Of a stretch of 64,000 nucleotides of DNA, positions 1 through 64,000 are shown one piece after another. Position 1 is the first letter of the stretch, and each line of letters begins with the position of its first letter. The notes below the pieces were generated by a model that did no database searches, was not told the DNA's origin, and saw only the letters and a list, made by a program, of their open reading frames with translations. Source of the DNA: Roseivirga sp. E12 (GTDB lineage: Bacteria > Bacteroidota > Bacteroidia > Cytophagales > Cyclobacteriaceae); NCBI RefSeq assembly GCF_017592825.1, contig NZ_JAGFMD010000005.1, positions 1 to 64,000 of the forward strand. Reading direction: 5' to 3'. Made by a program: the position numbers and the translations under genes.

Positions 1-651
1 GGTACCAGTACTCCTAATGCTAAATTAGACCTAAGGAATGGTCACCTGTATGTAGGTGATGACATATTTAATAATCCTGGCAGTTGGGGAGCAACAATCA
101 ACCTAGATGACAATGTCCATTCTCGAATTCTCATAGAGGAAAGAGGTACAGGTGTCCAAACTTCCTTATGGGCTCACACGGGTGGAAATGCGAAAGTTGG
201 AACCATATCCAATCACAATTTTGGTATTATTTCCAATGGAAGTGAAAAAATGACCGTCACAACTGGTGGAAATGTAGGTGTTGGTACTTTGTCGCCCACC
301 GAAAAACTATCAGTAGATGGCACCGTCCTAGCCAAAAAAGTGAGAGTCTCTACTACCGGAGTGGACTGGCCCGACTATGTCTTCTCCCCCGACTATAAAC
401 TCAAAAGCCTTGTTGAACTAGAAGCCTTTATCGAAGCTAACCAACACCTTCCCGAAGTACCATCGGCCAAGGAGATTGAAGAAAAGGGTCAGGATTTGGG
501 AGGTATTCAGGCTACCCTTTTGAAGAAAGTTGAGGAGTTAACCTTGTACTTAATCGAACAGGACAAAAGGAATAAGGATCAAGAGAAAAGGTTAAAGGCT
601 CTAGAGGAAGAAAACAAGAACCTTAGGAAACTACTCGAGTCTAATAAATAG
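1..651 (+). CDS. Fibre-like surface protein, 3' part only
   Basis: The reading frame is open from the first base of the window, so the gene begins to the left; 216 residues are visible. The visible part has glycine-rich repeats of the type GNVGVGTLSPTEKL, common in phage-tail-fibre-like and surface proteins of Bacteroidota. About 75 residues follow with the pattern F.ANQHLPEVPSAKEIEE.G.DLGG, then a lysine/glutamate-rich coiled coil (roughly the last 45 residues). This C-terminal module usually ends such Bacteroidota proteins and resembles a trimerising chaperone-like end. An exported surface or fibre protein is likely; the exact role is unknown. An internal ATG at 250 is probably not the true start because the frame upstream encodes the same repeat type. 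Confidence 0.75.
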   Translation, partial: GTSTPNAKLDLRNGHLYVGDDIFNNPGSWGATINLDDNVHSRILIEERGTGVQTSLWAHTGGNAKVGTISNHNFGIISNGSEKMTVTTGGNVGVGTLSPTEKLSVDGTVLAKKVRVSTTGVDWPDYVFSPDYKLKSLVELEAFIEANQHLPEVPSAKEIEEKGQDLGGIQATLLKKVEELTLYLIEQDKRNKDQEKRLKALEEENKNLRKLLESNK

Positions 652-658
652 GCTCGCA

Positions 659-697
659 AATGATTGGTGTTGAATTACGGATTCAGCATCAATCATT
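659..697. terminator. Long hairpin between convergent genes
   Basis: A 17-base arm (659-675) pairs with 681-697 across a 5-base loop; the only two non-Watson-Crick positions can form G-U pairs in RNA. It lies between the stop of the fibre-like gene and the stop of the opposite-strand lipoprotein gene. It probably ends or protects both transcripts. It lacks a strong T-run, so classic Rho-independent termination is uncertain. Confidence 0.5.
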
Positions 698-704
698 CAA
701 CATT

Positions 705-1808
705 TCACCCCCCAATCCACTCAGCTACAAACAAGTTTGTATCTCTACCACCACCGTTGTTGCGGTTAGAAGAGAAGACAATATGCTTGCCGTCATTAGA
801 GAATACAGGGAAGGCATCGAAAGTCTCGTCTCTTGTGATGCGAGTCAAGCCTGTACCATCAATATTGATCATATAGAGATTGAAAGGAAAGCCTCTCGTA
901 GCTGTATGATTTGAAGCGAAAATGATCTTCTCACCTGAAGGGTGGAAAAATGGTGCCCAGTTGGCCTGGCCAAGATCTGTTAGTTTTTTTAGGTCGGAAC
1001 CATCGGCATTACAGATATAAAGCTCCATATCTGTCGGCATTACCAAACCTTCTTTCAATAGGTCCTGGTAGATTTTAATGTCTTCTTCAGTCTTCGGTCT
1101 AGAAGATCTAAAAATAAGTTTTGTCCCGTCAGGCGAAAAGAATGCTCCACCATCATATCCCAACTCGTTAGTGATCTGCTTCACATCAGAGCCATCAATG
1201 TTCATTGTGAACAACTCCAGGTCACCAGTTCTCATAGAAGTGAAAACGATGCGATCGCCTTTCGGAGAAACGGTAGCTTCGGCATCATAGCCCTCCTCAT
1301 TAGTCAATTGATCAATGATATTACCCTCTAGGTCTGCAGTGAAAATATCGAAGCTTGGGTAGATCGGCCATACATATTTTCCATCTGCTCTTCTCTCGGG
1401 TACTGGAGGGCAATTCTCCCCACCCAAGTGAGTAGATCCGTAAACGATCGTTTTATTACCAGGCAGGAAGTAAGAACAAGTGGTCCTTCCCATTCCTGTA
1501 CTGACCATTTGTGGTCGGTTATTCTTTAAGTCATCATTGCGCCAATCGGTCACGAACATTTGATCACAACTCACTCCCCATTCGGCATAGTCCGACTGGA
1601 AAACAATATGCTTGTCGTCAAAACTCCAATACGCCTCTGCGTTATTTCCTCCAAAAGTCAATTGCTTGATATTCTTGAGGTACTTCATTTCTTCTGGGTG
1701 AAGCAATAGGGAGTCTTGAGCAGATCTAGCTTCAGTCGAGACTGTTTCTTTTTTCTGTGTGCCACAGCCGAAAACCAAAAGGACTAATAATACAGAAATG
1801 TATCGCAT
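705..1808 (-). CDS. TolB-like beta-propeller lipoprotein
   Basis: 367 residues. A short signal ends in a lipobox with Cys at residue 15 (VFGCG), so the protein is probably a periplasm- or surface-facing lipoprotein. The rest carries repeated WD40-like/PD40 blades, for example SPKGDRIVFTSMRTGDLELF and FSPDGTKLIFRSSR, each ending in a 'NIDGSD...T' turn. This is the TolB C-terminal propeller fold without the TolB N-terminal domain, so it is not the Tol-Pal TolB itself. Such proteins are usually of unknown function in Bacteroidota. It stands alone, convergent with the fibre-like gene and divergent from the M28 peptidase. Confidence 0.8.
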   Translation of the reverse strand: MRYISVLLVLLVFGCGTQKKETVSTEARSAQDSLLLHPEEMKYLKNIKQLTFGGNNAEAYWSFDDKHIVFQSDYAEWGVSCDQMFVTDWRNDDLKNNRPQMVSTGMGRTTCSYFLPGNKTIVYGSTHLGGENCPPVPERRADGKYVWPIYPSFDIFTADLEGNIIDQLTNEEGYDAEATVSPKGDRIVFTSMRTGDLELFTMNIDGSDVKQITNELGYDGGAFFSPDGTKLIFRSSRPKTEEDIKIYQDLLKEGLVMPTDMELYICNADGSDLKKLTDLGQANWAPFFHPSGEKIIFASNHTATRGFPFNLYMINIDGTGLTRITRDETFDAFPVFSNDGKHIVFSSNRNNGGGRDTNLFVAEWIGG

Positions 1809-1852
1809 GGAATATATGATTCGTTCAATAATGGCGCGAAGATAATGATTAT

Positions 1853-1860
1853 TATCTTTG
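1853..1860 (+). promoter_or_regulatory. Candidate -7 box of the M28 peptidase gene
   Basis: TATCTTTG matches the Bacteroidota -7 consensus TAnnTTTG and lies 16 bases before the ATG at 1877. No convincing TTG -33 element is seen at the expected distance, so the assignment rests on the -7 box alone. Confidence 0.45.
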
Positions 1861-1876
1861 TCCTAAAGTTGAAATT

Positions 1877-3118
1877 ATGAAGAGTCTGAAGCGCCTATTC
1901 TTATTGATTACAGTACTATCGATCACATTTGCTTGTACCGATTTTACCACCGATAAAGAACTTAAAGTCGGCCTGGAAAAGGACATTACTTTCTTGGCAG
2001 ATGATGCATTAGAGGGTAGAGCGATCGGCACCCCAGGTGAGGAAAAGGCGGCAAACTATATAGCGGAGGCATTCGAAAAGATAGGTCTTAGCCCAAAAGG
2101 CACTGATGGCTATTTTCAACCCTTTACAGTAAAAAAGTCTACCAACCCCCATGAAGAAGCCGTGGTTGGAACCAATGGCGAGGGTGTAACAGGCAGGAAT
2201 GTTGCTGGATTTATCGACAATGGAAGTGATTATACCGTGGTTATAGGTGCTCATTACGATCATCTAGGTTATGGTGCCGAAGGCTCTCTATTCAGAGGTG
2301 AGCCTGCCATTCACAATGGTGCAGATGACAATGCCAGTGGTACATCAGCTGTAATTCAACTCGCTAAAATCCTTAAGTCCAAGAAAAGTAAATACAACTT
2401 CCTCTTCCTTGCCTTCTCAGGAGAAGAAAACGGGCTTTGGGGCTCTAACTACTTTTCAAAGAATTCTACTGTTGATCTGGCTAGTGTTAACTATATGATC
2501 AATATGGACATGGTCGGTAGAATGAACGAGGAAAAGACGGTCGCAATCAATGGTGTGGGTACTAGCCCACTCTGGATAGAACAATTGGATGCCATCAACT
2601 CGGATAGCTTAAAGCTTGTTACATCAGAGTCTGGTGTCGGACCTTCAGATCATACCTCATTCTATCTTCAGGACCTCCCCGTACTTCATTTCTTCACCGG
2701 CCAACATGAAGACTATCACAAACCATCTGACGATGCTGATAAAATCAACTACGATGGCCTAGTACTTGTCGTTCGTTACATCGAGCGTTTGGTAGATGAG
2801 TTGAATGGCGAAGAAAAACTGGCGTTTACAAAAACAAATGATAGCTCAGGCGACAATCCAAGATTCACAGTTTCGCTTGGCGTGGTACCCGACTACCTGT
2901 TCGATGGGCAAGGCATGCGCATTGATGGTGTAACAGATGGTAAACCGGCAGCCGCAGCTGGGATGAAAAAAGGAGACATTGTTGTTAAACTAGGTGACTC
3001 AACTATTGTGGACATGATGAGCTATATGAGAGCACTTAGTGGCTTTGCTGCCGGACAACAAACGGTGGTCGAATACAAGCGTGGCGAAGAGTTAAAGGCG
3101 GCTCAAATCAAGTTCTAA
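1877..3118 (+). CDS. M28-family zinc peptidase with C-terminal PDZ domain
   Basis: 413 residues with a lipoprotein signal (Cys20 in TFACTD). The M28 metal-binding pattern is complete: GAHYDHLG near residue 125, HNGADDNASG, the catalytic SGEENGLWG, NMDMVGR, and a late GQHEDYHKP histidine. After the peptidase domain come about 85 residues with PDZ character (GMRIDGVTDGKPAAAAGMKKGDIVV). The family comprises aminopeptidases or glutaminyl-cyclase-like enzymes; here it is probably an envelope aminopeptidase degrading peptides. Its stop codon overlaps the start of the next gene (TAATG), so the two are probably translated together. Confidence 0.88.
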   Translation: MKSLKRLFLLITVLSITFACTDFTTDKELKVGLEKDITFLADDALEGRAIGTPGEEKAANYIAEAFEKIGLSPKGTDGYFQPFTVKKSTNPHEEAVVGTNGEGVTGRNVAGFIDNGSDYTVVIGAHYDHLGYGAEGSLFRGEPAIHNGADDNASGTSAVIQLAKILKSKKSKYNFLFLAFSGEENGLWGSNYFSKNSTVDLASVNYMINMDMVGRMNEEKTVAINGVGTSPLWIEQLDAINSDSLKLVTSESGVGPSDHTSFYLQDLPVLHFFTGQHEDYHKPSDDADKINYDGLVLVVRYIERLVDELNGEEKLAFTKTNDSSGDNPRFTVSLGVVPDYLFDGQGMRIDGVTDGKPAAAAGMKKGDIVVKLGDSTIVDMMSYMRALSGFAAGQQTVVEYKRGEELKAAQIKF

Positions 3119-3432
3119 TGATATTCTTTAGAACGCTTATATCATTTTTAAAAGATCCAGAGTACCGATCACTACTTTTAGCCTCAGTAGGTATTTTGGT
3201 AATCGGCACAGTGGCATACCATTATATTGAAGGTTGGGGTTGGTTAGACTCTTTATATTTCTCAACCATTACTTTGACCACAATCGGTTATGGTGATTTT
3301 TCCCCGCAGACAGATTTAGGCAAGATTTTCACTGTAGTATACATTGCTATTGGTGTTGGTATGGTTCTTACATTCCTTAATACACTTTACAAGCACTTCC
3401 GAGATTTCCCCAACAAGGACGTAAAAAAGTAG
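3118..3432 (+). CDS. Small two-TM potassium-channel protein
   Basis: 104 residues. Two hydrophobic helices (about 18-36 and 84-98) flank a pore loop carrying the K+ selectivity filter TTIGYGDF (filter residues 55-60). This is the Ion_trans_2 (KcsA-like) minimal pore without a voltage sensor or RCK domain, so it probably works as a tetramer in the inner membrane. The ATG overlaps the stop of the M28 peptidase gene by one base, which supports both the start and co-expression. The functional link between peptidase and channel is unclear. Confidence 0.88.
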   Translation: MIFFRTLISFLKDPEYRSLLLASVGILVIGTVAYHYIEGWGWLDSLYFSTITLTTIGYGDFSPQTDLGKIFTVVYIAIGVGMVLTFLNTLYKHFRDFPNKDVKK

Positions 3433-3468
3433 ACCTGAAAGTATTTTGTGTTCTTTGAACTCTTTTCT

Positions 3469-3516
3469 GGAATGATTGTTCTGTAATGGAAATCATAATT
3501 TTGGAACAATCATTCT
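3469..3516 (+). promoter_or_regulatory. SDR promoter flanked by a pair of inverted operator sites
   Basis: A -33 TTG (3476-3478) and a -7 TAATTTTG (3496-3503) are separated by 17 bases. The sequence GGAATGATTGTTCT (3469-3482) covers the -33 element. Its near-exact inverted copy GGAACAATCATTCT (3503-3516) covers the start-site region. Both fit GAAnnATnnTTC. A related site lies before the TetR gene at 4295-4308. The arrangement suits a repressor that blocks the promoter, and the neighbouring TetR-family protein is the obvious candidate. Confidence 0.6.
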
Positions 3517-3529
3517 AATAAAGATAAAA

Positions 3530-4282
3530 ATGACAAAACTTAACAACAAAGTAGCAGTGATTACCGGAGGCAGCACAGGAATTGGCCTAGCATCAGCAAA
3601 GACATTCCTTGCAGAAGGTGCAAAAGTGGTGATTACTGGTAGAACTCAAGAAACACTAGACGCAGCCGTCTCAGAAATCAATAATGAAAACTTAACAGCA
3701 ATCCAATCTGATACTTCTAAACTAGATGATATAGATAGTCTTGTATCACAAGTGAAAGAGAAGTTTGGAAAGGTAGATGTTCTATTTGCTAATGCAGGTA
3801 TCGCATGGTTTGCACCAATCGATCAAGTAGACGAAGCATTCTTTGATGCTCACTTTAATACTAACGTGAAGGGTTTATTCTTCACGATTCAAAAACTCTT
3901 GCCCATCTTCAATGATGGCGGATCTATTGTATTGAACGCTTCTGCGGTTGTTCATAAAGGTTTCGAGAACGGGTCTGTATACTCTGCTACGAAAGGTGCA
4001 GTAAGAAACTTTGCTAGAACTATCTCTGCAGATTTGGCTCCTAGGAACATTCGTGTGAATGTCGTAAGTCCCGGACCAATCGAAACGCCAATCTATAGTA
4101 AAATGGGCATGACCGAAGAACAACTGGCCGGAATGGCGGAAGGCTTTGCAGCCATGGTTCCAATGAAAAGGTTTGGTGCTTCTGAAGAAGTGGCTAAAGC
4201 CGTTCTATTCTTAGCTTCTGATGACTCTTCTTACGTTTTGGGAGAGGAAATTCTGGTAGATGGCGGAATAGCGACTATCTAA
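3530..4282 (+). CDS. Short-chain dehydrogenase/reductase (SDR)
   Basis: 250 residues from the ATG at 3530. Classical SDR features are present: the cofactor loop TGGSTGIG (residues 12-19), NAG in FANAGIAW, the catalytic Ser in NASAV, the Tyr-Lys pair in VYSATKG, and PGPIETP after the sixth strand. An upstream in-frame ATG at 3476 lies inside the operator/promoter region and is not the likely start. The substrate cannot be told; SDRs next to TetR genes often detoxify or modify small carbonyl or alcohol compounds. Expression is probably controlled by the TetR protein encoded just downstream. Confidence 0.9.
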   Translation: MTKLNNKVAVITGGSTGIGLASAKTFLAEGAKVVITGRTQETLDAAVSEINNENLTAIQSDTSKLDDIDSLVSQVKEKFGKVDVLFANAGIAWFAPIDQVDEAFFDAHFNTNVKGLFFTIQKLLPIFNDGGSIVLNASAVVHKGFENGSVYSATKGAVRNFARTISADLAPRNIRVNVVSPGPIETPIYSKMGMTEEQLAGMAEGFAAMVPMKRFGASEEVAKAVLFLASDDSSYVLGEEILVDGGIATI

Positions 4283-4294
4283 GTTGCTTATACT

Positions 4295-4308
4295 GGAACG
4301 ATCAGTTA
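4295..4308 (+). promoter_or_regulatory. Candidate operator upstream of the TetR gene
   Basis: GGAACGATCAGTTA resembles the SDR-promoter site GGAACAATCATTCT (most bases shared in the first ten positions). It lies 61 bases upstream of the TetR ATG, as expected for autoregulation. It is weaker than the two sites at the SDR promoter. Confidence 0.4.
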
Positions 4309-4368
4309 AATTTAGAAGTAAGCGGCTCGAATTTCTTTAAGTCGTTTACTTTTAATTACTCAAAAGAC

Positions 4369-4950
4369 ATGGCTAGAACCAAAAGTTTCGTTGAAAGCGA
4401 AGTGTTAGATAAGGCACTGAACCTTTTTTGGACGCAAGGTTATAATGCCACTTCCATTCAAGATCTAGTAGATCATTTAGGTATAAACCGAGCCAGTATT
4501 TATGATACTTGGGGAGACAAGCATGGGCTGTACTTGGAAACACTCAGACAGTACCGCAGGAATAATTCAAGCAAATTGCTCGAGAAACTCAGGTCAGAAC
4601 AATCGGCAAAAAAGATCATTAAAGACTTTCTTGATGACATAGTTGCAGATTCATCTACTGATGCCATGAAAAAGGGTTGTTACCTCTCTAATTCAGCCAC
4701 TGAGCTTGCTAATTGCGATCAGGTGATCAATGACATATTTACAGACAACCGCATTAAAATGGAAGGTGTCTTGAATGAACTTATCAAAGAAGGTCAGGAA
4801 TCTGGCGAGTTTTCTACTCGGCATAGCAGCGAGGCCTACGCACGTTTCATTTTCAACACGGCTGGCGGAATGAGAGTATTGGCTAAAGGTGACATATCTG
4901 AGGCAGAATTAGCAGATGTCGTAAGCATTGCCCTGTCTGCATTAAACTGA
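4369..4950 (+). CDS. TetR/AcrR-family transcriptional regulator
   Basis: 193 residues. The N-terminal helix-turn-helix is typical (ALNLFWTQGYNATSIQDLVDHLGINRASIYDTWGDKHGLY, written in part: NATSIQDLV and RASIYDTWGDK). The C-terminal half is the variable ligand-binding and dimerisation domain, with a CYLSNSATEL segment typical of the YcdC/TetR_C-type subgroup. It probably represses the SDR gene and itself, because related inverted sites lie in both upstream regions. The inducer is unknown. Confidence 0.9.
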   Translation: MARTKSFVESEVLDKALNLFWTQGYNATSIQDLVDHLGINRASIYDTWGDKHGLYLETLRQYRRNNSSKLLEKLRSEQSAKKIIKDFLDDIVADSSTDAMKKGCYLSNSATELANCDQVINDIFTDNRIKMEGVLNELIKEGQESGEFSTRHSSEAYARFIFNTAGGMRVLAKGDISEAELADVVSIALSALN

Positions 4951-5007
4951 CTTAAATCAGTTTTTCCATTACTGCTTTTCAATACATTTGGTGATTAATT
5001 GCCGAAC

Positions 5008-5448
5008 ATGAGGGGAGTAGTATCATCATTTTTATCAAAAAATCAGTTTAGACTCTTACGCTACAGCATCGGAATCTTATTCGTTTGGTTCGGTATGCTC
5101 AAGTTCTTTCCTGGAGTCAGTCCTGCCGAAGGCTTGGCAACCGACACGGTCAGGATCTTATCATTCGGGCTTTTGCAAAAAGCATTGAGTCTTAAACTTC
5201 TGGCAATTCTCGAAGTTGGGCTCGGTCTGCTTCTTATGTTTACCAAGGAGTATCGAATCACCTTCTGGCTTCTGCTATTTCACATGGCGTGTACCATAAC
5301 ACCCTTGTTTGTTTTGCCAGAAGTCACATTCAAATCCATTCCCTTCCAACTGACCATTGAAGGTCAATACATTATTAAGAACTTCGTCATTATCAGTGCG
5401 GCCTTTGTTTTGCTTTTTGCGCATAAAGGGCAATCGTATTCAGAATAA
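5008..5448 (+). CDS. DoxX/DUF417-like small membrane protein
   Basis: 146 residues from the ATG at 5008. About four hydrophobic helices are visible, with the N-terminal GILFVWFGMLKFFPG pattern of the DoxX/DUF417 (YkgB-like) group. An inner-membrane protein of unknown reaction; relatives are linked to oxidative or chlorine stress, but nothing here proves that. A TTG at 4999 could add three residues. It lies between the TetR gene and ypdA on the same strand, so co-expression with the redox enzyme downstream is possible. Confidence 0.65.
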   Translation: MRGVVSSFLSKNQFRLLRYSIGILFVWFGMLKFFPGVSPAEGLATDTVRILSFGLLQKALSLKLLAILEVGLGLLLMFTKEYRITFWLLLFHMACTITPLFVLPEVTFKSIPFQLTIEGQYIIKNFVIISAAFVLLFAHKGQSYSE

Positions 5449-5511
5449 TTGGAACCCCTTAGAACTTTTATCCCTGAATTCACCTTTATTTAGGATTAAA
5501 CAAGTTGCCAA

Positions 5512-6468
5512 TTGAAATACGATTTAATCATTATTGGAGGAGGGCCTATCGGTCTTAACTGTGCCATTGAAGCCAAGAAGGCGGGCTTGAGTTATATAAT
5601 TTTGGAGAAAGGGGTTCTTGTCAATTCGCTTTACAATTTCCCGACCAATATGACCTTCTTTTCGACTTCTAACTTGCTAGAAATCGGAGACGTACCTTTT
5701 ATCGCCCACAGCGACAAGCCTACACGCAAAGAGGCCCTGGAATACTTTCGTAGAGTCAAAGAAAGCTGGGACCTAAATATCAGTCTCTATACCGAGGTTG
5801 AGTCAATGCAAAAGCAAGATGACACCTATAATGTGAAGACAAACAAAGGTGATTTCGAAGCCACCAATATTATTGTATCTACGGGCTTTTACGATACTCC
5901 GAGAGAACTAGGTATTCCGGGAGAAGATTTGCCGAAGGTAAAACATTTCTATGATGACCCTCATCCCTATCTTGGTCAAAAGGTCTTAATCATTGGCGCA
6001 GCCAACTCCGCCTGTGATGTGGCTTTGGAAACTTTCTACAAGGATGCTGAAGTCACAATGGCAATTCGTGAATCCGAGATTTACCCGAAGGTGAAATATT
6101 GGATTCGACCTAACATCATAAATCGTATTGAAGAGGGATCGATCAAAGCATACTTCAACACTACAGTGAAGGAGATCAAGCCGTGTGAAGTCATTCTAAA
6201 TACGCCAGAAGGCGAAGTCACTGTTGACAATGATTTTGTTCTCGCCATGACAGGTTACAAGCCCAATTATTCCCTCTTTGAGCAATTGGGTCTACCTATC
6301 TCTGATGATGAGCTAAAGATTCCTATTCATGACCCTGATAGTCTTGAAACACCACTCAAAGGGGTTTACGTTGCTGGCGTAATCAATGCTGGTCTACAAA
6401 CAAGTAAGCTCTTTATCGAAAACACCCGAGTGCACTCGGGCATGATTATTCGATCAATTCTGGGTTAG
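5512..6468 (+). CDS. ypdA: YpdA-type bacillithiol disulfide reductase
   Basis: 318 residues. The FAD-binding motif GGGPIG is at residues 9-14, followed by the YpdA pattern LVNSLYNFPTNMTFFSTS. A second nucleotide-binding motif is GAANSACDVALE, and AGVINAGLQTSKLFIEN ends the FAD domain. The family is the NADPH-dependent flavin reductase proposed to reduce bacillithiol disulfide, which implies bacillithiol as the low-molecular-weight thiol in this organism. The only start that gives the conserved M-x-x-D-L-I-I-I-G-G-G beginning is a TTG at 5512; no upstream ATG or GTG is available in frame. Its end overlaps the convergent CPBP gene by 23 bases. Confidence 0.85.
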   Translation: MKYDLIIIGGGPIGLNCAIEAKKAGLSYIILEKGVLVNSLYNFPTNMTFFSTSNLLEIGDVPFIAHSDKPTRKEALEYFRRVKESWDLNISLYTEVESMQKQDDTYNVKTNKGDFEATNIIVSTGFYDTPRELGIPGEDLPKVKHFYDDPHPYLGQKVLIIGAANSACDVALETFYKDAEVTMAIRESEIYPKVKYWIRPNIINRIEEGSIKAYFNTTVKEIKPCEVILNTPEGEVTVDNDFVLAMTGYKPNYSLFEQLGLPISDDELKIPIHDPDSLETPLKGVYVAGVINAGLQTSKLFIENTRVHSGMIIRSILG

Positions 6469-7264
6469 GCCTCTGGATTTTCTTGGATCGCCTCACTTCA
6501 ACAGCAAGAATCACGAATGCCACTGCCCAAAGCAGTGAAATGAAAATGATGGGTGTTTTAGTTCCAGCCTCATTATTCCATACTGGTAAAAAGAAGTTGA
6601 CCATGTTGGCACTAAAGTGCGCCAGAATAGCAACCGCCACACTCCCTTTAGACCAAGCATAGAGCCCACCAATGACAATTGATGTTCCCGTAATATAAGC
6701 GAAGAACAGAAGGACGTTGAAAGTTCCGGCAGGCCAATTGCCCAAAAGGAAATCCATACAATGCCAGCCTCCCCACACCAGGCCAGTCATCAGGGATGCT
6801 AAAAATACACCATTACGTTTCTGTAATTTCTGCTGCATAAACCCTCGCCAACCAAACTCCTCCGTAAAGCCTGGAAAAAAGAGTAAAAAGGGCAAAAGAA
6901 ATATTGCCTCTTGAACTGAAGGCAAGGAGCCCCATGAAGGCAAAAGACCATCTAAAACAAACCTAACTAACACGGCCAGAGAGCCTATACCTGTAATGCT
7001 TACCAAGGCCACTAAATATATTTTTATGTCTGACCTCTGGGGATATACCCTTTGCCATAACTTTCTGGCTTGATGTTCTCCCTCAATGAAATTTGTAATG
7101 ATCAAAGCGCCAATACTCGGTATAAGGGCAAAAAGAAGTTTCAAACCCTGCAAATTCTCTAAACCTACACCTGACAGTCTCAGGGGCCATAAAATACCAT
7201 GCACTGGCAATAAAACAATCGCGGCAAAGGCAAGAACTGGATATTTTTTGATTAGCCTCTTCAA
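6446..7264 (-). CDS. CPBP-family intramembrane metalloprotease
   Basis: 272 residues with about eight hydrophobic helices. The family signature is present: EEFGWRG (EExxxR motif) near residue 135, a histidine motif in GWHCMDF, and a late HFSANMVNF. CPBP (CAAX protease/bacteriocin-processing) proteins are membrane-embedded glutamate/histidine peptidases; many also work in membrane protein stability. The substrate is unknown. The 3' end overlaps the convergent ypdA by 23 bases. It starts 11 bases after the thioredoxin-like gene, so the two probably form one transcript. Confidence 0.85.
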   Translation of the reverse strand: MKRLIKKYPVLAFAAIVLLPVHGILWPLRLSGVGLENLQGLKLLFALIPSIGALIITNFIEGEHQARKLWQRVYPQRSDIKIYLVALVSITGIGSLAVLVRFVLDGLLPSWGSLPSVQEAIFLLPFLLFFPGFTEEFGWRGFMQQKLQKRNGVFLASLMTGLVWGGWHCMDFLLGNWPAGTFNVLLFFAYITGTSIVIGGLYAWSKGSVAVAILAHFSANMVNFFLPVWNNEAGTKTPIIFISLLWAVAFVILAVEVRRSKKIQRPNPELIE

Positions 7265-7275
7265 ATTCTAAAGTG

Positions 7276-7833
7276 CTAGTCCTTCCACTTGATATTGCAA
7301 CCCATACTTGGCACCTGAGGTGCTGAAACAGCTTTCCCAACTAGAACTTCATCCAATGCATTGCGCATATCCATACCGGTGACTGGTTTACCATTGCCAG
7401 GTCTAGAATCATCTAATTGTCCACGATAGACACATCTCATCTCTCCATCGAAGACGTAAAAGTCAGGGGTGCAGGCGGCATCATAGGCTTTCGCTATTTC
7501 TTGACTTTCATCATATACATATGGAAAGTCATAGCCTACTCGCTCGGCTTCCACCTTCATTAAATCTGGCGCATCTTGTGGGTAGTTTTCTACATTGTTA
7601 GAGCTGATCGCAATAAATGCAACACCTCTCTCCTTGTACTCATTTACCAAGGTCACGATCCCCTCGTCAACATGTTTGACAAAAGGGCAATGGTTACAGA
7701 TAAACATAATGACCGTTGCCTTATCAGACTTTAATTCCGCAAGACTAACCACATTTCCCGAAATGGTATCTGGTAGAGTAAAAGTTGGTGCTTGTGTGCC
7801 TAAAGGCATCATATTAGAAAGCGTTCTTGCCAT
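7276..7833 (-). CDS. Thioredoxin-fold (AhpC/TSA-like) protein
   Basis: 185 residues without a signal peptide. The peroxiredoxin-like opening GTQAPTFTLPDT is followed by the redox motif CNHCP (Cys46 and Cys49). The cis-proline region is ACTPDFYVFD, and a MGCNIKWKD tail carries another cysteine. This matches the widespread 'thioredoxin family protein' with a CxxCP centre, a probable cytoplasmic thiol oxidoreductase or peroxide-handling protein. It precedes the CPBP protease gene by 11 bases on the same strand. Confidence 0.85.
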   Translation of the reverse strand: MARTLSNMMPLGTQAPTFTLPDTISGNVVSLAELKSDKATVIMFICNHCPFVKHVDEGIVTLVNEYKERGVAFIAISSNNVENYPQDAPDLMKVEAERVGYDFPYVYDESQEIAKAYDAACTPDFYVFDGEMRCVYRGQLDDSRPGNGKPVTGMDMRNALDEVLVGKAVSAPQVPSMGCNIKWKD

Positions 7834-7958
7834 GGTTTCAGTATTATAATTCCAATATATCCTAGAATCTATAAAGCTCTTAGTAAAGCCTCTACATTTA
7901 TGTAACCGCTTGATATTTAGTTCAAAATAGTCAACCTTACATTATCAAATACTTATTT

Positions 7959-8837
7959 ATGAAAAAGCCACTACTGACTATTGCCTGCATTTTACTCCTC
8001 GCATTCTCTTGCGCACAAAAAGAAGATAACTCTTCAGACTTAGTCGAAAACACTGCTGAGGTATTGGAGGCTAGAAATAAAAGACCCGTAGCCATTGAAC
8101 TAGGCAAATTCTTTGAAAAGGATGGTCGTAAATATCAGTACGGTGGTGAAGATTCCACATGGCATTTCGATATAACTAATTCTATTCTGAAAGATGAGCA
8201 GTTTCACTATGGCATAGGTCGTGAAAAGTTTATGGCATTAATCGATCCAGATTTTATCACACAAGAGGAGGCTGATCAGGTTTACCCAGATAGTGCCCGC
8301 TTTCTGTTGCTACAAATTGGTGAAGATGTAAGGGCTTATGGCATTGACTTGCTCACCAGACATGAAATTGTAAATGACGTGGTGAATGGACAACCAGTCA
8401 TGGCCGCTTACTGTATTCTGGCGGATTTAGGCGCTGTATATCACAGGGTCATCGGAGAAAGAGAATTCACTTTTGCACTGAGCGGTTACACTTATTATGA
8501 CCCTGAAGTTTGGGACGGAATGGATGGCTTTGTCTTTTGGGATCGCGAAACGGAAAGTACATGGTGGCCATTAGTTGGTAAAGCTGTCTCAGGGCCATTA
8601 CTAGAAACTCCTCTAACCGTATATAACGAACAGAACTGGTCTCAGACTACTTGGGGAGAAATAAAGTCTCTACAACACTCACAGCTAAAAGTTCTCAAGC
8701 CCGGACAAACAATGGAGGCACCAAGCACCTGGCCAAAATACAAGGACCTAATAGAAGGCGCGGGCTTTGAAATAAAAAACAATGCTGTAGATGTTGCTCC
8801 CAAGTGGGGTGAAAACAAGTCTTTAGAGAAAGACTAA
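7959..8837 (+). CDS. DUF3179 lipoprotein
   Basis: 292 residues. Lipobox with Cys18 (LAFSCAQ). The body matches the DUF3179 pattern: YGIDLLTRHEIVND, then AAYCILADLGAVYHR, FALSGYTYYD, and DRETESTWWPLVGKAVSGP. The function of the family is not established. The regular spacing of conserved Trp, Asp and Ser suggests an enzyme or binding domain at the envelope. It has its own terminator downstream and no clear partner. Confidence 0.85.
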   Translation: MKKPLLTIACILLLAFSCAQKEDNSSDLVENTAEVLEARNKRPVAIELGKFFEKDGRKYQYGGEDSTWHFDITNSILKDEQFHYGIGREKFMALIDPDFITQEEADQVYPDSARFLLLQIGEDVRAYGIDLLTRHEIVNDVVNGQPVMAAYCILADLGAVYHRVIGEREFTFALSGYTYYDPEVWDGMDGFVFWDRETESTWWPLVGKAVSGPLLETPLTVYNEQNWSQTTWGEIKSLQHSQLKVLKPGQTMEAPSTWPKYKDLIEGAGFEIKNNAVDVAPKWGENKSLEKD

Positions 8838-8867
8838 TCTCATTACTCTTCTAAAAACCCTTGAAAG

Positions 8868-8897
8868 GCCTTCTATTATCAAGTAGAGGGCTTTTTT
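8868..8897 (+). terminator. Rho-independent terminator after the DUF3179 gene
   Basis: GCCTTCTA (8868-8875) pairs with TAGAGGGC (8884-8891, one G-U), followed by six T. Confidence 0.8.
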
Positions 8898-8979
8898 AAT
8901 TTAACATCCTTTAACAAAGCTCCTCGCAAGTTTTCTTCTGGCCTGCCATCTAACCCTACATAACATAAATATTAAAGTC

Positions 8980-9495
8980 ATGAAAAAAGAAAACTTGAAA
9001 AAATACGGAATGGTTGTTTTGGTAATGCTATTCGTTGGCGCTTCAAATGTGCAAGCGCAACAAATGAGAAGAGGACAAAGACCAAATCCGCAAGAACAGC
9101 AGCACGGTCAGAAGGGCAAAGAAATGAATGAGCGTGGACCCAGAGGGCCACATATCCCAAACCTAAGTGAGGAGCAGAAGGAACAGATGAAATCCCTCAG
9201 AGTAGCTTTGGGGAAAGAAGCCCTGCCTATTAAAAACCAAATAGGTGAAAAAGAGGCTCGATTAAGGACTCTGACTACATCAGACTCATATAATGAAAAT
9301 GCGGTAAACAAAGTGATAGAAGAAATAGGAGGGCTCAAGACAGAATTGATGAAGCTTAAAGTGGCTAACACTGCTAAAGTGAAAGAAATCCTTACAGATG
9401 AGCAACTTGTATTCTTCAACAATCACGCTGGCAAAGGAGGCAAAGACAAAAAAGGTGGTAAACCGCAAAGAGGTCCACGGCCTGGAGGAAGATAA
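8980..9495 (+). CDS. Spy/CpxP-like periplasmic protein
   Basis: 171 residues. A signal peptide ends at about NVQAQQ (residue 27). Gly/Arg/Gln-rich segments lie on both ends. The helical core has LSEEQKEQMKSLR and a later ILTDEQLVFFN, the two LTxxQ-like motifs of the Spy/CpxP/LTXXQ fold. Such proteins act as periplasmic chaperones or metal/stress sensors. It lies 84 bases upstream of an ECF sigma gene, and a second Spy-like protein is encoded in that cluster, so it may be a target or partner of the sigma factor. Confidence 0.75.
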   Translation: MKKENLKKYGMVVLVMLFVGASNVQAQQMRRGQRPNPQEQQHGQKGKEMNERGPRGPHIPNLSEEQKEQMKSLRVALGKEALPIKNQIGEKEARLRTLTTSDSYNENAVNKVIEEIGGLKTELMKLKVANTAKVKEILTDEQLVFFNNHAGKGGKDKKGGKPQRGPRPGGR

Positions 9496-9535
9496 GTCCA
9501 TTCACTTCAAAATAGTTTAACAAAAACTTACATTG

Positions 9536-9560
9536 GGGCAGTCTTCATTAAAGACTGCCC
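9536..9560 (+). terminator. Hairpin between the Spy-like gene and the sigma gene
   Basis: GGGCAGTCTT (9536-9545) pairs perfectly with AAGACTGCCC (9551-9560) around a 5-base loop. There is little T-run, so it may be a weak terminator, a processing site, or a structure that tunes translation of the sigma gene 19 bases downstream. Confidence 0.55.
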
Positions 9561-9579
9561 TTAAACTTATTATCTCATA

Positions 9580-10161
9580 TTGACCGATCAGCAAATTATA
9601 TTGGCGCTACAGCAAAAGTCTGAGTCAGCTTTTCGGTCATTGGTAGACCAGTACAAAGATCGGGTTTATAATACCTGCCTAGGCCTATTACAAAACTCCG
9701 AAGAGGCTGAAGAGGCCGCTCAAGACGTATTTATAGAAGTATACAAGTCGGTCGAAAAATTTCGTGGCGATGCAAAACTCTCCACTTGGATTTATAGGAT
9801 AGCAACAACTAAATCGCTGGAACGCATTCGCAAACAAAAGACGCAAAAGCGATTCGCATTTTTACAATCCTTAACCGGAGGTGACAAAGATTACGAGACT
9901 ACAAAGCATGCGACTTTCGAGCACCCAGGAGTTTTACTAGAAAACAAAGAGCACGCGCAGACCTTGTTTCAGACGATTAAGACACTATCCGATAACCAGA
10001 GGATTGCTTTCACCTTACATAAAGTCGAGGGGCTTCCTTATCAAGAAATTGCAGAAGTCTTAGGCACTAGTGTTTCTTCCGTAGAGTCACTTATGTTCAG
10101 AGCGAGAAAAAACTTGCAGAAAAAACTAAAAACTTACTACGAAAAAAATTTTATGGAATAG
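9580..10161 (+). CDS. ECF-type RNA polymerase sigma factor
   Basis: 193 residues. Region 2 is clear (FRSLVDQYKDRVYNTC, then EEAAQDVFIEVYKSV and LSTWIYRIATTKSL). Region 4 follows (LSDNQRIAFTLHKVEGL, YQEIAEVLGTSVSSVESLMFRARKNLQ). A TTG at 9580 fits the usual N-terminus of the family (MTDQQIILAL); no in-frame ATG lies nearby upstream. The next two genes encode a small single-TM protein and a membrane-anchored Spy-like protein, the layout of sigma/anti-sigma/sensor systems such as CnrH-CnrY-CnrX. Confidence 0.92.
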   Translation: MTDQQIILALQQKSESAFRSLVDQYKDRVYNTCLGLLQNSEEAEEAAQDVFIEVYKSVEKFRGDAKLSTWIYRIATTKSLERIRKQKTQKRFAFLQSLTGGDKDYETTKHATFEHPGVLLENKEHAQTLFQTIKTLSDNQRIAFTLHKVEGLPYQEIAEVLGTSVSSVESLMFRARKNLQKKLKTYYEKNFME

Positions 10162-10206
10162 CGCAAGTTTATGCGTTAATCCACATCTAAAGCATAGAAT
10201 ACCGAT

Positions 10207-10536
10207 ATGAAAGCTGAGAAAAACATAGAGCGAAAAATAAATCAGACATTAAATAGTCTAGAGGGGTTGGGTAAGGCCGAGGCAAGCCCGTTTTTCTATA
10301 GCAAGCTGGAAGTAAGGATGCAAGACGAGCTAACCTCTTCCATTGGCAGGTTTGCTTTTGTTGGCAATCTTAAAATGAGCATGGCTGTTCTCGGTATAAT
10401 AATGGTCTTAAATGTGACCAGTTTATTTCTACTCGGAAATTCTCAGCAGACAACCACAGAAGGTTCAGATGCAGATCTGATTTCGCAAGATTACTTCTCT
10501 GGTACTGATGATTATGAATATCTAAACAGCTATTAA
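10207..10536 (+). CDS. Probable anti-sigma factor, single TM
   Basis: 109 residues. A charged cytoplasmic N-terminal part (about 1-52) is followed by one hydrophobic helix (about 55-77, LKMSMAVLGIIMVLNVTSLFLL) and a short acidic periplasmic tail ending in DDYEYLNSY. No zinc-binding HxxxCxxC motif is seen. Size, topology and position directly after an ECF sigma gene suggest a membrane anti-sigma factor. The call rests on context more than on a recognised domain. Confidence 0.6.
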   Translation: MKAEKNIERKINQTLNSLEGLGKAEASPFFYSKLEVRMQDELTSSIGRFAFVGNLKMSMAVLGIIMVLNVTSLFLLGNSQQTTTEGSDADLISQDYFSGTDDYEYLNSY

Positions 10537-10537
10537 G

Positions 10538-11056
10538 ATGAACTCCTTGAGAAATAATAAGTATATCGGATGGGTAGTGATTCTTTTAGCTATCCTAAAT
10601 ATTGCTTTACTAGCATTCATTTGGACAGGTCGAAATCAACTTCCCAAAAAGCCCAGAAGGGCTGGGATCATGGTTTTTGAAGAAAGGCTTAATCTAAATG
10701 AAACTCAGAAAAGACAATTGAAACAGCTTCGTGATCAGCACTTCGCAAAAATGGAAAAACTGAGAAGCGAGTCACGAGAAACTAGGAAAGAACTTCATGG
10801 CCTTTGGGCTGAAGTCGATGCTTCAAATAAAGTAACTGAATTATCTCAGCGCATGGGAACATTACATGCGGCCATCGAAAAAGCAACATTTGACCACTTT
10901 GCACAGATTAGAGCAATTTGTTCTCCTGAGCAACAAAAAATCTTCGATGAGCTTATCAAAGATGTTTTAAGACAGGGCGAACGACCAGGCCCACCGAATG
11001 GCAGAAAGCCAAGAGGGGGACAAGGTCCAGAAGGCTTACCACCTTCTAGGAATTGA
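10538..11056 (+). CDS. Membrane-anchored Spy/CnrX-like sensor
   Basis: 172 residues. One N-terminal helix (about 9-29) anchors a periplasmic helical domain. The domain has the LTXXQ-type motifs LNLNETQKRQLKQLRDQHF and ICSPEQQKIFDELIKDV, and a Pro/Gly/Arg-rich tail follows. It matches 'periplasmic heavy metal sensor' proteins. It starts one base after the stop of the probable anti-sigma gene, so it is surely translated from the same mRNA. It probably senses an envelope signal (metal or misfolded protein) and controls the sigma/anti-sigma pair. Confidence 0.72.
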   Translation: MNSLRNNKYIGWVVILLAILNIALLAFIWTGRNQLPKKPRRAGIMVFEERLNLNETQKRQLKQLRDQHFAKMEKLRSESRETRKELHGLWAEVDASNKVTELSQRMGTLHAAIEKATFDHFAQIRAICSPEQQKIFDELIKDVLRQGERPGPPNGRKPRGGQGPEGLPPSRN

Positions 11057-11112
11057 CAGAATACCTCAGTCTCTAGAATTAGAGCTGCGCCCAAACTTAA
11101 AATATGTAAGAG

Positions 11113-12291
11113 ATGAAAAAGGCTATTTTTTCAATGAGCATGGTGGCATTAATATTCAGTTGTTCACCAAACGATGAAGTAACAGACGATATCAATGACT
11201 CGGTAAATACTGATTTTTCAGGCATTCTGAATTTACCAACCGACTTCTACAACTATGCCAATCCTGATTTACCAAATCACTTTGTCACAGGACAAGTTGC
11301 CGGTATAGACAATACTCCTAATAACAATCCCGTAACGGATGAAGGTGCTACACTAGGAAGGGTACTCTTTTATGATGTGAATCTGTCTGGCAACAACACT
11401 GTTTCATGTGCTTCTTGTCATATTCAAGAAAGAGGTTTTGCTGATGAAGGTGCCTTTAGTACTGGCTTTGAAGGTGGTTTAACAGGAAGAAATTCAATGG
11501 GTCTAGCCAATGCTAGATACTACGACAATGGTCGTTTCTTTTGGGATGAGCGTGCCAATACATTAGAAGATCAAGTATTGATGCCTATCCAAGATCAGGT
11601 AGAAATGGGTTTGACCTTGAATGAGCTGGTAAGTAAAATTCAGGATCAAGATTACTACCAACCATTGTTTACTGATGCTTTCGGTAGCAGTGAGGTTACA
11701 TCAGATAAAATCTCTCTTGCACTCTCGCAATTCGTTAGATCTATGGTTTCATATGAGTCTCGCTATGACGAAGGTTTGGAGGCAGTGAATGGGGATGAAG
11801 ATGATGACTTTCCAAACTTCACTGAGCTTGAGAATATAGGCAAGGACTTATTCTTCAGCAATAGAACACAGTGTTCTAATTGCCATGAGACAGCAACTTT
11901 TAGTGGAGACCAAGCAAGAAACAATGGACTGGATGCTGTACTAACTGATCTTGGAGTAGGTGGAGTAACTGGAAATAACAACGACCAGGGTGAGTTCAAA
12001 GTGAACTCTCTTAGAAATATTGCCTTAACTGGCCCATACATGCACGATGGTAGATTTGCTACCCTCCGCGAGGTTGTTCAGTTCTATAACAATGGGGTTC
12101 AAAACAGCCCAGGGCTTGACAACAGGTTGAGAGTTGGTGGCGGTGGTCGCGGTGGTAATAACAATGGTAATGTAAGAAGGCCGAACCTCAATGGTCAGGA
12201 GATTGACGCTTTAGTCGCCTTTCTGAACACTTTGACTGATGAATCCTTCTTAACAGATGAGAAATTTTCGAATCCTTTCGTTAATAATTAG
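11113..12291 (+). CDS. Di-haem cytochrome-c peroxidase / MauG-like lipoprotein
   Basis: 392 residues with a lipoprotein signal (Cys17, LIFSCSP). Two haem-binding CxxCH motifs are present: CASCH (near residue 99) and CSNCH (near residue 256). Family patterns include LGRVLFYDVNLSGNNTVSC, GLTGRNSMGLANA and TGPYMHDGRFATLREVV. The MauG/CcpA family reduces peroxide or oxidises protein or small substrates in the periplasm. A Gly/Asn-rich insert lies near residues 345-360. It lies 56 bases after the sigma-cluster sensor gene and may belong to its regulon. Confidence 0.88.
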   Translation: MKKAIFSMSMVALIFSCSPNDEVTDDINDSVNTDFSGILNLPTDFYNYANPDLPNHFVTGQVAGIDNTPNNNPVTDEGATLGRVLFYDVNLSGNNTVSCASCHIQERGFADEGAFSTGFEGGLTGRNSMGLANARYYDNGRFFWDERANTLEDQVLMPIQDQVEMGLTLNELVSKIQDQDYYQPLFTDAFGSSEVTSDKISLALSQFVRSMVSYESRYDEGLEAVNGDEDDDFPNFTELENIGKDLFFSNRTQCSNCHETATFSGDQARNNGLDAVLTDLGVGGVTGNNNDQGEFKVNSLRNIALTGPYMHDGRFATLREVVQFYNNGVQNSPGLDNRLRVGGGGRGGNNNGNVRRPNLNGQEIDALVAFLNTLTDESFLTDEKFSNPFVNN

Positions 12292-12327
12292 AGAACAATA
12301 GTTCATATACTATGTATTTTGGTTGAA

Positions 12328-12357
12328 GAAAAGGAGTTCAAACGGAGCTCCTTTTTC
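12328..12357 (+). terminator. Terminator after the MauG-like gene
   Basis: AAAAGGAG pairs with CTCCTTTT across a short AC-rich loop that can partly extend the stem; it runs into a T-rich stretch. Confidence 0.7.
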
Positions 12358-12378
12358 CTTTTATAACTATCTTATATT

Positions 12379-13521
12379 GTGCTTAATTCCACTCAACTGA
12401 ATAGACTAATTGATTTAAGGCATACACTGCATCAAAACCCTGAATTGTCTGGGAATGAGGTCAACACGGCAAAAGCCATTTTGAGTTTTTTGGAACAATG
12501 TAATCCAGATCAATTGATTCCTGATGTTGGAGGCCACGGAATTATTGCCATTTGGAAAGGAACAAAAAAAGGCCAAAACATACTCCTAAGAGCAGATTTG
12601 GACGCGCTGCCGATACAAGAAACGAACGACCTACCCTACAAATCTCTTAAGAAGGCAGTGTCACATAAGTGTGGACATGATGGTCACATGGCAATACTAT
12701 GTGGGGTAGCTATCAACTTAGCCAATGAAAAGCCTGAAAGGGGCGATATCATACTCTTGTTTCAACCAGCGGAAGAGACAGGTCAAGGAGCAAAAGCTGT
12801 TATGGCTGATAAAAAATTCCAAGCCATTGAATATGATTATGCTTTCGCTTTACATAACCTACCTAAAAAGAAAAAGGGCACCATCATCTGCAAAAACGGA
12901 TCTTTTTGCCCTGCCTCAACTGGCTTGAAGATCAACCTACTGGGCAAAACCGCACATGCCAGCCAGCCACATACTGGAAATAACCCTGCCATGGCTACGG
13001 CTCAAATTATGTTTTGCTTTGATAGAATTCTTGAGACCACAGAGTTTATGGACAAGACTCTGATTACGTTAACGCATACCAATATTGGAGAAGAAAGTTT
13101 TGGGGTCTCGGCAGGTCATTCAGAAATATGGCTAACACTCAGAGCCTTTGACAATCACGACTTCGATCTATTAAAATTTCTCATAGAAAGAGAAACGAAA
13201 GCCATAGCATCAAAACACAACTTAGGTATCAAGTCTAGCTATCATGAGTCTTTTGAAGTAACTGAAAACGATTCGGAAGCGGTCAACATCATTAAATCTG
13301 TGGCAAAAAAGCAAAACCTAACCTATAAGGTCATGCGAAAACCAAATCCATGGTCTGAGGACTTTGGACTTTTTCTAAAAGACAACAAAGGCGCAATGTT
13401 TGGGTTAGGGTCAGGAAAAAAGACGCCAAATCTCCACAATCCAGACTACGATTTTCCTGATGAAATTATTGAAAGTGGTGTTCAGATGTTTTGGGGAATC
13501 ATTCAGGAACTGAACAACTAA
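12379..13521 (+). CDS. M20-family amidohydrolase
   Basis: 380 residues, start GTG at 12379. Metal-site motifs of the M20D group are present: RADLDALPIQE, HKCGHDGHMA, QPAEETGQGA, and FALHNLP. The dimerisation domain follows (LLGKTAHASQPHTGNNPA). Relatives hydrolyse N-acyl amino acids (hippurate or indoleacetyl-amino-acid hydrolases) or related amides; the exact substrate is not visible. No signal peptide, so it is cytoplasmic. It shares a bidirectional hairpin with the convergent clpC. Confidence 0.87.
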   Translation: MLNSTQLNRLIDLRHTLHQNPELSGNEVNTAKAILSFLEQCNPDQLIPDVGGHGIIAIWKGTKKGQNILLRADLDALPIQETNDLPYKSLKKAVSHKCGHDGHMAILCGVAINLANEKPERGDIILLFQPAEETGQGAKAVMADKKFQAIEYDYAFALHNLPKKKKGTIICKNGSFCPASTGLKINLLGKTAHASQPHTGNNPAMATAQIMFCFDRILETTEFMDKTLITLTHTNIGEESFGVSAGHSEIWLTLRAFDNHDFDLLKFLIERETKAIASKHNLGIKSSYHESFEVTENDSEAVNIIKSVAKKQNLTYKVMRKPNPWSEDFGLFLKDNKGAMFGLGSGKKTPNLHNPDYDFPDEIIESGVQMFWGIIQELNN

Positions 13522-13551
13522 AAAGCCACTCCGAGTATTCGAAGTGGCTTT
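13522..13551. terminator. Bidirectional terminator between the M20 gene and clpC
   Basis: AAAGCCACT pairs with AGTGGCTTT, with A- and T-rich flanks on both sides. It serves the two convergent genes. Confidence 0.8.
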
Positions 13552-13572
13552 CACTATAATTTGAATTCTCTG

Positions 13573-16146
13573 CTATTCTGCAGAATCCTCTTCCTCTTTT
13601 TCTTCTTTCTTTTTCCTAGAGGCTCTTTTCTTCTTGATTTTAATGGTTAACTCTTCCGATTTCCCATCATGATCAGCATTTAGTGTATCGCCTTCGTTGA
13701 TATCACCCTTCAAAATCTCTTCAGCAATTTGATCTTCTAAGTATTTTTGAATGGCTCTATTCAATGGCCTAGCACCGTACTGCGGATCAAACCCTTTCTC
13801 GGATAAGAAGTCTTTTGCCTTCTCAGTCAGAGACACTTTATATCCCATTGCCTCTACCCTAGCGAGCAACTTGCCCAAGGAGATATCAATGATTTTATGT
13901 ATGTCTTCTCTTCCAAGCGAGTTGAATATGATCACATCGTCCAAGCGATTCAAGAATTCTGGACTGAAGGTCTTCTTCAAAGCCTTTTGAATAGTATCCT
14001 TGATAATCTGATCTTCAGAATCACGCTTAGTCTGCGTACTAAATCCTATACCCGAACCGAAGTCCTTCAAATCACGCACTCCAATATTTGATGTCATGAT
14101 AATGATCGTATTCCTGAAATCAACTCTTCGTCCCAAACCATCTGTAAGAATACCATCGTCCAATACTTGGAGTAAGATATTGAATACATCCGGGTGAGCT
14201 TTTTCGATCTCATCGAGTAATACCACAGAGTAAGGCTTTCTTCTCACCTTTTCCGTAAGCTGACCACCTTCTTCATAACCCACATAGCCCGGAGGCGCTC
14301 CTACAAGACGAGATACAGAGAATTTCTCCATATACTCACTCATATCAATTCTGACAAGAGAGTCTTCTTTATCGAACAGATAGCTAGAAAGGACTTTTGC
14401 TAACTCAGTTTTACCAACACCTGTAGGACCTAAGAAAACAAAGGTTCCTATTGGTTTTGAAGGGTCTTTCAATCCAACTCTAGTTCTCTGAATAGCCTTG
14501 GTCAACTTGGCAATAGCCTCATCCTGGCCGATCACTCGTCCTTTCAGTTGCTCACCCATTCCAACCAATTTGGCTTGCTCTTTCTGAGCCACACGTTTGG
14601 TAGGAATACCTGTCATCATGGCAATTACCTCAGCCACGTTTTCTTCGTCAACCGTGTAGCGTTTAGCCTTACTTTCTTCTTCCCAGCGCTCTTTGGCACT
14701 ATCGAGTTGATCGATCAGCTTCTTCTCTTTATCTCTTAACTGAGCTGCCTCTTCGTACTTCTGACTTTTAACAACTCTGTTCTTTTCTTTCTTAATATCC
14801 TCTATAGCATCTTCCAGCTTTACGATATCTTCTGGTACGTGAATATTGTTGATATGCACCCTTGCACCAGCTTCATCCAATACATCAATCGCCTTGTCTG
14901 GCAAGAAGCGATCTGATATATACCTGTCCGAAAGTTGTACACAGGCCTTAAGAGCATCTGCCGTATAACTAACATGGTGATGTTCTTCGTACTTCTCTTT
15001 AATATTATCGAGAATCTGAATAGTCTCTTCTGGAGTGGTTGGATCAACCATAACCTGCTGAAATCTTCTCGCTAGAGCCCCATCTTTTTCAATATACTGT
15101 CTATACTCGTCTAAAGTGGTAGCCCCAATACATTGAATTTCGCCCCTTGCAAGTGCTGGCTTGAACATGTTAGACGCGTCAAGCGATCCGGAAGCGCCAC
15201 CTGCACCAACAATGGTGTGTAACTCATCAATAAAGAGAATTACCTCAGGAGATTTTTCAAGCTCATTCATTACCGCTTTCATGCGTTCTTCGAACTGCCC
15301 ACGATACTTAGTACCCGCCACTAAAGATGCAAGGTCCAAGGTCACAACACGTTTTCCGAACAACACTCGAGACACCTTTTTCTGAACAATTCTTAAGGCC
15401 AGTCCTTCGGCAATGGCACTCTTACCAACACCTGGCTCACCAATAAGGATTGGGTTGTTTTTCTTTCTTCTAGATAGAATTTGACCCACACGTTCAATTT
15501 CCTTTTCCCTTCCCACAATTGGGTCGAGTTTTCCATCTTCAGCATACTTAGTTAAATCTCTTCCGAAATTGTCAAGGACAGGAGTTCTGGATTTTTCGCC
15601 ACCTTTTCCCGCTGGTCTGTCGCCTCCGCTTCCAGACCCACTGCTGCTTCCGAACATCTTACCAGAATCATCATCCGGATCGTCTGTATCTGAAGAGGCC
15701 AATGGGTTGTCGGTCTGGTATTCTAACATTTCTTTTACTACTTCATAATTAACGTCAAACTTCTCTAGAATTTGTGTAGCAATGTTGTCTTCATCTCTCA
15801 AAATTGAGAGTAACAAATGCTCAGTACCGATCAGTTGACTTTTGAAAATCTTTGCTTCGAGATAGGTGATCTTAAGCACCTTTTCAGACTGTCTTGTCAA
15901 TGGGATATTAGCCAAGTTTTTCACATTGTGATTGGCCGTTCCCTTTGTGGCTCTCTCGATAGCCTCTCTAAGTTCTTCTAATGAAGTTCCTAGCTTCTTA
16001 AGAATGCTCACCGCTACTCCTTCTCCTTCACGAATCATCCCTAGCAAAAGATGCTCTGTCCCGATATAGTCATGCCCTAATCGCAGGGCCTCCTCTCTAC
16101 TCAGGGAGATCACTTCTTTTACTCTATTTGAAAATTTTGCTTCCAT
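13573..16146 (-). CDS. clpC: ATP-dependent Clp protease ATPase ClpC
   Basis: 857 residues, the usual length. Order: Clp N-domain repeats (about 1-145), a Gly/Ser-rich linker (about 160-185), and AAA1 with Walker A GEPGVGKSAIAEG and Walker B VILFIDELHT. A UVR-type middle segment follows (EEAAQLRDKEKKL), then AAA2 with GPTGVGKTELAK and VVLLDEIEKAHPDVF, and a Lys/Glu-rich tail. It unfolds proteins for ClpP. The genes ctsR and mcsAB that accompany clpC in Firmicutes are absent here, as is normal for Bacteroidota. It is transcribed alone. Confidence 0.96.
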   Translation of the reverse strand: MEAKFSNRVKEVISLSREEALRLGHDYIGTEHLLLGMIREGEGVAVSILKKLGTSLEELREAIERATKGTANHNVKNLANIPLTRQSEKVLKITYLEAKIFKSQLIGTEHLLLSILRDEDNIATQILEKFDVNYEVVKEMLEYQTDNPLASSDTDDPDDDSGKMFGSSSGSGSGGDRPAGKGGEKSRTPVLDNFGRDLTKYAEDGKLDPIVGREKEIERVGQILSRRKKNNPILIGEPGVGKSAIAEGLALRIVQKKVSRVLFGKRVVTLDLASLVAGTKYRGQFEERMKAVMNELEKSPEVILFIDELHTIVGAGGASGSLDASNMFKPALARGEIQCIGATTLDEYRQYIEKDGALARRFQQVMVDPTTPEETIQILDNIKEKYEEHHHVSYTADALKACVQLSDRYISDRFLPDKAIDVLDEAGARVHINNIHVPEDIVKLEDAIEDIKKEKNRVVKSQKYEEAAQLRDKEKKLIDQLDSAKERWEEESKAKRYTVDEENVAEVIAMMTGIPTKRVAQKEQAKLVGMGEQLKGRVIGQDEAIAKLTKAIQRTRVGLKDPSKPIGTFVFLGPTGVGKTELAKVLSSYLFDKEDSLVRIDMSEYMEKFSVSRLVGAPPGYVGYEEGGQLTEKVRRKPYSVVLLDEIEKAHPDVFNILLQVLDDGILTDGLGRRVDFRNTIIIMTSNIGVRDLKDFGSGIGFSTQTKRDSEDQIIKDTIQKALKKTFSPEFLNRLDDVIIFNSLGREDIHKIIDISLGKLLARVEAMGYKVSLTEKAKDFLSEKGFDPQYGARPLNRAIQKYLEDQIAEEILKGDINEGDTLNADHDGKSEELTIKIKKKRASRKKKEEKEEEDSAE

Positions 16147-16241
16147 TTAATGCCTTTCTCGGTGGCTCAATTCATTGATAAAACCACGATTTCAATATAA
16201 TAAGATATAGCTTACGATCTACTAGAAACGTAATCAAAAAC

Positions 16242-16877
16242 CTAATTGTTCTTATTCATAACACCTGAGTTGTATAATACCTCTAAAGCGTCAGGCCCCA
16301 TACAAAAGAGCAGGTCTAAGATGCTCATGTTAGGTACAAAGTCTTTGCCAAAGATTTGGTGATATGCTTGAGGCTTAAACCATGTCAGACTGTCTAGTGA
16401 TTTTTTAGGGTGAATGTGAGATCTGAAGTCAAGAAGGCCTTCAGGTGGGCTTTTCGAATACTCTGAAGTCTCAGCCAGCTTTACATCTAGCTTGAGAAGT
16501 TTAAGACATAATGTCAGCAATCGCGAATTTAACTGATACAAAGTGGAATAATTAGCCTTGATTTCTGATTCAAAATAGTCGGCATAGTAATCATAGAAAG
16601 GAGCCTTCCCATAGGCCGATTGAATAGCTCTCCAATGATTATTAGACCACTTTTGTTTATAGTCAATCGTTAAGTCTTTTATGAGGACTTTCCTACCACC
16701 ATGGTGCACAGGAAGGCTCAAACTTTGGACCTTATTTGACCCGATGATTTCACATCTATTTCGGTATGATTGCTTCTCGAAGTTTTCATTCCCTTCAATA
16801 AAGGCCTCTTCGCAATGACTGAGCAAAACAAAATATGCTACCGATGGCAGGTATTGTGATTCAATCAAGATTCTCAT
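16242..16877 (-). CDS. WbqC-family protein
   Basis: 211 residues. It has the WbqC pattern: an SQYLPSVAYF opening near the N-terminus, RNRCEIIGSNKVQSLSLPV, then WSNNHWRAIQSAYGKAPFYDYY. The family is found in polysaccharide and housekeeping loci; its reaction is not firmly known. The start ATG overlaps the stop of the threonylcarbamoyl-AMP synthase gene by one base, so the two genes form an operon. Confidence 0.85.
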   Translation of the reverse strand: MRILIESQYLPSVAYFVLLSHCEEAFIEGNENFEKQSYRNRCEIIGSNKVQSLSLPVHHGGRKVLIKDLTIDYKQKWSNNHWRAIQSAYGKAPFYDYYADYFESEIKANYSTLYQLNSRLLTLCLKLLKLDVKLAETSEYSKSPPEGLLDFRSHIHPKKSLDSLTWFKPQAYHQIFGKDFVPNMSILDLLFCMGPDALEVLYNSGVMNKNN

Positions 16878-17500
16878 TAGAGATAGTCGTTAATATCTCC
16901 TAACCCTTCTCTCACAACCTCCAAATCATCTTGAGAACAGTCCACAACGGTAGAGGCAACATTTGCGCCATAGCCCCCATCGATCACTATGTCTACCAGG
17001 TTCTCGTACTTCTCAAAGATTAATTCTGGGTCGGTTGAATATTCGAGAATCTCATCTTCGTCATGAATGGAAGTGGTGATGATTGGATTGCCGAGGTTCT
17101 TTACAATCTCCCGAGGAATGTTGTTATCTGGCACTCTTATACCAACCGTTTTCTTTTTAGCATTCAAAACCTTCGGCACACTATTACTTGCATTAAGAAT
17201 AAAGGTAAATGGCCCAGGAAGTGCCTTTTTCATCACCTTAAAAATTGGTGTGCTTAGTCCTCTGGTGTACTCAGCTATTTCACTCAGGTCATAGCAAATA
17301 AATGATAAGGCCTGAGGTTTAGTATTCTTGATTTGACACACCCTCTGAACTGCCTTATTGTTGCTAAAATCGCAACCAATACCATAGACGGTATCTGTCG
17401 GATAAATCACAACACCACCAGATTTTAAAACACGAACAATCTTTTCAATCTTATCGATCTCGGGGTTTTCTTCGTATAGCTTAATTAATTCCGCTGACAT
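16877..17500 (-). CDS. L-threonylcarbamoyladenylate synthase (Sua5/YrdC family)
   Basis: 207 residues. YrdC-like domain with GGVVIYPTDTVYGIGCDFSN near residue 29, KNTKPQALSFIC, and KKTVGIRVPDN. It makes threonylcarbamoyl-AMP for the universal t6A37 modification of ANN-decoding tRNAs. It has the short YrdC/TsaC-type length without the extra Sua5 C-terminal domain. The gene is divergent from mltG with about 50 bases between starts and is translationally linked to the WbqC gene. Confidence 0.88.
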   Translation of the reverse strand: MSAELIKLYEENPEIDKIEKIVRVLKSGGVVIYPTDTVYGIGCDFSNNKAVQRVCQIKNTKPQALSFICYDLSEIAEYTRGLSTPIFKVMKKALPGPFTFILNASNSVPKVLNAKKKTVGIRVPDNNIPREIVKNLGNPIITTSIHDEDEILEYSTDPELIFEKYENLVDIVIDGGYGANVASTVVDCSQDDLEVVREGLGDINDYL

Positions 17501-17536
17501 GATTTTGACTTGAAGTCGAAGTTAGGACAAATTGAC

Positions 17537-17544
17537 TATTTTTG
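17537..17544 (+). promoter_or_regulatory. Candidate -7 box of mltG, giving a very short leader
   Basis: TATTTTTG fits TAnnTTTG and ends only 7 bases before the mltG ATG at 17552. The resulting mRNA would have almost no leader. A TTG at 17510-17512 is 24 bases upstream, slightly far for a -33 element. Confidence 0.45.
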
Positions 17545-17551
17545 TGGCCAT

Positions 17552-18586
17552 ATGCAGAAAAGAAAGCGATTTATGATCGGTATGGTGATCTTCTCAGTGA
17601 TCCTAACCTCTTTTTCATTTTACTTCTATCAAGTATTCTATGGTTCTAATATTCTCATAGAAAAACAGCCCGAAGTTGTTGTGATAGATCGAGACGATAA
17701 TTTCGATTCTTTAAGAAACACACTATATGACAATGCTATAGTGGATGAAATTCTATCATTCAGCTTTGTAGCAAAAGCACTAGGCTACCAAGATAATGTA
17801 AAGCCAGGAGTTTACCTTCTGGAGCCTAACATGAACAACCTAGAGGCGGTAAGAAGATTAAGAGCTGGGGACCAGATTCCCGTAGACATCACTTTTAATA
17901 ACGTCCGTTTTAAAGAAGATTTGGTTGAGAAAATTTCGGCTACCACAGGGATTGATGAAACTGAATTTTTGGACCTGCTCAACAACAATGAATATTTGTC
18001 CACTCTCGGCTTCAACAAGGAAACTATTATGGCAATGTTCATCCCAAATACTTACGAGGTGTACTGGACCATTTCACCCAAGGCTCTATTCGATAGAATG
18101 AAAAAGGAATACGAGAAGTTTTGGACAAGTAGTCGCAAGGAAAAGGCAACTGCTCTGGGCATGACACCAGTCGAGGTTTCAACCTTGGCTGCCATAGTAC
18201 AAGATGAGATGTACATTCCAAGCGAAAGCCCGACAATTGCTGGTCTCTACATCAATAGGATTAAAGCCAATATGCTTTTACAGGCTGACCCAACCGTAAA
18301 ATTTGCCTTAGGCGACTTCACTATTCAGCGAGTTCTTATAGCTGACACAAGAATTGACAGCCCTTACAATACCTACAAATACCGTGGCCTACCTCCCGGT
18401 CCTATTAACTTACCAACCATCGCTTCCTTAGATGCTGTTCTGAATTATGAAAAGCATGACTATATTTATATGTGTGCAAGAGAGGATTTTTCGGGCTACC
18501 ATCGCTTTGCAAAAGACTTGACACAGCACAATAAAAATGCAAGACTTCTCCACAAAGCCTTGAATGACAGGAAAATATTTCGATAA
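17552..18586 (+). CDS. mltG: Endolytic murein transglycosylase MltG
   Basis: 344 residues from the ATG at 17552; an in-frame TTG at 17510 would extend it by 14 residues but lies upstream of the -7 box. One N-terminal TM helix (about 9-28). The YceG/MltG domain shows AAIVQDE, GLYINRI, LLQADPTVKFA and YNTYKYRGLPPGPINLP. The enzyme cuts nascent glycan strands and sets their length, working at the inner membrane with penicillin-binding proteins. The second Glu of the usual IVxxE segment is kept. Confidence 0.9.
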   Translation: MQKRKRFMIGMVIFSVILTSFSFYFYQVFYGSNILIEKQPEVVVIDRDDNFDSLRNTLYDNAIVDEILSFSFVAKALGYQDNVKPGVYLLEPNMNNLEAVRRLRAGDQIPVDITFNNVRFKEDLVEKISATTGIDETEFLDLLNNNEYLSTLGFNKETIMAMFIPNTYEVYWTISPKALFDRMKKEYEKFWTSSRKEKATALGMTPVEVSTLAAIVQDEMYIPSESPTIAGLYINRIKANMLLQADPTVKFALGDFTIQRVLIADTRIDSPYNTYKYRGLPPGPINLPTIASLDAVLNYEKHDYIYMCAREDFSGYHRFAKDLTQHNKNARLLHKALNDRKIFR

Positions 18587-18588
18587 GG

Positions 18589-18996
18589 ATGTATAGTGCC
18601 TCTACCCAAATAAGGGTAAGATATGCTGAAACTGATCAGATGTCCTACGTATACTATGGCAATTACGCTATGTATTACGAAGTGGGCCGTGTGGAGGCAC
18701 TACGCCAACTGGGCTTTGAATACAAAAGACTAGAAGAACAGGGGGTTATGATGCCCGTTCATGACCTTGAATGCAAATACCTGGCTCCAGCAAAGTATGA
18801 CGAGTTGCTGACCGTAAAAGTCATCATCAAAGAATTGCCAAAAGTTCGGATGATTTTCGAGTACGAAGTCAACAACGAACAAGGAGACTTGGTTAATACA
18901 GGAAAAACCACCTTGGTTTTTATCAACATGGAAACCAACAGACCATGTAGAGCACCGGATGAGTTGACAGAAGTTTTAAAATCCTATTTCTCATGA
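18589..18996 (+). CDS. YbgC/FadM-type acyl-CoA thioesterase
   Basis: 135 residues, a single hotdog domain. The N-terminal signature is IRVRYAETDQMSYVYYGNY, containing the catalytic-type Asp, then YYEVGRVEALRQLG. The family hydrolyses short or medium acyl-CoA or related thioesters in the cytoplasm. It starts two bases after mltG and its stop overlaps the next gene by four bases (ATGA), so mltG, this gene and the YihY gene are one operon. Confidence 0.88.
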   Translation: MYSASTQIRVRYAETDQMSYVYYGNYAMYYEVGRVEALRQLGFEYKRLEEQGVMMPVHDLECKYLAPAKYDELLTVKVIIKELPKVRMIFEYEVNNEQGDLVNTGKTTLVFINMETNRPCRAPDELTEVLKSYFS

Positions 18997-19940
18997 AGGC
19001 GAAGTTTCTGGCCATCATATTAGAGAACCCACTTTACATAAGACTGATCAACTTGCTTCAGCATATTAAGGTAGGAAAAGCTAAAGTCGGTCTTTATGAT
19101 GCCATTGTCATTTTCATTCAAAAATTGAGTAATGACAGATTGCTGGCCAGGGCCAATGGTGTCGCTTTTAGTTTTACCATGGCCATATTTCCCGCTATCA
19201 TTTTTCTGTTTACGCTTACACCTTATATACAGAATTTTTTTCCAGATGTGACCAATGATCAGATTATTGGTTTCTTAGAAAACATCTTACCGGCTAACCT
19301 CTATACCGCAGCTGACTCTACCATACATGACATTATCAACAAACAGCGTGGTGGCCTTTTGTCATTTGGTTTTATTCTTACGTTGGTTCTATCTACCAAT
19401 GGGATGAATTCTCTAATGAGCGCATTTAATGCGAGTTATAAAACGGTGGAAACTCGTGGATTTCTAAAGATGCGGTTTATAGCCACTATTCTGATATTCA
19501 TTCTAGCCCTTTCAGTATTGATTTCTGTTGGGCTCTTGGTCGTTGGGCAACAGTTATTAGAAGACAATAGTATTAGAGAAGTAATTCAGGAAAACATTTC
19601 AATTGATATCATCATTGTTCTGAGGTTTATCGTCCTCTATATCGTTTTTCAGATTGCCATTTCAAGCATCTATTACTTAGCACCTGCCGTGCATAAAAGA
19701 TGGCATTTCATGAGTGTCGGTTCAGTCTTCTCTACTTTCGCCATTATTTTGGCATTTTTTGGCTTCTCATTCTACATCAACAACTTTGGTGCTTACAACC
19801 GACTTTATGGGTCGATAGGTGTTCTGTTGGTACTAATGATCCTTCTATTCATTATTTCACTGATTCTTTTAGTGGGTTTCGAAATGAATGCAGCCCTTGA
19901 CAAGGCAAAAACAAAAAAATTAAAGGCAGAAGAGATTTAA
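18993..19940 (+). CDS. YihY/BrkB-family membrane protein
   Basis: 315 residues with six or so TM helices. Family pattern: RANGVAFSFTMAIFPAIIFLFTLTPY, then LSTNGMNSLMSAFNASYKTVETR and FYINNFGAYNRLYGSIGVLLVL (each given in part by key stretches). The function of YihY/BrkB proteins is unknown, although some were once called RNase BN. It overlaps the thioesterase gene by four bases. A second YihY paralogue lies at 23307-24149. Confidence 0.85.
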   Translation: MKAKFLAIILENPLYIRLINLLQHIKVGKAKVGLYDAIVIFIQKLSNDRLLARANGVAFSFTMAIFPAIIFLFTLTPYIQNFFPDVTNDQIIGFLENILPANLYTAADSTIHDIINKQRGGLLSFGFILTLVLSTNGMNSLMSAFNASYKTVETRGFLKMRFIATILIFILALSVLISVGLLVVGQQLLEDNSIREVIQENISIDIIIVLRFIVLYIVFQIAISSIYYLAPAVHKRWHFMSVGSVFSTFAIILAFFGFSFYINNFGAYNRLYGSIGVLLVLMILLFIISLILLVGFEMNAALDKAKTKKLKAEEI

Positions 19941-20009
19941 TTGAGCCTTAGCACTTGCACAAAAAAAACTTCCAATTATCTTTGCAGTCCCAAACGGGAG
20001 ATCACACAC

Positions 20010-20094
20010 AGAGGCGTGGCAGAGTGGTCGAATGCGGTGGTCTTGAAAACCATTGTACCGCGAGGTACCGGGGGTTCGAATCCCTCCGCCTCTG
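20010..20094 (+). tRNA. tRNA-Ser (anticodon TGA)
   Basis: The acceptor AGAGGCG pairs with CGCCTCT. The anticodon loop CTTGAAA holds TGA (20044-20046). A long variable arm (TACCGCGAGGTA) marks a class II tRNA, and the T-loop is TTCGAAT. The CCA end is not encoded. It is 10 bases upstream of tRNA-Glu, so the two are co-transcribed. Confidence 0.97.
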
Positions 20095-20104
20095 CAGATT
20101 ATTT

Positions 20105-20176
20105 GGTCCGTTCGTCTAGGGGTTAGGACGCCAGGTTTTCATCCTGGTAACAGGGGTTCGATTCCCCTACGGACTA
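20105..20176 (+). tRNA. tRNA-Glu (anticodon TTC)
   Basis: The acceptor GGTCCGT pairs with ACGGACT (first pair G-U). The anticodon stem CCAGG/CCTGG encloses TTTTCAT with anticodon TTC. The T-arm is AGGGGTTCGATTCCCCT. CCA is not encoded. Confidence 0.97.
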
Positions 20177-20181
20177 CGAAG

Positions 20182-20207
20182 AGCTCAGCAATTGCTGAGC
20201 TTTTTTT
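20182..20207 (+). terminator. Terminator of the tRNA-Ser/tRNA-Glu transcript
   Basis: AGCTCAGCAA and TTGCTGAGCT form a perfect 10-bp inverted repeat with little loop, followed by seven T. Confidence 0.88.
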
Positions 20208-20309
20208 ATTTATAAGCCCACATCAAAACCATTCCTTACCCTCCGCTTTCGTCAGTTTTTCAAAATCAGGATATTTTTAGAACATTTTACTTACAAAAGT
20301 GAAACTTTA

Positions 20310-20317
20310 TATTTTTG
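20310..20317 (+). promoter_or_regulatory. Candidate -7 box of the PadR/ABC operon
   Basis: TATTTTTG matches TAnnTTTG 31 bases before the padR-like ATG. A short dyad AAAGT-gaa-ACTTT overlaps the spacer just upstream (about 20296-20308) and could be a PadR-binding site. Confidence 0.45.
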
Positions 20318-20348
20318 ATTGAGTATAATACTGACAATTGTGAAAGTT

Positions 20349-20684
20349 ATGGAAAAGATTAAGCTAGGAAATTTCGAAGAATTGGTCCTTTTATTAGTTG
20401 GTGTACTATATGACCAAGCATACTCTGTTAACATTGTTGCCGAGTACGAAAAGCAAACTGGTAAAAAAATCAACGTAAGCGCTATTCACACTGTATTGTA
20501 CCGTCTTGAGGAAAAAGGTTTTTTGGAATCAAAGATGAGTGAATCGACTTCAGCCAGAGGTGGTAAGCGTAAGCGTCTTTTTTATCTAACTCCTTATGCA
20601 TCTAAAGCTCTTAATGAGCTGGCTTCACTCCGGGAGCAACTCAGATATCAAATACCAGCACAAGCACTTAATTGGAAAAATTAA
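20349..20684 (+). CDS. PadR-family transcriptional regulator
   Basis: 111 residues from the ATG at 20349. Winged helix of the PadR type: LGNFEELVLLLVGVLYDQAYSV, then VSAIHTVLYRLEEKGFLESK, the wing with GGKRKRLFYLTPYASKAL. It sits 4 bases upstream of a large ABC permease gene, a pairing seen often in Cytophagales. It probably controls that permease and itself in response to envelope stress or a toxic compound; the inducer is not known. Confidence 0.9.
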   Translation: MEKIKLGNFEELVLLLVGVLYDQAYSVNIVAEYEKQTGKKINVSAIHTVLYRLEEKGFLESKMSESTSARGGKRKRLFYLTPYASKALNELASLREQLRYQIPAQALNWKN

Positions 20685-20688
20685 TAGG

Positions 20689-23298
20689 ATGAAGCGCATC
20701 AAACACAAGCCTCCTCAACTAGCACTTCGCTTCTTTCGCTGGTATTGTAGACCTGACAGACTCGAAGAGTTGGAGGGCGACATAGAAGAGTTCTTCTATT
20801 TAAGACTCGAAAATGGAGAGCCACTATGGAAAGCCAATCTATTTTTTTACTGGAATGTGCTTCTGTGCTTCAAATCTTATTCAAAATCAAAAAATACAAA
20901 GACAACACTAATGACTTCGCTTTTCAAATCCTACTTCAAAATAGCATTAAGACATTCTTGGAAGAACAAAGGCTCGGTAGCCATTAATATCATCGGACTT
21001 GGCTTGGCACTTAGCATGTGTGTCTTTGTTTTTATGATCCACGCATATAACCTAGAGTTTGATTCATTCTATAAAAACACAGATGATCTTTACCGAATAC
21101 ATGCCATTACCGAGCAAAGTGGAGAAGAAAGACGAAACGAGTTTTCACCTGTAGCGCTGGACTATCAACTTCGCAATCAAGTCAGTGACATAACTCAAGT
21201 TAGTAGCTATTATGTTGATAATGGTCAAGTCAAAAAAGACACTGAATTCTTCTCTGAAACTGTGGCTATAGTTTCCACAGATTTTCCTGACATGTTTGAG
21301 CTTCCATTGTGGTATGGATCATTTTCAGAATTTGGTAATCTTCCCCTCGTTTTTCTAACCAAACCCGTTGCTCAAAAGTACTTTGGAAACAGGTCAGCTC
21401 TTGGGGAAAAGTTCACATTGCTACTATCTAAGGACAAAAGACTCGAAGTTACAGTTGGCGGAGTCCTTGAAAAGCTTCCTCTCAACTCAAGTTTTAGATT
21501 CGGAATTATGATCAACCAATTAGATTATATGAGGTCAATGGACATCAATCCGAATGACTGGTCCAATGGCTTTTTTCCAGGTCAATATGTAAAACTTCCT
21601 TCCAGCCAAAAGCCATCCGTTCTTGCCAATATCAACAAGAGCATTCCTCTTCAAAATGATGGAAACAAACTGACAAAGGTTAAGCGATTCGAACTAATCC
21701 CGTTCTCAACAGCCAAACCTTCTGATCTTACGGAGAATGTGAGCTACGTAAATAGTCGCATCCGGCCAGAAGGTTTAATCATCTTCTCGGTCTTGGCACT
21801 TATGGTGTTTCTCATAGCGTGCTTTAATTTTGCCAACACATCAATCGCTCTAATATCACGTAGGTTAAAAGAAATCGGTGTAAGAAAAACACTTGGCTCC
21901 GGGAGTAGGCAAATTCTCGTCCAATTCTTATTGGAAATGGGGATAACAAATAGTCTTGCATTTATTGTGGCAATTTCAACAGCCAACCTCACCTCGAAAG
22001 CCATTATGGGCCCGTTTGGTGCAAGTTTTTTGTTGGAAGACATCAATTTGACTAGTGTCATTCTATTTGTAAGTGGTTTCTTACTATTTACAACCCTAGT
22101 AGCAGGGCTTCTACCTGCCTTGTATGCATGGAAGTTTCAGCCGGTCGCTATCATGCGCAGGACAGCCAAATTAAAGGGTGTTGGTTCAATCAATAAGGTG
22201 CTCACAGTTTCTCAATACAGCTTCTCGATCATTTTACTAGTTACCGGAATAACATTTTGGCAAAATTCAGATTTTCTGAACAAACTTGATTTAGGTTATC
22301 GGACGGAAGGGATAATTGACCTTCCTATTGATAGCGAGTATTTCGAAGAACTCAGACAAGAAATTGATCAAATACCAGGAGTAGTTACTGCAGGAGCCAC
22401 GAACCATATTGGCGATTTTGGAAGGTATAGTAAGAAGGTGCAGTTTCAGCTTCCTGAAGACACATCCTCAGCAACCGTTAGATTTCATAACGTAGGTAAC
22501 AGATATCTGGAGGTTATGGAAATTGAAATCAACTCGGGAAGAGGATTCATTGAAGAATCTAAATCCGATCAGGATAAAATTCTTGTAAGTCAATCTTTGG
22601 TGGAAGAGTTCTTTGATGGACAAGATGCAATCAATCAGGTTGTGAAAATCAATGGTGAGCGAAAGACTATTATTGGAGTAACCATCGATATTATAGATGA
22701 TGTGGTAAAAGCTGCTGAGCTTCTTCCTACGGTTATTGCGCTCTACGAAAAAAGCGAATATGAGCACCTAGTGGTCAAAGTCTCAAGTAGAGACTTAAGT
22801 AAAGTAGAAAGCAGTCTTAAATCAATATGGAGCAAGTACATTGACGAACCTTATGCAGGGGTGCGACAAAAAGATTTTGCACTAGGTACCTCTGGAGAGG
22901 ATTCAAAAGTCCTTCAGAAAATATTTCTATCCATGGCCATATTGAGTGGTTTCTTGAGTATTGCCGGTATTTTCTCTCTTGCACAACTAAATGTTTCTAA
23001 GAGAATAAAGGAAATCAGTATTCGCAAGGTCCTTGGCGCCTCCTTCAAGGAGCTTTTGCTAACCATTAACAAGTCATTTGCAATCACACTCTCCATAGCG
23101 CTCCTATTGGGATCTACTCTAGGCTATGTGATATCAGATCAAGTACTGAATGCGATGTATAAGTATCACGTTGAGTCCTCTATATCCATTAGTTTACTCT
23201 GTGGTATTGCTGTGATCATGGTTTCAATATTTACCATCTCAAGCGTAGTTCGTACCCCCATTCGTTCTAGCCTGGTCCATGGCCTAAGAGACGAGTAA
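20689..23298 (+). CDS. ABC transporter permease (MacB/FtsX-like) with N-terminal prefix domain
   Basis: 869 residues from the ATG at 20689, four bases after the PadR gene. Residues about 1-75 form the 'permease prefix' segment (RFFRWYCRPDRLEELEGDIEEFF in part), which precedes the first TM helix. Then follows the MacB-type periplasmic domain and FtsX-type membrane halves, with the motif ISRRLKEIGVRKTLGSGSRQIL in the first half and SKRIKEISIRKVLGASFKELL in the second. It lacks an ATPase domain and no ATPase gene is adjacent, so it must use one encoded elsewhere or act without export. Likely an envelope mechanotransmission or efflux-type system. Confidence 0.88.
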   Translation: MKRIKHKPPQLALRFFRWYCRPDRLEELEGDIEEFFYLRLENGEPLWKANLFFYWNVLLCFKSYSKSKNTKTTLMTSLFKSYFKIALRHSWKNKGSVAINIIGLGLALSMCVFVFMIHAYNLEFDSFYKNTDDLYRIHAITEQSGEERRNEFSPVALDYQLRNQVSDITQVSSYYVDNGQVKKDTEFFSETVAIVSTDFPDMFELPLWYGSFSEFGNLPLVFLTKPVAQKYFGNRSALGEKFTLLLSKDKRLEVTVGGVLEKLPLNSSFRFGIMINQLDYMRSMDINPNDWSNGFFPGQYVKLPSSQKPSVLANINKSIPLQNDGNKLTKVKRFELIPFSTAKPSDLTENVSYVNSRIRPEGLIIFSVLALMVFLIACFNFANTSIALISRRLKEIGVRKTLGSGSRQILVQFLLEMGITNSLAFIVAISTANLTSKAIMGPFGASFLLEDINLTSVILFVSGFLLFTTLVAGLLPALYAWKFQPVAIMRRTAKLKGVGSINKVLTVSQYSFSIILLVTGITFWQNSDFLNKLDLGYRTEGIIDLPIDSEYFEELRQEIDQIPGVVTAGATNHIGDFGRYSKKVQFQLPEDTSSATVRFHNVGNRYLEVMEIEINSGRGFIEESKSDQDKILVSQSLVEEFFDGQDAINQVVKINGERKTIIGVTIDIIDDVVKAAELLPTVIALYEKSEYEHLVVKVSSRDLSKVESSLKSIWSKYIDEPYAGVRQKDFALGTSGEDSKVLQKIFLSMAILSGFLSIAGIFSLAQLNVSKRIKEISIRKVLGASFKELLLTINKSFAITLSIALLLGSTLGYVISDQVLNAMYKYHVESSISISLLCGIAVIMVSIFTISSVVRTPIRSSLVHGLRDE

Positions 23299-23306
23299 AT
23301 CGGAGC

Positions 23307-24149
23307 TCAAGTACTAACTCTATCATCCAGAACTTTCAAGAAAGAGGCACCTAGGAAAATTATCTGAGAAGTGTAATAGACCCACATCATGAGCAAGGCC
23401 AATGTACTCATAGCACCAAAGGTTGTAGACAGATGGCTATGACCGATATACATACCAATTCCAACCTTCCCAAACAGAAAAAGTGTGGATGTGAACAATC
23501 CTGCTTTCAGAGAGATCTTCCAAGCGACTTTGGCGTCTGATAAAAACTTAAACATTATGGCGAATGCCACTGCAATCAGGACAAATGAAATCACATGTTC
23601 GTAGACATAAGCAAGTTCATAATCCACATGTAGCTCTTTCGAATACTTGATTAGCAGACTATTCAGAGATGTACTCAGAAAAATTATGGCAAAGATCACC
23701 ACTAAGGTCACTAATGAAACAACATGTTTTACGGCATAATTTACAATTCCGCTACCTGGCTTGGGCTCAACATTCCATATGTTATTGAATGAGCTATGAA
23801 TCTGACTAAACATTCCCGTAGCACTCAGGGCAAGCATAGCAAAACCAAGAAGTGCAGTTAACGTGTTATTGTGATTTATGTGTTGGTTTTTAATGACTCC
23901 CTGAATCTGTAGCGCACCCTCATTTCCGAGAGCGCCCTTCATTTGTTCATATATCTCTCCAGACACCGCTTCCCTTCCAAAAATCAAACCCAATAACGAA
24001 ACTGTAATTATCACCATTGGCAATAGAGAAAAGACAGTATAATAAGCCAGGGCCGCTCCTTTTTGTAAGGTATCGCTATCTAAAAAATGAACTATAACAG
24101 CCTTAAAAAATACTTTCATTTCAGATTCAAATTCTTTTAACCCTCCCAA
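23307..24149 (-). CDS. YihY/BrkB-family membrane protein (second copy)
   Basis: 280 residues, about six TM helices. Family features are GAALAYYTVFSLLPMVIITVSLLGLIFG (in part) and SATGMFSQIHSSFNNIWNVEPK, then MSTLALLMMWVYYTSQIIFLGASF. It differs from the copy at 18993-19940, which has extended termini, so the two are old paralogues, not a recent duplication. The function is unknown. It is convergent with the ABC permease gene, only 8 bases away. Confidence 0.84.
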   Translation of the reverse strand: MGGLKEFESEMKVFFKAVIVHFLDSDTLQKGAALAYYTVFSLLPMVIITVSLLGLIFGREAVSGEIYEQMKGALGNEGALQIQGVIKNQHINHNNTLTALLGFAMLALSATGMFSQIHSSFNNIWNVEPKPGSGIVNYAVKHVVSLVTLVVIFAIIFLSTSLNSLLIKYSKELHVDYELAYVYEHVISFVLIAVAFAIMFKFLSDAKVAWKISLKAGLFTSTLFLFGKVGIGMYIGHSHLSTTFGAMSTLALLMMWVYYTSQIIFLGASFLKVLDDRVST

Positions 24150-24283
24150 ACAGAGCTACCCCTCCATTGACAAGATTATGCAGAACAAAAGTAGGGTAAA
24201 GAAAGCGTTATCGGTAGTATAAATGTCTAAGGCCCAAGTCAATCAGTAGCGGAAATAATATTTGAGTTTTTTTCTGCCTTGGC

Positions 24284-24313
24284 TTGGATAATGCAATCGA
24301 TTGCATAATTTTG
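24284..24313 (+). promoter_or_regulatory. Promoter with a 16-bp palindromic operator in its spacer
   Basis: A -33 TTG (24284-24286) and a -7 TAATTTTG (24306-24313) are 19 bases apart, the ideal distance. The spacer holds the perfect palindrome ATGCAATCGATTGCAT (24291-24306), whose last base is the first of the -7 box. A dimeric regulator bound there would directly block or remodel the promoter of the 52-residue protein gene downstream. Confidence 0.65.
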
Positions 24314-24380
24314 TGTCAGGAGAGGAGACTGATTTCTACTGACAACTTTTTAATTGTTAGATCTTAAGCATAGTAAACTA

Positions 24381-24539
24381 ATGGAGGAATTAAAAACGAG
24401 TCGCCAGACGAATGAGTCTAATATAGACAAGGTTAAAACGCATTCGAATGGCAACGTCAATTCACAAGGTTCCCACGATTTCAATCACCAGCGCGTTTCA
24501 GTGAGAGATATTATAGAGAACCATTACCGTAAAAGGTAA
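24381..24539 (+). CDS. Small hydrophilic protein of unknown function (52 aa)
   Basis: 52 residues from the ATG at 24381 (a TTG at 24354 would add nine). Polar, rich in Asn, Ser, His and Lys, no TM segment, ending VRDIIENHYRKR. No domain recognised. It is supported as a gene by a well-formed promoter 70 bases upstream and a strong terminator six bases after the stop. The composition resembles small stress or regulatory peptides, but no function can be assigned. Confidence 0.6.
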   Translation: MEELKTSRQTNESNIDKVKTHSNGNVNSQGSHDFNHQRVSVRDIIENHYRKR

Positions 24540-24544
24540 GTAAG

Positions 24545-24570
24545 AACGCCCCGAAAGGGGCGTTTTTGTT
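24545..24570 (+). terminator. Strong terminator after the 52-aa gene
   Basis: AACGCCCC pairs with GGGGCGTT around a GAAA tetraloop, followed by a T-run. Confidence 0.9.
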
Positions 24571-25038
24571 TTATCCCCCTACGCAGTTATCTCTCCGGCC
24601 AGTATCTACCAGATGGAAAATTTTCCATCCATCATCAGATTTATAGAGCTTAAAGACATTCACCCCACAGTGTGAGAACTGATCTCCCAAGTAAAATTTA
24701 AAGGGAGTCCAGACTGAAGCCATTTTACCATCAATCTCAATGGTTCCGAACTCTATTCTTTCATCCCATACTTTTTCATGAGGAGTTCCGACTGATTTTA
24801 AAAAATCTCTGAAGTCACTACTGACGACCCTAGCCTTGCCTTCTCTGTTTTCTTGGACACGTTGAAAAACGATATCATCACTAAAGACAGAGTGCACCAT
24901 AGCGCTATCTCCCGCTCTCATACCATCAAACATGGTCATGACCGCATCCTTAATTGCTTGCACATCGTCTTGCGCCTTTAGGCTACCGCCAAAAAGAAAG
25001 AGCCCAAAGAGGGCTCCAATTACTATTCTCTTTTTCAT
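24571..25038 (-). CDS. Secreted SnoaL/NTF2-like protein
   Basis: 155 residues from the ATG at 25038. A signal peptide (about 1-21, KRIVIGALFGLFLFGGSLKAQ) precedes an NTF2-like alpha+beta cone: IKDAVMTMFDGMRAGDSAMVHSVFSDD (in part), WTPFKFYLGDQFSHCGVN and KIFHLVDTGR. This is the SnoaL/DUF4440 type. Such proteins bind small ligands or act as enzymes; no substrate is suggested. It lies on the same strand as and 63 bases downstream of the DUF2807 gene. Confidence 0.8.
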   Translation of the reverse strand: MKKRIVIGALFGLFLFGGSLKAQDDVQAIKDAVMTMFDGMRAGDSAMVHSVFSDDIVFQRVQENREGKARVVSSDFRDFLKSVGTPHEKVWDERIEFGTIEIDGKMASVWTPFKFYLGDQFSHCGVNVFKLYKSDDGWKIFHLVDTGRRDNCVGG

Positions 25039-25101
25039 AATCGAAGCTTTAAACTCAAAGCTAAGATTAATCAAAAAATCTGTCTTGTTGAAATACGCTA
25101 A

Positions 25102-25803
25102 TTACCTCGCTCTGCGAATGCTCCCACCTGTATTCGAACGAACATCAGTCTTTGGACGACCTCTGTAACTCACAGTACCTCCAGTGTTTGCACTTGCTCT
25201 AAGCCTATCCTGAGCATTAACCCTAACATCAGCACCCGTATTAGCCTTTGCATAAACTTCAATGGCTTCTACGTCATAAGCATATATTGTTCCACCAGTA
25301 GATGCCTTAGCTTCTACCTCGTCAGCATCTCCAGTCATATCAATTCTACCTGAAGTCGTTGCACTTAGGTCAAGACTGGTCACCTTGACTTTGGCATCAA
25401 CCACACCTGAAGTGCTGGTTGTTACAGAAAGACGCCTGGTCTCAATTAAATCCTCGAAAGAAACTTCAGCACCCGTGTTTACCACGATCTCCTCCATCTC
25501 TTCAGTATAAGTAAGTGTTACTCGAATTCTACCACTTCTATTTCGGCTCGACCAAGAATTTCTTCGCACGTGAATGCTTAACCTGTCGCCTCGGACTTCT
25601 GTTATAATTCTGTCGACATCAATTCGTGACACCTCGATATCCACGCTATTCTTATTGCCCCTCTTAGCAATAACCTGAATGCCTTCCGAGACTTTTAATT
25701 CCGTGAAGTTGTCTAGACTTCTTGTATCAGTGTCTTGCGCGAAAGCTATTGAACTGATAAAGAGTAAGATAATTGTGATTTGAGTTTTAAGATTGTTCTT
25801 CAT
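25102..25803 (-). CDS. DUF2807 (GIN-domain) exported protein
   Basis: 233 residues from the ATG at 25803; an earlier in-frame ATG at 25830 would add nine residues. Signal peptide to about IAFAQD. The body is a repetitive beta-helix-like array of the head-GIN type: FTELKVSEGIQVIAKRGN, DLSATTSGRIDMTGDADEVE, ASTGGTIYAYDVEAIEVY, ANTGADVRVNAQ. It ends in basic residues. These are auto-transporter-like surface adhesin folds common in Bacteroidota; the exact role is unknown. Confidence 0.85.
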   Translation of the reverse strand: MKNNLKTQITIILLFISSIAFAQDTDTRSLDNFTELKVSEGIQVIAKRGNKNSVDIEVSRIDVDRIITEVRGDRLSIHVRRNSWSSRNRSGRIRVTLTYTEEMEEIVVNTGAEVSFEDLIETRRLSVTTSTSGVVDAKVKVTSLDLSATTSGRIDMTGDADEVEAKASTGGTIYAYDVEAIEVYAKANTGADVRVNAQDRLRASANTGGTVSYRGRPKTDVRSNTGGSIRRAR

Positions 25804-25870
25804 ATCCATGACCTTTTGATTACTAAGCAATAGACAGCAAACTTAATACACTAGTTGCATCAAATAAAAA

Positions 25871-25892
25871 AAGCCCCGACAAGTCGGGGCTT
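25871..25892. terminator. Bidirectional terminator, CCCCGAC-type hairpin
   Basis: AAGCCCCGAC and GTCGGGGCTT pair around AA; A- and T-runs lie on both sides. It ends the crp-like operon. The same CCCGAC/GTCGGG core occurs in hairpins at 34894-34913 and 38937-38962. Confidence 0.9.
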
Positions 25893-25910
25893 TTTTTTCT
25901 CAAAACATCC

Positions 25911-26594
25911 TTAGGCGGCCAAGGCACCAATATTGGGAATTGTAATTAAGCTTCGGCTATAGACGATTACGCCTTCTTCCTTTAGCTCATTGATAAGTGT
26001 TGTGACGGTTTGTCTGGAAGAACTGATCAAACTAGCAATCTCATTGTGCGTCAGGTAATTCCTAATGACTAAACCTGCGTCTGCTGGCTTGCCTTCTTTA
26101 TTGGCCCAGTCAACTAGAAAATCCTTAAGTCTTGCTTTCACATCCTTGAAAACAAGGTTAGCATAACGATGCTCTAACTTCCTTAGTTTCTCACCCATTT
26201 TCTTTGAGAATGACAGTGCCAAGCTCGGATGTTTGTGCATTAACTTCTCGAATTCTTCCATCGTGAAAGTGCATAGAATCACTTCACTTGAGAGTATCTC
26301 TGCAAACTCTTGGCTCACCTGAAAATTGGTGATAGGTATTTCTCCGAACAGATCGCCTGTCAAGATTATATCCTTAATCATTTCGTTACCAAGGCCATCA
26401 ATTTCGCTGATTTTGATCTTACCATTGATCAGAAAATAGAGTCTCTTAGAATCATCATTTGCGAAGTAGATAGTCTGCCCCTTTTTCATTCTAACAAACC
26501 TTGAAATTGAACAGAGGTCATGAATTTGCTCCTTGCTTAGGTTCGCGAATAGATCATAGTTTCTTAGATACCAATATTTTATTTCGTTTTGCAT
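25911..26594 (-). CDS. Crp/Fnr-family transcriptional regulator
   Basis: 227 residues. The cyclic-nucleotide-binding beta-roll (about 15-130) shows KKGQTIYFANDDSKRLYFLINGKIKIS in part and a GDLFGEIPI loop. A winged helix near the C-terminus has THNEIASLISSSRQTVTTLINELKEEGVI (in part). No Fe-S cysteine cluster is visible in the N-terminus, so it is not an Fnr-type oxygen sensor. The ligand is unknown. It follows the LysE gene by three bases and is probably the last gene of the ATP-grasp/LysE operon. Confidence 0.88.
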   Translation of the reverse strand: MQNEIKYWYLRNYDLFANLSKEQIHDLCSISRFVRMKKGQTIYFANDDSKRLYFLINGKIKISEIDGLGNEMIKDIILTGDLFGEIPITNFQVSQEFAEILSSEVILCTFTMEEFEKLMHKHPSLALSFSKKMGEKLRKLEHRYANLVFKDVKARLKDFLVDWANKEGKPADAGLVIRNYLTHNEIASLISSSRQTVTTLINELKEEGVIVYSRSLITIPNIGALAA

Positions 26595-26597
26595 GAC

Positions 26598-27221
26598 TTA
26601 TATATTTATTACCAATTGAAAAATGGCTATAGCGATTATGACCGCCCCTAGCACTTTGTTATAGTTTTTCGTTAATCTCAAATAGATGAACTCTCTCTTT
26701 CGGGTGGTGAATTCCGCAACCAATAATTGAAGCAGAAATGCACCCAACGCTGATCCTACAACAAAGGCGACCTGTACAGGCCACATGTTGTTTTCCAGTA
26801 TGGAGTTGGTTCTGAGATAGGTAATAATAAAAAGCCAAAAGGGATAGAGTTGCGGATTTAGTAAACCGAAGGTTGCACCAAGCCATAGCTCCTTTCCTTT
26901 CTTTTCTGATTTATGTTTGTACTCTGAAGCAGCTTTCTGGAAGATCAGGTATATTCCAAAGAGGAATAGAACACCAGTTGTCAAATATTTGAGGTAGTCT
27001 TCAAAGCCTTCGTATTGCGAGATAACATTGGAACTGCCAATGGCAAGTCCGCAATACAATAGCTCAGGTAAACTACCACCAAATCCAAAGATTATGGCTG
27101 CTTTCTTATTCTTGTGGAGTGCAGTATGAATGGTGCCAAAATTCACTGGCCCCAGTTGTACTGATCCGGCAAAACTAATTGCCGTAGCAATGATTAAAGC
27201 TTCCAGAATAGACCAGATCAT
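26598..27221 (-). CDS. LysE/RhtB-family amino-acid exporter
   Basis: 207 residues with about six TM helices. The N-terminal pattern SFAGSVQLGPVNFGTIHTAL corresponds to the LysE/RhtB opening (GPxN), then GGSLPELLYCGLAIG and GATFGLLNPQLYPFWLF. The family exports amino acids or small peptides. It overlaps the ATP-grasp gene by four bases and is followed at once by the Crp-like gene, suggesting that the product of the ATP-grasp enzyme is exported. Confidence 0.85.
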   Translation of the reverse strand: MIWSILEALIIATAISFAGSVQLGPVNFGTIHTALHKNKKAAIIFGFGGSLPELLYCGLAIGSSNVISQYEGFEDYLKYLTTGVLFLFGIYLIFQKAASEYKHKSEKKGKELWLGATFGLLNPQLYPFWLFIITYLRTNSILENNMWPVQVAFVVGSALGAFLLQLLVAEFTTRKREFIYLRLTKNYNKVLGAVIIAIAIFQLVINI

Positions 27222-28294
27222 TTGGTCATCATGGTTTTAACATTGCCTTCTAAGTTTTGTGATTCTGGCCTTTCAGAAAAATGCCCCCTGAGTAGTCTGA
27301 ACATTGTCCAGAATGGTGTCACTTTGGCCCCATTCTTTATGTTCTCAATGCTCACCTTGCAAGAAGTCTTCATACTAAACATGGTGTCTTTATAAGCTCG
27401 AAGTAGATTATACTTCGGGTCATAAATATGTCCAGGTTCAGAAGTTACTCCGTTGAGCTCCATCACTTTTATGTTCTTTCCGGCATACAAATCTTCAATG
27501 GAACTAACCTTTAGATCGAATCTTCCAAAATTGAAACCTCCAATATTTTCAGATATTTGATCAAAAACGGCCACTAAATCACTATTAATTAAATGCTGCC
27601 CGCTCAAGAACTTAGTACCTAAGCAATGGTTACCAATCGGTTGTAGATTCTCATACTTTCCTTTTGGTAGTACATCCTCCAAGTGCTCGCCATGTTTTTC
27701 TTCCATGATGCTCATCTGAAGTTTTGCACGTTCATTTCTACTTAGCAACTCTCGAATGGTCGAAGCTCCATCACCAGTAACGCCCAAAAATTCTTTTTGG
27801 ACAATAGAGGTAATGTTGCTGGTTCCGCTTATCGGAAGCTTGTGATATAAGACACCTAATTCGATATCGAAATCTACAAACTCCTGAATGATGAAATCCT
27901 GATCACTGCCTTTGAGGTAATCTGCGAGCTCAGTTTCATTGTCGACCTTTTCGACCTCGGCTCCTCTTTCTCCAACATCTGGTTTAATGATCATTGGAAA
28001 TTTCAAATCCGATTGCTCAATTCGACTCATCACTTCAGGTAATGTAGCCGACAATTTGAAGAACAATGTTGTCGGGCGATACCTAGGATCAATCTTATCA
28101 AGAATGTCAATCTTAGATTCTCCAAAAACACCACCATGAATGATACCGGGGTTAGCCGCTGTAAAATAGGTTAGCGACCTTGCCTTGATGGACAAATAAA
28201 TCCAATACGGCACTAATGGTAGAAAAAACAACCAAAATGGCCAGTATTCATAGTAGATAATCTTTACCAGAAAAAGCGGTAATCTATGCCTCAT
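27218..28294 (-). CDS. ATP-grasp family ligase
   Basis: 358 residues. A hydrophobic N-terminal stretch (about 12-35, YYEYWPFWLFFLPLVPYWIY) is followed by ATP-grasp features. These are FPMIIKPDVGERGAEVEKV (ATP-binding Lys), DFIIQEFVDFDIELGVLY, a Gly/Thr loop VTGDGASTIRELL, and the late metal-binding IKVMELNGVTSEPGHIYD. D-Ala-D-Ala ligase and sugar-transfer-associated ATP-grasp proteins are the nearest types by eye. It should join a carboxylate to an amine or thiol using ATP. The substrate is unknown. It is the first gene of the operon with the LysE exporter. Confidence 0.75.
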   Translation of the reverse strand: MRHRLPLFLVKIIYYEYWPFWLFFLPLVPYWIYLSIKARSLTYFTAANPGIIHGGVFGESKIDILDKIDPRYRPTTLFFKLSATLPEVMSRIEQSDLKFPMIIKPDVGERGAEVEKVDNETELADYLKGSDQDFIIQEFVDFDIELGVLYHKLPISGTSNITSIVQKEFLGVTGDGASTIRELLSRNERAKLQMSIMEEKHGEHLEDVLPKGKYENLQPIGNHCLGTKFLSGQHLINSDLVAVFDQISENIGGFNFGRFDLKVSSIEDLYAGKNIKVMELNGVTSEPGHIYDPKYNLLRAYKDTMFSMKTSCKVSIENIKNGAKVTPFWTMFRLLRGHFSERPESQNLEGNVKTMMTK

Positions 28295-28495
28295 AACTCA
28301 ATTCGAAAGATAATCAACGCCAGAACATAAACTTAGTTTTGTCAAGAATAAGTGTTAACCAACACTTTGTCGCTCTACCGTCTATAGAACCGTCCTCTAA
28401 ATGACAATTAGCGTGCCAGTTGGTATTTTACATATTTAATATACTGATTATCATATAGTTAGAATATTTTAGTATTCAGCTTTTCGATATTTTTT

Positions 28496-28509
28496 CACTA
28501 TATTTCGTG
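28496..28509 (+). promoter_or_regulatory. Distal copy of the CACGAAATATCGTG-type site
   Basis: CACTATATTTCGTG; its reverse complement CACGAAATATAGTG differs by one base from the perfect-looking site at 31327-31340. It lies about 75 bases upstream of the possible sigma54-like promoter, the usual place for an activator-binding enhancer. Confidence 0.5.
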
Positions 28510-28567
28510 TATTTCTTCTTATTTCAGGAAAAGTGATATTAGAGGTAAAAAGGACTAAAAGAGAAAT

Positions 28568-28584
28568 TTGGCCTATATTTTGTT
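28568..28584 (+). promoter_or_regulatory. Possible sigma54-type -24/-12 promoter
   Basis: TTGGC at 28568-28572 and TTGTT at 28580-28584 give GG-N10-GT, one base off the classic GG-N10-GC of sigma54 promoters. It lies 49 bases before the ATG at 28633. Its neighbour encodes a sigma54 activator with an intact GAFTGA loop, which makes the match more believable. Confidence 0.35.
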
Positions 28585-28610
28585 CACAAAACAACGTACA
28601 ACTCAATATT

Positions 28611-28624
28611 CACGAAATATCAAG
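28611..28624 (+). promoter_or_regulatory. Proximal copy of the CACGAAATATCGTG-type site
   Basis: CACGAAATATCAAG shares its first eleven bases and its last base with the site at 31327-31340. It lies nine bases before the ATG at 28633, downstream of the possible promoter. Confidence 0.4.
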
Positions 28625-28632
28625 AAAATAAC

Positions 28633-29451
28633 ATGAGGTCCATTTTTTCAATTTTTTGTCTTTTTACTCTTTTTTTTAACCCTCTAAACGCACAAGCTCA
28701 AGACGATAATACCGGCAATCAGGTCATTATCATTCTCTTAGATAAATCTGAGATCAAGGGAGAATTAGTCAGTGAAGACGACCGAGAGGTTGTGGTTAGC
28801 AGTGAGTCACTTGGCCTGCTGACCTTCCAGCGAACTGAAATAAAAAAAATCATCTATCTAGACGATAAGGGTAGAATGCCGAACCCCAATCCTACCCGAT
28901 ACTTTATTGGACAATCGGCCTATACACTCAATCAGGGTGAGGGCTACTATCAAAACATCTATGGTTTAGTCAATATAGTAAGCTATGGCATTACCGACCG
29001 ATTTAGCGCATTAGTAGGCACTGAGTTAATTTCTCTTTTCAGTGGGTCACCGATCGTCCTAACGAACCTTAAGTATGGTATTCCTATTGCCAAAAATCTT
29101 CAGGGAGCAGTTTCATTCTCTTATTTAACCTCTGCGGGAGACCTCAGTGGCGAACTAAACTTAGGGAGTCTAAACGCACTTTTAACCTATGGTAATAAGG
29201 AACATAACATAACTTTCGGAACTGGATACGCTTTAGCTAATGGTGAGATTGACAATACTGGATTATTGACAATTGGTGGCATGACGCGACTCACCGGACG
29301 CCTAGCATTCATCACAGAAAACTATATACTCACCTCTGAAAATGATGCGTTGATTTCTGGAGGCCTGCGTTACATTGGCAAGAAGGTAACGCTCGACCTG
29401 CTTGTCTTTGAGGGAGGTGTTCCAGCGATTGACATAGTGCTGAAATTCTAA
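28633..29451 (+). CDS. Exported outer-membrane-like protein, unknown function
   Basis: 272 residues. Signal peptide to about NAQAQDD. The first 75 residues after it resemble a small beta domain ([23 protein letters not shown]) that presents a short LSM-like segment. The rest consists of alternating glycine-rich amphipathic strands (for example [21 protein letters not shown] in part) and ends in an aromatic residue (IVLKF), as outer-membrane beta-barrels do. No enzyme motif. It converges with the sigma54 activator gene (4-base overlap), and both upstream regions carry the same 14-bp site, so it is a probable target of that regulator. Confidence 0.65.
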
Positions 29452-31322
29452 TTTGAAAAGCCTCTCTTAATACCGAGCTTTTTCATTCGAGACTCTAAGG
29501 TAGTTGGCTTCATTCCCAGAATTTTAGCCGCTCCTTTCTCTCCACTGACTCTCCATGTAGTTTTCTGCAATACATGAATAATGTATTTGCGCTCAAATTC
29601 ATGAAGTGTGTCTAGCTCTGTAATGACTGATTGGGTGGTTGACTTTGGAATCCAATCACCCAACTCTAGAGAAGTGCCGGAGCTCAGGATTACCGATCGC
29701 TCAATTACATTTTCAAGCTCCCTGATGTTTCCTGGCCAGTGGTAGCCTTGCAAAGAGTTGATCACTCTTTTAGGAATCGAAACAATCTTCTTTCCGATCT
29801 TTGCTGAGAATCGATTCACAAAGTGTTTCACTAATAAGGGAATATCTTCTCTCCTCTCTCTTAGTGGAATACTGTTGATTGGAAATACGTTAAGGCGATA
29901 ATATAGGTCTGCACGGAAACTACCATCATCAACTTCCTTTTCCAGATCTCTATTAGTAGCAGCTATTACGCGCACATCTACCTTTTGCGTATTTGTGCTT
30001 CCGAGCCGTTCGAACTCACCCTCCTGCAGGGCGCGCAAAAGCTTAGACTGGAGTTCAAGTGGCAATTCACCAATCTCATCTAGAAACAAAGTGCCTCCAT
30101 CTGCCAACTCAAACCGTCCTATTTTTTTAGCTATCGCTCCTGTAAAGGCTCCCTTTTCATGACCAAACAACTCGCTTTCAATCAAATTTGCCGGAAGAGC
30201 AGCACAGTTTACCTTAACTAAAGGCCGATCGCTTCGCTTACTAATATTATGAATTGCTCTCGCCAATAACTCTTTACCAGTACCGGACTCTCCCAGGACA
30301 AGGACTGTGGCGTCCGTGATGGCCACTTGCTCTGACGATGATAATACTGACCTGAAGCGCTCGCTTTGGGTGATTATCTCTTGAAAGTTATGCTCAAACT
30401 TAATCTCTTCTTGTAGGTAGGTGTTCTCAGCCTCGAGTCTATCCTTTAAACTTTTCACCTCTTCGACAGCTTCTAAAAGCTTCTCATTGGCAATTTTTCT
30501 CTCTATTTCAACAGCCGCACGATCTGAGAATAATTTCAGAATCTCTCGTTCCTCATCGGACAGCAGCAGATCTTCCTTATTAAAAATGGCAATATGACCG
30601 ATACATTCTCCCGACTCGTTCAAAATTGGAATGCCAAAATAACCTTCAATGCCAGGCTCTTCTTCAAATTGATCTCGTACTCCTTGCTGAATAAAAAAAG
30701 GATCGGCAGATTCCATGATAATCTTGCATGGTGTTCCCTCTGTGCTGTATTCTATATTCTGTTGAAGTGTGTTGTCTTTGAAGTAAGCCAGCGTGCGAAG
30801 TCGCGAACGACTGGAATCTGTACACTCAGTAATAATCGCCATGTGCACTCCTAGTGACATCGCTATGTTTTCTACCAATGACACAAAGAAGTCTGAGCCT
30901 ACAGTATCGGCAGTCGCCTCGGAAAGTGATTTCAAAAGTCTTTCCTTCCTCTTTCTCTCTGTGATGTCTAACACAAAGCTCACATTGAAGGCATGGCCTT
31001 CAAACTCTATATGATTGACGAAAATTTCTACTGGGAATTCTGTGCCGTCTTTTTTGAAATGAGATGATTCCAGACGAATTCGCTTCTCCTGTTTCGAGCG
31101 TGCCCATAAATCTGCGAATGATTGCTCATCAAAATTCGGGTTTAGGTCTAATATGCTGAGATCTTCAAATTCTTCAGCACTATACCCGTATAGAATCTGA
31201 GCAGTTTCGTTAGCAAATTTTAGCCTACCTGACTCTTCCATCCAAAAAACGGATGCCAAGGCCCTCTCAACGGTAAACTGAGACAAAAGACCATAATCAG
31301 GTAGTCGGGGTTCTCTATTCAT
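29448..31322 (-). CDS. PAS-GAF-AAA sigma54-dependent regulator
   Basis: 624 residues. Order: PAS/PAC (about 15-130, ending FVLDITERK), GAF (about 140-280), coiled coil, then the AAA+ domain (about 320-545). The AAA+ domain has Walker [16 protein letters not shown], the sigma54-contacting loop GAFTGA and Walker [14 protein letters not shown] Fis-type helix-turn-helix ends the protein ([21 protein letters not shown]). It activates RpoN-type promoters after sensing a signal through PAS/GAF. The GAFTGA motif is intact. A CACGAAATATCGTG site lies five bases upstream of its own start. Confidence 0.93.
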
Positions 31323-31326
31323 TTCT

Positions 31327-31340
31327 CACGAAATATCGTG
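31327..31340 (-). promoter_or_regulatory. CACGAAATATCGTG site at the activator's own start
   Basis: CACGA-AATA-TCGTG is a 14-bp inverted repeat with 5-bp arms, five bases before the activator ATG. Related copies occur at 28496-28509 and 28611-28624. The position suggests negative autoregulation by covering the translation or transcription start. Confidence 0.5.
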
Positions 31341-31459
31341 CTTTTCTTTGAAACTAAGCAAAAGAATAATTAGTATTCAAATGTCAGCAAAATGCCCTTG
31401 CCCTACATCCGTCTGAGCGAGTAATGCGTAAGTATGGCTATACTTGAAAAATATTTGTC

Positions 31460-31936
31460 ATGAAACGATCAATTATACTCTTATCATTCTACCTCTTTGG
31501 CCTAGTCGGAGTTCATTCTTCTTTTGCTCAAAGCAGCGGATATGACCTTAAGCATTATAACCTTAAGAGAGGCTTGGCTATACAAGGATATGACCCTGTA
31601 GCCTATTTCACTGATAACAAAGCGATTGAGGGATCTGACAAAATAAGTCATATTGCCGCAGGGGTCACTTATTATTTTTCTTCGGCAAAGAATAGACAAC
31701 TCTTTATAGCCAACCCAGAAAAATACGAACCAGAATATGGGGGCTACTGTGCATATGCCATGGCTGATGGTGATAAGGTGCGGATTGACCCAGAAACCTT
31801 CAAGATCATTGACGGAAAACTTTACTTATTCTACAATTTTAGGTTCACCAATACGCTTAAATCTTGGAACAAGGATCAAGTCAACCTTTTGCCCAAGGCA
31901 AATACTGAATGGAGCAAAATAGTGTCGGGCGGCTGA
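31460..31936 (+). CDS. YHS-domain exported protein
   Basis: 158 residues. Signal peptide to about SSFAQS. The YHS domain has GLAIQGYDPVAYFTDNKA, an ISHIAAGVTYYFSSAKNRQLF segment and GGYCAYAMADGDKV. The Cys in GGYCAY is kept. YHS domains bind metals or haem-like cofactors and occur with copper or other metal-handling enzymes; no partner gene is adjacent. It is divergent from the sigma54 activator, with 137 bases between. Confidence 0.85.
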   Translation: MKRSIILLSFYLFGLVGVHSSFAQSSGYDLKHYNLKRGLAIQGYDPVAYFTDNKAIEGSDKISHIAAGVTYYFSSAKNRQLFIANPEKYEPEYGGYCAYAMADGDKVRIDPETFKIIDGKLYLFYNFRFTNTLKSWNKDQVNLLPKANTEWSKIVSGG

Positions 31937-32015
31937 TTTCCAGTCTCAGACACAGTTAAACTTCCGTATATATTACTTACATTTGGCTCAGTTATTGGTT
32001 AAAAAACAACATTAG

Positions 32016-32531
32016 ATGCAATTAAAGCAGGTTTCGGCTAAAATTTTAGACCAACTTATTCAGGTCTCTGAGCAGTTACAAGATCAGGCTTTCAGACAAC
32101 CACTTAAGGTTTTATCTGACAATACGATTGGCAAGCACATCAGACATATCATTGAGTTTTATGACTTAATGATCTTAGGAATCAATTCTGGTGAAGTGAA
32201 TTATGATCAAAGAAGTCATGATCGCGTGATAGAAGAAAACCGCTTGATGGCCATTGAGAAAATGAACTCTTTGAAGCTGGAAATTGAAAAAATTGCATCC
32301 GATAGTTCCTTAAAGCTTAAGGCCAATTACAGCATGGACCGAGAAGATCCGATCGAGATTGTGACTTCTTACTACCGTGAACTACAATACAATATTGAGC
32401 ATGCAATTCACCATATGGCCATCATCAAGATTGCCATTTTGAGCGAATTCTCCGATGTCAGTATCCCTGAAGGATTTGGCATTGCCTATTCTACGATCAA
32501 ATACGAGAAGGACAAACCATGTGTACAGTAA
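32016..32531 (+). CDS. DinB-superfamily protein
   Basis: 171 residues, all-helical. The metal-binding type histidines are in IGKHIRHIIEFYD and NIEHAIHHMAIIK, as in DinB-like four-helix proteins, which often act as thiol-dependent S-transferases; bacillithiol transferases belong here, which fits the ypdA gene in this window. The substrate is unknown. It overlaps the NRDE gene by 13 bases, so the two are co-transcribed. Confidence 0.8.
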   Translation: MQLKQVSAKILDQLIQVSEQLQDQAFRQPLKVLSDNTIGKHIRHIIEFYDLMILGINSGEVNYDQRSHDRVIEENRLMAIEKMNSLKLEIEKIASDSSLKLKANYSMDREDPIEIVTSYYRELQYNIEHAIHHMAIIKIAILSEFSDVSIPEGFGIAYSTIKYEKDKPCVQ

Positions 32532-33235
32532 CTTTCTTACCGAAAGGGAACGACAAGTACATTTTAACTTCAAATCGAGACGAAACACCCAAAAGAGCAG
32601 CGCTTGCTCCCGAGGCTTATGTAGTAGGCGACACTACTATTTATTTCCCCAAGGATCCATTGGCGGGTGGTACCTGGATTGCAACAGACAAAAGTAGGTT
32701 TACGATTTGCCTGCTTAATGGTGGTTTCGAAAAGCACAGCCACACTCCGCCTTATCGATTGAGCAGAGGACAAATGGTACTGCAATTCTTCGAACATGCA
32801 GATTTGCATTCTTTCACCCAAACTTTCGAGTTTGGTGGAATGGAGCCTTTTACTTTGGTTGTAGTTGAATCGACTTCCCAAAAAGTCTTCCTCAATCAAT
32901 TGGTATGGGATGGATTGGAGCTCCACTCAAAATCTTTAGACGCTGACCAAACATTTATTTGGTCTTCTAGCACCTTATACCCAGAACCCGTCAGAGCCGA
33001 GCGTAAGTCGTGGTTCGAGCAGTGGACACTCAATCAGCAAGTATTTGATCAGCCCACGATCATGGAATTCCATAAGTCAGGAGGCAAAGGCGATGCTTGG
33101 AATGACTTTGTTATGAATCGCAATGGCGTTGTTCAAACAGTCAGTATAACCTCTATTGAAAAACAGGATACCGGCTTCAATATGATTTACGAAGATCTAC
33201 TAAAAGAAAAAGGCGTCATTGACGCCTCTTCCTAA
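32519..33235 (+). CDS. NRDE (TANGO2-like) family protein
   Basis: 238 residues beginning MCTVTFLP. It has the eponymous NRDE motif (TSNRDETPKRAA), the PLAGGTWIATD segment and CLLNGGFEKH. N-terminal Cys2 could become an Ntn-type nucleophile after Met removal. The family is related to human TANGO2; bacterial members have no settled function, and haem or lipid handling has been suggested. The start inside the DinB gene supports co-translation. Confidence 0.87.
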   Translation: MCTVTFLPKGNDKYILTSNRDETPKRAALAPEAYVVGDTTIYFPKDPLAGGTWIATDKSRFTICLLNGGFEKHSHTPPYRLSRGQMVLQFFEHADLHSFTQTFEFGGMEPFTLVVVESTSQKVFLNQLVWDGLELHSKSLDADQTFIWSSSTLYPEPVRAERKSWFEQWTLNQQVFDQPTIMEFHKSGGKGDAWNDFVMNRNGVVQTVSITSIEKQDTGFNMIYEDLLKEKGVIDASS

Positions 33236-33254
33236 TCTTCAATTCTATTAAATC

Positions 33255-34805
33255 TTACAAATCAAATTTGATTCCCTGAGCTAATGGAAGTTCGGTGGTA
33301 TAATTAAGTGTATTCGTCTGTCTACGCATGTATGCTTTCCATGCATCCGAGCCAGATTCTCTACCACCACCTGTTTCTTTCTCTCCTCCGAAGGCACCTC
33401 CGATTTCTGCACCTGAAGTACCAATATTCACATTGGCAATTCCACAGTCAGATCCTGCAGCCGAAAGGAATTGATGAGCTTCCTGGATATTGTTGGTCAT
33501 GATCGCTGATGACAAGCCTTGAGCCACACCATTTTGTAAATCAATCGCATCATTTACGCCTCCACTATATTTCAATAGATATAGAATTGGTGCGAAAGTC
33601 TCATCTTGAACGATTTCATATTCGTTTTTAGCTTCGATGATGCACGGCTTCACATAACAGCCACTTTCATAGCCTTCTCCCTCAAGTACACCGCCTTCTA
33701 TGAGCACGTTACCGCCTTCTGATTTTGCTTTCTCAATAGCTGCATTATAATTAGCCACCGCATCAGTATCGATCAAAGGCCCAACGTGATTGTTCTCGTC
33801 TAGCGGATTACCAATTCTAAGCTGTGAGTAAGCATCAGTGATGGCATTTTTTACCTTATCATAAATTGACTCATGAATTATTAATCTTCGCGTAGAAGTA
33901 CATCTTTGGCCCGCTGTTCCAACTGCTCCAAACACACTACCAATAACAGTCATCTTAAGGTCTGCCTCTGGTGTAATGATGATTGCATTGTTTCCTCCTA
34001 GCTCAAGGATTGACTTACCCAAGCGCTCGGCAACCGCTCTACCTACTATTCTACCCATTCTGATAGACCCTGTAGCAGAAACTAAAGGAACACGTGGATC
34101 AGAAGTCATCATTTCTCCCACCTTATAATCTCCGTTGATCATACAAGAGATTCCTTCCGGCAGGTCATTGTCTTTCAACACTTCTGCAATAATATTTTGA
34201 CAGGCAATACCACACAGTGGAGTTTTCTCAGACGGTTTCCAAATACATGTATCTCCACAAATCCAGGCTAGCGCTGTGTTCCATGCCCATACAGCAACAG
34301 GAAAATTGAATGCCGAAATGATTCCTACAATACCCAGTGGGTGCCATTGCTCTTGCATATGGTGACCAGGTCTTTCAGATTTGATCGTAAGTCCATGTAG
34401 TTGTCTAGAGAGACCAACAGCAAAGTCACAGATATCAATCATTTCTTGTACCTCTCCAAGTCCTTCTTGATAAGACTTGCCCATCTCATAAGAGACTAGT
34501 TTGCCTAAATCATCCTTATAAAGCCTTAGCTTGTCTCCGAATTGACGAACGATTTCGCCACGCTTTGGTGCAGGCATATCTCTCCATTCCTTAAACACTC
34601 CCTGAGAAGTTTTAATGATGGCGTCATACTCTTCACGCGTAGTAGCGGTTATTGAACCGATCAATTCTCCATCAACCGGTGAATAAGATGAAATTGACTC
34701 ACCTCCTCCCATTGAATTTGAACCTGTTGACGATCCGTTATTACTTGCTTTTACACCAAGCTTTTGAAGTGCATCTGTGATGCCAAAATCCTGCTGAATT
34801 CCCAT
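33255..34805 (-). CDS. Aldehyde dehydrogenase, ALDH7 (aminoadipate semialdehyde)-like
   Basis: 516 residues. Catalytic Cys in GTAGQRCTSTRRL, catalytic Glu in ILELGGNNAI, cofactor-binding Asn in SAFNFPVAVW, and the C-terminal GGEKETGGGRESGSDAWKAYM (in part) characteristic of ALDH7/antiquitin-like enzymes. It probably oxidises alpha-aminoadipate semialdehyde from lysine breakdown with NAD+. A Ser/Gly/Asn-rich stretch (about 20-35) extends the N-terminus slightly. No lysine-degradation partner gene is adjacent. Cytoplasmic. Confidence 0.87.
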   Translation of the reverse strand: MGIQQDFGITDALQKLGVKASNNGSSTGSNSMGGGESISSYSPVDGELIGSITATTREEYDAIIKTSQGVFKEWRDMPAPKRGEIVRQFGDKLRLYKDDLGKLVSYEMGKSYQEGLGEVQEMIDICDFAVGLSRQLHGLTIKSERPGHHMQEQWHPLGIVGIISAFNFPVAVWAWNTALAWICGDTCIWKPSEKTPLCGIACQNIIAEVLKDNDLPEGISCMINGDYKVGEMMTSDPRVPLVSATGSIRMGRIVGRAVAERLGKSILELGGNNAIIITPEADLKMTVIGSVFGAVGTAGQRCTSTRRLIIHESIYDKVKNAITDAYSQLRIGNPLDENNHVGPLIDTDAVANYNAAIEKAKSEGGNVLIEGGVLEGEGYESGCYVKPCIIEAKNEYEIVQDETFAPILYLLKYSGGVNDAIDLQNGVAQGLSSAIMTNNIQEAHQFLSAAGSDCGIANVNIGTSGAEIGGAFGGEKETGGGRESGSDAWKAYMRRQTNTLNYTTELPLAQGIKFDL

Positions 34806-34893
34806 TTCCTAATAGTTTTAAATTATCCCTCATAGTTACGGCAATTTTGGATGATGACAAAGTCTCTTCAAGACAATTGACTGGACATAAAAA

Positions 34894-34913
34894 AACCCCG
34901 ACAAGTCGAGGTT
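34894..34913 (-). terminator. Terminator of the htrA-like gene
   Basis: AACCCCGAC pairs with GTCGAGGTT around AA (one C-A mismatch). On the minus strand it is followed by seven T. It has the same core as the hairpin at 25871. Confidence 0.82.
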
Positions 34914-34932
34914 AGTTGATTCTTTCGAGACC

Positions 34933-36378
34933 TTACCAGTCTATCTTGAAATATTCCTTTTCGCCATCGGGGTATTTCCCCATTACATAGAAATCTCTTT
35001 TCTTGTTATCCAATAAGGTCTGAAACTCTTCCAGGCTTTCGACATCACGATCGCCAACCTTGGTAATCACAAAACCTTCTTTGATACCCGCTTCCTTCCA
35101 AGCACCTTCAGCCAACTCAATGAGTTGAACTCCGCCTTCAACCTTTAATCTGTATTGGATACTTTCTGTGATATCGGCAAAAATTGCCCCTTCAATTTTG
35201 TAAGTAAAGCTAATTTCATCTGGAGTTCTTGCTAGGTATTCGGCTTTCTTTCTTAAGGTAAGTGTGGTTTCTTTTACATCACCATCTCTTTTAAACTTGA
35301 CTGAAATCAAATCACCAGGACGCTTTCTAGCTACAAACTCCTGTAACTCACTTGTAGTCTTAATGGACCGATCGTCAATACCAACAATGACATCGTCATT
35401 CTTCAGACCTGCTTTGTCCGCTGCACTTCCCGGATTAACTCCGCGGATGTGAACACCCGAAAGCTCCTCCGTAAGCCGCCCATCGGCATCACGAATTTCA
35501 ACCCCTAGCAAGCCACGCTGCACTTCTCCAAATTCCAGAAGATCATCCATGACCTTTTTAACTAGAATGGAAGGAACTGCAAAAGAGTAGCCGCTAAATG
35601 TTCCAGTGTTTGTCGCAATAGCAGTGTTAATACCGATCAGATCGCCATCGAGATTTACTAATGCACCTCCGCTATTACCGCGATTCACTACAGCGTCTGT
35701 CTGAATAAAAGATTCTATGCCATACCTATTGCGGGTGCCACTAATCAAATTGATATTCCTTGCCTTCGCACTTACTATACCTGCAGTAACAGTGTTATTA
35801 AGGTCAAAAGGGTTTCCAACAGCGAGTACCCATTCACCAATTTCAACTTGGTCAGAGTCTCCAAAATCAACAAATGGTAAGTTGGCCGCTTTAATTTTTA
35901 TCAATGCTAAATCTGTATCTGGATCGCTACCGATCAGTTCAGCCCCCAGTCTTCTGTTATCATCCAATCTGACTTCCAGCTCATCAGCATCTTCCACTAC
36001 ATGAAAGTTGGTAACGATGTATCCATCATTAGATATGATTACCCCAGAACCAGTTGATTGTCTAACCCTTCTTTCTCTTCCAAATAATTTCGACCACCTA
36101 CCAGATCTTTCAGAGGGCGCAGAAGTATTAGTAATATGAACAACAGCCGGGACCGCTGACCTTGATGCTTTAATAAAATTGATCCCCTCTGGAACGACAT
36201 AGGATCTTGGTGTTTCGTCAATTTCACCAAGAGATGTGGTTAGCGTAGTAGGCTGACCAAAACTGTCTAAGTTTTGAGTAGCCCCATTTCCTAAAAGACT
36301 CATCCCTAGCAACACCACAAGCCCACCCAGAAGAGATGATGCTAAAACACCTATAAAGAATTGTCTTTTAGAAATCAT
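34933..36378 (-). CDS. Do/HtrA-family periplasmic serine protease
   Basis: 481 residues. An N-terminal membrane or signal helix (7-30) is followed by a trypsin-like domain with an intact triad: His126 (NFHVVED), Asp156 (DPDTDLAL), Ser236 (NRGNSGGAL). A PDZ domain is at about 285-375 and a second, more divergent one at about 395-475. It degrades or refolds damaged envelope proteins. An Hsp20 gene lies just upstream on the same strand but with its own terminator, so both may answer the same stress. Confidence 0.93.
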   Translation of the reverse strand: MISKRQFFIGVLASSLLGGLVVLLGMSLLGNGATQNLDSFGQPTTLTTSLGEIDETPRSYVVPEGINFIKASRSAVPAVVHITNTSAPSERSGRWSKLFGRERRVRQSTGSGVIISNDGYIVTNFHVVEDADELEVRLDDNRRLGAELIGSDPDTDLALIKIKAANLPFVDFGDSDQVEIGEWVLAVGNPFDLNNTVTAGIVSAKARNINLISGTRNRYGIESFIQTDAVVNRGNSGGALVNLDGDLIGINTAIATNTGTFSGYSFAVPSILVKKVMDDLLEFGEVQRGLLGVEIRDADGRLTEELSGVHIRGVNPGSAADKAGLKNDDVIVGIDDRSIKTTSELQEFVARKRPGDLISVKFKRDGDVKETTLTLRKKAEYLARTPDEISFTYKIEGAIFADITESIQYRLKVEGGVQLIELAEGAWKEAGIKEGFVITKVGDRDVESLEEFQTLLDNKKRDFYVMGKYPDGEKEYFKIDW

Positions 36379-36482
36379 AATAAATTAGCTTTTGACCATT
36401 GGAAATTTAACGCATGAAAAAGACCATGTGTTCTAATTTATTGAAAATAGCACTGGATTTAACCGGATTTAACAAAAAAATA

Positions 36483-36504
36483 GGGCTCCGATAAATCGGA
36501 GCCC
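36483..36504 (-). terminator. Terminator of the Hsp20 gene
   Basis: GGGCTCCGAT pairs perfectly with ATCGGAGCCC around AA; on the minus strand a run of T follows (the A-rich stretch at 36474-36480). Confidence 0.88.
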
Positions 36505-36529
36505 CTTAATCAACCTCAACAACACTAAC

Positions 36530-36955
36530 CTACTTCACGGTTATCTTCGATACTAATTTCTTGGTCTCATCTTTAGGTATCAATACACTCAGGATACCAT
36601 TATCATAAGATGCTTCAATCTTCTCTTCAACCACACTGTCTGGTAACTGAAATGCTTTTTTAAAGGTTCCATACTGAGTTTGTACAGAATAGAAGTTTTT
36701 TGACTGATTCTCCTTCTCGAATTTCCTTTCCCCGCTGATGGTTAGATAACCATCCTTAAGATCGATACTAATATCTTTCTTATTTAGTCCTGGAACAGCC
36801 ACTTGAATTTCAAAAGCGCTATCCGTTTCAGCCACATCGGCCCTAGGCGTAAATGCTGACTTGCTTTGGTCGAACGACTCATTAAAGAAACGATCAACAA
36901 ATCTGTCTATTGTAGCCGGCATCAACCAATCTGAGTTTTTTCTTACTGTATTCAT
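36530..36955 (-). CDS. Hsp20/alpha-crystallin small heat-shock protein
   Basis: 141 residues. The alpha-crystallin domain (about 38-130) has RADVAETDSAFEIQVAVPGL, LTISGERKFEKE and the closing pattern YDNGILSVLIPK, plus a C-terminal LVSKITV tail resembling the I-x-I motif. It binds unfolding proteins in the cytoplasm as an ATP-independent holdase. The gene has its own terminator and stands alone. Confidence 0.93.
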   Translation of the reverse strand: MNTVRKNSDWLMPATIDRFVDRFFNESFDQSKSAFTPRADVAETDSAFEIQVAVPGLNKKDISIDLKDGYLTISGERKFEKENQSKNFYSVQTQYGTFKKAFQLPDSVVEEKIEASYDNGILSVLIPKDETKKLVSKITVK

Positions 36956-37159
36956 ATTTCTAGATTTTAATTTTTTTCATTCTGTACCTCCCTATTATTC
37001 AAAACTGTACCAAGAGCGATATTCATCAATTTTAATGTCATTGTGTCTTATTTTTGAAAATTCATTATTAAAAAACAGCCATAATGGCATGTTTGCTCGA
37101 ATGAATTAGGTATGAGAACAGTGTATGATTCTCTATTTTAGCTCAACTTTTTACACTCA

Positions 37160-38425
37160 ATGTCCTCAGAAAGAAAGCATCTACTTAAAGCATTTGGTCC
37201 CGGAATTTTATTTGCCAGCACCTGCATTGGAGTATCACACCTTGTTCAGTCAACAAGAGCTGGTGCCGACTTTGGCTATGGCCTTGTCCTCTTTATTGTG
37301 GCTGCCCTGGTCTTCAAGTATCCATTCTTTGAATTTGGATCACGCTACGCTGCAGCGACTAAAAAGAGTCTGCTTGAAGGCTATCTGAAAGAAGGAAAAT
37401 GGGTGCTCTGGATCTATTTTATCCTTAGCCTAGGATCCATGTTCACAGTGACTGCTGCCGTCACTTTTGTAACCGCAGGAATGCTCAATAATCTAACGGG
37501 GCTCACTTTAGACCCAGCGCTAGTTTCTGGAGGCATTCTTCTCTTTTGTGTATTGATATTGGCAGTCGGTAAATACAGCCTCCTAGATTCTCTATTGAAA
37601 ATAGTAGGCACTGTGCTTCTGGTATCTACATTAGTCGCCTTTGTTGCCGCGGTCGTTAAAGGACGCGCTACGCCTATTGAAGGGTTTATTCCAAAAGAGC
37701 TTACTGAAAGAAACAGCATCATTTTCGTAATCGCACTAATGGGCTGGATGCCTACGGCAGTAGACCTGTCTACATGGAATAGTTTGTGGGCCATTGAGCG
37801 GATGAAGCAGACAGGTTACAGACCGAAACTCAAAGAGGTACTTTTCGATTTTAAATTTGGCTATTGGGTCACGGCACTTTTAGCTATTTGCTTTCTTACA
37901 CTGGGTGCCAATGTCATGTATGGCTCTGGTGTTGAGCTCTCAGGAAACTCAACAGTATTCGCAGATCAAGTCGTCACGCTTTTCACTGACGCACTTGGCG
38001 GTTGGTCTTATCTTATTATTGCCACGGCAGCTTTCAGTACAATGTTCAGCACAACCATTACTGTAGTAGATGGATTTGGTAGAGCAATGGGGGAAACGGT
38101 AAGATTGCTATTTTTTAAAGATGCTGGTGTTAGAACCACTTATAACTGGATGATGGCAACAGTTGCTCTTATATCATTCTTCTTTATTCTTTTGCTTTCA
38201 TCCAACCTCAAAGACTTAGTCGATCTTGCCACCACATTGTCATTCGTGATTGCTCCAGTCATCGCATTCATCAATTATAAGGTGATTATGTCGGACCAAA
38301 TTGAAGCAGAATTTAAGCCCAAACCTTGGCTTAAAACCCTAGCTATTATTGGTCTGATCTTCCTTACCGTGTTCGCCCTAATCTACATGGCTGTTTACTT
38401 CAATTTGATTGATTTAAATTTTTAG
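37160..38425 (+). CDS. Nramp-family transporter with non-canonical TM1
   Basis: 421 residues, about eleven TM helices. The family opening FGPGILFASTCIGVSHLVQS is present, but the canonical metal-binding TM1 motif DPGN is replaced by a STCIGVS-type sequence. TM6 keeps MGWMPTAVDLST, with the MP pair but not the usual histidine. It is therefore an Nramp-related transporter whose substrate may not be the usual Mn2+ or Fe2+. The start at 37160 gives the usual cytoplasmic N-terminus (MSSERKHLLKA). No neighbour hints at the ion. Confidence 0.78.
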   Translation: MSSERKHLLKAFGPGILFASTCIGVSHLVQSTRAGADFGYGLVLFIVAALVFKYPFFEFGSRYAAATKKSLLEGYLKEGKWVLWIYFILSLGSMFTVTAAVTFVTAGMLNNLTGLTLDPALVSGGILLFCVLILAVGKYSLLDSLLKIVGTVLLVSTLVAFVAAVVKGRATPIEGFIPKELTERNSIIFVIALMGWMPTAVDLSTWNSLWAIERMKQTGYRPKLKEVLFDFKFGYWVTALLAICFLTLGANVMYGSGVELSGNSTVFADQVVTLFTDALGGWSYLIIATAAFSTMFSTTITVVDGFGRAMGETVRLLFFKDAGVRTTYNWMMATVALISFFFILLLSSNLKDLVDLATTLSFVIAPVIAFINYKVIMSDQIEAEFKPKPWLKTLAIIGLIFLTVFALIYMAVYFNLIDLNF

Positions 38426-38505
38426 CGAAAATCTTAAAAAGGGTTTGGTTTATTTTCAACCAACCGCTAATATTGCACTCCGATTCGCAAATGAGTGGAT
38501 CAAAT

Positions 38506-38579
38506 TCCTCCTTAGCTCAGTTGGTTAGAGCATCTGACTGTTAATCAGAGGGTCCTTGGTTCGAGTCCAAGAGGAGGAG
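38506..38579 (+). tRNA. tRNA-Asn (anticodon GTT)
   Basis: The acceptor TCCTCCT pairs with AGGAGGA. The anticodon arm CTGACTGTTAATCAG carries GTT, and the T-arm is CTTGGTTCGAGTCCAAG. CCA is not encoded. Its last bases and the following AGCAAAAG are duplicated 353 bases downstream, past the GIY-YIG gene. Confidence 0.97.
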
Positions 38580-38585
38580 CAAAAG
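38572..38585 (+). repeat. Left copy of tRNA 3'-end direct repeat
   Basis: AGGAGGAGCAAAAG. It comprises the last arm of tRNA-Asn and a few bases beyond. The identical 14-mer is at 38925-38938, on the other side of the GIY-YIG gene. Confidence 0.8.
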
Positions 38586-38611
38586 GCTGGCAATCATGTC
38601 AGCCTTTTTTT
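38581..38611 (+). terminator. Terminator of tRNA-Asn
   Basis: AAAAGGCTG pairs with CAGCCTTTT with a 10-base loop, followed by T. The GIY-YIG ATG begins at the next base. Confidence 0.85.
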
Positions 38612-38902
38612 ATGCCCCAATACTCCGTTTACATTTTATTCTCTCCGAGCATCAATAGATTTTACATTGGCTACACCTCAGATTTCGAAGGCAGGTTTAG
38701 GTTCCATAATGACCTTCTAAGAAATCATATTTGGACAAAACGCGGACAACCATGGGAAAGACATCTTCTAACCGAAGAGTTATCTAAGTCACAGGCTCTT
38801 CGAATAGAGAGACATATCAAAGGAATGAAATCCAGAAAGTACATTCAGAAACTTGCTCAGAGTAAAACATCTATCATTCAACTAAAGAGAAAGTTTGCCT
38901 AG
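38612..38902 (+). CDS. GIY-YIG nuclease-family protein (96 aa)
   Basis: 96 residues, a single GIY-YIG domain of the UPF0213 type: YSVYILFSPSINRFYIGYTSD carries the two short strands (VYI and YIG), then Arg in GRFRFHN and a Glu further on (ERHLLTEE). It could be a stand-alone endonuclease. The ATG follows the tRNA terminator T-run directly, with no room for its own promoter or ribosome-binding site. The gene is bracketed by a 14-bp duplication of the tRNA-Asn 3' end, which suggests that it arrived as a tiny mobile unit. Confidence 0.85.
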   Translation: MPQYSVYILFSPSINRFYIGYTSDFEGRFRFHNDLLRNHIWTKRGQPWERHLLTEELSKSQALRIERHIKGMKSRKYIQKLAQSKTSIIQLKRKFA

Positions 38903-38924
38903 CATCTGATCCCGAGAATCGGGA

Positions 38925-38938
38925 AGGAGGAGCAAAAG
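38925..38938 (+). repeat. Right copy of tRNA 3'-end direct repeat
   Basis: AGGAGGAGCAAAAG, identical to 38572-38585. If an element inserted at the tRNA, this would be the displaced original 3' end. Confidence 0.75.
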
Positions 38939-38962
38939 CCATCCCGACATGTCGGGATGGCT
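38937..38962 (+). terminator. Terminator beyond the GIY-YIG unit, CCCGAC-type
   Basis: AGCCATCCCGAC and GTCGGGATGGCT pair around AT, followed by a short T-run. It may be the original terminator of tRNA-Asn. A smaller hairpin (CCCGAGAATCGGG) precedes it at 38911-38923. Confidence 0.8.
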
Positions 38963-39031
38963 ATTTTTGTTTGATCTACTTAACTGTGTCTTCTAAAACA
39001 GAGCAAAAACAATTAAGCTAAAGATGGTTTC

Positions 39032-41011
39032 TTAGTTTTCACTAACCACAATTTTCCTGATGATAGAGTTGTTCAAATCAGTTATGAATAGCTCTCCATT
39101 CAATCCAATTGCAATGCCTTCAGGTGTTCCAAACCTTGCTGCCGCTCCTACACCATCAGTGGTGCCAAAAGTCCCATCTCCCGCTATGGTACTTACTCTA
39201 CCATTGGTATCCACCCTACGAATACTATGGTTGTTTTGGTCCACTACATATACAACTCCATTAGCGTCTACCTCAACCCCCGTTGGAACCCTGAACCTTG
39301 CCTGATCACCAGGGCCATCAACGAAGCCTAAAACACCACTGCCTGCAAGGGTAGTTACATTACCACTTGGGTCTATTTTCCGAATGCTGTTGTTGCCCGT
39401 GTCTGCCACGTACAGATTGTCGTTGGCATCAATTGCAAGCCCCCTCGGGTTATCGAAACGCGCAGTGTTACCAGGACCATCCAAAAATCCACCTTGATTT
39501 ATACCTCCCGATCCAGTACCAGCAAAAGTGCTCACCTGTCCTGTACTCAAGTCGATTTTTCTTATTCGGTGATTGTTGGAATCTGTAATAAATAAGTTGC
39601 CCTGACTATCAATGACCACATCCCAAGGGACACTAAATTGCGCCACTGATACATCTCCATTTTCTAGGCCTGGTGTGCTTCCAGCAACAGTCGTCACGTT
39701 ATCACCCGGGCCAAGTTTTCGAATTCTACTATTTCTCATATCAACTACATAGACTATGCTGAAGTCATCGTTAGAGACCACACCTGTAGGTAAATCAAAA
39801 CGGGCATTGGCAAAAGTGCCATCTGTTTCACCTGAAACACCATTTCCTGCATATGTAGTTACGTTCAAATTTTGATCAATATGACGGATGACAAAATTTT
39901 GTCTATCAGCAACCAATATTTCTCCGGTGACAGTTACCTCGATACCAGTCATGACAGCAAAAGCGGAATTGAGACCTGGTCCATTGTCAAAACCGAAACC
40001 TCCGTTACCAGCAATGGTAGTAACAGTACCAATATATTCCGTTTCATCTACATCGGTTACGTTGATGGTAATGGTAGCCGTAGTGCTTAATTGTCCATCG
40101 GTAACTTCTACAGTGATGGTGTGACTCATGGCTGTTTCAAAGTCCAAGTTTTCGCCTTGCGCCAAACTCAACTCTCCATCAGCGGTGATTTCAAAAAGAT
40201 CACCAGAATTGGTATTAATACTGAAGCTAAGATCGTCTCCTTCCGCATCGGTGGCCATTACAGTTCCAATAACAACATCATCTGCAATGTCCTCCATCAC
40301 GGTAAATTCCTGACTATCCATGGATGGTGCAGTATTTTCATTGACATCAGTTACGTTGATGGTAATCTCAGCAGAAGCAGTCAAAGCTCCATCAGATACC
40401 TCTACAGTAATAGTGTGAACAGTAGTTGTTTCAAAATCCAGAGTTTCTCCAGCCGATAGGCTCAACTCTCCTGTCGTAGTAATTTCAAACAGACCATTGT
40501 CATTAGCAGTAATACTAAAACTCAAATTATCCCCCTCTGCATCTGTGGCCATAACAGTGCCAATGGCAGTAGCATCATCTATATCTTCAGCCACAGTAAA
40601 TGATTGAGCGCTAATAGTCGGCATAGTATTCTCATCCACATCTATAACATTGATAGTAATTGTAGCGGTAACTTGAGACGTACCATCACTAACCTGAACT
40701 GTAATGGTATGGCTTTGAGATGATTCGAAATCCAGATTTTGACCTGTCGCCAAGGATAATTGACCACTTGACGTAATTGCGAAGAGCCCATTGTCATTGA
40801 CTGTAATTTCAAAAGTCAAAGCATCACCTTCAGCATCAGTGGCACTTACAGAGCCAAAAACATCACCTGCAACCGAAGCTTCGGAAGCTGAAAATTCTTG
40901 TGCATTAATGGTAGGAGGTAGATTTTCGGCAGGATTCTCCGGAGTACAATTCCAAAGAAAAATGATACTAAGGCACAACAAAAAGATACTGGCTTTGAAA
41001 CGATAAGACAT
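39032..41011 (-). CDS. Cadherin-repeat plus NHL-propeller lipoprotein
   Basis: 659 residues. Lipobox Cys at about residue 22 (FLWNCTP). Three cadherin-like repeats of about 100 residues follow (about 33-330), each with DAEGDxLxFxIT, LDFE and TITINVxDVxE, then an NHL-type beta-propeller (about 330-659) with repeats such as GVEVDANGVVYVVDQNNHSIRRV in part. A surface adhesion or sugar/protein-binding protein is likely. It lies on the same strand just after the response-regulator gene, and a matched palindrome lies upstream of each of the two, so it is the likely output gene. Confidence 0.82.
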   Translation of the reverse strand: MSYRFKASIFLLCLSIIFLWNCTPENPAENLPPTINAQEFSASEASVAGDVFGSVSATDAEGDALTFEITVNDNGLFAITSSGQLSLATGQNLDFESSQSHTITVQVSDGTSQVTATITINVIDVDENTMPTISAQSFTVAEDIDDATAIGTVMATDAEGDNLSFSITANDNGLFEITTTGELSLSAGETLDFETTTVHTITVEVSDGALTASAEITINVTDVNENTAPSMDSQEFTVMEDIADDVVIGTVMATDAEGDDLSFSINTNSGDLFEITADGELSLAQGENLDFETAMSHTITVEVTDGQLSTTATITINVTDVDETEYIGTVTTIAGNGGFGFDNGPGLNSAFAVMTGIEVTVTGEILVADRQNFVIRHIDQNLNVTTYAGNGVSGETDGTFANARFDLPTGVVSNDDFSIVYVVDMRNSRIRKLGPGDNVTTVAGSTPGLENGDVSVAQFSVPWDVVIDSQGNLFITDSNNHRIRKIDLSTGQVSTFAGTGSGGINQGGFLDGPGNTARFDNPRGLAIDANDNLYVADTGNNSIRKIDPSGNVTTLAGSGVLGFVDGPGDQARFRVPTGVEVDANGVVYVVDQNNHSIRRVDTNGRVSTIAGDGTFGTTDGVGAAARFGTPEGIAIGLNGELFITDLNNSIIRKIVVSEN

Positions 41012-41077
41012 GAGGTTTTGGTTTAAATGTGTAAAGTCAAGTCTTACAAATTTGAAACCCCTAACCTCGAGTGCCCA

Positions 41078-41093
41078 TACCGTATTTACGGTA
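41078..41093 (-). promoter_or_regulatory. Palindrome upstream of the cadherin/NHL gene
   Basis: TACCGTATTTACGGTA, symmetrical except for the central pair, preceded by GCCCA on the plus strand. It differs by one base from the palindrome at 41794-41809, which has the same GCCCA flank. It lies 67 bases upstream of the lipoprotein ATG. Candidate binding site of the NarL-type regulator. Confidence 0.62.
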
Positions 41094-41117
41094 TTTTGAA
41101 AAAGAAGAGAAGAGTCA

Positions 41118-41759
41118 TTACACGAGCCGATCTCGAATGGCCTTCGAAGTCAGACTACTACGATTGTGCACTTGTAGTTTTCTATGGATATTTTTTGTGT
41201 GTGTATCTACTGTATGGCGACTAATAAAGAGCATTTCAGCAATTTGATCAATCGTACACCCATCAACCAAGTGTCTTAGCACTGTAAGTTCACGGTCTGT
41301 TAGCTTTTCTTCCTGATGCTTTCGAGGAGCCATCATCTCAATGATCTGCCGAGCAATGGTAGGTGAAATAGGAGCACCTCCGTTAAGCACCTCATGTATA
41401 CCACGAATCAAATCTTTACCAGGAGTTCGCTTTAGTAAGTACCCATCGGCACCTGCTTTTAGCGCTTCGAAAACTCGCTTATCATCCTCAAAAATGGTGA
41501 ACATAATAATCGCTACTCTGGGATACCTTTCTTTGAATAGAGGGATGGCATCAATACCCGAAAGACCAGGGAGGCCAATGTCCTGAAGTACCACTTTCGG
41601 TGCATCATATTTTCCAAATCCCTCCAGAGCCTTCTCGATTGAATTAACAGAGCAAATCAACTGGAGTTTGGACTCAGATTTCACCAGATCTTCGAGTGAC
41701 TCCTTGAAATAAGGGTCATCCTCTACAATCCATACATTGCGCTTGATATTAGAAGTCAT
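41118..41759 (-). CDS. NarL/LuxR-type response regulator
   Basis: 213 residues. Receiver domain with acidic pocket VEDD, phospho-acceptor Asp60 (VVLQDIGLPG), a conserved Thr (MFTIFED), and Lys in LLKRTPG. A LuxR-type helix-turn-helix follows (LTDRELTVLRHLVDGCTIDQIAEMLFISRHTVDTHTKNIHRKL, in part). It pairs with the upstream sensor kinase on the same strand. Palindromes that suit a dimeric NarL-type protein lie upstream of this gene and of the lipoprotein gene. Confidence 0.92.
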   Translation of the reverse strand: MTSNIKRNVWIVEDDPYFKESLEDLVKSESKLQLICSVNSIEKALEGFGKYDAPKVVLQDIGLPGLSGIDAIPLFKERYPRVAIIMFTIFEDDKRVFEALKAGADGYLLKRTPGKDLIRGIHEVLNGGAPISPTIARQIIEMMAPRKHQEEKLTDRELTVLRHLVDGCTIDQIAEMLFISRHTVDTHTKNIHRKLQVHNRSSLTSKAIRDRLV

Positions 41760-41793
41760 ATTTAAATAAAAAGCTCTTTACGTGTTAAGCCCA

Positions 41794-41809
41794 TACCGTA
41801 ATTACGGTA
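41794..41809 (-). promoter_or_regulatory. Perfect palindrome upstream of the response-regulator gene
   Basis: TACCGTAATTACGGTA, a perfect 16-bp palindrome 35 bases upstream of the response-regulator ATG. It overlaps the 3' end of the kinase gene, whose stop is at 41802. Flanked by GCCCA like the copy at 41078. No T-run follows, so a terminator is unlikely. Suggests autoregulation. Confidence 0.65.
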
Positions 41810-44720
41810 GTTTCATATCAAATGATATCTGGGTGCCCTTGCCCTCAACCGAGTCAATTATCAAGCGACCAGACAACTCTTGAGCCCTTTTTTGCATACT
41901 CACCAGACCATGTCCATCGCTTTCCTGATCTGTATTAAAGCCTTTCCCATCATCCAAAACGGACATATGAAGCCTGCCTTCTGCATATGTTAGGCGCAAA
42001 GAGACAGATGAAGCTCCAGCATGTTTGGCAATGTTGTGAAAAATCTCTTTAGTAAGTAAAAAAAGATTTCTCTTTACTTCAGCATGCAGAGTAACCCCCC
42101 TGCTATCATTCCCTACTTTCTCTTCCAGTGTGAAAGCTGTGCTGGTCAGTAATTCCCTTGCCATGGACCTTACTCTGTTTATGAAATCACCCAAGGTTTC
42201 TTTTTGCGGATCAATCAACCACACAATATCATCAAGAGAAGAGGCTAGGTTACGAGCATTTCCTGTAATACGAGAGACCAGCTCAGATTTCGGCTGACCT
42301 GCCTCTAATTGTAGTTGTAGGAGGTCACCATTGAGCGCAATACTGCTGAGTCCACTGCCTACCTCATCATGAAGATCTCCCGCAATGCGCAGTTTCAACC
42401 GTTCGATTTCCAATAATCTATGTACTCGGTAGCGATAGATCATGTATAGTGATATAGCCACTATAAGAAACATCAAGGCCTGAAACCAAAAGGTTCTCCA
42501 AAAAGGTGGCAATATTCTGATTTTCAAAGTGCTCGCGGTAGGGTTCCATAGCCCGTCATTATTAGCACCTTTCACCATAAATTCATATGAGCCAGGTGGC
42601 AACTGTAAATATCTCACCTGCCTGTTATTATTAGGAGTCACCCAATTATGGTCATATCCCGCCAATTGATATTGGTATTGATTCTGTTCAGAGTTACTAT
42701 AATTTAGTGCTACAAAATCAAATTCTATGGTGTTTTGATACCATGGTAATATCATCTCCTTTTGGTCCGAAATCCGTTGAACGAATGACGTGTCTTTGCT
42801 TATGACATTGACGGCAGTAATATATACTGGAGGGCTGACCGGGTTCTCTTTGATTTGTTTTGGATCGAAATAGGTGATACCATTCACTCCTCCAAACCAC
42901 AGGTGCTCATTAGCGTCAATAACTACAGACTTACGGTTAAATTCATAGTTTACAAGTCCGTCTTTATGGACATAGTGCGTCACTTCCTCGCTTGTCAAAT
43001 TGAAGCGAAAAATCCCTGCCTCGGTACCCATCCATAGTTCATTATCGACACTTGGTGCTATGCTGAAAATGATGTTGTTTTCATCATTTTCGTTGAGTTT
43101 AATCTTCTCAAAATCAAATGATAGTGTATTGTACTTATATAAGCCCTGATTTGTACCTATCCATAATGTCTGACCTGTCAGGTGCAGATCCCAAATAGGC
43201 GTATTTAGCAGCACATCAGCCTTTTTATTATAGGCAGATAGAGGCTTTGAACTTTGTGTTAATAAGTCGACTACTGACAATATGCCCGAATCAGTGGCTA
43301 AGTACAACTCATTATCTAACTGTACCAAGTCTTGAATTACCGACCTGATCACGGGTAATCCAGCAACTGTATTGTGATATTCACCGGTCTTAGCCAAGGT
43401 GTAAATTTGATTAGCATCAGTCACCCATAAATACTCGTTGGTTTGCCTTTGAATCGCAAAGACAGGCGATATGTTCTGATCTTTGCCAGGTAACTTGACG
43501 TGCTTCCAGCCTCCAGAGGTCGGATTAAACAATATGAGACCAGCATTAGTCGCCAGCCAGATGGGAAAGTCAGTATCAGGCACAACCGTGATATTCCAAA
43601 TATAATCATGACCCACAGGAGGTGTACCATTGAAAGAAATAGATGTTAAGTCTTGTGTGATTGGATCATATTGGTAAAGCCCTTGTCCTAAGGTATTTAT
43701 CAGAATGGTTTCTTTAAATTCAACCATTCCCATCACTACATCACTCTGTTCTTTTAACAAATCCAGATGATGAAATGGCTTTTGATATGGGTTGAAAAGA
43801 AAAGCACCACTTAAAGTACCTACCCAAATAGTTCCTGTATCATCTTGATAAATAGATTTGATGGATTCCGACAAGACCGAAGTGGCATTGCCCAAATTGA
43901 TTTTCTTCAAATACTTTTTCATCCTGTTGTACGAGTAAAGACCCTGATCTGTACCCAACCATACATTGATGCTATCTATTTCATAAACAACAAAGGTCTC
44001 AAATTCGCCTGAAATAGCAGGTAGGGCTTCAGTGGAATAGGTTTTACCATCTACTCTTTCCGATAGCCAAAGAAGTTTTGAATGCCTTCCAAAATGGATT
44101 TGGGAGGGTTTTTTTCTTGGATTATGATCGATTTTTACGAGGCTTTGACTGTTGTCATCAAACCTCCACAGGTTTCCATCCTGTGTTTGCAACCACAGCC
44201 GCCCCTCATCGTCAACCGCCATATCATGAGGCAATTGATCCAATTGAAAGAATTCAAAGGTTAACGTATTTAGGTCGAACCAGCCCGCTACTTCTAGGTT
44301 ACTAAACCAAATTCGGTCATTAGCAACCAATACCATCTTTTGTAAATCGAGACGGTTGACAATACCGTTTGGTAAGGCATGGAAGCGTTCAAATTGCTCT
44401 GTTTTTTTATTAAAACGATTGAGTCCATCGAAAGTGCCAACCCAAAGATCACCATCAGGGCCCTCTTCAATTGATCGTACGGTGTTACTCGAAATAGAGT
44501 GAGGATCAATTTCAGAATGATAGAATTCCTTGAAAGTATATCCATCATACCTATTCAACCCATTATCGGTGGCCATCCATATAAAACCTTCGGCATCCTT
44601 ATGGATATCATAGACAATACTGTTAGAAAGCCCATCTGAAGTATTAATTACTTGCACAGGAGGCAATGGATCAGTATTCAACTGAAAAAGATGAATAAGC
44701 AGTAAGGATATTAGAGTCAA
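41802..44720 (-). CDS. Propeller sensor histidine kinase (reg_prop/Y_Y_Y/HisKA_3)
   Basis: 972 residues. Two periplasmic seven-bladed propellers of the two-component-regulator type (many IWMATDNGLNRYDG, LWVGTFDGLNRFN, IWVGTLSGAFLFN blades) cover about residues 25-640. A Y_Y_Y domain follows (YQYQLAGYDHNWV ... LPPGSYEFMVKGANNDGLW), then one TM helix (about 740-757). The DHp helix has phospho-acceptor His784 (DLHDEVGS), and a HATPase domain has DDGKGF. It has no fused response regulator, unlike hybrid systems of gut Bacteroides, and works with the separate NarL-type protein. Confidence 0.93.
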   Translation of the reverse strand: MTLISLLLIHLFQLNTDPLPPVQVINTSDGLSNSIVYDIHKDAEGFIWMATDNGLNRYDGYTFKEFYHSEIDPHSISSNTVRSIEEGPDGDLWVGTFDGLNRFNKKTEQFERFHALPNGIVNRLDLQKMVLVANDRIWFSNLEVAGWFDLNTLTFEFFQLDQLPHDMAVDDEGRLWLQTQDGNLWRFDDNSQSLVKIDHNPRKKPSQIHFGRHSKLLWLSERVDGKTYSTEALPAISGEFETFVVYEIDSINVWLGTDQGLYSYNRMKKYLKKINLGNATSVLSESIKSIYQDDTGTIWVGTLSGAFLFNPYQKPFHHLDLLKEQSDVVMGMVEFKETILINTLGQGLYQYDPITQDLTSISFNGTPPVGHDYIWNITVVPDTDFPIWLATNAGLILFNPTSGGWKHVKLPGKDQNISPVFAIQRQTNEYLWVTDANQIYTLAKTGEYHNTVAGLPVIRSVIQDLVQLDNELYLATDSGILSVVDLLTQSSKPLSAYNKKADVLLNTPIWDLHLTGQTLWIGTNQGLYKYNTLSFDFEKIKLNENDENNIIFSIAPSVDNELWMGTEAGIFRFNLTSEEVTHYVHKDGLVNYEFNRKSVVIDANEHLWFGGVNGITYFDPKQIKENPVSPPVYITAVNVISKDTSFVQRISDQKEMILPWYQNTIEFDFVALNYSNSEQNQYQYQLAGYDHNWVTPNNNRQVRYLQLPPGSYEFMVKGANNDGLWNPTASTLKIRILPPFWRTFWFQALMFLIVAISLYMIYRYRVHRLLEIERLKLRIAGDLHDEVGSGLSSIALNGDLLQLQLEAGQPKSELVSRITGNARNLASSLDDIVWLIDPQKETLGDFINRVRSMARELLTSTAFTLEEKVGNDSRGVTLHAEVKRNLFLLTKEIFHNIAKHAGASSVSLRLTYAEGRLHMSVLDDGKGFNTDQESDGHGLVSMQKRAQELSGRLIIDSVEGKGTQISFDMKLP

Positions 44721-45264
44721 AAGAGTTGGCTTTGTTTCGTTATGTCGATTTTTGACTTAATAAAAGTGAAAATAAAACTTCATTTTACCATAACTAGATA
44801 GTTCTGGCCATAGCCATACATTCTTCACTATACTGATGTCAAATTTGAATGGGATCAAAATTTGTTCAATCATGCATTTTGTATTGAGCTTCTTCCTTTT
44901 TACCTATTAGTGAAAACTGTCATTTTAGACATCATGCTTTCAAATAAATAGCTTATCACTAAAACACGTGTTGGACGTAAGAACTCTTAAAGAAAGTAGA
45001 GAAGGTACGATTTCTTCTGCTATTCAAATCAATTTCACCAGTGCAACCCTTAAACGTGAAGTTTCTAACTAAACAAGTATGTCTTTTACTGAAGTAGCAG
45101 TACGAAGACAAAGGCAATCAGAGGATTCGGAAAATTGTTTTCAATAATTAGTGTCTAAGCAGTACATAAGTCAGTTGAATAAATGAGCACCTCTCCAATG
45201 AGAGGTGCTTTTATTTTAGAAAGAGGTGTAATTACTCACATCAATATTTCGTTACTTTGATATC
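44721..45264. other. 544-base gap with a terminator but no clear gene
   Basis: No gene of normal size is recognised. A strong terminator at 45186-45216 is oriented to end a plus-strand transcript that starts within this gap. Two short reading frames precede it (44968-45072, 34 codons from a GTG, and 45079-45147, 22 codons from an ATG), neither with a recognised domain. A small RNA or peptide gene is possible; so is a decayed gene. Confidence 0.4.
45186..45216 (+). terminator. Orphan terminator in the kinase/YwqK gap
   Basis: AGCACCTCT (45186-45194) pairs perfectly with AGAGGTGCT (45201-45209) around a six-base loop; T-rich after. No gene upstream on the plus strand explains it. Confidence 0.8.
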
Positions 45265-46092
45265 ATGAGAAAATCTCTTCTCTTATTGACTGCACTCATC
45301 TGTCTAACCTCTCTTGGCCTTGCTCAATCCAAGAAGAAAAAGGCCAAAGAAAAGGAGGAGGTAGAAAAGCCCGACATCAGGTTTAAGAAGGATAATATCG
45401 ATACCATGCCTGATGCTGAGCTAAAGAAAAAAAAGAACTTCTACTATGGCGAAAGAACCAAGAAGTCTTTTACAGCTAAAGATTCTCGGACGGCTGTTAC
45501 CTACGAGCTATTCAATGTACTCAGAGAACCCGTTAAAGTAGACAACTATGTAAGGCAAATCTACTATCACGATAGCCGAAAAGGAGAAGTAGTTGCTGTC
45601 ACGGGTCGAGGCCAAACTATAGAAAGAGTGCTTCATGGGCCATACAAGAGAACAGTAAACGACATTGTGGTTGAGGAGGGTATGTATTATTATGGTACAA
45701 AACATGAGACATGGATGTACCAAAAAACAGACTCCTCTCTTTATGACAAAAGGCACTACGTCAAAGGTTGGTTTAGAGATTCTAAAATCACCTATTATGA
45801 TGAAGACCAAAAGACCAGAATCAAAGAAGTCATCCCCTATCGCTATGGTAAAAAGGAAGGACAGTACTACCTGTTTTTTCCCAGCGGAAATATTGCCGTC
45901 CGAGGTACTTATATCTTCGATAGAAAAGTTGGGGTATGGGAAGAATTTCACAACCTACCTGGTGTAAGTAGGATAAAAAAAGAAATTCAATATCCACCTG
46001 AATTCTATCTAAAGGATTTTGATTCATATGTTAGAAAGGAATGGAATCGGAATGCCACTCCTACTTACGTAGCTCCTACAAAGAATCAATAG
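45265..46092 (+). CDS. Exported YwqK/MORN-like repeat protein
   Basis: 275 residues. Signal peptide to about LGLAQSK, then a Lys/Glu-rich segment. The middle and end have YwqK/MORN-type strands (HGPYKRTVND, EGMYYYGTKHETWMY, YRYGKKEGQYYLFFPSGNIAVRGTY in part, DRKVGVWEEF). These repeats usually form a solvent-exposed beta sheet; the function is unknown. Bacteroidota encode many such secreted or envelope proteins. A TACTTTG -7-like box lies shortly before the ATG. It overlaps the convergent YraN-type gene by 7 bases. Confidence 0.72.
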   Translation: MRKSLLLLTALICLTSLGLAQSKKKKAKEKEEVEKPDIRFKKDNIDTMPDAELKKKKNFYYGERTKKSFTAKDSRTAVTYELFNVLREPVKVDNYVRQIYYHDSRKGEVVAVTGRGQTIERVLHGPYKRTVNDIVVEEGMYYYGTKHETWMYQKTDSSLYDKRHYVKGWFRDSKITYYDEDQKTRIKEVIPYRYGKKEGQYYLFFPSGNIAVRGTYIFDRKVGVWEEFHNLPGVSRIKKEIQYPPEFYLKDFDSYVRKEWNRNATPTYVAPTKNQ

Positions 46093-46430
46093 AAGGCATC
46101 TTTAAGGTGCATAATCTCCTGCTCCGTATTTGTATATACTATCGCAACAATATCAAAGCGAAGGTCGCCCTTCCAATCAACGTCTAGCATATACCGTTCA
46201 GCGGCTTTTAGAATAGATTCCTTTTGATTATCAGATACAAATGACTCTGGCTCTCCAAAAGCTCTGCTACTTCGAGTTTTCACTTCTACGAAAACCAGGA
46301 GATCATCATCCAAGCAAATCAAGTCAATCTCAGACTTCTTGAATCGATAATTCTGTTCAAGGATTTCATAGCCCTTGCCTTTCAAATGTTCGGCCGCTAA
46401 ATTTTCTCCTTTTCTCCCAATCGTTTGCAT
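46086..46430 (-). CDS. YraN-family (UPF0102) nuclease-fold protein
   Basis: 114 residues from the ATG near 46430 (MQTIGRKGENLAAEHLK); an ATG 33 bases upstream at 46463 would add an unusual extension. It has the PD-(D/E)xK-like pattern of YraN: SEIDLICLDDDLLVFVEVKTRSS, with the Glu, Asp, Glu and Lys kept. The family is a Holliday-junction-resolvase-like fold of unsettled function. It is divergent from pgi. Confidence 0.88.
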   Translation of the reverse strand: MQTIGRKGENLAAEHLKGKGYEILEQNYRFKKSEIDLICLDDDLLVFVEVKTRSSRAFGEPESFVSDNQKESILKAAERYMLDVDWKGDLRFDIVAIVYTNTEQEIMHLKDAFY

Positions 46431-46504
46431 AAATATGAATCTGCCTATGCTTAATTTAGGCATTAATTTCTGCTAACTTCGAAAGCCCGAAATTTCAATA
46501 AGAT

Positions 46505-48157
46505 ATGCTCAAGTCAATCAACCCAACCAATACTAATAGTTGGCAAAAACTACAAGCGCACTTTAACACCATGAGCGCAGTAGAAATAAAGAACCTCTTC
46601 GATGCAGATCCCAAGCGGTTTGAAAAGTTCTCAATCAAATTCAATGACACTCTGGTCGATTTCTCTAAAAATATTACCACTGAAGAGACATTAGACCTCC
46701 TCACCTCTTTAGCCAAAGAGTGTGGGCTTGAGCAAGCCATTGCAAGCCAATTCAATGGGGAGCCTATTAACGCTACAGAAGGCAGAGCAGTACTCCATAC
46801 GGCTTTAAGAAATAAGTCTGATCGCCCTGTGATGGTAGACGGTAAAGATGTGATGCCAGATGTAAATGCTGCGTTGGCCAAAATGAAAGTCTTTGCTGAC
46901 AAAATCACTTCTGGTAAGTGGATTGGTCACAGTGGGAAACCAATTAAAAACATTGTAAACATAGGAATTGGAGGCTCGGACCTTGGCCCGGTAATGGTCA
47001 CTGAGGCACTCAAACCTTACGCCACCTTTGGCATTAGCACTCACTTTGTCTCTAATGTCGATGGCTCCCATATTTCAGAAATTCTTAAAAAGGTTGATCC
47101 TGAAGAAACACTCTTTATGATCGCTTCTAAGACATTTGCCACTCAGGAAACCATGACCAATGCCCATAGCGCTAGAACTTGGTTTTTAAACACAGGTGCT
47201 AGCGAAGAGGATATTGCAAAACACTTTGTCGCACTTTCAACCAATGCCACTGCCGTAAGTGAATTTGGCATCGACACTGCCAACATGTTCGAGTTTTGGG
47301 ACTGGGTAGGTGGAAGATATTCTCTTTGGTCGTCCATTGGGCTGTCAATCGCCTGTACCATTGGTTTTGACAATTTTGACGAGCTACTGGCCGGAGCATT
47401 TGAAATGGATCAGCATTTTCAAACTGTCGATCTTGAAGAAAATCTGCCAGTTATACTGGCTCTAATAGGAATTTGGTATGGCAACTTCTTCGGAAGTGAG
47501 TCTGAAGCAATACTCCCTTACGACCAATACATGCATCGCTTTGCTGCCTATTTTCAGCAAGGTAATATGGAAAGTAATGGGAAGTATGTGGGTAGAGATG
47601 GCAAGGCAGTAAACTATCAAACCGGACCAATTGTATGGGGCGAACCAGGCACTAATGGCCAACATGCATTTTATCAGTTGATTCATCAGGGGACTAAGTT
47701 GATTCCGTGCGATTTTATGGCACCTGCTCAAAGTCATAATCAACTGGGGGACCATCATCCAAAATTGCTTTCTAACTTCTTTGCCCAAACAGAAGCGCTT
47801 ATGATGGGCAAAACAAAGTCTGAAGTCGAAGAAGAACTAAGACAGCAAGGTAAGTCTGCAGAAGAAATCGAAGAACTGGCTCCATTCAAGGTATTTAAGG
47901 GCAATAAGCCAACTAACAGTATCCTTTTCCAAAAACTTACACCGAAAGTTTTAGGGAGTTTGATCGCCATGTACGAGCACAAAATATTCGTTCAAGGTGT
48001 GATCTGGAACATTTATAGCTTTGATCAGTGGGGCGTTGAACTGGGCAAAGTATTGGCTAAAAATATTCTGCCTGAGTTGGGCGATGATCGTCAAATCGAA
48101 AGTCATGACAGCTCTACCAATGGGCTTATCAATGCTTACAAGGAAATGAGAAAATAA
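46505..48157 (+). CDS. pgi: Glucose-6-phosphate isomerase
   Basis: 550 residues, the usual bacterial long form. Signatures: [14 protein letters not shown], the catalytic segment [20 protein letters not shown] (Glu and His), and [10 protein letters not shown] near the end. It interconverts glucose 6-phosphate and fructose 6-phosphate. Its stop overlaps the manA start by one base, so the two phosphosugar isomerases are made together and link glycolysis with mannose metabolism. Confidence 0.96.
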
Positions 48158-49146
48158 TGAGCGAAAAGAACTACCTATATCCCTTAAAGTTTGATACCAT
48201 ATTTAAAGAGAAAATCTGGGGTGGAACCAAAATCAAGGATGTCCTCAATAAAGACTTCTCCCCACTTAAAAACTGTGGCGAGACCTGGGAAATCTCCGGA
48301 GTCGAGGGAAACCTATCAAAAGTCTCTGAAGGGAATTTAAAAGGCTGGACGCTCCCCGAGCTCATTGCGGAGTTCAAAGGTGACCTAATAGGATCCAAAG
48401 TCTATGAAGAGTACGGCAACGAGTTTCCATTGCTGGTAAAGTTCATTGACGCTGCCCAAGATTTATCCATTCAAGTTCATCCTGACGATAAATTGGCTAA
48501 AGCCAGACATAACTCCTTAGGCAAAACTGAGATGTGGTATGTCTTTCAAGCTGATGAAGGTTCAAGATTGATTAGTGGCTTCAATAAGAACACTAGCAAA
48601 GAAGAATATTTAGAACACCTCAATAATGGGAAGTTAACAGACCTTCTCAACTATGAAGATGTACAAAGCGGTGATTGCTTTTACTTACCTGCGGGTAGAG
48701 TTCATACCATTGGTCAAGGGCTCTTGTTGGCCGAAATACAGCAGTCTTCGGACGTCACATATCGCATTTACGACTTTGATCGAACTGATGACGAAGGCAA
48801 CAAACGCGAGCTACATACGGAAGAGGCATTGGACGCATTAGACTACAATACGTATTCCAACTACAAAACTAATTATAATCCATGTCTCAATGAGTCTGTA
48901 CCTCTGGTGAAATCACAATACTTTAGGACCAACCTTCTGGACTATACCACAGGTATCATTCGTGAGCACTATGAATCTGATTCTTTCATTATATATACCT
49001 GTCTCCAAGGTGAAGCAGAAATCGTGACTCAGGGGCATAGTACAAAAATATGTATGGGTAATGCAGTTTTGGTACCACGAAAGTTCCCGGAAATCCATAT
49101 TCGGGCCAAATCAGGTTTCAAAATGTTGGAAACCTTCATGCCATAG
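48157..49146 (+). CDS. manA: Type I mannose-6-phosphate isomerase
   Basis: 329 residues. The type I cupin zinc site is visible: SIQVHPDD (Gln and His), GKTEMWYV (Glu), AGRVHTIGQG (His). It interconverts mannose 6-phosphate and fructose 6-phosphate, feeding GDP-mannose synthesis. Directly coupled to pgi through a one-base overlap of stop and start codons. Confidence 0.95.
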   Translation: MSEKNYLYPLKFDTIFKEKIWGGTKIKDVLNKDFSPLKNCGETWEISGVEGNLSKVSEGNLKGWTLPELIAEFKGDLIGSKVYEEYGNEFPLLVKFIDAAQDLSIQVHPDDKLAKARHNSLGKTEMWYVFQADEGSRLISGFNKNTSKEEYLEHLNNGKLTDLLNYEDVQSGDCFYLPAGRVHTIGQGLLLAEIQQSSDVTYRIYDFDRTDDEGNKRELHTEEALDALDYNTYSNYKTNYNPCLNESVPLVKSQYFRTNLLDYTTGIIREHYESDSFIIYTCLQGEAEIVTQGHSTKICMGNAVLVPRKFPEIHIRAKSGFKMLETFMP

Positions 49147-49156
49147 TCTATTTTTG
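49126..49156 (+). promoter_or_regulatory. Promoter giving a leaderless or near-leaderless mRNA for the 62-aa gene
   Basis: -33 TTG (49126-49128) and -7 TATTTTTG (49149-49156) are 20 bases apart. The -7 box ends four bases before the ATG at 49161, so transcription should begin at or next to the start codon. It overlaps the end of manA. Confidence 0.6.
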
Positions 49157-49160
49157 ATTT

Positions 49161-49349
49161 ATGGCTGGAAAGAAGAATATGAAGAGCTTCTCGGCCACGT
49201 TCTTAAATACTAAAGACAATAGCGTGGTCAAGAAAGAGTTTCTGGCGCGTAATCACACTTCTGCTCTTAGGAAAGCTAACAGACAAATCACGAAATACGT
49301 TCGTGTATTGACTGTAGAACCCGTTGGAGAACAGAATAAACTGGCCTAA
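49161..49349 (+). CDS. Small basic protein of unknown function (62 aa)
   Basis: 62 residues, basic, no TM helix, no recognised domain; the pattern MKSFSATFLNTKDNSVVKKEF and RKANRQITKYVRVLTVEP suggests a compact alpha/beta fold. A promoter with a near-ideal spacer leads straight into the ATG, which supports it as a real gene. It lies between manA and lipB. Probably conserved in relatives, but this was not tested. Confidence 0.7.
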   Translation: MAGKKNMKSFSATFLNTKDNSVVKKEFLARNHTSALRKANRQITKYVRVLTVEPVGEQNKLA

Positions 49350-49386
49350 TTTAGCGTGTATATGTGGCCCCGTGAACGCGTAAGAC

Positions 49387-50124
49387 ATGAGTTTTCATAT
49401 CAATAAGACAGTTGAAGTAATAAATCTAGGTACTGATGACTACAAGCGTGTGTGGGATTATCAGGAATCGATATTCAAAAGAACGGTTGATCAAAAGATC
49501 CATAACCGAAAAACTGAGTACCCTAAAGATCAAATTACTACCAACAACTATCTTATTCTATGTGAGCATCCTCATGTGTATACTCTAGGGAAAAGTGGTT
49601 CCATTGATAATTTGCTCCTTGACGATCAAGGACTCAAAGATCATTATGCCCAATTTTATCGAATCAATAGAGGCGGTGATATCACATATCACGGTCCAGG
49701 CCAACTTGTGGCCTATCCAATCTTAGATTTAGATCATTTTTTTACTGATATCCATAAGTACCTGAGATACTTAGAAGAAGCTGTCATTCTAACTTTGGCA
49801 GATTTTGGTTTGTCTGCTGGCAGAATAGATGGGCTTACTGGCGTATGGATTGATTTTGAAGAAGGTGCAGAAGACCCAAGAAAGATCTGTGCCATGGGTG
49901 TAAAATCAAGTCGGTGGGTGACTATGCATGGTTTGGCACTAAACGTAAACACGGACCTCTCCTATTTTGGACATATTGTTCCTTGTGGAATAGACGACAA
50001 GGCTGTTACCTCAATGAACAAAGAACTTGGCAGACACGTAGAAATGTCTGAAGTTCAAGATAAGCTAACGCAACATATTGCCGAAGTCTTCGAAATGGAC
50101 ATTACGATATCAAATGAGGTCTAA
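49387..50124 (+). CDS. lipB: Lipoyl(octanoyl) transferase
   Basis: 245 residues. LipB signatures: RGGDITYHGPGQLVAYPILDL (in part), KICAMGVKSSRWVTMHGLALNV (in part), and the catalytic Cys200 in VPCGIDDKAVTS. It moves octanoyl from ACP to lipoyl domains. The following glycosidase-like gene begins inside its last codons. Confidence 0.95.
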   Translation: MSFHINKTVEVINLGTDDYKRVWDYQESIFKRTVDQKIHNRKTEYPKDQITTNNYLILCEHPHVYTLGKSGSIDNLLLDDQGLKDHYAQFYRINRGGDITYHGPGQLVAYPILDLDHFFTDIHKYLRYLEEAVILTLADFGLSAGRIDGLTGVWIDFEEGAEDPRKICAMGVKSSRWVTMHGLALNVNTDLSYFGHIVPCGIDDKAVTSMNKELGRHVEMSEVQDKLTQHIAEVFEMDITISNEV

Positions 50125-51235
50125 AAAACTCTATTCATACCTATTACCAATAATCCTGCTGGCTGTTATTGTCAGTGTAGTCGGCCTCAGAAATAAAAAC
50201 CCAGACAAGCATTCCATCAATATCACAACCGCACACAAACACAGAGGGGTTTGTTGGGTAGGTGGACCAAACCTAGTCGATTCAACAATGATGGATGCCC
50301 TTGCAGAACGCAAGGTTAACTGGATATCTCAGACACCATTCGGATGGCAGAGAGGATACAGCAATCCTCAAATTGGTAACAACATTGGGAATGAAAGAGC
50401 TTGGTGGGGAGAAAGGGACGAAGGTCTTAAAATCACTACAAGACTAGCTAGAGAGCGAGGAATCAAAACAATACTTAAACCACATATCTGGCTTCGCGAC
50501 AACGAAGGAAAGTGGCGTGGTGAAATTGCCATGAACTCAGAAGAGGACTGGCAAAAGTGGTTTGCTGATTATGAAGAGTTTATTCTCCACTATGCAAAGC
50601 TAGCCGAGGCAGAAAAGATGGAAATGCTATGTATCGGGACAGAACTTCATAGAACCTGCATCGAACGCGAGCAAAACTGGAGAGATCTAATCACTAAAAT
50701 TCGAACTGTATATTCTGGACAACTCACCTATGCAGCCAATTTCTCTCAGGAGTTTGAAGACGTAGCATTCTGGGACCAACTTGATTACATTGGAGTTCAG
50801 GCCTACTTTCCAGTAGCAACCAGTGAAAATCCCACATTAGAAGAAGTCAGACAAGGCTGGCAACCCCATCTAGAAAAACTAGAAGCCTTCTCAAAACAAT
50901 ACCAAAAACCAATTCTTTTTACAGAAGCAGGGTACAAGAGCACAAAAAATTCTGGGATTGAACCATGGGTTTGGCCACAAAGGCTAAGTCAGGAAGAAGT
51001 ATTAAATGTATACTCTGAAGAAACTCAAGCCACCCTTTACGAGGCCATGTTTAGGGAAGTTTTCAATCAACCTTACATCGCAGGAATTCATCTTTGGAAA
51101 TGGTACCCATCACAGAGACGAAGATCCGCAAGCACAAGCGAGCGACAACAAAGGTTTTATAACATTGACTTTACACCTCAAGGCAAGCAAGCCGAAGAAG
51201 TCATGACAGAATGGTTTACCAAATTCAGTCAATAA
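50114..51235 (+). CDS. GH113-like glycoside hydrolase, membrane-anchored
   Basis: 373 residues from the ATG at 50114, 11 bases before the lipB stop. One N-terminal TM or signal helix (about 8-25) is followed by a TIM-barrel-like domain. The opening is HRGVCWVGGPNLV. Two probable catalytic Glu are in CIGTELH and FTEAGYKS, the layout of GH113 beta-mannanases. Likely an envelope enzyme acting on a beta-linked polysaccharide, but a role in lipid or glycan metabolism cannot be excluded. Adjacent to no PUL genes (SusC/SusD), so it is not part of a typical degradation locus. Confidence 0.78.
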   Translation: MRSKKLYSYLLPIILLAVIVSVVGLRNKNPDKHSINITTAHKHRGVCWVGGPNLVDSTMMDALAERKVNWISQTPFGWQRGYSNPQIGNNIGNERAWWGERDEGLKITTRLARERGIKTILKPHIWLRDNEGKWRGEIAMNSEEDWQKWFADYEEFILHYAKLAEAEKMEMLCIGTELHRTCIEREQNWRDLITKIRTVYSGQLTYAANFSQEFEDVAFWDQLDYIGVQAYFPVATSENPTLEEVRQGWQPHLEKLEAFSKQYQKPILFTEAGYKSTKNSGIEPWVWPQRLSQEEVLNVYSEETQATLYEAMFREVFNQPYIAGIHLWKWYPSQRRRSASTSERQQRFYNIDFTPQGKQAEEVMTEWFTKFSQ

Positions 51236-51247
51236 CAATTCAATTTC

Positions 51248-51255
51248 TATTTTTG
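51248..51255 (+). promoter_or_regulatory. -7 box directly before the 132-aa gene
   Basis: TATTTTTG fits TAnnTTTG and ends four bases before the ATG at 51260. No TTG is seen at the -33 position. It again points to a leaderless transcript. Confidence 0.45.
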
Positions 51256-51259
51256 CAGC

Positions 51260-51658
51260 ATGAAGAAGGACATTCAAATGCCGAAGGTTACGGGCGTGAA
51301 ACTTTGCATTGCTAAGAGCACAAATAATCTGGGAGAAAGTGAATGGCATGTCTATTTGATCAATAAAAACCTGATCGAATTGACTAACGTTATGATCGTT
51401 TCCAAAGGGTATGAAAGTAAGGATCCGGATGCCCGAAAGACCTCCACTTTGAGACACATGATAGAACAGGTCGATGCTCAGAGCGTAGCCAAAGTAGAAT
51501 CAATCAGCCCTGAGGTTTTTTCTTTCTTCAACGAATTTTGGGTCAGCTACTACATCGTAAATGAGGTCTTCGATAAAAAGTTTGTGATAGAACCATTCCA
51601 GGAGTTCGATTTGGTAGGCATTGAGGAAATTGATCTTTTAGGAAGAATTGCTAATTAA
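51260..51658 (+). CDS. Conserved-looking protein of unknown function (132 aa)
   Basis: 132 residues, cytoplasmic, alternating strands and helices (GVKLCIAKSTNNLGESEWHVYLINKN and FNEFWVSYYIVNEVFDKKFV in part). No catalytic motif is obvious and no domain is recognised. Start at 51260 (MKKDIQMPK); an internal ATG at 51278 is possible. Lies between the GH113-like gene and the exonuclease gene. Confidence 0.75.
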   Translation: MKKDIQMPKVTGVKLCIAKSTNNLGESEWHVYLINKNLIELTNVMIVSKGYESKDPDARKTSTLRHMIEQVDAQSVAKVESISPEVFSFFNEFWVSYYIVNEVFDKKFVIEPFQEFDLVGIEEIDLLGRIAN

Positions 51659-51696
51659 ATTCATGAAATTGTTCAACTATATTGAATTGAACAGGC

Positions 51697-52410
51697 ATGA
51701 AAGACATACATGACATCTTGTTTCTGGACATAGAAACCGTCCCCCTCTACCCAACCTTTGGTGAACTTACTGATAGATTTCAGGCATTATGGACAAAGAA
51801 AGCTCAGTTTATAAGAGGCGCTGACCAACAGTCTCCAGAAGAACTTTATGAAAGAGCCGGCATTTATGCAGAGTTTGGCAAAATCATCACCATTGCCGTT
51901 GGCTATTTTGTTCCAAGTAAGGATAATACTTCAAACTTCAGAATCAAGGCCTTCGCCAATCACGATGAGAAGCTTCTCCTCGAGGAGTTCTCATCTCTTA
52001 TCAGCAATCATTTCAACTCAAAGAAAATCAGGCTATGTGCCCACAATGGCAAAGAGTTCGACTTTCCTTATATCGGTAGAAGGATGCTCATCAATGAAGT
52101 GCCCATTCCAGAGCCTCTCAACCTTAGTGGTCGCAAACCATGGGAAGTACCGCATATTGACACCATGGAGCTATGGAAATTTGGTGACTACAAGCACTTC
52201 ACTTCATTAGATTTACTAGCAGCACTATTCCATGTTGAAAGCAGTAAAGATGATATTGATGGAAGTCAGGTATACCATGTTTACTATCATGAAAACGATT
52301 TAGAACGAATAGCAAAATACTGCAAGAGAGATGTTATGGTCTTAGCTCAAGTGTTTATGAGGTTGAATCAGATGCCCTTGCTGGCAAAAGATGAAATCAC
52401 AGTTCTTTAA
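51697..52410 (+). CDS. 3'-5' exonuclease of the DNA-polymerase-B-exo2 type
   Basis: 237 residues, RNase-H-like fold. Exo I motif LFLDIETVPL (Asp, Glu), Exo II-type LCAHNGKEFDFPYIGRRM, and a late YCKRDVMVLAQV Asp. It has the size and sequence of the stand-alone 'predicted 3'-5' exonuclease related to polymerase B' family. It should trim DNA or RNA 3' ends; the substrate is unknown. It precedes the RNase R gene by 66 bases on the same strand. Confidence 0.85.
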   Translation: MKDIHDILFLDIETVPLYPTFGELTDRFQALWTKKAQFIRGADQQSPEELYERAGIYAEFGKIITIAVGYFVPSKDNTSNFRIKAFANHDEKLLLEEFSSLISNHFNSKKIRLCAHNGKEFDFPYIGRRMLINEVPIPEPLNLSGRKPWEVPHIDTMELWKFGDYKHFTSLDLLAALFHVESSKDDIDGSQVYHVYYHENDLERIAKYCKRDVMVLAQVFMRLNQMPLLAKDEITVL

Positions 52411-52476
52411 AGTCTGGATGAATAGAAGATTTGCACTTTTTTATTTCTACTTTTAAATCAACTCTATTCTCCATTA

Positions 52477-54651
52477 ATGGCTCGAAAAAGAAAACCTCAA
52501 CATCACAAAAAATCTAAAAATAAAGCCAGTGGCAGCCCTAAAAGAGTCGAACCTCTAATTGCCGAATTTCTTGGCCGAAATCCGGGGAGAGGTTATCAAA
52601 TCAAACAAATATTAAAAGGGCTCGGTGTCCGGGATGTTAAGTCAAAAAACATCGTTACCGAAGCCATTTTTAGGTTGGAAGATTCAGGAAGCATTAAGAA
52701 ACTTCGCAACGGGTCCTTTACCATTGACCCCTCAGATATGAAAACACTGATCGGAATAGTTGACAGTGTAAACGCTCGTTTTGCCTATGTCACTTTAGAG
52801 GGCACACAAGAAGAAGGAGACGTATGGATATCTGTCAATGATTTAAATGGAGCCTTAGATGACGACAAAGTAAAAATTATTCTGAAGCCAAGTCGTCACG
52901 GCAAACACAGGGAAGGCAAAGTAGTCGAAATTCTAGAGCGCAATAGAGAAGACTTTGTTGGTAGACTAGAGATGTCCACTCGCTATGGTTTCGTCATTCC
53001 CGACTTCAAAAAGATGTTCCATGACATTTACGTTCGGTTAGAAGATCTTAACGGAGCCAAGCATAATGACAAAGTCATTGTGAAAATCACACAGTGGCCT
53101 GACAGAGATAAGAAACCCGAAGGAATCGTCACTCGCGTACTTGGTAAAGCAGGTGAACACAATGCAGAAATTCACTCCATTATCGCTGAGTTTGGCTTGC
53201 CATTGGAATTTCCAGAGGGTATAGAAGCAGAAGCTGAAACGATCTCAGATAAGATCACTGCCAAAGAAGTTGCAAAGCGAAAAGACTTTCGCAAGGTCAC
53301 AACCTTTACAATAGACCCATTTGATGCCAAAGACTTCGATGATGCGCTTTCCATCAAACCCCTTAAGAATGGCAATACCGAAGTAGGCATTCACATTGCG
53401 GATGTAACTCATTATGTGGACCTCAAATCAGCGGTAGAAAAAGAAGCTGTGGAAAGGGCCACGTCAGTCTATCTGGTTGATCGAACCATACCGATGTTAC
53501 CTGAAAGACTCTCTAATGGACTGTGTTCTTTAAGGCCAGAAGAAGAGAAACTGACCTTCTCAGCCGTCTTCGAACTAGACGAGAACGGTGACATCATTAA
53601 AGAATGGTTTGGCAGAACAGTCATCTATTCCGACCGAAGATTTACCTACGAAGAGGCACAAGAAAGGCTCGAATCTGGAGGCGGAGACTTTCACGAAGAA
53701 GTAAAATCACTGGATGTCTTGGCCAAAAAACTACGACAAAAGAGGTTCAACAACGGGGCAGTCAATTTTGAAACTGTAGAAGTCAAGTTCAAACTAGATG
53801 AAAAAGGCACTCCTCTTGGAGTAATACCGAAAGAGCGCAAGGATGCTCATATGCTGATCGAAGAGTTTATGCTCCTGGCCAATAAGCGGGTGGCAGAGTT
53901 CATCTTTAACAAAGTAAAGCAAGCGAACCCACTCACTTTCGTCTACCGATCTCATGACAATCCGGACCCAGAAAAGCTTGATACTTTTGCAAACTTTGCC
54001 AGACGATTTGGCCACCAATTGGACTTTGAAAAGAGAGGAGTATCTAAATCACTTAACGGACTTATAGGCAATATTGAGGGTAAACCCGAACAGAATGTAT
54101 TACAGCAATTGGCCATAAGAACAATGGCTAAAGCCAAATATACGACAGACACAAAAGGGCATTTCGGGCTTGCTTTCCCTCATTACACTCACTTCACCTC
54201 TCCCATCAGGCGATATCCTGATATGATGGTGCATCGGCTACTCCAGCACTACCTCGATGGAGGTAAATCCGTAGACAAAGAAGATTACGAAGAGCTATGT
54301 GTACATTCTTCTGGCCGAGAAAAACGTGCGGCTGATGCAGAAAGAGCATCGATCAAATACAAGCAGGTAGAATTCATGTCGCTTGTGGAACAAAAGGATT
54401 TTGAAGGTATAGTAAGTGGCGTTACCGAATGGGGTATTTATGTCGAAATCACAGAAACCAAATGTGAAGGCATGGTACGTATTGCCGATATGGATGATGA
54501 TTTTTACGAATATGATGAACAAAACTACCGTGTGATTGGTAGAAGAAATAAGAGAATGATTAGCCTTGGCGATAAAGTGAGTGTCAATGTCAAAGCGACT
54601 GACATAGATAGGCGAACCATCGACCTAATTTTTGCAAAAGATGACCAATAA
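52477..54651 (+). CDS. rnr: Ribonuclease R
   Basis: 724 residues. Basic N-terminal segment, then a winged-helix domain (about 30-90), cold-shock-type OB folds, the RNB catalytic domain with DPFDAKDFDDALS (metal-binding Asp cluster near residues 283-293), and a C-terminal S1 domain (FEGIVSGVTEWGIYVEI). It degrades structured RNA 3' to 5'. Its last 11 bases overlap the polyprenyl synthase start, showing translational coupling. Confidence 0.95.
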   Translation: MARKRKPQHHKKSKNKASGSPKRVEPLIAEFLGRNPGRGYQIKQILKGLGVRDVKSKNIVTEAIFRLEDSGSIKKLRNGSFTIDPSDMKTLIGIVDSVNARFAYVTLEGTQEEGDVWISVNDLNGALDDDKVKIILKPSRHGKHREGKVVEILERNREDFVGRLEMSTRYGFVIPDFKKMFHDIYVRLEDLNGAKHNDKVIVKITQWPDRDKKPEGIVTRVLGKAGEHNAEIHSIIAEFGLPLEFPEGIEAEAETISDKITAKEVAKRKDFRKVTTFTIDPFDAKDFDDALSIKPLKNGNTEVGIHIADVTHYVDLKSAVEKEAVERATSVYLVDRTIPMLPERLSNGLCSLRPEEEKLTFSAVFELDENGDIIKEWFGRTVIYSDRRFTYEEAQERLESGGGDFHEEVKSLDVLAKKLRQKRFNNGAVNFETVEVKFKLDEKGTPLGVIPKERKDAHMLIEEFMLLANKRVAEFIFNKVKQANPLTFVYRSHDNPDPEKLDTFANFARRFGHQLDFEKRGVSKSLNGLIGNIEGKPEQNVLQQLAIRTMAKAKYTTDTKGHFGLAFPHYTHFTSPIRRYPDMMVHRLLQHYLDGGKSVDKEDYEELCVHSSGREKRAADAERASIKYKQVEFMSLVEQKDFEGIVSGVTEWGIYVEITETKCEGMVRIADMDDDFYEYDEQNYRVIGRRNKRMISLGDKVSVNVKATDIDRRTIDLIFAKDDQ

Positions 54652-55615
54652 CCTTCAGGAGCTCGTCAACCAAATCAATAAGCGACTCGAAGAACTACAA
54701 TACGGAACGGAACCCAAAGAGCTTTACGATCCTATTCGATACATCATGTCTCTTGGTGGCAAACGCTTAAGACCCGTTTTGGTATTGTTAGCCTACAGGC
54801 TTTTCAAAGAAGACCATGACCAGATCATTGATCAGGCGATTGCCGTAGAGGTATTCCACAACTTCACCCTAATGCATGACGACATTATGGATGAAGCACC
54901 TTTAAGAAGAGGTAAAGAAACCGTTCATGAAAAATGGAATGAAAGCACTGCCATTCTTTCAGGAGATGTAATGATGGTCAAAGCCTATGATTTGATCATT
55001 CAGGCGGATGCAAATCTTAAACAAATCATGAAAGATTTCAACGAGTGCGCGGCAGGAGTATGCGAGGGGCAACAGATGGATATGAATTTCGAGGATTTGC
55101 CAACTGTTTCTGAAGAACAATACATTAATATGATTCGGTTGAAAACAGCCGTGCTCCTAGGCTTTAGTCTAAAGCTTGGAGCAATGTTAGCAAACGCTAC
55201 CGAAGCTGAAGCAAATGCTCTTTATAAGTTCGGTGTAGACATCGGCATTGGTTTCCAATTGAAAGATGACCTCTTAGATGTTTATGCCGATCAGGCAAGG
55301 TTCGGAAAACAGGTGGGTGGTGATATCATATCCAACAAAAAGACATTCCTCTTACTCAAAGCACTTGAGCTGGCTAATGAAGAACAATCGACCAACTTAA
55401 ATAACTGGATAGATCAAAGTGCTTTCGACCCAAAAGAAAAAGTAGAAGCCGTAAGAGGCATCTATGATGAGATAGGAATTTATGACCTCACACTAGGTAA
55501 AATGAATGAGTATTTTCAAAAGGGCTTTGAGGCACTGAAAAAAATCGAGGTGGCAGAAGAGAATAAAAAGCCGTTAATTGAGTTTGCAGAATACTTAATT
55601 AATAGAGACAAATAA
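54641..55615 (+). CDS. Polyprenyl (isoprenyl) diphosphate synthase
   Basis: 324 residues from the ATG at 54641. First Asp-rich motif in LMHDDIMDEAPLRRG (near residue 82) and second in QLKDDLLDVYAD; GGKRLRPVL near the start. It extends isoprenyl chains by condensing isopentenyl diphosphate, for quinones or carriers. The residues at the fourth and fifth positions before the first motif (F and T in FTLMHDD) do not allow a sure chain-length call. Start overlaps rnr; its stop is followed at once by the rhomboid ATG. Confidence 0.9.
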   Translation: MTNNLQELVNQINKRLEELQYGTEPKELYDPIRYIMSLGGKRLRPVLVLLAYRLFKEDHDQIIDQAIAVEVFHNFTLMHDDIMDEAPLRRGKETVHEKWNESTAILSGDVMMVKAYDLIIQADANLKQIMKDFNECAAGVCEGQQMDMNFEDLPTVSEEQYINMIRLKTAVLLGFSLKLGAMLANATEAEANALYKFGVDIGIGFQLKDDLLDVYADQARFGKQVGGDIISNKKTFLLLKALELANEEQSTNLNNWIDQSAFDPKEKVEAVRGIYDEIGIYDLTLGKMNEYFQKGFEALKKIEVAEENKKPLIEFAEYLINRDK

Positions 55616-56221
55616 ATGGAAATCACTTATGGGCTAATGATTGCAATTGGGTTAATCACCTACTATGCATGGCAACGCCCTGATATGCATCGCAAATTGA
55701 TGCTCAATCCCTACGCAACTTTCCACGAAAGACAATTCACCAGACTGATCACATCAGGGTTTGTGCATAATAATGGTATGCATCTATTCCTCAACCTGTT
55801 CACGCTGTACTTTTTTGGTGGAGCCATAGAGAAAATATTTATGGCCTATTTTGAAGACGCGGGCAGCTTCCTCTATGTTTTACTTTTTCTAACAGCAGTC
55901 GTTGTGGCTAACATTCCAACATTATTTAAGCATAAGGATCATCCTAATTATAATTCACTGGGTGCCTCAGGAGGGGTTTCTGCGCTCGTGATGGCCTTTA
56001 TCCTGTTTGATCCACTTCAAGATCTATGCCTTTACGCGATAGTGTGCCTACCAGGTTATGCACTGGGTGGGCTCTTTATTGTATACTCCATTGTCATGGG
56101 AAAGCGAGGAGTAGATAATATCAATCACGATGCTCACTTATATGGAGCACTTTATGGAGTGCTATTCATCCTTATATTGAAACCATCGATTTTCGAGCAA
56201 TTTATAAACACACTATTTTAA
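55616..56221 (+). CDS. Rhomboid-family intramembrane serine protease
   Basis: 201 residues, about six TM helices. Catalytic pair: Ser in GASGGVSALVM and His in NINHDAHLYGALYG. HNNGMHLFLNLFTLYFFGG is the usual L1/TM2 segment. It cleaves TM helices of substrate proteins. It begins at the base after the stop of the prenyl synthase, so it is part of the same operon. Confidence 0.92.
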   Translation: MEITYGLMIAIGLITYYAWQRPDMHRKLMLNPYATFHERQFTRLITSGFVHNNGMHLFLNLFTLYFFGGAIEKIFMAYFEDAGSFLYVLLFLTAVVVANIPTLFKHKDHPNYNSLGASGGVSALVMAFILFDPLQDLCLYAIVCLPGYALGGLFIVYSIVMGKRGVDNINHDAHLYGALYGVLFILILKPSIFEQFINTLF

Positions 56222-56222
56222 G

Positions 56223-57101
56223 ATGACTATAAAAAAGATCGCAATCTCAATACTACTTTTTTTGGTATTCCATACATGCGTTGCATATCAAGAAACACCT
56301 GATTCCACTTTAATAAAGGAGAGAATAAGTATACTAGACTCACTCTTTGTCACAGGTGCAGAAGGCTTCAACCAAATCAATAGAGACTATAGCAGAAGCA
56401 TCGGCCGATCGTTAATCGACTCTCAAACAGAAGGACTACTCATCTACGAAGTAAGTGTTGATGAAAATGGCCAAGTAGTAGTGAAGTTCATGACTAAGCT
56501 TTCGGAAGAAATAGAAAATGCAGTTACAAACATTATTCTCAATAGTGCCAATGGTTGGATCAATATTGGCAGACCTTATAAAGTATATGTGCCAATAAGT
56601 TTTAGTCTTGGTCGATATCAAATTAAGGAGATTATGGCCTCGATAGACAAGTTCCCGTCAGAATTCAAGCCACCCTTTGTTAAGGCTTTCGGTCATTCCG
56701 TAATTAGAGGAATTCCTCAGCGCACAAAAACAACGATAGAAAGAAAACCCGGAGATGCTCGGACTAATGAGGAGATTGCACGAGAGGTTGGAGAACAAAT
56801 GAGGAAAGAAAAGATGCTCGACAGTCGATCAGTTCCAAAACTTGATATTAAGGAAGGTGTGACCATGAAAGCGTATAATAAGGAGCTCGAGAAGTTTGAA
56901 ACTTTTATGAGAAAAGGTAAGTCAAAAAAGGCCTATGTGAGTTTAAGCAAGATTATTAGATACAACCCTTTCGATAAGTCACTCATCCAACAGCGCAGAA
57001 GGCTTGAGAAAGAATTGGGAAAAGATGAATACCGTGCCCGTGATATTCTTTGGCTTCAGGCCATGGACTATATCGCCTCGGAGCAAAACAAAAAACCCTG
57101 A
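56223..57101 (+). CDS. Exported protein of unknown function (292 aa)
   Basis: 292 residues. Signal peptide to about CVAYQE. A central region (about 60-140) has an alternating pattern with GLLIYEVSVDENGQVVVKFM and NGWINIGRPYKVYVPISFSL, reminiscent of the TonB C-terminal fold but without a TM anchor and proline-rich spacer. The last third is Lys/Arg-rich and helical. No firm call. It starts one base after the rhomboid stop, at the end of the operon. Confidence 0.65.
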   Translation: MTIKKIAISILLFLVFHTCVAYQETPDSTLIKERISILDSLFVTGAEGFNQINRDYSRSIGRSLIDSQTEGLLIYEVSVDENGQVVVKFMTKLSEEIENAVTNIILNSANGWINIGRPYKVYVPISFSLGRYQIKEIMASIDKFPSEFKPPFVKAFGHSVIRGIPQRTKTTIERKPGDARTNEEIAREVGEQMRKEKMLDSRSVPKLDIKEGVTMKAYNKELEKFETFMRKGKSKKAYVSLSKIIRYNPFDKSLIQQRRRLEKELGKDEYRARDILWLQAMDYIASEQNKKP

Positions 57102-57118
57102 TGTTTCCATCAGGGTTT
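57093..57118. terminator. Bidirectional terminator between the 292-aa gene and rpmA
   Basis: AAACCCTGATG pairs perfectly with CATCAGGGTTT around TTTC. It overlaps the stop codon of the 292-aa gene and also ends the rplU-rpmA transcript on the minus strand. Confidence 0.87.
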
Positions 57119-57140
57119 CAATATATAAAGTCTTTGATGC

Positions 57141-57416
57141 TTATGCCTCAGCAGCTTCCTCACTAAAAGGAATTACTGAAACGTAAGATCTATCTTTTCT
57201 TCCTTTCTTGAACTCAACTACACCGTGAGTCAATGCAAACAAAGTATGGTCCTTACCCATTCCTACGTTAGTACCTGGGTGATGCTTTGTTCCTCTTTGT
57301 CTTACGATGATATTACCTGCAATTGCAGCCTGACCACCATAAATTTTTACACCTAGTCGTTTCGATTCTGATTCACGACCGTTATTCGAACTACCTGCTC
57401 CTTTCTTATGCGCCAT
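57141..57416 (-). CDS. rpmA: 50S ribosomal protein L27
   Basis: 91 residues. Typical start [16 protein letters not shown], then [22 protein letters not shown]. No N-terminal extension that would need processing. Located after rplU with 8 bases between, the standard order. Confidence 0.97.
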
Positions 57417-57424
57417 GGTCCTAC

Positions 57425-57736
57425 TTATTTAGAAATTTTCTCGATTAAAACTTTAGTGAACTGCTGGCGATGGCCATTCTTCACTTTGTAGCCTTTTCTT
57501 CTCTTCTTCTTGAAGACGATCACTTTGTCGCCCTTCACATGTCCGATGATTTTACCAGACACCTTAGCACCCTTTACTACGGGGGCACCAACTTCTACTT
57601 TACCTTCGTTGTCGAGTAACAATACGTTACCGAACTCTACGGAAGCGCCTTCTTCGCCCTCCATCAATGGAGCGTATACGAATTGGTCTTGCGTTACCTT
57701 GAACTGCTTACCTGCTATATCTACTATTGCGTACAT
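57425..57736 (-). CDS. rplU: 50S ribosomal protein L21
   Basis: 103 residues. Starts [16 protein letters not shown] and has the [18 protein letters not shown] motif near the C-terminus. First gene of the rplU-rpmA operon. Confidence 0.97.
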
Positions 57737-58018
57737 TTTGAATCTTTTTCAAAAACGGACTGCAAAGGTAATGGAATGTTGGGGAAAAACAAACCAAATC
57801 CAAACCATAAATCCAAGAGATTTTTCAATATTAAATTTTCATTTTTTTTCATGCCGTCATACGATTTAAATTCGAATAAGTTTTAGTCGAATACTACTCC
57901 TGCAGTACACTATATAACAGATAGTTATGATGGTTTTGGAAACCGATTACATAACTTGAATAACTAAAAATTTAGCGTTGATTTTTCAGCCAGTTTTTGT
58001 AATATTTGTTGAAGGTTA

Positions 58019-58030
58019 CGACCCCAATAA
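58019..58030 (+). repeat. CGACCCCAATAA repeat, copy 1
   Basis: Identical to 58184-58195, 165 bases apart. ACCCCAATAA recurs at 59233-59242 just before nrdA. Confidence 0.7.
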
Positions 58031-58183
58031 ACAACCTATCTTCTGGTCGAAGTCTTACTCATAAGAGTATCAAGGCTTTAGCTAGATACTCTTAAAAATT
58101 TAGAGATTTCTTCAAAGGTTCGCCTTTGATTATGTGTGTTTATATGAAGAAGCATTCCTTCTTCAGCGTGACTTTTATTATTT

Positions 58184-58195
58184 CGACCCCAATAA
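58184..58195 (+). repeat. CGACCCCAATAA repeat, copy 2
   Basis: Lies 12 bases before the nrdB ATG. The ACCCCAATAA core also lies three bases before the nrdA ATG (59233-59242). Confidence 0.7.
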
Positions 58196-58207
58196 CTAAA
58201 GATCAAC

Positions 58208-59209
58208 ATGAGTGAGCTGACATCAGCAGTGCAGGAGCCCTTGTTAAAAGAAAACAAGAACAGGTTCGTTCTTTTTCCTATTCAACACGATGATATCTGG
58301 CAGTACTATAAGAAGGCGGAAGCCAGTATATGGACTGCGGAAGAAATTGATCTTCACCAAGACCTTACCGATTGGAATGATAAACTCACAGAAGACGAGC
58401 AATACTTTATAAAGCACATACTTGCCTTCTTTGCCGCATCAGACGGTATTGTTAATGAGAACCTTGCTGAAAACTTCGTAAACGAAGTACAGTACACAGA
58501 AGCAAAGTTCTTCTATGGTTTCCAGATCATGATGGAAAACATACATTCAGAAACCTATTCCTTATTAATAGATACTTACATCAAAAACCCACAGGAAGCC
58601 AACGAGCTTTTCAATGCCATCGAAACATTCGATGCCATTAAGAAAAAAGCAGACTGGGCACTTAAGTGGATTGACTCTCCATCTTTTGCTGAAAGACTGA
58701 TAGCCTTTGCGGCAGTAGAAGGAATTTTCTTTTCTGGTAGCTTCTGCTCAATCTTCTGGTTGAAGAAAAGAGGTTTGATGCCAGGCCTTACTTTTTCTAA
58801 TGAGTTAATCTCTCGAGACGAAGGACTGCACTGTGATTTTGCTGTTCACCTTCATAATGAACACCTAATTAACAAAGTACCTCAAGAGAGAATCAAAGAG
58901 ATAATCATTGATGCACTCGATATAGAAAGAGAATTCATTACTGAGTCTTTACCAGTAAGACTTATTGGTATGAATTCAGACTTGATGGCACAGTATCTGG
59001 AATTTGTAACAGACAGACTGTTAATAGAGCTTGGTTGCCCTAAGGTTTACAATGCAACCAACCCATTTGATTTCATGGAAATGATTTCACTTCAAGGTAA
59101 AACTAACTTCTTTGAAAAGAGAGTTGGAGATTACCAAAAAGCAGGAGTTATGAAAGACAAAGACGACAGCTCAGATTCGCGAGCATTGTCTTTTGACGCA
59201 GACTTCTAA
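58208..59209 (+). CDS. nrdB: Class I ribonucleotide reductase, small subunit
   Basis: 333 residues. The ferritin-like metal site is visible: [29 protein letters not shown], and a later E..H pair in [15 protein letters not shown]. The radical Tyr position is kept, four residues after the His of ENIHSETY, so a tyrosyl-radical enzyme is expected. It makes the radical needed by NrdA to form deoxyribonucleotides. It is first in the operon and has a long structured leader. Confidence 0.95.
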
Positions 59210-59245
59210 AGAAAAATATTTAATACCCCCAAACCCCAATAAATA

Positions 59246-61621
59246 ATGTTAGTAGTAAAAAGAGATGGCAGACGCGAGTCCGTCAAATTCGACAAGATCA
59301 CCGCCCGGGTCGAGAAGCTCTCGTACGGCCTAGACTCCAACTTTGTTGAGCCTATTGATGTAGCCAAGAAAGTAATTGAAGGCTTATTCGATGGCGTAAG
59401 TACCCCAGAGCTAGACAATCTTGCAGCAGAGATTGCAGCAACCATGACCGTTCAGCACCCTGATTATGCTAAACTGGCCGCAAGGATTGCTATTTCAAAC
59501 CTGCACAAGACAACTAGTAAATCTTTCTCCAACACCATGAAAAGACTCTACACTTATGTAGACCCTAAGACTGGTGAAAACGCCCCACTAGTTTCGAAAG
59601 AAACTTATGGTATCGTAAAGAAGAACGCTGCTGTACTTGACTCAACAATTATATATGATCGTGACTTCAGTTATGACTACTTCGGTTTCAAAACTTTAGA
59701 GCGTTCATACTTAATGAAATTAGACGGTAAAATCGTTGAACGCCCTCAGCATATGCTCATGAGAGTAGCTGTAGGTATTCACGGTGAGAACCTAGAAAAA
59801 GTAGTAGAGACGTATAACCTCCTTTCTGAAAAGTGGTTTACGCATGCTACACCTACCCTATTTAACGCTGGAACACCAAAACCTCAGCTGTCTTCATGTT
59901 TCCTACTAACCATGAAGGATGACAGTATTGACGGTATCTATGATACTTTGAAGCAATGCGCAAAAATTTCGCAATCTGCGGGAGGTATAGGTCTAAGCAT
60001 TCACAATGTGAGAGCGAAAGGATCATACATTAAAGGAACTGGCGGAGTTTCTAATGGTGTAGTTCCAATGTTGAGAAACTTCGACATGACTGCACGTTAT
60101 GTAGATCAAGGTGGAGGGAAACGTAAAGGGTCCTTCGCAATGTACCTTGAACCTTGGCATGCCGATATCTTCGACTTTCTTGACTTAAAGAAAAACCATG
60201 GTAAAGAAGAATTAAGAGCTAGAGATTTATTCTACGCGCTTTGGATTCCAGACTTATTCATGAAAAGAGTAGAAGCCAATGAAGATTGGACATTGCTTTG
60301 CCCTAATGAGTGCCCAGGCTTGTCTGATGTTTATGGTGATGAGTTTGAGAAGCTTTACGAGAAGTACGAAAGAGAAGGCAAAGGTCGTCAGACTGTAAAA
60401 GCACAAGACCTTTGGTTCGAGGTACTAGAATCTCAGATTGAAACCGGTACGCCTTATATGCTTTATAAGGATGCAGCCAACAAGAAATCGAACCAGAAAA
60501 ATTTAGGAACGATTAAGTCGTCTAACCTTTGTACTGAAATTATTGAGTACACTGCACCAGATGAAGTAGCCGTTTGTAACCTTGCATCTCTTGCATTGCC
60601 AATGTATGTTGATCAGGAAACTGGCACTTATGATTTCCAGAAGTTATATGATGTTACTTATGTAGCCACAAAGAACCTGAACAGGGTAATTGATGTGAAC
60701 TACTACCCAGTACCTGAGGCTAAGAACTCTAACATGCGTCACAGACCAATTGGTTTGGGTGTACAAGGACTTGCCGATGCATTTATCTTAATGAGAATGC
60801 CTTTCGATTCTCCTGAAGCGAAGAAGCTGAACAAAGATATCTTTGAAACGATCTACTTTGCTGCAATGACAGCTTCTAAAGACGAAGCAAAAATTGACGG
60901 AGCTTACGAGACTTTCAAAGGTTCGCCAGTATCTAAAGGTATTTTCCAGTATGATATGTGGGGTGTAACTCCTGATTCTGGACTTTGGGATTGGGATAGT
61001 CTTAAGAAAGAGGTAAAGAAACACGGTGTGAGAAACTCATTACTAGTTGCTCCTATGCCAACTGCTTCTACATCTCAAATCTTAGGAAACAACGAGTGCT
61101 TCGAGCCATATACTTCAAACATATATACAAGAAGAACACTATCTGGTGAGTTCGTGATTGTGAACCAACACTTAATGAAGGACCTAATTAAACTAGGCCT
61201 TTGGAGTGCTGACATGAAGAACAAATTGATCGCTGCACAGGGATCAGTTCAGAACATTCCAGATATTCCTCAAGACATCAAAGACCTTTACAAAACTGTT
61301 TGGGAAATCTCTCAAAAAGCGGTTATTGAGATGTCTGCAGATAGAGGAGCATACATTTGCCAGTCACAGAGTTTGAACATCCACATTCAGGATCCAAACT
61401 TTGGTAAGTTGACTTCAATGCACTTTTACGCTTGGAAGAACGGCTTAAAGACGGGTATGTATTACTTAAGATCAAAAGCAGCTACAAGCGCTATCCAATT
61501 CACAGTAGACAAAGCAGCGGCAAGTATGCCAGCGCCTACTGCAGCAGAATTGGAGCAAAAAGCAGCAGACATGGCTTGCTCTATAGATAATCCTGACGGC
61601 TGCGAAGCCTGTGGTAGTTAG
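59246..61621 (+). CDS. nrdA: Class I ribonucleotide reductase, large subunit
   Basis: 791 residues. An N-terminal ATP-cone (about 1-90, [18 protein letters not shown]) gives allosteric activity control. Catalytic cysteines are in [17 protein letters not shown] and [10 protein letters not shown]. The C-terminal redox pair is CEAC. It reduces ribonucleoside diphosphates using the NrdB radical. It follows nrdB by 36 bases and carries an ACCCCAATAA element directly before the ATG. Confidence 0.96.
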
Positions 61622-61651
61622 TAATATCGGGGTTGATTACTACTAACGTAG

Positions 61652-61683
61652 AATCCCTGGCCGGGCGGTCAGGGATTTTTTTA
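61652..61683 (+). terminator. Terminator of nrdBA
   Basis: AATCCCTGGCC pairs with GGTCAGGGATT (one G-U) around a GGGC loop, followed by seven T. Confidence 0.88.
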
Positions 61684-61693
61684 TTTTTAGGCT

Positions 61694-61981
61694 ATGGATA
61701 TCAAAAACATCAAGTCTCTCAGGAGTATCGACCTTCTAAAGTTGCTCTTATACAGTTTTGCAGGGTTGAGTATCCCCTTATTAGGATTAATGCTGATACT
61801 CCAACTCCTAGGTGTGCCTATGACTATAAACGAGATTGATTACTATGGCTCAGAAGGTCTAATTTATAGTTTACTCTTTATACCAACTTTCTTGCTCGTG
61901 AGTGCCTTTGTGTTTTGGCTGTATTTAGGTCTAGGCTGGAAAATTGCCAGATGGGGCTTGAAGGCGCTTGGGAAATCTTAA
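61694..61981 (+). CDS. Small two-TM membrane protein of unknown function (95 aa)
   Basis: 95 residues with two hydrophobic helices (about 14-43 and 56-82) separated by a short acidic loop (NEIDYYGSEG), and a basic C-terminus (WKIARWGLKALGKS). No family recognised. TATTTTTA, one base off the -7 consensus, lies shortly before the ATG, within the nrdA terminator's T-run, so it may have its own promoter. Might act as a small inner-membrane accessory protein; no partner is obvious. Confidence 0.6.
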   Translation: MDIKNIKSLRSIDLLKLLLYSFAGLSIPLLGLMLILQLLGVPMTINEIDYYGSEGLIYSLLFIPTFLLVSAFVFWLYLGLGWKIARWGLKALGKS

Positions 61982-61987
61982 CTCTTG

Positions 61988-62047
61988 TCAACACCCCTCA
62001 CAGTCTTCCTCTTCAAACTCCAGTGTAGCGTGTTGAATATTCGTCCC
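61988..62047 (-). pseudogene. Possible C-terminal remnant of a CDF metal transporter
   Basis: On the minus strand, 19 codons ending in a stop read GTNIQHATLEFEEEDCEGC. The pattern I.HATLEFE....C closely resembles the C-terminus of cation-diffusion-facilitator (CzcD/ZitB-type) zinc exporters. A stop codon lies just before it in frame and no other domain is seen upstream. It looks like the tail of a gene that was lost. The match is from memory and short. Confidence 0.35.
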
Positions 62048-62149
62048 TCACAACTTCTCTTCCTCCCTAAACCCAGCACCCAGTAGCTGCACTATTACAT
62101 TTTACTTGCATAGTACTTCGCATTTATGAGGTAAAGAAAAAAATGCTCG

Positions 62150-64000
62150 TCAATTGACGATTAACCTACCCGTTTTAATAATTTGATTGTTGACATCAAT
62201 AAGTTGATATAAGAAAAGACCAGCACCTAGACCTTCTAGGGTAAAAGAATCTGTCCCAGAATCCACCTCCAAAACTTTTACTCGATTCCCCTGGCTATCA
62301 ATAAAAACCAACCACTTGGCATCGAGATTTGAGCTCAATAGGTTCAAATCCTCACCTCGAGAAAGGGGATTAGGAAATAAAGAAGTACTCGAGGGTAGTA
62401 TCACAGGCAGCTCGATGCTAGAAGTAGTTGATGATTTCAATCCATCTCCAATAGATTCTAGAAGATTGATTCTAGCTCGATAAACAAAATACCCCGAATT
62501 CTCATTTACATCATTAAAGCTAAAAGATGTGTTGTCAGAAAGAGTCTCGGTGTGAATTGGCAAAAAGCTCTCTCCATCCCACTTCTCAAAAGCAATACCT
62601 TCAATATTAAATATTGTCGAGAGATCAAGCCCTAAACTCACGGTCGCATCGCTTACCGAAGCTGTGAAGTTATTAAAGTAACAGCCTGTGCCGTTATTAA
62701 TAAAATTAAGCGCCTGTGCCTGTGAGCCCAGTAGGCCATTAATTTTTGGGATAACAGTTAGAACATCAAGGTTCCAATCCTCAGAGTTCCTGTTTAAAAA
62801 AATGGAGGTATCAGAAGTAGACATCACTTCTTCCAAAACACCGGATTCATCTATTCTATATAAACCGTAAAGGTCAGCACCATCGATAGGATTCCAGCTC
62901 ACTAAAAACTCGTCATCGCATAAGAACTGCATATCAATGTCAACCGATTCAGTAATTAGAAAGTCATCCGACAAGTATGAATTTGTTCCGAAGTCAACTC
63001 TGAGCTGAGTTATTCCAATAGGTAATTCCGATTCAATAAGGTGCAACGATTTATTGTCTATAGTACCAATTCTATCCCATTCACCTAAACCACTTTTTAC
63101 ATATAACAGTCCCTCTGAATCATAAGTATTCTCAAACCTGGCAATTAATGATTCATCATACTCTACAACATCCGAAGCTGTTGGAAATACCCATTCGAAC
63201 TCATCATCAAATTCAAAGAGGTAAGAAATATGATATGGTTGAGGTAGATCTGCTGAGCTCCCAGTGGCAATACTAATATCAAAAGTACCTTCCATTGGCG
63301 TTTCCACTGTAATCAGCTCAACGTTGTTAAGGGTATCAACCTTTCTTGTAGGCGCAAGAGACAACTTGCTTAAGTCAGCCGTTGGATCAAGTACCCAAGG
63401 AAACCATTGGTCACCTGAGCCTACTTCCGTCACAGTCATATTCAAGTCATTCACCAATGCTTTGAAATCACCGGGATTAGCAGCGGGATCATTCCATACC
63501 AAAGCAATTCTAACACTTTTGACCCCTGATGGCACCTCTAAAGTATGAGACTGCACCTGGCTACCTTCAATTACCCCATTCAAGATTTGTGACTTTTCGA
63601 TTACTTCAAGTGACCTCTTAGCGCTCATCAAGCCAAACCCTGACGTGTAACTGATAACAGCAGAGTCGTCCAATGGTTGAGCTCCAGCGATTAGAATTGA
63701 CTTTAACTCTGACGACAATGAGGGTTTGAAGAATAAATCTTCATAGGCCTGATTCAATAGTATCGAAGTACCGGAAACAAGAGCAGCTGCCTCAGATGTA
63801 CCACCCTTACCGTATGCAACCAGTTCTGGTTTGACTCGACCATCATAGGCTGGCCCACGCGAACTTCGAGTACTAAGAACACCAAATTCGTCTACCGAAC
63901 CGATAGTCAGAATATTCTTGGCCATTTTTAATCCACCAGTAAGGTTAGCATAAGTACCCAGTCCAGCATACTCACCATTGTCTGGTACTAGAAAGCCAGA
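62150..64000 (-). CDS. S8-family subtilisin-like protease with T9SS sorting domain, 5' end outside window
   Basis: The frame is open to the last base of the window, so the N-terminus lies to the right; 616 residues are visible. The subtilase C-terminal part is present: TRSSRGPAYDGRVKPELVAY followed by GTSEAAALVSG, which carries the catalytic Ser in the GTS core. The usual GTSxAAPxVxG has its proline replaced by alanine. Beta-sandwich domains follow, and a type A C-terminal sorting domain ends the protein (LFPNPLSRGEDLNLL ... GLGAGLFLYQL), so it is secreted through the type IX system. Confidence 0.85.
   Translation of the reverse strand, partial: SGFLVPDNGEYAGLGTYANLTGGLKMAKNILTIGSVDEFGVLSTRSSRGPAYDGRVKPELVAYGKGGTSEAAALVSGTSILLNQAYEDLFFKPSLSSELKSILIAGAQPLDDSAVISYTSGFGLMSAKRSLEVIEKSQILNGVIEGSQVQSHTLEVPSGVKSVRIALVWNDPAANPGDFKALVNDLNMTVTEVGSGDQWFPWVLDPTADLSKLSLAPTRKVDTLNNVELITVETPMEGTFDISIATGSSADLPQPYHISYLFEFDDEFEWVFPTASDVVEYDESLIARFENTYDSEGLLYVKSGLGEWDRIGTIDNKSLHLIESELPIGITQLRVDFGTNSYLSDDFLITESVDIDMQFLCDDEFLVSWNPIDGADLYGLYRIDESGVLEEVMSTSDTSIFLNRNSEDWNLDVLTVIPKINGLLGSQAQALNFINNGTGCYFNNFTASVSDATVSLGLDLSTIFNIEGIAFEKWDGESFLPIHTETLSDNTSFSFNDVNENSGYFVYRARINLLESIGDGLKSSTTSSIELPVILPSSTSLFPNPLSRGEDLNLLSSNLDAKWLVFIDSQGNRVKVLEVDSGTDSFTLEGLGAGLFLYQLIDVNNQIIKTGRLIVN

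What the first reader, a model, noticed from the sequence alone, without database searches (positions are those of the whole stretch)
38506..38962. Solitary GIY-YIG gene bracketed by a duplicated tRNA-Asn 3' end: a candidate minimal mobile element
The last bases of tRNA-Asn plus AGCAAAAG (14 bp, 38572-38585) recur exactly at 38925-38938. The intervening 353 bp hold little more than a terminator and one 96-residue GIY-YIG gene that starts one base after the terminator. A duplicated tRNA 3' end flanking an insert is the mark of site-specific insertion into a tRNA gene. Here the unit carries no integrase, only a possible endonuclease, so the nuclease itself may drive mobility, as in homing. Each copy is followed by its own hairpin terminator, as if the insert brought a replacement tail for the tRNA.
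Basis: partly seen in the sequence, partly recalled or inferred. Interest (0 to 1): 0.75.

Follow-up and report, generated by a model that had tools for sequence, protein, structure and literature searches.

The report
tRNA-hitchhiking nuclease gene family
A tiny DNA-cutting enzyme gene sits directly behind a tRNA gene and in front of a broken second copy of that tRNA whose middle has been swapped for a hairpin, and the same arrangement recurs at many different tRNA genes across the Bacteroidota, which points to a possibly undescribed kind of selfish DNA.

Summary
The letters are as reported: tRNA-Asn, terminator, 96-residue GIY-YIG gene, exact 14-bp repeat, second terminator. But the repeat is not a short attachment site. 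It ends a broken second tRNA-Asn copy (38900-38933) whose middle is replaced by the palindrome TCCCGAGAATCGGGA. The pattern is general. Of 55 best-scoring homologues held (54 from the window's genus), 34 have an intact same-strand tRNA close by; the other 21 lie in arrays or clusters starting at a tRNA, behind tmRNA, against a tRNA start, or by tRNA remnants. In a phylum sample 132 of 296 genomes match the profile; 62 of 69 fetched loci have a same-strand tRNA within 1.3 kb. Of 99 loci with the gene behind a tRNA, 70 carry the cognate acceptor tail after the gene (control 18 of 8486); 56 of those 70 hold a new palindrome, mostly in the T or anticodon arm. Units form arrays, the protein is under purifying selection, and the nearest folds are SLX1 and UPF0213. 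Best explanation: a homing-like selfish nuclease gene tied to tRNA genes. Cleavage and homing are untested. Nearest parallel: phage SegB. My searches listed no paper describing this family.

The parts
38506..38580 (+). intact tRNA-Asn (anticodon gtt), the host gene
   Evidence: ARAGORN; Rfam RF00005, 71.3 bits
38581..38611 (+). first terminator: hairpin and T-run, directly followed by the ATG of the nuclease gene
   Evidence: inverted repeat; RNA fold; sequence; not among the hits of the simple terminator scan
38612..38902 (+). GIY-YIG nuclease gene, 96 aa, SLX1/UPF0213-like
   Evidence: ORF; Pfam PF01541; family profile A1 hits 1zg2, 1ywl and SLX1; AlphaFold model pLDDT 95, best PDB matches SLX1
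38900..38933 (+). broken partial tRNA-Asn copy (positions 24-32 and 67-75, the middle replaced); its first bases overlap the ORF's stop codon
   Evidence: sequence; fuller copies in relatives L045 and L046
38910..38924 (+). palindrome TCCCGAGAATCGGGA in place of anticodon loop to T arm
   Evidence: pattern searches; fold
38925..38938 (+). second copy of the 14-bp repeat AGGAGGAGCAAAAG
38934..38970 (+). second terminator, whose stem contains the palindrome TCCCGACATGTCGGGA (38942-38957)

Best explanation
This is one member of a phylum-wide family of tRNA-tethered selfish genes. Each unit is a free-standing, SLX1-like GIY-YIG nuclease gene carried with a second copy of its tRNA gene. SHOWN: the gene lies on the tRNA's own strand, either just behind the terminator (3' type, as here) or ending 2-5 bp before the tRNA (5' type). 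In most 3'-type loci a partial copy of the same tRNA lies on the far side, often with a copy of its terminator. The partial copy usually has its anticodon and/or T arm replaced by a palindrome. Units can stand in tandem arrays. Protein lineages cluster by tRNA identity. The protein is under purifying selection. Presence at one tRNA locus is patchy. INFERRED: the nuclease cuts the cognate, gene-free tRNA locus; repair from a copy that carries the unit uses the intact tRNA as one homology arm and the partial copy plus downstream DNA as the other, so the gene is copied in while one working tRNA is kept (homing-like gene conversion). Read-through of the tRNA terminator expresses the gene. Exchange between the repeated tails makes and loses array units. 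The palindromes disarm the left-over tRNA copy as cleavage target, as recombination partner and as RNA.
For: Association: in the phylum sample 56 of 69 loci have a same-strand tRNA within 330 bp upstream or 40 bp downstream of the gene, 0 of 69 on the opposite strand; lower-scoring GIY-YIG hits of the genus, 1 of 27. Cognate tail in 70 of 99, control 18 of 8486; palindrome in 56 of 70, shuffles 9.4%; 58 of the 70 palindromes found map to the T arm (32) or anticodon arm (26); duplicated terminator in 45 of 65 above the 99% control. Arrays: five 315-bp units after one tRNA-Asp (L285) and seven copies in L283, four after tRNA-Val (L113). Tree: 35 changes of RNA type on 109 labelled rows, shuffled mean 79. 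pN below pS in 16 of 16 chosen pairs. Gene at the tRNA-Asn locus in 5 of 19 genomes of the genus. Fold nearest to SLX1.
Against: No cleavage, no homing and no recent transfer was shown. How the intact tRNA beside the gene escapes cutting is not explained. The one close filled/unfilled pair aligned (G004/G006) looks like loss, not gain: G006 keeps the first 12 bp of the gene behind its terminator. 29 of 99 3'-type loci show no cognate tail by the criterion used, this window among them because its tail is shorter, and 14 of the 70 with a tail have no palindrome. The window protein gave no phage match and one weak plasmid match (31.5%); the A2 scan of viral contigs confirmed no relative, so no vector is known. 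The tree rests on 82 columns with 59 of 145 inner branches open, and near-copies inflate clustering. The pairs are not independent and some are saturated. The origin of the palindromes is unexplained.
Confidence: 0.55

Rival explanations
1. Host- or mutualist-serving tRNA dosage device: as phage SegB amplifies the tRNA-Tyr segment, the nuclease promotes tandem amplification or gene conversion of its tRNA gene, for instance under attack by tRNA-cutting toxins.
For: Tandem arrays. L233 has nine tRNA genes above the Rfam cut-off beside two copies of the gene, six of them 101 bp apart. SegB precedent: abstract, passages and section 10 of PMC13096335 read.
Against: In the four arrays whose sequence I read (L285, L283, L113, L114) the repeated unit is gene plus broken tRNA, not an intact tRNA. 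The extra copies carry a palindrome in 56 of 70. Presence is patchy, and 8 of 78 genus hits carry an in-frame stop.
Confidence: 0.15
2. The nuclease is the mobiliser of the palindromes: the hairpins are tiny non-autonomous elements (as REPs are for their Y1 transposases), and tRNA loci with their natural hairpins are landing sites.
For: 23 perfect TCCCGAN{1,10}TCGGGA sites in the own genome against 8 for the reversed control pattern; 9 of the 23 lie within 400 bp of one of 37 tRNA genes above cut-off (distances by hand); by eye many of the rest sit in REP-like repeats or terminator-like hairpins. Similar palindromes recur in loci of other families, orders and classes. SLX1 is named a structure-specific nuclease.
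Against: No Y1-type transposase is in the unit (single ORF, GIY-YIG). The palindromes sit inside broken tRNA copies rather than at the gene's ends, and no empty/filled pair for a palindrome was sought or found.
Confidence: 0.2
3. Passive passenger: small genes behind a strong tRNA promoter are kept for expression, and the tRNA copies come from ordinary tandem duplication or from integrase-borne islands that have since left.
For: 46-50-bp 3' fragments of tRNA-Asn elsewhere in five relatives resemble attachment-site ends of integrase islands. Tandem duplication explains the repeated terminators.
Against: The unit has no integrase: one ORF between the repeats, a GIY-YIG gene. The association is with one GIY-YIG branch and with 13 tRNA types and tmRNA, and the palindromes sit mainly in two arms.
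Confidence: 0.1

Closest known systems
SegB, free-standing GIY-YIG homing endonuclease of T-even phages
   Same: GIY-YIG nuclease gene next to tRNA genes of many isotypes; tandem amplification of a tRNA-plus-nuclease unit (PMC13096335, passages and section 10)
   Different: Phage-borne; the parts I read mention no palindrome-bearing partial tRNA copy; here the protein is a chromosomal, SLX1-like minimal domain, the window protein had no phage match, and cleavage is untested
UPF0213 / prokaryotic SLX1-like GIY-YIG proteins
   Same: Same minimal domain: 1zg2, 1ywl and SLX1 are the best sequence-profile and fold matches
   Different: In PMC1564403 (passages read) the family is described as largely vertical and predicted to act in DNA repair, with the selfish GIY-YIG enzymes placed in the UvrC-related lineage; this branch is tRNA-tethered, arrayed and patchy
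Integrase islands in tRNA genes
   Same: A tRNA gene as address, part of the tRNA repeated on the far side, one working copy kept (general knowledge)
   Different: No integrase; about 0.35 kb; the repeated tRNA part carries palindromes
REP palindromes with Y1 (RAYT) transposases
   Same: Small nuclease gene with palindromic repeats around it
   Different: GIY-YIG instead of Y1 chemistry; palindromes lie inside tRNA copies (comparison from general knowledge; only the listing was seen)

Membership tests
Free-standing homing endonuclease (SegB kind) | GIY-YIG catalytic domain with conserved residues | tested here: met
   Pfam 44 bits; R28, H32, E66 and K70 invariant, Y7, Y18 and G20 nearly invariant in 74 sequences; which residues are catalytic is recalled
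Free-standing homing endonuclease (SegB kind) | not inside an intron or intein | tested here: met
   no intron family in the Rfam scan of 38000-39500; stand-alone ORF
Free-standing homing endonuclease (SegB kind) | cuts the allele that lacks the gene and converts it | not testable with these tools
   needs enzyme and crosses; only patchy presence was seen
Free-standing homing endonuclease (SegB kind) | belongs to the UvrC-related HEase lineage, typically with C-terminal DNA-binding modules (as in PMC1564403) | tested here: not met
   96 aa with one Pfam domain; nearest to UPF0213/SLX1, I-TevI far weaker
UPF0213 / prokaryotic SLX1-like | minimal GIY-YIG domain closest to 1zg2, 1ywl and SLX1 | tested here: met
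   profile A1 E 1e-12 to 4e-4; Foldseek ranks 1-12, best E 7e-4, TM about 0.6
UPF0213 / prokaryotic SLX1-like | structure-specific DNA cleavage | not testable with these tools
   no assay
Integrase-borne tRNA island | encodes a site-specific integrase | tested here: not met
   single ORF between the repeats, a GIY-YIG gene
REP/RAYT system | Y1 (HUH) transposase | tested here: not met
   Pfam finds only GIY-YIG in the single ORF

The most novel reading that the evidence does not exclude
A new class of selfish element spread through a whole bacterial phylum: an SLX1-type, structure-reading nuclease that uses tRNA (and tmRNA) genes as address by their hairpin arms, always leaves one working tRNA, and itself causes the replacement of the arms of the spare copy by palindromes. 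The palindrome would be the product or immunity mark of its own reaction, and the same palindromes would be spread as tiny hairpin elements elsewhere in the genome.
Probability: 0.3. Interest if true: 0.92.

Novelty: new variant of a known kind. Interest (0 to 1): 0.82.

Why it matters
tRNA genes are the classic landing sites of mobile DNA, but normally through integrases. A family without an integrase, seen here at 13 tRNA types and with a profile match in 132 of 296 sampled Bacteroidota genomes, would be a widely overlooked way of living on tRNA genes. It would show a selfish branch in a nuclease family described as largely vertical, and it offers a natural, replicated record of how spare tRNA copies are disarmed by hairpins. 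It also bears on annotation: ARAGORN calls a palindrome-bearing tRNA-Asn copy a tRNA-Gly (L151), and several loci lie at contig ends.

Tried and rejected
Chance 14-bp repeat: rejected by recurrence. Integrase island: rejected for this unit (one ORF); the 46-50-bp tRNA-Asn fragments were not followed. Intron-borne nuclease: no intron family. Known RNA in the remnant: in the window the Rfam tRNA model finds only the intact tRNA. Phage or plasmid vector: none, one weak hit, none. Palindromes as a very abundant repeat: only 23 sites of the TCCCGA type in 4.7 Mb. Covariation of palindrome stems was not counted, because stems were found by their complementarity and the count would be circular. The Smith-Waterman test (23 of 48 above the 95% control, 11 above 99%) was weakened by a null contaminated with real tRNAs; the tail test replaced it. 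Chance figure for tRNA proximity, by hand: 37 tRNA genes x 370 bp on one strand is about 0.15% of the own genome's strand-bases.

Rows dropped: six named loci (same genomes as G004, G007, G009, G016); L285 (same array as L226), but both counted among the 69; hits under score 45; proteins under 60 aa; loci with less than 120 bp after the gene. The phylum loci are one high-scoring place per genome from 68 of 132 genomes with a match (G321 twice), so weaker hits and the other 64 genomes were not sampled; the listing was itself cut.

Full report
OBSERVATION. The reported letters are right. tRNA-Asn is at 38506-38580, the 14-bp AGGAGGAGCAAAAG at 38572-38585 and 38925-38938, and one 96-aa ORF at 38612-38902, a GIY-YIG domain at 44 bits. 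Both copies are followed by hairpins. The second copy is more than a 14-bp repeat. From 38901 the sequence repeats tRNA-Asn positions 24-32, then comes a perfect palindrome TCCCGAGAATCGGGA, then positions 67-75. Relatives G004 and G007 show the fuller form after their genes: anticodon-arm palindrome, T-arm palindrome, acceptor end and a copy of the tRNA's terminator.

SAME GENOME. The genome has 12 GIY-YIG matches. Five of them lie at four tRNA loci: Asn (this one), Asp, Ala, and two between Val and Pro. At each of the four loci there is a partial copy of the tRNA with a palindrome in an arm (by eye). The palindrome TCCCGAN{1,10}TCGGGA has 23 sites in 4.7 Mb, the reversed control pattern 8. 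Nine of the 23 lie within 400 bp of one of the 37 tRNA genes above cut-off (distances by hand); by eye many of the others sit in REP-like repeats or terminator-like hairpins.

GENUS. A profile of nine such proteins (A1) gives 78 matches in 17 of 19 genomes of the genus, own included. Re-scored with all loci then held, 55 distinct hits score at least 45, 54 from the genus and one (L032) from another family of the order. Of these 55, 34 have an intact same-strand tRNA within 330 bp upstream or 40 bp downstream, 0 on the opposite strand. Of the other 21, 10 are further copies of an array or cluster that begins at a tRNA gene (one of them, L109, lies 6 kb from the next copy and has no clear remnant of its own), 6 lie 180-605 bp behind tmRNA, 2 run into the start of a tRNA-Ala, 2 have tRNA remnants, and 1 is at a contig edge with a tRNA-Val tail. 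Of 27 hits below 45, 1 meets the tRNA criterion; two more lie behind tmRNA (L129, L131) and two are gene fragments at tRNA loci.

PHYLUM. In 296 Bacteroidota genomes at least 90% complete, 132 have a match at E 1e-12. I examined 69 loci from 68 of these 132, one high-scoring place each except G321 twice. 56 of 69 meet the same criterion, 0 on the opposite strand; 62 of 69 have a same-strand tRNA within 1.3 kb, and of the seven others three end at a contig edge and four show no intact tRNA (L220, L235, L275, L283). Of 41 named loci from one scan of 84,980 species, 6 were copies of genomes already used; of the other 35, 21 meet the criterion, 13 of the remaining 14 have a tRNA-like remnant above the control maximum or a contig edge, and L162 has neither. 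Two named loci also have tRNA genes on the other strand nearby (L158, L165). 111 loci name 13 tRNA types, Asn, Asp, Gly and Val most often; the median distance from tRNA to domain is 51 bp over 106 loci.

THE PARTIAL tRNA. For 99 3'-type loci the last 11 nt of the neighbouring tRNA recur after the gene, with at most one mismatch, in 70; control with other tRNA types 18 of 8486. In those 70, 56 contain a palindrome absent from the tRNA (stem of 6 or more), against 9.4% of shuffled stretches. The 70 palindromes found map to T arm 32, anticodon arm 26, variable 1, acceptor 1, unmapped 10. The terminator is duplicated above the 99% control in 45 of 65. In 40 of 99 loci the 5' half of the tRNA is also recognisable at the gene's end, in 32 of them starting inside the ORF (control: ends of lower-scoring GIY-YIG genes). 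So the spare copy was probably once nearly complete, and the gene's last codons and stop are in these loci written in tRNA D-arm sequence. In seven 5'-type loci (Pro, Ser, Leu) the gene ends 2-5 bp before the intact tRNA, and 6 of 7 have the first 12 nt of that tRNA (up to two mismatches) before the gene.

DYNAMICS. Arrays: five 315-bp units in L285, seven copies in L283, four in L113, three at the G002 tRNA-Val locus. At the tRNA-Asn locus 5 of 19 genomes have the gene; G001, whose upstream gene is 96% identical to the window's, lacks it but has a 5' partial tRNA copy with a palindrome. G006 has a single tRNA and terminator followed by ATGAATACATTC, the first 12 bases of the G004 gene, which also follow G004's second terminator. 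I read this as a deletion scar; the alternative, an ancestral site, is not excluded. 8 of 78 genus hits carry an in-frame stop. In 16 of 16 chosen pairs pN is below pS, with some pairs saturated and not independent.

PROTEIN. The AlphaFold model of the window protein has pLDDT 95. The best PDB matches are SLX1 chains and UPF0213 (ranks 1-12, one at E below 0.001); I-TevI and UvrC are weaker, in line with the profile search. On a tree of 150 proteins with 82 columns and many open forks, the neighbouring RNA type of 109 rows needs 35 changes (200 shuffles: mean 79, minimum 72); on 57 phylum-sample rows RNA type needs 22 (shuffled 38) and host family 29 (shuffled 37); four tmRNA-linked genes form one clade.

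LITERATURE. PMC1564403 (passages only) describes the prokaryotic SLX1-like family as largely vertical, with the selfish enzymes in the UvrC-related lineage; the passages seen report no linkage to tRNA genes, though they mention a fusion to a TrmH-like tRNA methylase. PMC13096335 (abstract, passages and section 10) shows phage SegB near tRNAs and driving tandem amplification of a tRNA-segB unit. Searches listed no paper that by title or abstract start describes this Bacteroidota family (one search listed none at all). Apart from the two papers named, only listings were seen, long lists were cut, and subscription journals and preprints are not held.

JUDGEMENT. That the family and its anatomy are real is close to certain. 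That it is selfish and homing-like is inferred, about 0.55. The palindrome-replaced tRNA copy has no counterpart that I know of. The overall kind, a free-standing nuclease gene tied to tRNA loci, has the phage SegB as its nearest known case, hence 'new variant of a known kind'; membership in the homing endonucleases is not claimed, because cleavage is untested and the lineage feature is not met.

Noticed in passing
L040, L130, L133, L135, L136, L138, L140, L142, L143, L144, L147 (lower-scoring GIY-YIG genes of the genus): A second GIY-YIG type away from tRNA genes: 13 of 27 hits below score 45 have REP-like end motifs (such as GTCATTC) within 250 bp on both sides, while 24 of 240 control segments have one.
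   Followed up: partly
L121, L123, L094, L124, L127, L128, L129, L131: In eight genomes of the genus a related GIY-YIG gene lies 3' of tmRNA on the same strand; the four labelled as tmRNA-linked on the tree form one clade.
   Followed up: partly
L233: Nine tRNA genes above the Rfam cut-off, six of them 101 bp apart, called Asp or Gly by ARAGORN, beside two copies of the nuclease gene.
   Followed up: no
L069/L070 (tRNA-Gln) and L071 (tRNA-Cys, Ile, Asn cluster), own genome: Palindromes of the same kind close behind tRNA genes that have no GIY-YIG gene among the 12 matches: possible relics.
   Followed up: no
G001:C1:4076817, G002:C5:776786, G005:C38:13710, G012:C45:5919, G017:C64:365: 46-50-bp 3' fragments of tRNA-Asn away from the main tRNA-Asn match, like ends of integrase islands.
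   Followed up: no
L022 upstream of tRNA-Asn (G009): Three palindrome-bearing tRNA-Asn copies in a row at 94-bp spacing before the intact gene.
   Followed up: no
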